NCBI GenBank assembly: GCA_019057975.1
Contig: JAHLWJ010000129.1
Location: 1-12,002, forward strand
DNA from: Promethearchaeota archaeon
Lineage (GTDB): Archaea > Asgardarchaeota > Lokiarchaeia > Sigynarchaeales > SOKP01
Length of the DNA: 12,002 bases
Direction of reading: 5' to 3'
Shown: piece by piece, positions 1 through 12,002 of the stretch
How the letters are laid out: every line of letters starts with the position of its first letter
Position numbering within the stretch: position 1 is the stretch's first letter
Notes under the pieces: model-generated
Databases searched by the model: none
What the model was told of the DNA's origin: nothing
What the model saw: the letters and a program-made list of their open reading frames with translations, nothing else
Program-made: the position numbers and the translations under genes

Positions 1-5
1 ATTAT

Positions 6-152
6 TTAATCCTTGTTGTTTTGAATGAACCTTATTTTAAAAGACATAGTAGAGGGAATCTTTTCTATAAACTCATTTTCTTCATAAATTACTAACGATG
101 TAAATGCTATTGCTTTTATTAGTTCCTTTTCATTATCGTTTAAGTCTATCAT
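6..152 (-). CDS. Small protein of 48 aa, overlapping the RNase HI stop by ATGA
   Basis: I do not recognise this protein. The start ATG (152-150) shares bases with the TGA stop of the RNase HI gene (151-149), a classic ATGA overlap that allows translational coupling. The predicted product begins MIDLNDNEKELIKAIAF and ends FIQNNKD; it is acidic in its N-terminal half and basic near the end, looks soluble, and has no signal peptide or membrane segment. Two things argue for a real gene: the start placement, and an uninterrupted 48-codon frame with balanced amino-acid use in AT-rich DNA. Its size argues for caution. It may assist, or simply be co-expressed with, RNase HI. It may also be the intact N-terminus of something that was once longer, since it stops only a few bases from the window edge. 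Confidence 0.5.
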   Translation of the reverse strand: MIDLNDNEKELIKAIAFTSLVIYEENEFIEKIPSTMSFKIRFIQNNKD

Positions 153-589
153 TTTTTAAATCCTTCAGCATCCAAGCGTTCGTTGCACAATTTATCGCAT
201 TTTTGGACATAGGGATGATTCCTTCCAACGTGAAAAAACTCCACCTTTTCGTATTTCTCGCGCAGCTTATAGACCTCGCTGCACAATTTCGCTAAATGCG
301 GATAGTTGATTTTCCATTTCTTATTGATTTGCTGGACTGCTAAGTTGCTGTCCGAATACACTTGAATGTGCCCTCGTGAGAATTTTTCGGCAACTTTTAA
401 AGCGTTAATTATAGCTCGATACTCGGCAGTATTGTTTGTGGCAGTTCCAATAAAATTGCATTCGTCATGGATAATGTTATCGTTATGGACAAGTAGAAAA
501 GCGCTAGCAGCGGGACCGGGATTACCGCGCGAAGCACCATCAGTATAAATTTTAAGTTTGTCTCCTTTTTTAACTGGACTTCTATTCAT
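149..589 (-). CDS. rnhA: Ribonuclease HI (type 1 RNase H)
   Basis: This enzyme cleaves the RNA strand of RNA/DNA hybrids in the cytoplasm, clearing R-loops and replication primers with two-metal-ion catalysis. The 146-residue protein is one RNase H fold of normal length. The four metal-binding acids are visible in their expected motifs: D17 in TDGASRGNPGP, E56 in NNTAEYRA, D80 in YSDSNLAV and D132 in KCDKLCNERLD. The short form without an N-terminal hybrid-binding domain matches archaeal/Sulfolobus-like RNase HI. The ATG at 589 is the only sensible start, just before the core, and a TATA-like box lies about 33 bases upstream. The gene is visibly richer in G+C than its surroundings. Its stop overlaps the start of the small ORF at 6-152, so the two are probably co-transcribed. 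Confidence 0.93.
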   Translation of the reverse strand: MNRSPVKKGDKLKIYTDGASRGNPGPAASAFLLVHNDNIIHDECNFIGTATNNTAEYRAIINALKVAEKFSRGHIQVYSDSNLAVQQINKKWKINYPHLAKLCSEVYKLREKYEKVEFFHVGRNHPYVQKCDKLCNERLDAEGFKK

Positions 590-611
590 AATAAATAGGA
601 GTGTCTTTTTT

Positions 612-627
612 AATTTAAATTTATAAC
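612..627 (-). promoter_or_regulatory. Candidate TATA box for the RNase HI gene
   Basis: On the minus strand this AT block reads GTTATAAATTTAAATT, with a TTATAAA core about 33 bases before the RNase HI ATG. That spacing fits archaeal initiation close to the start codon, giving a nearly leaderless mRNA. It is a pattern match in AT-rich DNA, so confidence is moderate. Confidence 0.4.
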
Positions 628-686
628 AAGCTTTTAAACAAATTAGAATGAATTTTCATGCTTTAAAATTTTAGTTAGTAAAAGAT

Positions 687-695
687 AAAAAAAAA
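687..695 (-). terminator. Poly-T terminator after the fibronectin-III remnant
   Basis: Nine consecutive A on the plus strand give a T9 tract on the minus strand, starting about 13 bases past the stop of the 708-1205 remnant. Archaeal RNA polymerase terminates on such T tracts without a hairpin. Confidence 0.45.
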
Positions 696-866
696 GAGTT
701 AAAATGTTTAAGATTTCTTTTTTAGATGTTGTATTTTCTTGTATAAAATGAGTATCATGGTTGCACAGGCAATTCCAATAAAGGATAAAGGGTACCCAGG
801 TATTCCGCCAGGTTCTCCCGGTGTAGTTTCTTCCTGTACATCGATAAAGTCATAATTAGAGGGATC

Positions 867-895
867 AGAGCTTCCTGATTCATTAGTAGCAACGA
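867..895 (-). repeat. FN3-module direct repeat, copy 1 (copy 2 at 1164-1192)
   Basis: Twenty-eight of 29 bases match between 867-895 and 1164-1192. They encode the VATNESGSS strand of two successive fibronectin-III modules. The 297-base offset equals exactly 99 codons, so the repeat unit is one FN3 domain. Near-identity here while the rest of the modules differ suggests recent duplication or gene conversion. Confidence 0.8.
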
Positions 896-1163
896 CCGCG
901 TAATACCACCCGCCGATTCCAGGTACGGTATTTGTTGTAGTAGTTCCTGTAATGGTTTTTATATGTGTAGCAAGGTGTAAATTGCTCGAAGTTATCGGGG
1001 AGGTGTACCTATAAAGACTATAATTATCAGTACCTACTGCTGATGTCCATTCCAATGCAATTACAAGACTGGTTGTTGGCGAGGGTGTAGTAATGGTCAA
1101 TATCGGCGAGTTTGGTGGTTCTGAGTCATCTTGAACATCAATATAAGGATATTTAGAGAGATA

Positions 1164-1192
1164 AGAGCTTCCTGATTCGTTAGTAGCAACGA
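1164..1192 (-). repeat. FN3-module direct repeat, copy 2
   Basis: This is the partner of 867-895, shifted by 297 bases (99 codons) and differing at one base. It lies in the truncated upstream FN3 module, ending about 11 bases before the breakpoint near 1203. Confidence 0.8.
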
Positions 1193-1200
1193 TAGCATAG

Positions 1201-1692
1201 AATTCAGATTCTAATAATATGTTATTAGAATACTTTAGTAAATATGATAAAGAAACATCTAATATTGCGTTTTATTTGGAGGGCTTCAAATCGAGCAGGA
1301 GATTTTTAGAATTGGCGAAAGAATCAGAAGACACAGTTGTAACTTATTTTGGAGGTTTATCTGAGCATGGTAAGAGTGCGACTAAGTCCCATACTGCGAG
1401 TTTATCAGGAAACGATAAAGTCCTCTCTGCTGCATTAAAACAAAATTTAATAATTCAACCAAAAACAGAACTTGAGATGCTTACATATTTGAAGTTATTT
1501 GAGATCTTGTCTCATAAAAAAAAACCGTTTGACTATAATATAATTATAGAGGGAAGAGTCGCTATTTTATCAATTTCAGGAGGACATGGAGTCCTATGTG
1601 CTGATCTACTCGAGAAATACAATCTATTTATTTTATATAATAAATTATATAAAAAAGATTTATATACGGAACTGTATATAAAAATCACATAA
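1201..1692 (+). pseudogene. Internal fragment of an NDP-forming acyl-CoA synthetase (ACD/Acs alpha region)
   Basis: The frame matches the middle of the NDP-forming acetyl/acyl-CoA synthetase alpha region, which conserves the energy of acyl-CoA thioesters as ATP in archaeal peptide and acid metabolism. Counting from the ATG at 1219, YLEGFKSSRRFLELAK (19-34) corresponds to the family's YxEGxxxGRxFLxxAK, SHTASLSGND (57-66) to SHTGSLAGSD, and VAILSISGGHGVLCADLLE to the VAIVTNGGGPGVLAAD segment. The histidine of SHT aligns with the phosphohistidine of ACD enzymes, as I recall the family. Full-length alpha chains have about 450 residues; this piece lacks the whole N-terminal CoA-binding domain and everything beyond the second flavodoxin-like domain. 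The last 20 or so residues (FILYNKLYKK onward) are low-complexity and not family-like. The fragment cannot be a working synthetase. A short translated peptide from ATG 1219 is possible but unlikely to matter. Confidence 0.75.
1675..1682 (+). promoter_or_regulatory. TATA box for the heliorhodopsin gene
   Basis: TATATAAA followed by AAT lies with its centre about 36 bases before ATG 1715 and about 27 before GTG 1706. This is right for an archaeal promoter that would start transcription near 1704. It sits inside the tail of the decayed synthetase fragment, so the present promoter seems to lie in remnant DNA. Confidence 0.45.
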
Positions 1693-1714
1693 ACACTATA
1701 CAATTGTGAAATCT

Positions 1715-2518
1715 ATGAATGAAAAAACAGAATCTAAAATAAGTTTCTCTTATTTAAGACGATTCAACTTAATAATGGGATTTTTACATTTAATCCAAGC
1801 CATTATAATGATAATCATGTCTTATACAATACCTCAAATAAGGGATTTTGAGTTACCAATTACAACCTCTTACCTTTTCTACAATGATGCTTTAATACCT
1901 CCAAGACTGGTGCCTAATTACACTCAATTAACGACGGTCCCTATTGGTCCTCTGGTTGCTATGTTTTTACTTCTCTCGGCTATCGCACATTTATTGATCG
2001 TATTACCCAAAGTCAATGATTTCTATAATAAAAAATTGGGTCAAGGAATAAACTATTTTCGATGGTTTGAATACGGGTTAAGTTCCTCCTTGATGATAGT
2101 TTTAATTGCGTGGTTTTTCGGAGTCTACGATCTTTCTACTTTAATTTTAATTTTTGCGATCAACGCCACGATGAATCTTTTAGGTTTGATGATGGAACTT
2201 CATAATCAGACAACAAAGAAAACGAAATGGACTGCCTTTTACATCGGAACTTTCGCAGGTCTTATTCCTTGGGTCATAATTCTTTTGTATCTATTTGGTA
2301 ACGGTAATATTACCGAAATTCCCTGGTTTGTATGGGCTATTTTTGGATCTTATGTATTATTCTTCAATACTTTCCCGATTAACATGATCCTTCAATATAA
2401 AAAAGTTGGGAAGTGGAAGGATTATTTGCATGGAGAACGAGGATACATACTCCTCAGTTTGTGGTCTAAGACTCTTTTAGCATGGTTAGTATTTGCGGGA
2501 GTATTACAACCAGCATAA
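1715..2518 (+). CDS. Heliorhodopsin (retinal-binding seven-helix membrane protein)
   Basis: Heliorhodopsins are inverted seven-helix photoreceptors that bind all-trans retinal; they have slow photocycles, do not pump, and sit in the membrane with the N-terminus in the cytoplasm. The family signature is clear. Numbering from ATG 1715: RRFNLIMGFLHLIQ in helix A with H25, H92 in helix B, RWFEYGLSSSLMIVLIA in helix C with the counterion E119, FAINATMNLLGLMME in helix D, FPINMILQY in helix F, and GERGYILLSLWSKTLLAWLVFAG in helix G with the retinal lysine K252. The H92-to-E119 distance of 27 equals that between H80 and E107 in the reference protein 48C12. A Trp stands two residues before the lysine where I recall a small or aliphatic residue. 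A GTG at 1706 would add three residues. The gene has its own TATA box and a T14 terminator, so it is probably a single-gene unit. No carotenoid cleavage dioxygenase is seen nearby. Confidence 0.93.
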   Translation: MNEKTESKISFSYLRRFNLIMGFLHLIQAIIMIIMSYTIPQIRDFELPITTSYLFYNDALIPPRLVPNYTQLTTVPIGPLVAMFLLLSAIAHLLIVLPKVNDFYNKKLGQGINYFRWFEYGLSSSLMIVLIAWFFGVYDLSTLILIFAINATMNLLGLMMELHNQTTKKTKWTAFYIGTFAGLIPWVIILLYLFGNGNITEIPWFVWAIFGSYVLFFNTFPINMILQYKKVGKWKDYLHGERGYILLSLWSKTLLAWLVFAGVLQPA

Positions 2519-2526
2519 TTATAAAC

Positions 2527-2540
2527 TTTTTTTTTTTTTT
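2527..2540 (+). terminator. T14 terminator after heliorhodopsin
   Basis: Fourteen consecutive T begin 9 bases after the heliorhodopsin TAA. This is a strong archaeal-type intrinsic terminator and separates heliorhodopsin transcription from the racemase gene. Confidence 0.7.
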
Positions 2541-2546
2541 ATTTAT

Positions 2547-2553
2547 TTTATAC
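2547..2553 (+). promoter_or_regulatory. Candidate TATA box for the racemase gene
   Basis: TTTATAC is centred about 34 bases before the TTG start at 2584. Together with the T14 terminator just upstream, it suggests separate transcription and a nearly leaderless mRNA, and it supports the short start over any start inside the heliorhodopsin gene. Confidence 0.4.
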
Positions 2554-2583
2554 AAAGGTATTGAATTTTTAAAGGTGTTAATT

Positions 2584-3276
2584 TTGAAGTTAATAGGCTT
2601 GATTGGAGGTATGAGTTGGGAGAACACAATAGATTATTACCGCATCATAAACGAAATAGTAAAAAAAAGATTAGGAGAGTGGTTTTCAGCAGAAATTTTA
2701 CTATATTCGGTCAACTTTGAAGAAGTTCTTCAATTTCAAAACCAAAATAATTGGAATGAACTCTTGAAATTAATGATTATAATATGTAAGAAACTTGAAT
2801 TAGCTGGAAGTAAAGCAATCGTCATCTGCTCTAACACAATGCACAAGATTGTTACTGAAATTGAAACCGAAATTTCAATTCCCCTCATTAGCATCGTAGA
2901 AGAGACCGCTAAAGCTATAAAATCTATGAATATTAATAGTGTGGGCTTATTAGGCACAAAATTTACGATGGAAGGAGCCTTTTATGCTGAAAAACTAATG
3001 AATAAGTATGAAATTAACACATTAATTCCTGATAAAATCGAAAGAAATTACATCCATAAGGCAATTTACCAAGAGTTTGCCAAAGGAAAATTCCTTGAAT
3101 CAACCAAGAAAAAGTTCTTAGAAATAATTGAAAATTTAATAACAAATGGAGCAGAAGGGATAATTCTTGGATGCACTGAACTTCCTATGTTAATTAAACC
3201 TCTAGATCTAACTGTTCCTGTTTATGATACTTTAAAAATTCATTTACGAGCAGCTGTAGATTTCTCATTAACTTAA
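2584..3276 (+). CDS. Aspartate/glutamate racemase family protein
   Basis: Members of this family racemise acidic amino acids (mainly aspartate) in the cytoplasm without a cofactor, using two opposed cysteines. With a TTG start at 2584 the protein has 230 residues and begins LKLIGLIGGMSWENT (first residue read as Met), the normal start of the family. The cysteines are C82 in ICSNTMHK and C197 in LGCTELPML, close to Cys82 and Cys194 of the Pyrococcus horikoshii enzyme, and GLLGTKFTM (121-129) is the central family motif. The frame is open upstream into the heliorhodopsin gene, but that extension would encode phenylalanine-rich sequence from the poly-T terminator and is rejected. A GTG at 2575 is an alternative. 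D-aspartate could feed cell-surface polymers or signalling; substrate choice (Asp, Glu or other) cannot be read from sequence alone. The gene converges on the fasciclin gene. Confidence 0.9.
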   Translation: MKLIGLIGGMSWENTIDYYRIINEIVKKRLGEWFSAEILLYSVNFEEVLQFQNQNNWNELLKLMIIICKKLELAGSKAIVICSNTMHKIVTEIETEISIPLISIVEETAKAIKSMNINSVGLLGTKFTMEGAFYAEKLMNKYEINTLIPDKIERNYIHKAIYQEFAKGKFLESTKKKFLEIIENLITNGAEGIILGCTELPMLIKPLDLTVPVYDTLKIHLRAAVDFSLT

Positions 3277-3293
3277 GATATTCTAAAGTATTT

Positions 3294-3301
3294 AAAAAAA
3301 A
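3294..3301 (-). terminator. Poly-T terminator for the fasciclin gene
   Basis: A run of eight A on the plus strand, a T8 tract for minus-strand transcription, lies about 30 bases beyond the fasciclin stop, in the 54-base gap between two convergent genes. Confidence 0.4.
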
Positions 3302-3330
3302 TAATTAATTCTATACCACTTTAAGAGATT

Positions 3331-3732
3331 TTAAGAAGGTAAAATTACCTTATCAATAACATGAATGATTCCGTTATCAGTTTCTATATCTGCTTTAATA
3401 ACGGTTGCATCGTTCACTTTTACTCCATTAGTGGCATCTACGGTAATTTCCTGTCCTTGTAGAGTCTTTACTTTCATGGTACCTGAAAGATCAGTTGATT
3501 TCACTTTTCCTTCAATTCCGTGGTATAAAAGAATTCCCTTTAATTTTTCAGGGTCTTTGAGTAATGCATTTAAAGTTTCAGAAGGAATCTTAGAAAAGGC
3601 ATCATCAGTTGGAGCAAAAATAGTAAAAGGTCCTCCAGTTGATAATGTATCCACAAGACCAGCAACTTCGGCAGCTTTAAGTAAGGTAGAAAAACTGCCA
3701 GCTTCCATCGCTACTTGAACAATATTCGGCAT
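3331..3732 (-). CDS. Single-domain fasciclin (FAS1/beta-Ig-H3) protein
   Basis: FAS1 domains act in adhesion or small-molecule binding, usually outside the cell. This 133-residue protein is one complete domain. The H1 motif is at 36-46 (FTIFAPTDDAF), the YH pair at 70-71, and the H2 motif at 120-132 (NGIIHVIDKVILP). The N-terminus (MPNIVQVAMEAGSFSTLLKA) enters the domain at once, so there is no signal peptide and no anchor. Unlike most FAS1 proteins it should stay in the cytoplasm or leave by an unknown route. Signal-less single-domain FAS1 proteins do occur in prokaryotes. GAGGA (3741-3745), 8 bases before the ATG, is a good Shine-Dalgarno sequence and supports this start. The gene appears monocistronic and convergent with the racemase. 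FAS1 proteins can bind carotenoids in some animals and bacteria, which is suggestive beside heliorhodopsin but unproven here. Confidence 0.92.
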   Translation of the reverse strand: MPNIVQVAMEAGSFSTLLKAAEVAGLVDTLSTGGPFTIFAPTDDAFSKIPSETLNALLKDPEKLKGILLYHGIEGKVKSTDLSGTMKVKTLQGQEITVDATNGVKVNDATVIKADIETDNGIIHVIDKVILPS

Positions 3733-3961
3733 ATTAAGTATCCTCTAATTTTTTTCATGTTTAGTATTTTAATTAAATAAAATGAACTATTAATAGATTT
3801 CAATTATAATAAGTTAATAACGAATTTCTATAAAAAAAGGTAAATTTTCTTATTTGAGACATTAAATTCATACTAGATTTAAGTTATGTAATAATATTGA
3901 ACACCTAATATTTATTTGAAAAAAAACTAAAAATTAATATTTCATTCATTAGAAAAATTAA

Positions 3962-4063
3962 TCTCTTGAAAGCTTTACAAAACAAATTAATGAAGCTCCG
4001 AGAGGGCTTTTAAGAAATTATACAAAGCGGAGTTTTAGAGCAATTGATCCAACATCGATTTAG
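3962..4063 (+). pseudogene. Possible decayed coding remnant of about 33 codons
   Basis: A start-less open frame runs from just after a TAA (3959-3961) to a TAG (4061-4063). Its middle reads EAPRGLLRNYTKRSFRAIDP, compositionally protein-like and unlike the flanking AT-rich filler. I do not recognise the family. A second frame in the same stretch is also largely open, so this may be chance in a GC-richer patch or part of a non-coding RNA. Confidence 0.2.
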
Positions 4064-4111
4064 GTCAATTCTGAAAATAGAAGATAATATTTATTATTTC
4101 TGAGTTTAAGG

Positions 4112-4151
4112 TTACCTAAATTTATAAAACAAAATATTAAGAATTAGGTAA
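4112..4151 (-). terminator. Inverted repeat after the MFS gene, possible terminator
   Basis: TTACCTAAATT (4112-4122) pairs with AATTAGGTAA (4142-4151), leaving one bulged base and a 19-base AT-rich loop. It starts 4 bases past the stop of the minus-strand transporter gene and is preceded by a short T run on that strand. It could be a terminator or an RNA 3'-end stabiliser. Confidence 0.35.
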
Positions 4152-4155
4152 AAAA

Positions 4156-5427
4156 TTATGATATAATTCCAGTCTCTATAACTTCTTTAGGCATATTCTC
4201 GGTTATGGGTTTTTTTTCTCTATTGTCATAACCGAATTTTAATACCTTAAAACCAATAAGAAATGGTATAAGACTTAATAAACTTAGAACTAATGCATAT
4301 GGAATATTTACATCAAAAGAAAGTAAGATTCCACCGACTATTGGTCCCATAATTTGAGTTAGATTGTCTATTCCGGTGGTAATTCCCATTATTTTTCCTT
4401 GATTTTGACTATCTACAGATCGACTTATAAAACCAGTAATGATGCCTTGAGATAATGACCCCGCAAAACTAAGAAAACCCAACAAAATTACTAATTCCCA
4501 GGCTTGAGTTACAATTCCGAAGAACAAATATGCAATTATGTAAGTTCCTAATCCTAAAAGCGCAGTAGCGGGGTCTCCAATAAATTTTCTAATTCGATTA
4601 AAGATCAATATCCTAAAAATAATTTGATATACGCCTAATAGCGTCAATAGAATTCCTACTATAAATGGACTTAATCCAAGTCGTATACCCGCGAATATGC
4701 TAAAGGTTGTCTGCAGAATTCCTCCCGTGATTGCAATAAAACTATACTGAATGACGAGTGTTAAAGTTTTATTGTTTTTCCAAATCGAAGCAGAAGTTTT
4801 ATTATAATCAAGTCTTTCTATGACACCATCCTGCAATGTTGAATAAACTTTTTTAGGTAAACTCTCTTTTAAATAGATTGTAGTGTAAACTAGTGAGAAT
4901 CCTGTCAGAATGGAAGCAAAAAGACCAGGCCAAATTATACCGAAAGGATATAAAAAACCACCAATAGCAGGACCTATTAAAAATGCCAAACCAAATGTTA
5001 TACCAATATTAGTCATCTGTTTTGGTCGCTCCTTTGGAGGCACAACGTCACCTATTATTGCTTTTGCTATTGGGAATTGACCACTAAAAACTCCATCTAT
5101 TATTCTAGCAATAAATAAAAGTAAAATATTGTTGGAAAGTAACAAAATTATAAAACCTACAAGCGTTCCTGCTAATGAAATCAACATTATAGGTTTCCGA
5201 CCATAATTATCACTCAATTTACTGAGAATCGGTCCAAAGAAAAATCCAAAAATTGCATTTGAACTTAAAAGAAATCCAATTATTACTGGTGAACTATTGA
5301 ATTCTGCGATGAAAAAAGGCAAAAATGGTAGTATAATACTAAATCCAAGAATGTCAACAAAAACTGCAATCCAAAGAGGTGTTAGTTTTTGATAATCATT
5401 TTTTTTATTTAACATAACTAATAACAT
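4156..5427 (-). CDS. MFS transporter, DHA1/TetA-like drug:proton antiporter
   Basis: This is a 12-helix major facilitator of normal length (423 aa) in the cytoplasmic membrane, probably exporting a small hydrophobic or drug-like molecule in exchange for protons. Visible signatures are D25 in the first helix (VFVDILGFSIILPFLPF, like the TetA helix-1 Asp), motif A at 65-79 (GPILSKLSDNYGRKP), R108 of motif B in LFIARIIDG, and motif C at 146-157 (GLAFLIGPAIGG), which marks antiporters. The second half repeats the fold with GPIVGG near the end. Two starts are possible, ATG 5427 and ATG 5415 (fifth residue); both precede helix 1. The gene runs the same way as the SDR upstream but is separated by 182 bases with a T8 tract, so co-transcription is doubtful. 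The substrate cannot be predicted. Confidence 0.9.
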   Translation of the reverse strand: MLLVMLNKKNDYQKLTPLWIAVFVDILGFSIILPFLPFFIAEFNSSPVIIGFLLSSNAIFGFFFGPILSKLSDNYGRKPIMLISLAGTLVGFIILLLSNNILLLFIARIIDGVFSGQFPIAKAIIGDVVPPKERPKQMTNIGITFGLAFLIGPAIGGFLYPFGIIWPGLFASILTGFSLVYTTIYLKESLPKKVYSTLQDGVIERLDYNKTSASIWKNNKTLTLVIQYSFIAITGGILQTTFSIFAGIRLGLSPFIVGILLTLLGVYQIIFRILIFNRIRKFIGDPATALLGLGTYIIAYLFFGIVTQAWELVILLGFLSFAGSLSQGIITGFISRSVDSQNQGKIMGITTGIDNLTQIMGPIVGGILLSFDVNIPYALVLSLLSLIPFLIGFKVLKFGYDNREKKPITENMPKEVIETGIIS

Positions 5428-5601
5428 AAAATTACCATAATAAGACTTCAGATAATAAATAATTGAATATTTTTAGTCTAGAGAAATTAAAATTAGGAAA
5501 AAACACAATTTCATTTCTTTTTAATAAATCATTCTAAATTCATTTAATATCGAGATTCTACGACAAAAAGAAAGAACATTGTAAATTTAAATAAATTAAA
5601 T

Positions 5602-5609
5602 AAAAAAAA
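5602..5609 (-). terminator. Poly-T terminator after the SDR gene
   Basis: Eight A on the plus strand immediately follow the SDR stop, giving a T8 tract on the minus strand. It probably ends the SDR transcript before the MFS gene. The remaining bases up to 5428 are AT-rich with nothing else clear. Confidence 0.4.
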
Positions 5610-6503
5610 TTAAATAACTTTTAACTCGGGAAGAACTAATTCAGTATTTTTCATATATTCTTGACTTAATTCCCAGAGTTCTTCTTGAAGTTTTAGTTTG
5701 TATGATTCTTTTGAGGAGCGCGCAACTTTAGATTTTTTATAATACTTTCCGGTAATTTCTTTAACTTCAGTTGAACTTGCTAGATATATCGATGTTTTCG
5801 CGCCTTTCTGTGCATTTATTGTAAATAAGTTTGTCAATTTACTAAAAAGTTTTGTTAATTTATTGTTTTGATTCTTTCCAAAGTTAGTATTAACGAAACC
5901 CGGATGAAGTGCATTGACAGTAACTCCTGTGCCTTCTAACCTTCGAGACAGTTCATATGTAAACATAACATTTGCTAACTTTGAATTAGAATAAACTCGA
6001 AAACTTTTATATTCCTTCTCCATATTTGTATCTTCTAGATTCAATTTGGTAAATCTATGTGCTTCAGAAGAGACATTTATAATTCTTGAAGGAGCAGATT
6101 TCTTTAGAAGATCAATAAGCAATAATGTTAAAAGAAAATGTCCGAGATGATTGACCGCAAAAGTGGTCTCGTATCCAGTTGCTTCGATTGTTCTTTCTTT
6201 TAAAATCAATCCAGCGTTATTTATTAACACATCTAGACTATCATACATTTCCTTATATCGAGAAGCTGCTAAATAGATAGATTTAGGTTCTGATAAATCA
6301 GCAATAATTAATTCAACATTCTTAGTATTTGCTCTTTGTTTAATTTCTTCTTGTACTTTTTCTCCTTTCTCCTTATTTCGACACAACATAATGATGATAG
6401 CGCCCATTTCTGCCAACGCTACAGCCGTCTCCTTTCCAATGCCGGAATTTGCTCCCGTAATTAATACATATTTATTTTTCATATCGAATAAATTTTCGTT
6501 CAT
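5610..6503 (-). CDS. Short-chain dehydrogenase of the retinol dehydrogenase (RDH11-14) type
   Basis: This is an NAD(P)-dependent oxidoreductase with the classical SDR fold. The motifs are TGANSGIG (16-23) for the dinucleotide, R42 in LCRN after the second strand (an NADP preference, by family rule), DL at 69-70, NNAG (95-98), and the catalytic N118, S145/S146, Y171 and K175 (YSNSK). The whole layout copies vertebrate retinol dehydrogenases 11-14: NHLGHFLLTLLLIDLLKKSA, PSRIINVSSEAHR, SKLANVMFTYELSRRLEGTG, VTVNALHPGFVNTNFG, and the C-terminal GKYY...SKESY..KLQEELWELS. The 297-residue length fits. Many prokaryotic relatives act on other substrates (WWOX or protochlorophyllide-reductase-like groups also resemble it), so retinal/retinol is a hypothesis, strengthened only by the heliorhodopsin about 3 kb away. 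The gene is divergent from the Staygreen gene across 255 bases. Met8 at 6482 is an alternative start. Confidence 0.88.
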   Translation of the reverse strand: MNENLFDMKNKYVLITGANSGIGKETAVALAEMGAIIIMLCRNKEKGEKVQEEIKQRANTKNVELIIADLSEPKSIYLAASRYKEMYDSLDVLINNAGLILKERTIEATGYETTFAVNHLGHFLLTLLLIDLLKKSAPSRIINVSSEAHRFTKLNLEDTNMEKEYKSFRVYSNSKLANVMFTYELSRRLEGTGVTVNALHPGFVNTNFGKNQNNKLTKLFSKLTNLFTINAQKGAKTSIYLASSTEVKEITGKYYKKSKVARSSKESYKLKLQEELWELSQEYMKNTELVLPELKVI

Positions 6504-6758
6504 AATATATCGCTATTATTACTAAATAAAGAGTAAATCTTAAAAGAAGCTATAATAAGATATAAAAATAATATCAAAATGTTATAATTTTAATAAAAAA
6601 GGGACTTGATCTTGTTATATTTTAAAAACTCTAATTTCAATGTATATATAACCCAAAAACAACTCTAAAATTTATCCAAAAGAAGATTTTTAAACTAAAT
6701 TTTAATAATTCATAAGAAGGGGTTTTATAATTCTTGTTAGATTTGTTTATTCGTAATA
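6504..6758. other. Divergent intergenic region between the SDR and Staygreen genes
   Basis: This 255-base AT-rich region must hold the promoters of both genes. A good BRE-TATA pair for the Staygreen gene is listed separately. On the minus strand a weaker CTTTATTTAG (around 6523-6531) lies about 25 bases before the SDR ATG. A TGTATATATAA stretch near 6641-6651 is TATA-like too, and could be a further promoter or an operator. No ORF or structured RNA is apparent. Confidence 0.4.
6714..6730 (+). promoter_or_regulatory. BRE and TATA box for the Staygreen gene
   Basis: A purine-rich element (AAGAAGGGG, about 6714-6722) directly precedes TTTTATAA (6723-6730), whose centre is about 32 bases before the ATG at 6759. 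The order and spacing match a textbook archaeal promoter with a nearly leaderless transcript. It is the best promoter in the window. Confidence 0.6.
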
Positions 6759-7223
6759 ATGGCAGATTTAAATCCTGAAAAATTACATATAAAATATAAA
6801 GATTCGGTTGATAAAGTTAAACTAGAGCTACCTCGCAAATACACATTAACTCATTCTGATTCGACTGGAGACCTTTTTCTTACAATCGGGTCAGAATACG
6901 ATTATGAACAAATTTCCAGTCTTTATACGCGATTTATGAGAGATGAAGTACTAGCCGAATGGAAAAAATCGAATAATAATTACGAACTACATATCCATTT
7001 GCATGTTAGTGGGGGTTTTACTTTTGACTGGGCCGCTTTACGAGACAGGATATTTTGCTATCATTTACCACTAGTTCTTGAAGCAATTAAATTCGGAGAT
7101 AAGAATCTTATTGAAGAAATGCCAGTAATCGAAAATTCTCAGATTTTGGTACATTTTCAATCTAAGAAAGAGAGATATAATAGGATCGAGAATTATGGAC
7201 AGATTAAAGATATTTCTTGTTAA
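6759..7223 (+). CDS. Staygreen (SGR) family protein, Mg-dechelatase homologue
   Basis: In plants, SGR removes the central Mg from chlorophyll a to give pheophytin a, starting chlorophyll breakdown. Homologues from non-photosynthetic bacteria also have this activity in vitro. This 154-residue protein covers the whole Staygreen domain: LNPEKLHIKY at the N-terminus, LPRKYTLTHSDSTGDLFLTIGSEYDY (25-49), MRDEVLAEW (60-68), LHIHLHVSGG (77-86), the segment RIFCYHLPLVLEAIKFGD (97-114), and ILVHFQSK. Residues I recall as important in the bacterial enzyme are all present: H32, D34, D62 and D114. There is no transit or signal peptide, so it should be cytoplasmic. Nothing else in the window makes chlorophyll, so the real substrate may be another tetrapyrrole or scavenged chlorophyll. 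The gene has its own promoter; the methyltransferase gene follows 110 bases later on the same strand. Family assignment is firm, function less so. Confidence 0.92.
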   Translation: MADLNPEKLHIKYKDSVDKVKLELPRKYTLTHSDSTGDLFLTIGSEYDYEQISSLYTRFMRDEVLAEWKKSNNNYELHIHLHVSGGFTFDWAALRDRIFCYHLPLVLEAIKFGDKNLIEEMPVIENSQILVHFQSKKERYNRIENYGQIKDISC

Positions 7224-7274
7224 GAATTATAAATTTATTTTTCTTTGGTATTAATTTTTATAATTGATAAGGTT

Positions 7275-7305
7275 TAGGCCACTAATAAAATATTACCAGT
7301 GGCTA
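7275..7305 (+). other. Hairpin between the Staygreen and methyltransferase genes
   Basis: TAGGCCACT (7275-7283) can pair with AGTGGCTA (7298-7305), leaving one bulged G and a 14-base AT loop. It lies 51 bases after the Staygreen stop and 28 before the methyltransferase ATG. It may be a processing or stability element, an operator, or a weak terminator. The T-rich stretch at about 7229-7245 just upstream could also end the Staygreen transcript. Confidence 0.35.
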
Positions 7306-7333
7306 CTTAAGATTTAATTATTCTAATAATAAT

Positions 7334-7960
7334 ATGAATGAAATAAGTAAATTAGTAGAACAGGGATATAATAAAATCGCTGAAAATTATTATAGTCATA
7401 GGGATTTAAACAAATTCAATAATGAATTAGATGAATTTGCTTCTCTACTCCCAGAAAATGCTCATGTATTAGATGTTGGATGTGGTGCGGGCATTCCTAC
7501 GGCTAAATACTTAACAGAACGAGGAATTAAAGTAACTGGGATTGATTTATCAGATACAATGTTGAATTTAGCTCGAGATCACTTGCCAAATACTAAGTTT
7601 ATTAAAATGGATATGAACGAGTTAGAGTTTAATGAAAACACTTTTGACGGGATAATAAGTGTGTTCGCTCTCTTTCATGTCCCTAAGGTCAAGCATTTAG
7701 ATATATTTAAGAAATTTTTTGAAATATTGAAACCTGGTGGCATTTTAATGATTAATACAGGCGTCTCAGAATCAGAAGGAACCAGCAGGTTTTTCGGAGT
7801 TCCTATGTTCTGGAGCAATTACAACCCAAGAACTACTCTTGATCTCGTAAAAAAAGCAGGGTTCTCAATTATATCTGAGGCTGTTTTAGAAAGAGGCGGA
7901 GAATATCAATATTGGATTTTTGGAAAAAAAATTGAGCACATTTATCAACAAATCTTTTGA
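7334..7960 (+). CDS. Class I SAM-dependent methyltransferase
   Basis: This soluble methyltransferase uses S-adenosylmethionine; the acceptor is unknown. After a helical N-terminus (YNKIAENYYSHRD, common in UbiE-like enzymes) come motif I VLDVGCGAG (45-53), the acidic residue D71 in VTGIDLS that holds the SAM ribose, DMNE around the adenine, FDGIISVFALFHVP as motif IV, and LKPGGILMINTG as motif V/VI. The C-terminal part (FFGVPMFWSNYNPRTTLDLVKKAGF, EYQYWIFGKK) is typical of the generic Methyltransf_11/25 group, often small-molecule methylases. The 208-residue length is normal and the end looks complete. The ATG at 7334 is chosen because it just precedes the conserved helix. The product could act on a quinone, lipid or pigment; the Staygreen gene upstream does not decide this. 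Confidence 0.88.
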   Translation: MNEISKLVEQGYNKIAENYYSHRDLNKFNNELDEFASLLPENAHVLDVGCGAGIPTAKYLTERGIKVTGIDLSDTMLNLARDHLPNTKFIKMDMNELEFNENTFDGIISVFALFHVPKVKHLDIFKKFFEILKPGGILMINTGVSESEGTSRFFGVPMFWSNYNPRTTLDLVKKAGFSIISEAVLERGGEYQYWIFGKKIEHIYQQIF

Positions 7961-7975
7961 TTATCCAAGGGCTAG

Positions 7976-9049
7976 CTAATCTATCAATATGTACATAAAA
8001 CTGGTTTAAGTGCTATAAATTTTTCAAATGCGGGGCAAGTTATATTAGTTAATTGTAATGATTCGTTAATATTAAACTTAAATGTTTCTTATGGTTCAAG
8101 GGGAATATCATTGTATTATTGTAATAACAACACTTTATCAAACAATAATGTTTCTTACAATAAATTTGATGGAATATGCTTAGAACTTTATTGTGAAGAT
8201 AATAACATTTCAAGAAATATTATAAACCACAATTATGAATTTGGGATACGCTTATATGGGATGTGCTACAACAATACCATTTTAAAAAATAATATAACTA
8301 AAAATGGCTATAATGGAATAGAATTAAGGGGCAGTAATTATAATAAAATTTCATATAACAATGTAATAGATAATAATAATGATGGAATTTATTTAATGTG
8401 TAGCGATTATAACAATATTATCATAAATAATTTATTTAATAACAGTAATAATGGAATATATTTATGGTATTGTAAATTAAACAATGTTTCGGAAAATATT
8501 GCTATATATAACGGTAGAGGCATAAAATTGGGTCATGTATGTAAAGATAATGTAGTTTTTGAAAATAATATAAGTAGTAATAATATAGGGATACATGTGT
8601 ATTGGAGCGAATACAATTTAATTTTGAAAAATATCGTGAAAAATAATAACGATGGGATATATATAAGCGATTTTTGTGATCATATCACAATATCAGAAAA
8701 TGTAATAGAGAATAATCAAAACAATGGAATCTATTTACGCACCTGTGTTTATAGTAATATGTTGAAAAACAACATTAGCAATTCAAAAATTGGAATATAT
8801 TTATTAGCTAGTGATAATAACATAGTTTCGGAAAATAAATTAATTAACAATGAAAAATGCATTGTGGAAGAAGAATGTGAAGGAAATTTATTTGAAAATA
8901 ATGGTGATTGTGAAATTATAAGTATTTCTGGTGATGACGACGATGATGTTGATAAAATAATATCTTCTTTTGAGTTATTTATTGTAATTAGTGTTATTGG
9001 AATTATTTCAGTTTTAATATCAATAAAATTTGAAAAAGCATTTGATTAG
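7976..9049 (+). pseudogene. NosD-like right-handed beta-helix protein, N-terminus missing
   Basis: This encodes an extracellular parallel beta-helix of the NosD/Beta_helix type, as found in carbohydrate-binding or surface proteins. At least eleven rungs of 22-24 residues are seen, each with GI-x-L then N-N-x-(I/V)-S/L-x-N (GIYLWYCKLNNVSENIA, GIRLYGMCYNNTILKNNI). The last rung is followed by an acidic linker (SGDDDDDVDK) and one C-terminal hydrophobic helix (FELFIVISVIGIISVLISI) that should anchor it. No signal peptide and no ATG precede the helix. The frame is open back to 7976, right after a TAG and 16 bases past the methyltransferase stop, and already reads beta-helix-like sequence (INFSNAGQVILVNCNDS). 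The first possible start is a TTG at 8111, which would begin in the middle of a rung. I take it as a 5'-truncated copy, unlikely to be exported. Asn and Lys use is very high. Confidence 0.75.
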
Positions 9050-9084
9050 TCTTCAAAAAACCATAATAAAATTATTTAAAATTG

Positions 9085-9131
9085 TGTTGCATATGTGTTG
9101 CATTTACCAATATAACACGAAGGTATTACAC
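9085..9131 (+). repeat. Imperfect 47-bp direct repeat, copy A
   Basis: Aligned without gaps to 11848-11894 (offset 2763), 35 of 47 bases agree. Conserved blocks are TGTTGCA, then TGT-x-GCAT, then ATAAC-x-CGAAG-x-TATTACAC. Copy A also holds TGTTGCAT twice, 11 bases apart (9085-9092, 9096-9103). It lies between the beta-helix remnant and the glycosyltransferase end. Function is unknown: recombination site, element terminus or protein-binding array are possible. Confidence 0.55.
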
Positions 9132-9171
9132 CAATTCAACTTTCATGGACAAGGTTCAATGACTTTCTTAT

Positions 9172-10179
9172 CTAAATCCTTATTCTTTCATATACCTTGA
9201 TATAATCCTCAACCATCCTATCAGCGGAAAATTTTTCTTCAACCCATTTGCGGCAATTTAGCCTACTAATATCTTTAATATCGTCCAATACATTGACAGC
9301 TTGTTCAATTGACCCTACTAAAAAGCCTGTTTTTTTATCGTTAATGACTTCGGGCATACTTCCCCTGTTAAAGGCAATGACGGGAGTACCACAAGCCATT
9401 GCTTCGACAACCGACAATCCAAATGGTTCGTTAAAGTTAATCGGATGAATTAATGCATAGGCATTTCTTAATAATTTATTCCTTTGTTTGGGGCCAACAC
9501 TTCCAATGTATTCGATGTTATTAATACTTAAATGAGGTTTGATTTCGTGTTCATAATAAGTTTCATCTTGTATAATTCCTGCCATAATTAATCGCATTCC
9601 GTATTTAAGCGATATTTCAATTGCCTCTTTAGCTCCTTTATCGTTATGAATCCTGCCAAAAAATAATAAATAATCTCCAATTTGTTCTTGAAATGTGAAC
9701 TGAGTGAGATCGATTCCATGATGTATGGTAGCAATATAGTTAAGGTCAGGGCTACGATCTGCTTCGCTAATCGATACATAATAACAATTTCTATTATACT
9801 TTATATAGACAGGTAAGATTTTTGGTGAAGAGAATCCATGAATTGTTGTTAATACTGGAGTCCTTGTCATCTTCGTGTAAGTAAGGGGAAGAAAATCAAA
9901 TTGGTTGTGAATTATATCAAATTCTTCCCCTCTTTCAAACACTTCTGAAATATGTAAACATTCCCAAACTTTTGGGAGTAATTTTTTATCTTCTTCGTAT
10001 CCTTGAGGGCATACTCCGACTAGATTTGCGTTGGTTATCGAATCTTTTGTTGCAAAAAGTGTTACTTCAATTCCTCTCTCAACAAGCCCCTCAGTCAATA
10101 ATGAAACAACTGATTCCCAAGGACCATAATGGCGTGGAGGAGTTCGCCATGCAATCGGAGAAATCATTGCTACATGCAT
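9172..10179 (-). CDS. Family 4 glycosyltransferase (GT-B fold)
   Basis: This enzyme moves a sugar from a nucleotide-sugar to an acceptor with retention, in the cytoplasm or at the inner membrane face. The 335-residue protein has both Rossmann domains. The N-terminal one starts MHVAMISPIAWRTPPRHYGPWE and holds the ERG loop, FDIIHNQFD and VLTTIHG. The C-terminal one has YLLFFGRIHNDKG (R176, K181 for the diphosphate) and the EX7E motif E251-PFGLSVV-E259, followed by ACGTPVIAFNRGSMPEVI and TGFLVG. It has no membrane segment. A GAAGGAG ribosome-binding site overlaps the stop of the GH130 remnant upstream and fixes the ATG at 10179. This GT4 type often sits beside a GH130 phosphorylase, and the pair is still here although the partner is broken. 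The gene is somewhat richer in G+C than its surroundings. Confidence 0.9.
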   Translation of the reverse strand: MHVAMISPIAWRTPPRHYGPWESVVSLLTEGLVERGIEVTLFATKDSITNANLVGVCPQGYEEDKKLLPKVWECLHISEVFERGEEFDIIHNQFDFLPLTYTKMTRTPVLTTIHGFSSPKILPVYIKYNRNCYYVSISEADRSPDLNYIATIHHGIDLTQFTFQEQIGDYLLFFGRIHNDKGAKEAIEISLKYGMRLIMAGIIQDETYYEHEIKPHLSINNIEYIGSVGPKQRNKLLRNAYALIHPINFNEPFGLSVVEAMACGTPVIAFNRGSMPEVINDKKTGFLVGSIEQAVNVLDDIKDISRLNCRKWVEEKFSADRMVEDYIKVYERIRI

Positions 10180-10186
10180 TCCTTAG

Positions 10187-10459
10187 CTACTCCTTCAAAA
10201 AAATCCGAGGATCTTCTAAACCGTGGATTTCATAATCATGTTCGGGAAAAATAATGGGTTCTTCTTTTTTTTCAATAATATTTAAAGGGCCGTCTAATTT
10301 AATATATCCAATACTTGAATAATTCCCTTGTCTTACTGCACGGTAGAACATATGAAGGGTACTACCTTCTTGGTATATCGTAGGATTTAAAACTGCTTGA
10401 TTTTCAAATTCTAAATCAGTCGCTTCAAGTAAAACACCTTCTCTTTTGATCACTACCAT
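10187..10459 (-). pseudogene. N-terminal remnant of a GH130 glycoside phosphorylase
   Basis: GH130 enzymes phosphorolyse beta-mannosides (mannosyl-glucose, manno-oligosaccharides). These 90 residues match the family N-terminus: IKREGVLLEATDLEFENQAV, LNPTIYQEGSTLHMFYRAVR with R40, YSSIGYIKLDGP and the hallmark EDPR (82-85). The match ends after DPRI; FLKE and a TAG follow. Full-length members have well over 300 residues, so about three quarters of the five-bladed propeller is gone. The last codons coincide with the ribosome-binding region of the glycosyltransferase gene 7 bases downstream, suggesting an internal deletion that joined the middle of GH130 to that leader. The remnant cannot fold into a propeller. 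It may still be translated and couple translation of the glycosyltransferase. The start ATG at 10459 looks native. Confidence 0.85.
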
Positions 10460-10466
10460 AAAAAAG

Positions 10467-10477
10467 TGATATATTTA
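10467..10477 (+). promoter_or_regulatory. Candidate TATA box for the leader ORF and HEPN gene
   Basis: GATATATTTAG would place transcription start near 10497, just before the first ribosome-binding site at 10504-10510. The same 102-base divergent gap must carry the GH130 promoter; on the minus strand CTTAAAAA (around 10482-10489), about 27 bases before ATG 10459, is a candidate. Confidence 0.35.
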
Positions 10478-10521
10478 GAGTTTTTAAGTTTTATTCTTTT
10501 TTGTTAGAGGATATTCTAGTA

Positions 10522-10584
10522 ATGCTAAGAAATAATCTTTTATCAAAGTTCAAATTAGAGGATGTATTTGATAATGATTTATAA
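10522..10584 (+). CDS. Possible 20-aa leader peptide overlapping the HEPN start
   Basis: A TTAGAGG ribosome-binding site (10504-10510) stands 11 bases before an ATG that opens 20 codons (MLRNNLLSKFKLEDVFDNDL) and a TAA. The ORF runs in another frame across both possible HEPN starts and ends 8 bases after ATG 10574. The second ribosome-binding site, TTAGAGG at 10555-10561, lies inside it. The layout is that of a translationally coupled leader or uORF. Its small size leaves chance as an alternative, as does the tail of a lost upstream gene such as an antitoxin. Confidence 0.3.
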   Translation: MLRNNLLSKFKLEDVFDNDL

Positions 10585-11128
10585 AAATATTGAATATGAA
10601 TTATTTTTAAAAGAATTTAAGAAGAGAGAAAGTACTTTTAATAGAATTCTTGAATGGAAAAAACTTGCTGAAGAAGAATCAGATGATATAAAAAAATTTA
10701 TTTATAGATGGATATCGTTTAATGCGCTCTATATGGCAGTTTATGCAATGTTTCATGGTCAAGATGGACAAGAAAAGGTGGAAAATGAGCCAGAATGGAA
10801 GGTTATTGAGTTTTTTTATGATAAATTTATCTTAACTGATGAGACTTTAGCACTAAAAATATATTCCGAGGAGATTAAGGAAGGTTTACAGAAACTTATT
10901 AAAGTAAAAAGTAGATATATGGGAATATATCTACAAAATCTGGAAAATTGTCAAAAGATTGAAGAAAAAGCAAAATTTATGGTAATGATCGCTTATAAGA
11001 TTAGATACAGACTTTTTCACGGAGAAAAGAACCCTCTCTTGGAAGTGAATCAAGAAGTAATCAAGATGGCAGATAACATTATTTTATCCTTATTAAATTA
11101 TATCCTAAACAAAAAAAATAAAGATTAA
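10574..11128 (+). CDS. HEPN-domain protein with an Rx4H motif, possible RNase
   Basis: HEPN domains are small all-helical dimers; many are metal-independent RNases in toxin-antitoxin, abortive infection or CRISPR accessory systems. From ATG 10574 the protein has 184 residues and is predicted to be all-helical and soluble. Near the end YKIRYRLFHGEKNPL holds R144-x4-H149 followed by GEKNP, the usual catalytic layout. IYRWISFNALYMAVYAM (43-59) resembles the buried helix seen in many HEPN proteins, and the C-terminal helix (ADNIILSLLNYIL) follows as expected. ATG 10562 is an alternative start, but the GAGG sequence touches it, whereas ATG 10574 has 12 bases of spacing. No MNT nucleotidyltransferase or other recognisable antitoxin lies beside it; only the 20-codon leader does. 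The exact family is not recognised, and a non-catalytic role is possible. Confidence 0.65.
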   Translation: MIYKNIEYELFLKEFKKRESTFNRILEWKKLAEEESDDIKKFIYRWISFNALYMAVYAMFHGQDGQEKVENEPEWKVIEFFYDKFILTDETLALKIYSEEIKEGLQKLIKVKSRYMGIYLQNLENCQKIEEKAKFMVMIAYKIRYRLFHGEKNPLLEVNQEVIKMADNIILSLLNYILNKKNKD

Positions 11129-11284
11129 ATAAAACTGAATTATAATCTTATTAAATATCAACCTTCTTAGAATTAAATATCTTCAATAACTGATAAAATG
11201 TTCTTCGATTGTATATACATTGTATATACAACTTGTGGTAATACGAAGATAATATGAGAAAAATTTGTTTTTCTTATCCTTTTT
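11129..11284. promoter_or_regulatory. Tandem TGTATATACA palindromes in a convergent intergenic region
   Basis: At 11209-11231 the 10-bp perfect palindrome TGTATATACA occurs twice (11210-11219, 11221-11230) with one T between, an 11-bp period that puts both copies on the same DNA face. The block lies between the 3' ends of the HEPN (+) and GNAT (-) genes, where a promoter for either is not expected. It could be an operator, a promoter for an unseen small RNA, or part of a terminator. The rest of this stretch is AT-rich with no credible ORF. Confidence 0.4.
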
Positions 11285-11812
11285 TTAAAAAATATCTAAT
11301 AACTTTCTTATATTGAGCCAACCATAAGAAATTAATGGTCGAAATAATCCCATAAAATCCTTCTGTTTTTCTTCTAAAAACATACCCTTCAATTTTTCAT
11401 AAAAAGAAAGATAAGGATTATTTTTCAGCACCCAAACAAGCATTGAGGTAATATTAATACTAAATAAATGTTGGATTATTTTTTTAACTAAATTCGTTCC
11501 GATACCGTTTTTTTGATGATTTTCTAAAACATATATCCCCCATAATTCACCTTTATATAATGGATGATTTTCTCTTTCTAATCCTCCAACAGCAAAACCA
11601 ACTAATTTCTTTGGTTTAACTTCAGCAATGAATACTTTTGTTCCGTCTTCTAAATTTTCAAGCCATTTATGAATTGAATGTGCTTTATCATCATGCGATA
11701 ATTGTTGTAGGAATTCATTAGGGAAGATGTTTTTATAAGCTTTTTTCCATCCATCAACTTGGATTTTAGCAATATCTAAAGCATCAGAGGGATTTGCCTC
11801 TCTAATGATCAT
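11285..11812 (-). CDS. GNAT family N-acetyltransferase
   Basis: This enzyme transfers an acetyl group from acetyl-CoA to an amine; the acceptor is unknown. The 175-residue protein begins MIIREANPSDALDIAKIQVDGW, the usual first strand and helix of the fold. FIAEVKPKKLVGFAVGG is the beta2-beta3 region, and GELWGIYVLENHQKNGIG (88-105) carries motif A with the Q-x-x-G-x-G pyrophosphate loop. MLVWVLKNNPYLSFYEKLKGM is motif B with the expected N and FYEKLG-like end, here KG instead of the usual LG. The tail (LISYGWLNIRKLLDIF) extends a little past the domain. Most similar proteins are generic small-molecule acetyltransferases such as antibiotic or polyamine types. The ATG at 11812 has a TATA-like block upstream that abuts direct repeat copy B. 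The gene is convergent with the HEPN gene. Confidence 0.88.
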   Translation of the reverse strand: MIIREANPSDALDIAKIQVDGWKKAYKNIFPNEFLQQLSHDDKAHSIHKWLENLEDGTKVFIAEVKPKKLVGFAVGGLERENHPLYKGELWGIYVLENHQKNGIGTNLVKKIIQHLFSINITSMLVWVLKNNPYLSFYEKLKGMFLEEKQKDFMGLFRPLISYGWLNIRKLLDIF

Positions 11813-11834
11813 ATAATAAAAAAATTAGTTAAGA

Positions 11835-11847
11835 AATAAAAATTATA
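11835..11847 (-). promoter_or_regulatory. Candidate TATA box for the GNAT gene
   Basis: On the minus strand ATATAATTTTTATTT lies about 24-35 bases before the GNAT ATG. Direct repeat copy B begins at once on its upstream side, so the repeat occupies the place where an activator or BRE-type element would bind. Confidence 0.4.
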
Positions 11848-11894
11848 TGTTGCAAAAATGTGGCATAAAACGGCATAACTCGAAGATATTACAC
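11848..11894 (+). repeat. Imperfect 47-bp direct repeat, copy B
   Basis: This is the partner of 9085-9131 (35 of 47 identical, no gaps). It contains the related short units TGTTGCAA, TGTGGCAT and ACGGCATA at about 11-bp spacing, then ATAACTCGAAG and TATTACAC. It sits directly upstream of the GNAT promoter. Confidence 0.55.
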
Positions 11895-11920
11895 TATTGA
11901 GTTAATTAATAATTAAATTT

Positions 11921-12002
11921 ATGATCTTATTTATTACCATTTATGGTCATGATCTTTTAAGGACAGAAGTCCTCTACGAGAGAATCTGGAGTGAGTTTGG
12001 TG
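11921..12002 (+). CDS. Possible 5' end of a gene running off the window
   Basis: An ATG at 11921 opens 27 codons to the edge (MILFITIYGHDLLRTEVLYE, then RIWSEFG) after an AT-rich, TATA-like stretch. G+C rises here as in coding DNA. Two minus-strand frames are also open from the edge to stops within the window, so the coding strand is uncertain. Family not recognised. A small hairpin (AGGAC, AGAA, GTCCT; 11960-11973) lies inside it. Confidence 0.25.
   Translation, partial: MILFITIYGHDLLRTEVLYERIWSEFG

What the first reader, a model, noticed from the sequence alone, without database searches (positions are those of the whole stretch)
6759..7223. Staygreen Mg-dechelatase homologue in a non-photosynthetic archaeon
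The protein is full length and keeps H32, D34, D62 and D114, so it could still remove Mg from a chlorophyll-like pigment. An organism that makes no chlorophyll would use it on scavenged pigment, on another metallo-tetrapyrrole, or for an unknown ancestral reaction. It has the best promoter in the window, which argues for active use.
Basis: partly seen in the sequence, partly recalled or inferred. Interest (0 to 1): 0.7.

Follow-up and report, generated by a model that had tools for sequence, protein, structure and literature searches.

The report
Archaeal staygreen gene among light-response genes
A gene related to the plant enzyme that starts chlorophyll breakdown sits, in Asgard archaea that appear unable to make any chlorophyll-like pigment, beside genes for light sensing and repair of sun damage, which suggests that this enzyme family may first have served to cope with light.

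Summary
Window 6759-7223 (+) encodes a full-length, 154-residue STAY-GREEN (SGR) protein of a Lokiarchaeia-type Asgard archaeon, 49% identical to the active, crystallised Anaerolineae enzyme and alike at all 12 positions singly mutated there. SGR homologues in archaea are already in print, so its existence is not new.

What appears new is the context. SGR occurs in 49 of 227 genomes of the phylum. In 15 of the 36 that also carry heliorhodopsin, the two lie within 10.4 kb (about 0.2 expected). In 11 of 22 with a photolyase N-domain match, they lie within 5.4 kb. A carbonic anhydrase control gave 0 of 26. In two genomes SGR lies in a cluster with a type-1 rhodopsin, peroxiredoxin, fasciclin, photolyase and carotenoid genes. 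The window has heliorhodopsin 4.2 kb upstream of SGR.

No porphobilinogen deaminase was found in any of the 49, so no known route to make tetrapyrroles: the substrate is imported or not a tetrapyrrole.

Best reading: a dechelatase of a light and photo-oxidative-stress gene set, acting on scavenged chlorophyll-type pigment. The light link rests on linkage within one phylum; substrate and benefit are inferred. My paper searches listed nothing linking SGR with rhodopsin.

The parts
6759..7223 (+). STAY-GREEN (SGR) protein, 154 aa, Mg-dechelatase family
   Evidence: PF12638 E 1.1e-50; PDB 7y5y E 9e-47; fold TM 0.93; 12 of 12 singly mutated positions identical
6700..6733 (+). conserved SGR promoter: TAATAATTCATAAGAA element and a TATA-like box (TTTTATAA here, TTTAAAC in most kin) about 36 nt before the ATG
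   Evidence: element at score 15 or more before 18 of 35 SGR genes scanned, 15 of whose sites made the matrix; similar spacing to the ATG with different upstream genes
7334..7960 (+). class I SAM methyltransferase; directly downstream of SGR on the same strand in 18 of 41 loci
   Evidence: PF13649 E 1.2e-22; neighbour count
5610..6503 (-). short-chain dehydrogenase, divergent neighbour; after one chain without a functional name its best PDB matches are light-dependent protochlorophyllide reductases, but it is far below that family's cut-off
   Evidence: PF00106 E 5.3e-39; PDB; LPOR model 108.8 bits against cut-off 331.35
4156..5427 (-). MFS efflux-type transporter; its sequence cluster occurs in 12 of 41 SGR loci
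   Evidence: PF07690 E 4.5e-47
3331..3732 (-). fasciclin (FAS1) domain protein; cluster in 5 of 41 SGR loci
   Evidence: PF02469 E 9.4e-42
1706..2518 (+). heliorhodopsin
   Evidence: PF18761 E 9.2e-96; NCBIfam heliorhodopsin 308.5 bits, cut-off 100; PDB 6is6 E 1.9e-69
2482..3276 (+). aspartate/glutamate racemase family protein, next to heliorhodopsin in several close kin (true start probably downstream of 2482)
   Evidence: PF01177 E 7e-41; cluster in 7 of 41 loci

Best explanation
The gene encodes a genuine SGR-type metal dechelatase that belongs to the light and photo-oxidative-stress equipment of Asgard archaea. Shown by sequence: the fold and the catalytic residues are those of the active Anaerolineae enzyme; the gene has its own conserved promoter element in close kin; and SGR lies repeatedly and non-randomly beside rhodopsins, photolyases, a UV endonuclease, peroxiredoxin and, in some genomes, carotenoid genes. 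Inferred: since these genomes show no gateway enzyme of tetrapyrrole synthesis, the substrate is a Mg-chlorin taken up from phototrophs or their debris. D34 would ligate the central Mg and D62 assist, so that two protons replace the metal and a Mg-free chlorin results. This would either start the disposal of a light-activated sensitiser or prepare a scavenged pigment for use. Which of these two is not shown.
For: Family, fold, residues. Activity of the Anaerolineae homologue and its loss in D34N and D62N: PMC8531759. Linkage: SGR-heliorhodopsin within 10.4 kb in 15 of 36 co-bearing genomes and SGR-photolyase N-domain within 5.4 kb in 11 of 22; control carbonic anhydrase 0 of 26 within that range, on one contig with SGR in 2 of 26, nearest 48 kb. 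Linkage at about 8 separate places on the SGR tree (11 changes) and in at least 4 clades among 34 heliorhodopsins in hand. Two rhodopsin types, photolyases with and without a PF03441 match, and UvdE. G068 cluster: rhodopsin, fasciclin, peroxiredoxin, SGR, photolyase, B12-binding protein, phytoene synthase and desaturase-type genes. HemC in 0 of 49 SGR genomes.
Against: I measured no activity, and whether Obata 2019 assayed an archaeal homologue could not be checked (not held). Mg-free chlorins also photosensitise (recalled), so dechelation alone would not be protective. No neighbour cluster that I annotated is a known next step of chlorophyll breakdown, though I did not search for each such enzyme; one Rieske oxygenase lies near SGR in one genome. 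Chlorophyll activity of bacterial homologues may be promiscuous (Obata 2019, recalled). By ORF clustering 24 of 41 loci show neither heliorhodopsin nor photolyase in the fetched stretch, some of them short contigs. Three of four bacterial plasmid contexts carry no obvious light gene; one (Peribacillus) has a PAS-domain protein nearby. The SGR promoter element is strong before only 2 of 32 heliorhodopsins, both sister loci. CobN/BchH shows no association with SGR.
Confidence: 0.45

Rival explanations
1. SGR acts on a non-tetrapyrrole substrate in the same light-stress gene set; its action on chlorophyll in vitro is a by-product.
For: HemC in 0 of 49 SGR genomes; CobN/BchH not associated with SGR (12 of 49 against 32 of 178); PMC8531759 states that the physiological relevance of bacterial homologues is unknown.
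Against: Residues needed for chlorophyll dechelation in the Anaerolineae enzyme are invariant (H32, D34, D62) or at least 90% conserved in my 62-sequence alignment, 52 of whose other 61 rows are 45-72% identical to the window protein; the rows were picked from the best hits of two searches, so this set is biased to close relatives. No candidate substrate is known.
Confidence: 0.3
2. The cells scavenge chlorophyll for carbon, nitrogen or phytol; light genes are near only because the same genomes live in lit habitats and carry one acquired island.
For: Co-occurrence is partly confounded: even carbonic anhydrase co-occurs with SGR (26 of 49 against 36 of 178).
Against: Physical proximity is not explained by habitat: 15 of 36 against about 0.2 expected, control 0 of 26; several different gene orders and rhodopsin clades.
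Confidence: 0.15
3. An inactive or repurposed relative, e.g. a pigment-binding protein.
For: Some bacterial relatives lack the motif: the Priestia protein lacks H32, D34 and D62; weak ADF/cofilin-like structural rows.
Against: The window protein keeps all 12 mapped residues; the cofilin rows are at the background level for this method (note).
Confidence: 0.1

Closest known systems
AbSGR-h, Anaerolineae bacterium SM23_63 (PDB 7y5y; PMC8531759)
   Same: 49% identity over the full length, same fold (TM 0.93), all 12 singly mutated positions identical; the 7y5y stretch is 100% identical to the SM23_63 protein P0121
   Different: host phylum; a thirteenth position, R115, changed only in a published triple mutant, is K here; activity of the window protein untested; genomic context of AbSGR-h not examined here
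Plant STAY-GREEN Mg-dechelatases
   Same: same family; D34 and D62 of AbSGR-h correspond to Asp107 and Asp132 of AtSGRL (PMC8531759)
   Different: plants make chlorophyll; no plant sequence was aligned here
Heliorhodopsin-photolyase gene neighbourhoods (PMC9769723, PMC8612252, PMC11109279)
   Same: heliorhodopsin beside photolyase, UvdE, carotenoid and redox genes
   Different: SGR is not among the ten neighbour groups named in PMC11109279 (passages), and 'staygreen' and 'stay-green' do not occur in the main text of PMC8612252; supplements were not seen

Membership tests
STAY-GREEN (PF12638) | profile match above the curated cut-off, full length | tested here: met
   171.7 bits against 27, positions 2-146 of 147
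STAY-GREEN (PF12638) | SGR fold of 7y5y | tested here: met
STAY-GREEN (PF12638) | catalytic D34 and D62, structural R26, Y28, T29, D114 | tested here: met
   with roles from PMC8531759
STAY-GREEN (PF12638) | Mg-dechelatase activity | not testable with these tools
   needs an assay
Chlorophyll catabolic pathway of a chlorophyll maker | host has tetrapyrrole synthesis | tested here: not met
   HemC in 0 of 49 SGR-bearing genomes; found in 12 of 227 in all and in 11 of 14 control genomes. Tested in relatives, as the window's own genome is not held
Light-response gene neighbourhood with heliorhodopsin | heliorhodopsin or photolyase within about 11 kb | tested here: met
   window heliorhodopsin 1706-2518, 4.2 kb from SGR; statistics
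Light-response gene neighbourhood with heliorhodopsin | shared control element between SGR and heliorhodopsin | tested here: inconclusive
   score 15 or more before 2 of 32 heliorhodopsins (L062, L064) against 1 of 410 other genes; score 12 or more 3 of 32 against 9 of 410; the window's heliorhodopsin scores 6.0

The most novel reading that the evidence does not exclude
STAY-GREEN is at root a light-stress enzyme of non-photosynthetic prokaryotes. Asgard archaea that cannot make tetrapyrroles take up chlorophyll from their surroundings and demetallate it as part of a light-sensing gene set, either to disarm it or to obtain a Mg-free chlorin as a red-light chromophore for a neighbouring photoreceptor or photolyase. 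Plants later recruited such an enzyme for leaf senescence.
Probability: 0.25. Interest if true: 0.85.

Novelty: new variant of a known kind. Interest (0 to 1): 0.62.

Why it matters
The physiological role of bacterial SGR homologues is stated to be unknown (PMC8531759). A repeated link to rhodopsins, photolyases, UvdE, peroxiredoxin and carotenoid genes, together with no detectable gateway enzyme of tetrapyrrole synthesis in the 49 SGR-bearing Asgard genomes, turns that question into specific tests: light induction, pigment uptake, and assay of scavenged chlorins. It would also place pigment handling and light protection in the archaeal group closest to eukaryotes.

Tried and rejected
Endogenous Mg-porphyrin or corrin substrate: not favoured, because HemC is found in 0 of 49 SGR genomes and CobN/BchH (PF02514) shows no association (12 of 49 against 32 of 178).

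A general SGR-heliorhodopsin-UvdE regulon through one operator: tested with a matrix built from 15 SGR promoter sites; at score 15 or more it is found before 2 of 32 heliorhodopsins (sister loci), 0 of 14 UvdE, 0 of 7 photolyases and 1 of 410 other genes; at 12 or more before 3, 0, 1 and 9. Rejected as a general rule.

Co-occurrence alone as proof: rejected, as the carbonic anhydrase control also co-occurs with SGR (Fisher p 1.7e-5); the weight rests on distance. This was the only neutral control family; 2 of its 62 genomes are below the family cut-off, and in 24 of 26 genomes it lies on another contig than SGR, so its distance there is not measured. In one search the blocks of consecutive handles assume taxonomic order, which was not verified. 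The binomial expectation assumes a 3.7-Mb genome and independent genomes; related genomes are not independent.

Phage records: no match.

Rows left out of counts: of 49 SGR genomes, longer loci were fetched for 38, for 7 more and for G123; G025, G071 and G215 were not fetched. The 41-locus counts are the window plus 40 loci from 38 genomes. Five of the 49 genomes (G025, G045, G071, G123, G215) have only a partial or broken SGR match, read by hand. In the first matrix the L049 site was dropped for register (16 of 17 kept); in the second the L042 and L049 sites were left out (15 kept); L051/L053 and L052/L054 share one site each.

Full report
The thing itself. Window 6759-7223 (+) is a complete 154-residue ORF that matches Pfam Staygreen over nearly the whole profile (E 1.1e-50). 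The only related chain found in the PDB is 7y5y, titled SGR of an Anaerolineae bacterium (E 9e-47); its sequence is identical to a protein of Anaerolineae bacterium SM23_63. An AlphaFold2 model (62 sequences, mean pLDDT 86.2) superposes on it with TM 0.93. Identity is 49% (75 of 154 positions). All 12 positions singly mutated in the published study are identical; a thirteenth, R115, changed only in a triple mutant, is K here. According to that study (PMC8531759; abstract, introduction, first part of the results and discussion read) D34N and D62N abolish activity while the protein stays soluble, H32A is weakly active, and R26, Y28, T29 and D114 are structural. In my 62-sequence alignment H32, D34 and D62 are invariant and D114 nearly so; in a 24-sequence set the Priestia megaterium homologue lacks H32, D34 and D62.

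Who carries it. The best hit in the large protein database is 89% identical and named Promethearchaeota; the closest named genome locus is a Lokiarchaeia MAG, 94% identical. Among the 227 genomes held of that phylum 49 have an SGR match, five of them partial or broken. Archaeal homologues are already mentioned and aligned in PMC8531759 (three archaeal sequences), so the presence of SGR in archaea is known.

Neighbourhoods. I fetched 40 SGR loci from 38 genomes and clustered all ORFs together with the window. By these clusters heliorhodopsin appears in 13 of 41 loci including the window, photolyase in 10, either in 17; peroxiredoxin in 6, fasciclin in 5, UvdE in 4. Heliorhodopsin is the immediate same-strand upstream neighbour of SGR in 5 of 41, peroxiredoxin in 3, photolyase in 1; photolyase is the immediate downstream neighbour in 3, twice on the opposite strand. 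A class I methyltransferase follows SGR on the same strand in 18 of 41, with gaps of 107-157 bp. In the window the order is heliorhodopsin, racemase, fasciclin, MFS transporter, SDR, SGR, methyltransferase; the kin locus L042 (G001) has in addition a PNPOx-type gene, a photolyase and part of a DUF1722-type gene between fasciclin and MFS.

Is it more than chance? Heliorhodopsin is found in 60 of 227 genomes, the photolyase N-domain in 48. SGR and heliorhodopsin co-occur in 36 of 49 SGR genomes against 24 of 178 others (Fisher 1.7e-15). A control, carbonic anhydrase PF00484 (62 of 227), also co-occurs (26 of 49 against 36 of 178), so co-occurrence is partly phylogeny. Distance is the better measure: SGR and heliorhodopsin lie within 10.4 kb in 15 of 36 genomes, where a random single gene would give about 0.2; SGR and the photolyase domain lie within 5.4 kb in 11 of 22; carbonic anhydrase does so in 0 of 26, sharing a contig with SGR in 2 of them, the nearest 48 kb away. 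On a 60-row SGR tree the linked state needs 11 changes among the archaeal rows and is found in about eight separate groups. On a tree of the 34 heliorhodopsins in hand the linked genes fall in at least four clades (5 changes). If only six independent linked lineages among fifteen are counted (a round guess), the binomial tail is 2e-10.

Other light genes. In G068 (L090) SGR stands in one stretch with a rhodopsin whose nearest solved relative is schizorhodopsin 4, fasciclin, peroxiredoxin (25 bp from SGR, same strand), a photolyase that converges on SGR and overlaps it by 12 bp, a PNPOx-type protein, a B12-binding protein whose best PDB matches are other cobalamin-binding proteins, CarH among the weaker ones, and phytoene synthase and desaturase-type genes. 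G070 (L067) shows the rhodopsin-fasciclin-peroxiredoxin-SGR-photolyase-PNPOx order, with further genes that cluster with the carotenoid-type genes of G068. In G123 a broken SGR piece lies 3.6 kb from a rhodopsin of the same Pfam family. Of the 13 SGR genomes without heliorhodopsin 4 have such a rhodopsin, so 40 of 49 carry some rhodopsin. G053 has, besides its intact SGR, an SGR fragment inside a carotenoid-type cluster.

Tetrapyrroles. Porphobilinogen deaminase (HemC, PF01379), which by established biochemistry the known routes to heme, chlorophyll, siroheme, F430 and cobalamin all need, was found in 12 of 227 genomes and in none of the 49 with SGR; among these, G214, G124 and G053 include single contigs of 2.6, 3.3 and 4.9 Mb. 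The same search found it in 11 of 14 control genomes, four of them archaea. Many of these genomes are fragmented assemblies and may be incomplete, and the absence is not a statistically special trait of SGR genomes (Fisher p 0.07), but it bears on function: the substrate is probably imported or is not a tetrapyrrole. Phytoene synthase was found in 4 of 11 SGR genomes tested and not in the two genomes nearest by locus, G001 and G002, so those may also depend on retinal or carotenoid from outside.

Promoter. The bacterial-type scan finds no clear excess of sites. In kin loci a TAATAATTCATAAGAA element followed by a TATA-like box lies at a near-constant place before SGR, with various upstream genes; 18 of 35 SGR genes scanned score 15 or more, most of them part of the matrix. 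The same matrix scores 15 or more before heliorhodopsin in two sister loci, L062 and L064, out of 32 heliorhodopsins, and before 1 of 410 other genes. This fits joint control in that lineage only.

Mechanism and limits. Shown: family, fold, residues, linkage, no HemC found in relatives. Inferred: dechelation of a scavenged Mg-chlorin by D34 and D62, in a light-stress setting; the benefit (disposal or use of the pigment) is open. Against it: Mg-free chlorins still sensitise (recalled); none of the neighbour clusters that I annotated is a known next step of chlorophyll breakdown, though I did not search for each such enzyme; I know of no assay of an archaeal SGR, but Obata 2019 could not be read; and three of the four bacterial plasmid contexts show no obvious light gene while one has a PAS-domain protein nearby. 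The window's own genome is not held, so genome-wide statements rest on relatives.

Prior art. A search of the held paper library for heliorhodopsin with staygreen gave none. A broader search asking for any two of heliorhodopsin, stay-green, dechelatase and schizorhodopsin gave 177 papers, of which 15 were listed; none of those 15 held a rhodopsin term together with a stay-green or dechelatase term. Staygreen with archaea gave nine papers, eight listed, none on archaeal SGR by title. A search asking for any two of Lokiarchae, heliorhodopsin, chlorophyll degradation and tetrapyrrole gave 400 papers, 15 listed, none on this by title. PMC11109279 (passages) names ten neighbour groups of heliorhodopsin, SGR not among them. 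PMC9769723 (abstract and one section) reports that a heliorhodopsin binds a class 2 photolyase and raises its activity. PMC8612252 (passages and one section) reports heliorhodopsin near photolyase, UvdE, carotenoid and redox genes. Obata et al. 2019 on bacterial SGR homologues is recalled and seen only as cited; it is not held. For PMC11006732 I saw the abstract. Supplements of these papers were not seen.

Noticed in passing
L111 4992-5444 (+), viral contig IMGVR_UViG_3300033406_000373: A phage-like contig encodes an SGR homologue (PF12638 E 4.4e-52), adjacent to a DNA methylase and close to terminase small subunit and portal genes.
   Followed up: partly
window 5610-6503 (-): The SDR divergent from SGR matches light-dependent protochlorophyllide reductases best among functionally named solved structures (E about 2e-24) but far below that family's cut-off.
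   Followed up: partly
L077 7648-8616 (+): A Rieske oxygenase with a VanA_C domain lies 2.8 kb from SGR in G057, in a locus that also has heliorhodopsin; plants use a Rieske oxygenase later in chlorophyll breakdown (recalled), so it deserves a look.
   Followed up: partly
L089 about 9066-9224: G053 holds a broken SGR piece inside a carotenoid-type gene cluster with a B12-binding regulator-like protein.
   Followed up: partly
227 genomes of the phylum: 43 of 44 genomes with a CobN/BchH-type match (42 over the cut-off) have no HemC match: an orphan chelatase subunit, use unknown.
   Followed up: no
protein P0126: A protein labelled Hodarchaeota is 82% identical to the Anaerolineae SGR and groups with it in the tree: transfer or mis-binned contig.
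   Followed up: no
L076 5989-6435 (+): The Priestia megaterium homologue lacks H32, D34 and D62 and has a very long branch: probably not a dechelatase.
   Followed up: no
window 10187-10459 (-) and 9172-10179 (-): A 90-aa ORF lies just upstream (on the - strand) of a glycosyltransferase (PF00534); I did not identify it.
   Followed up: no
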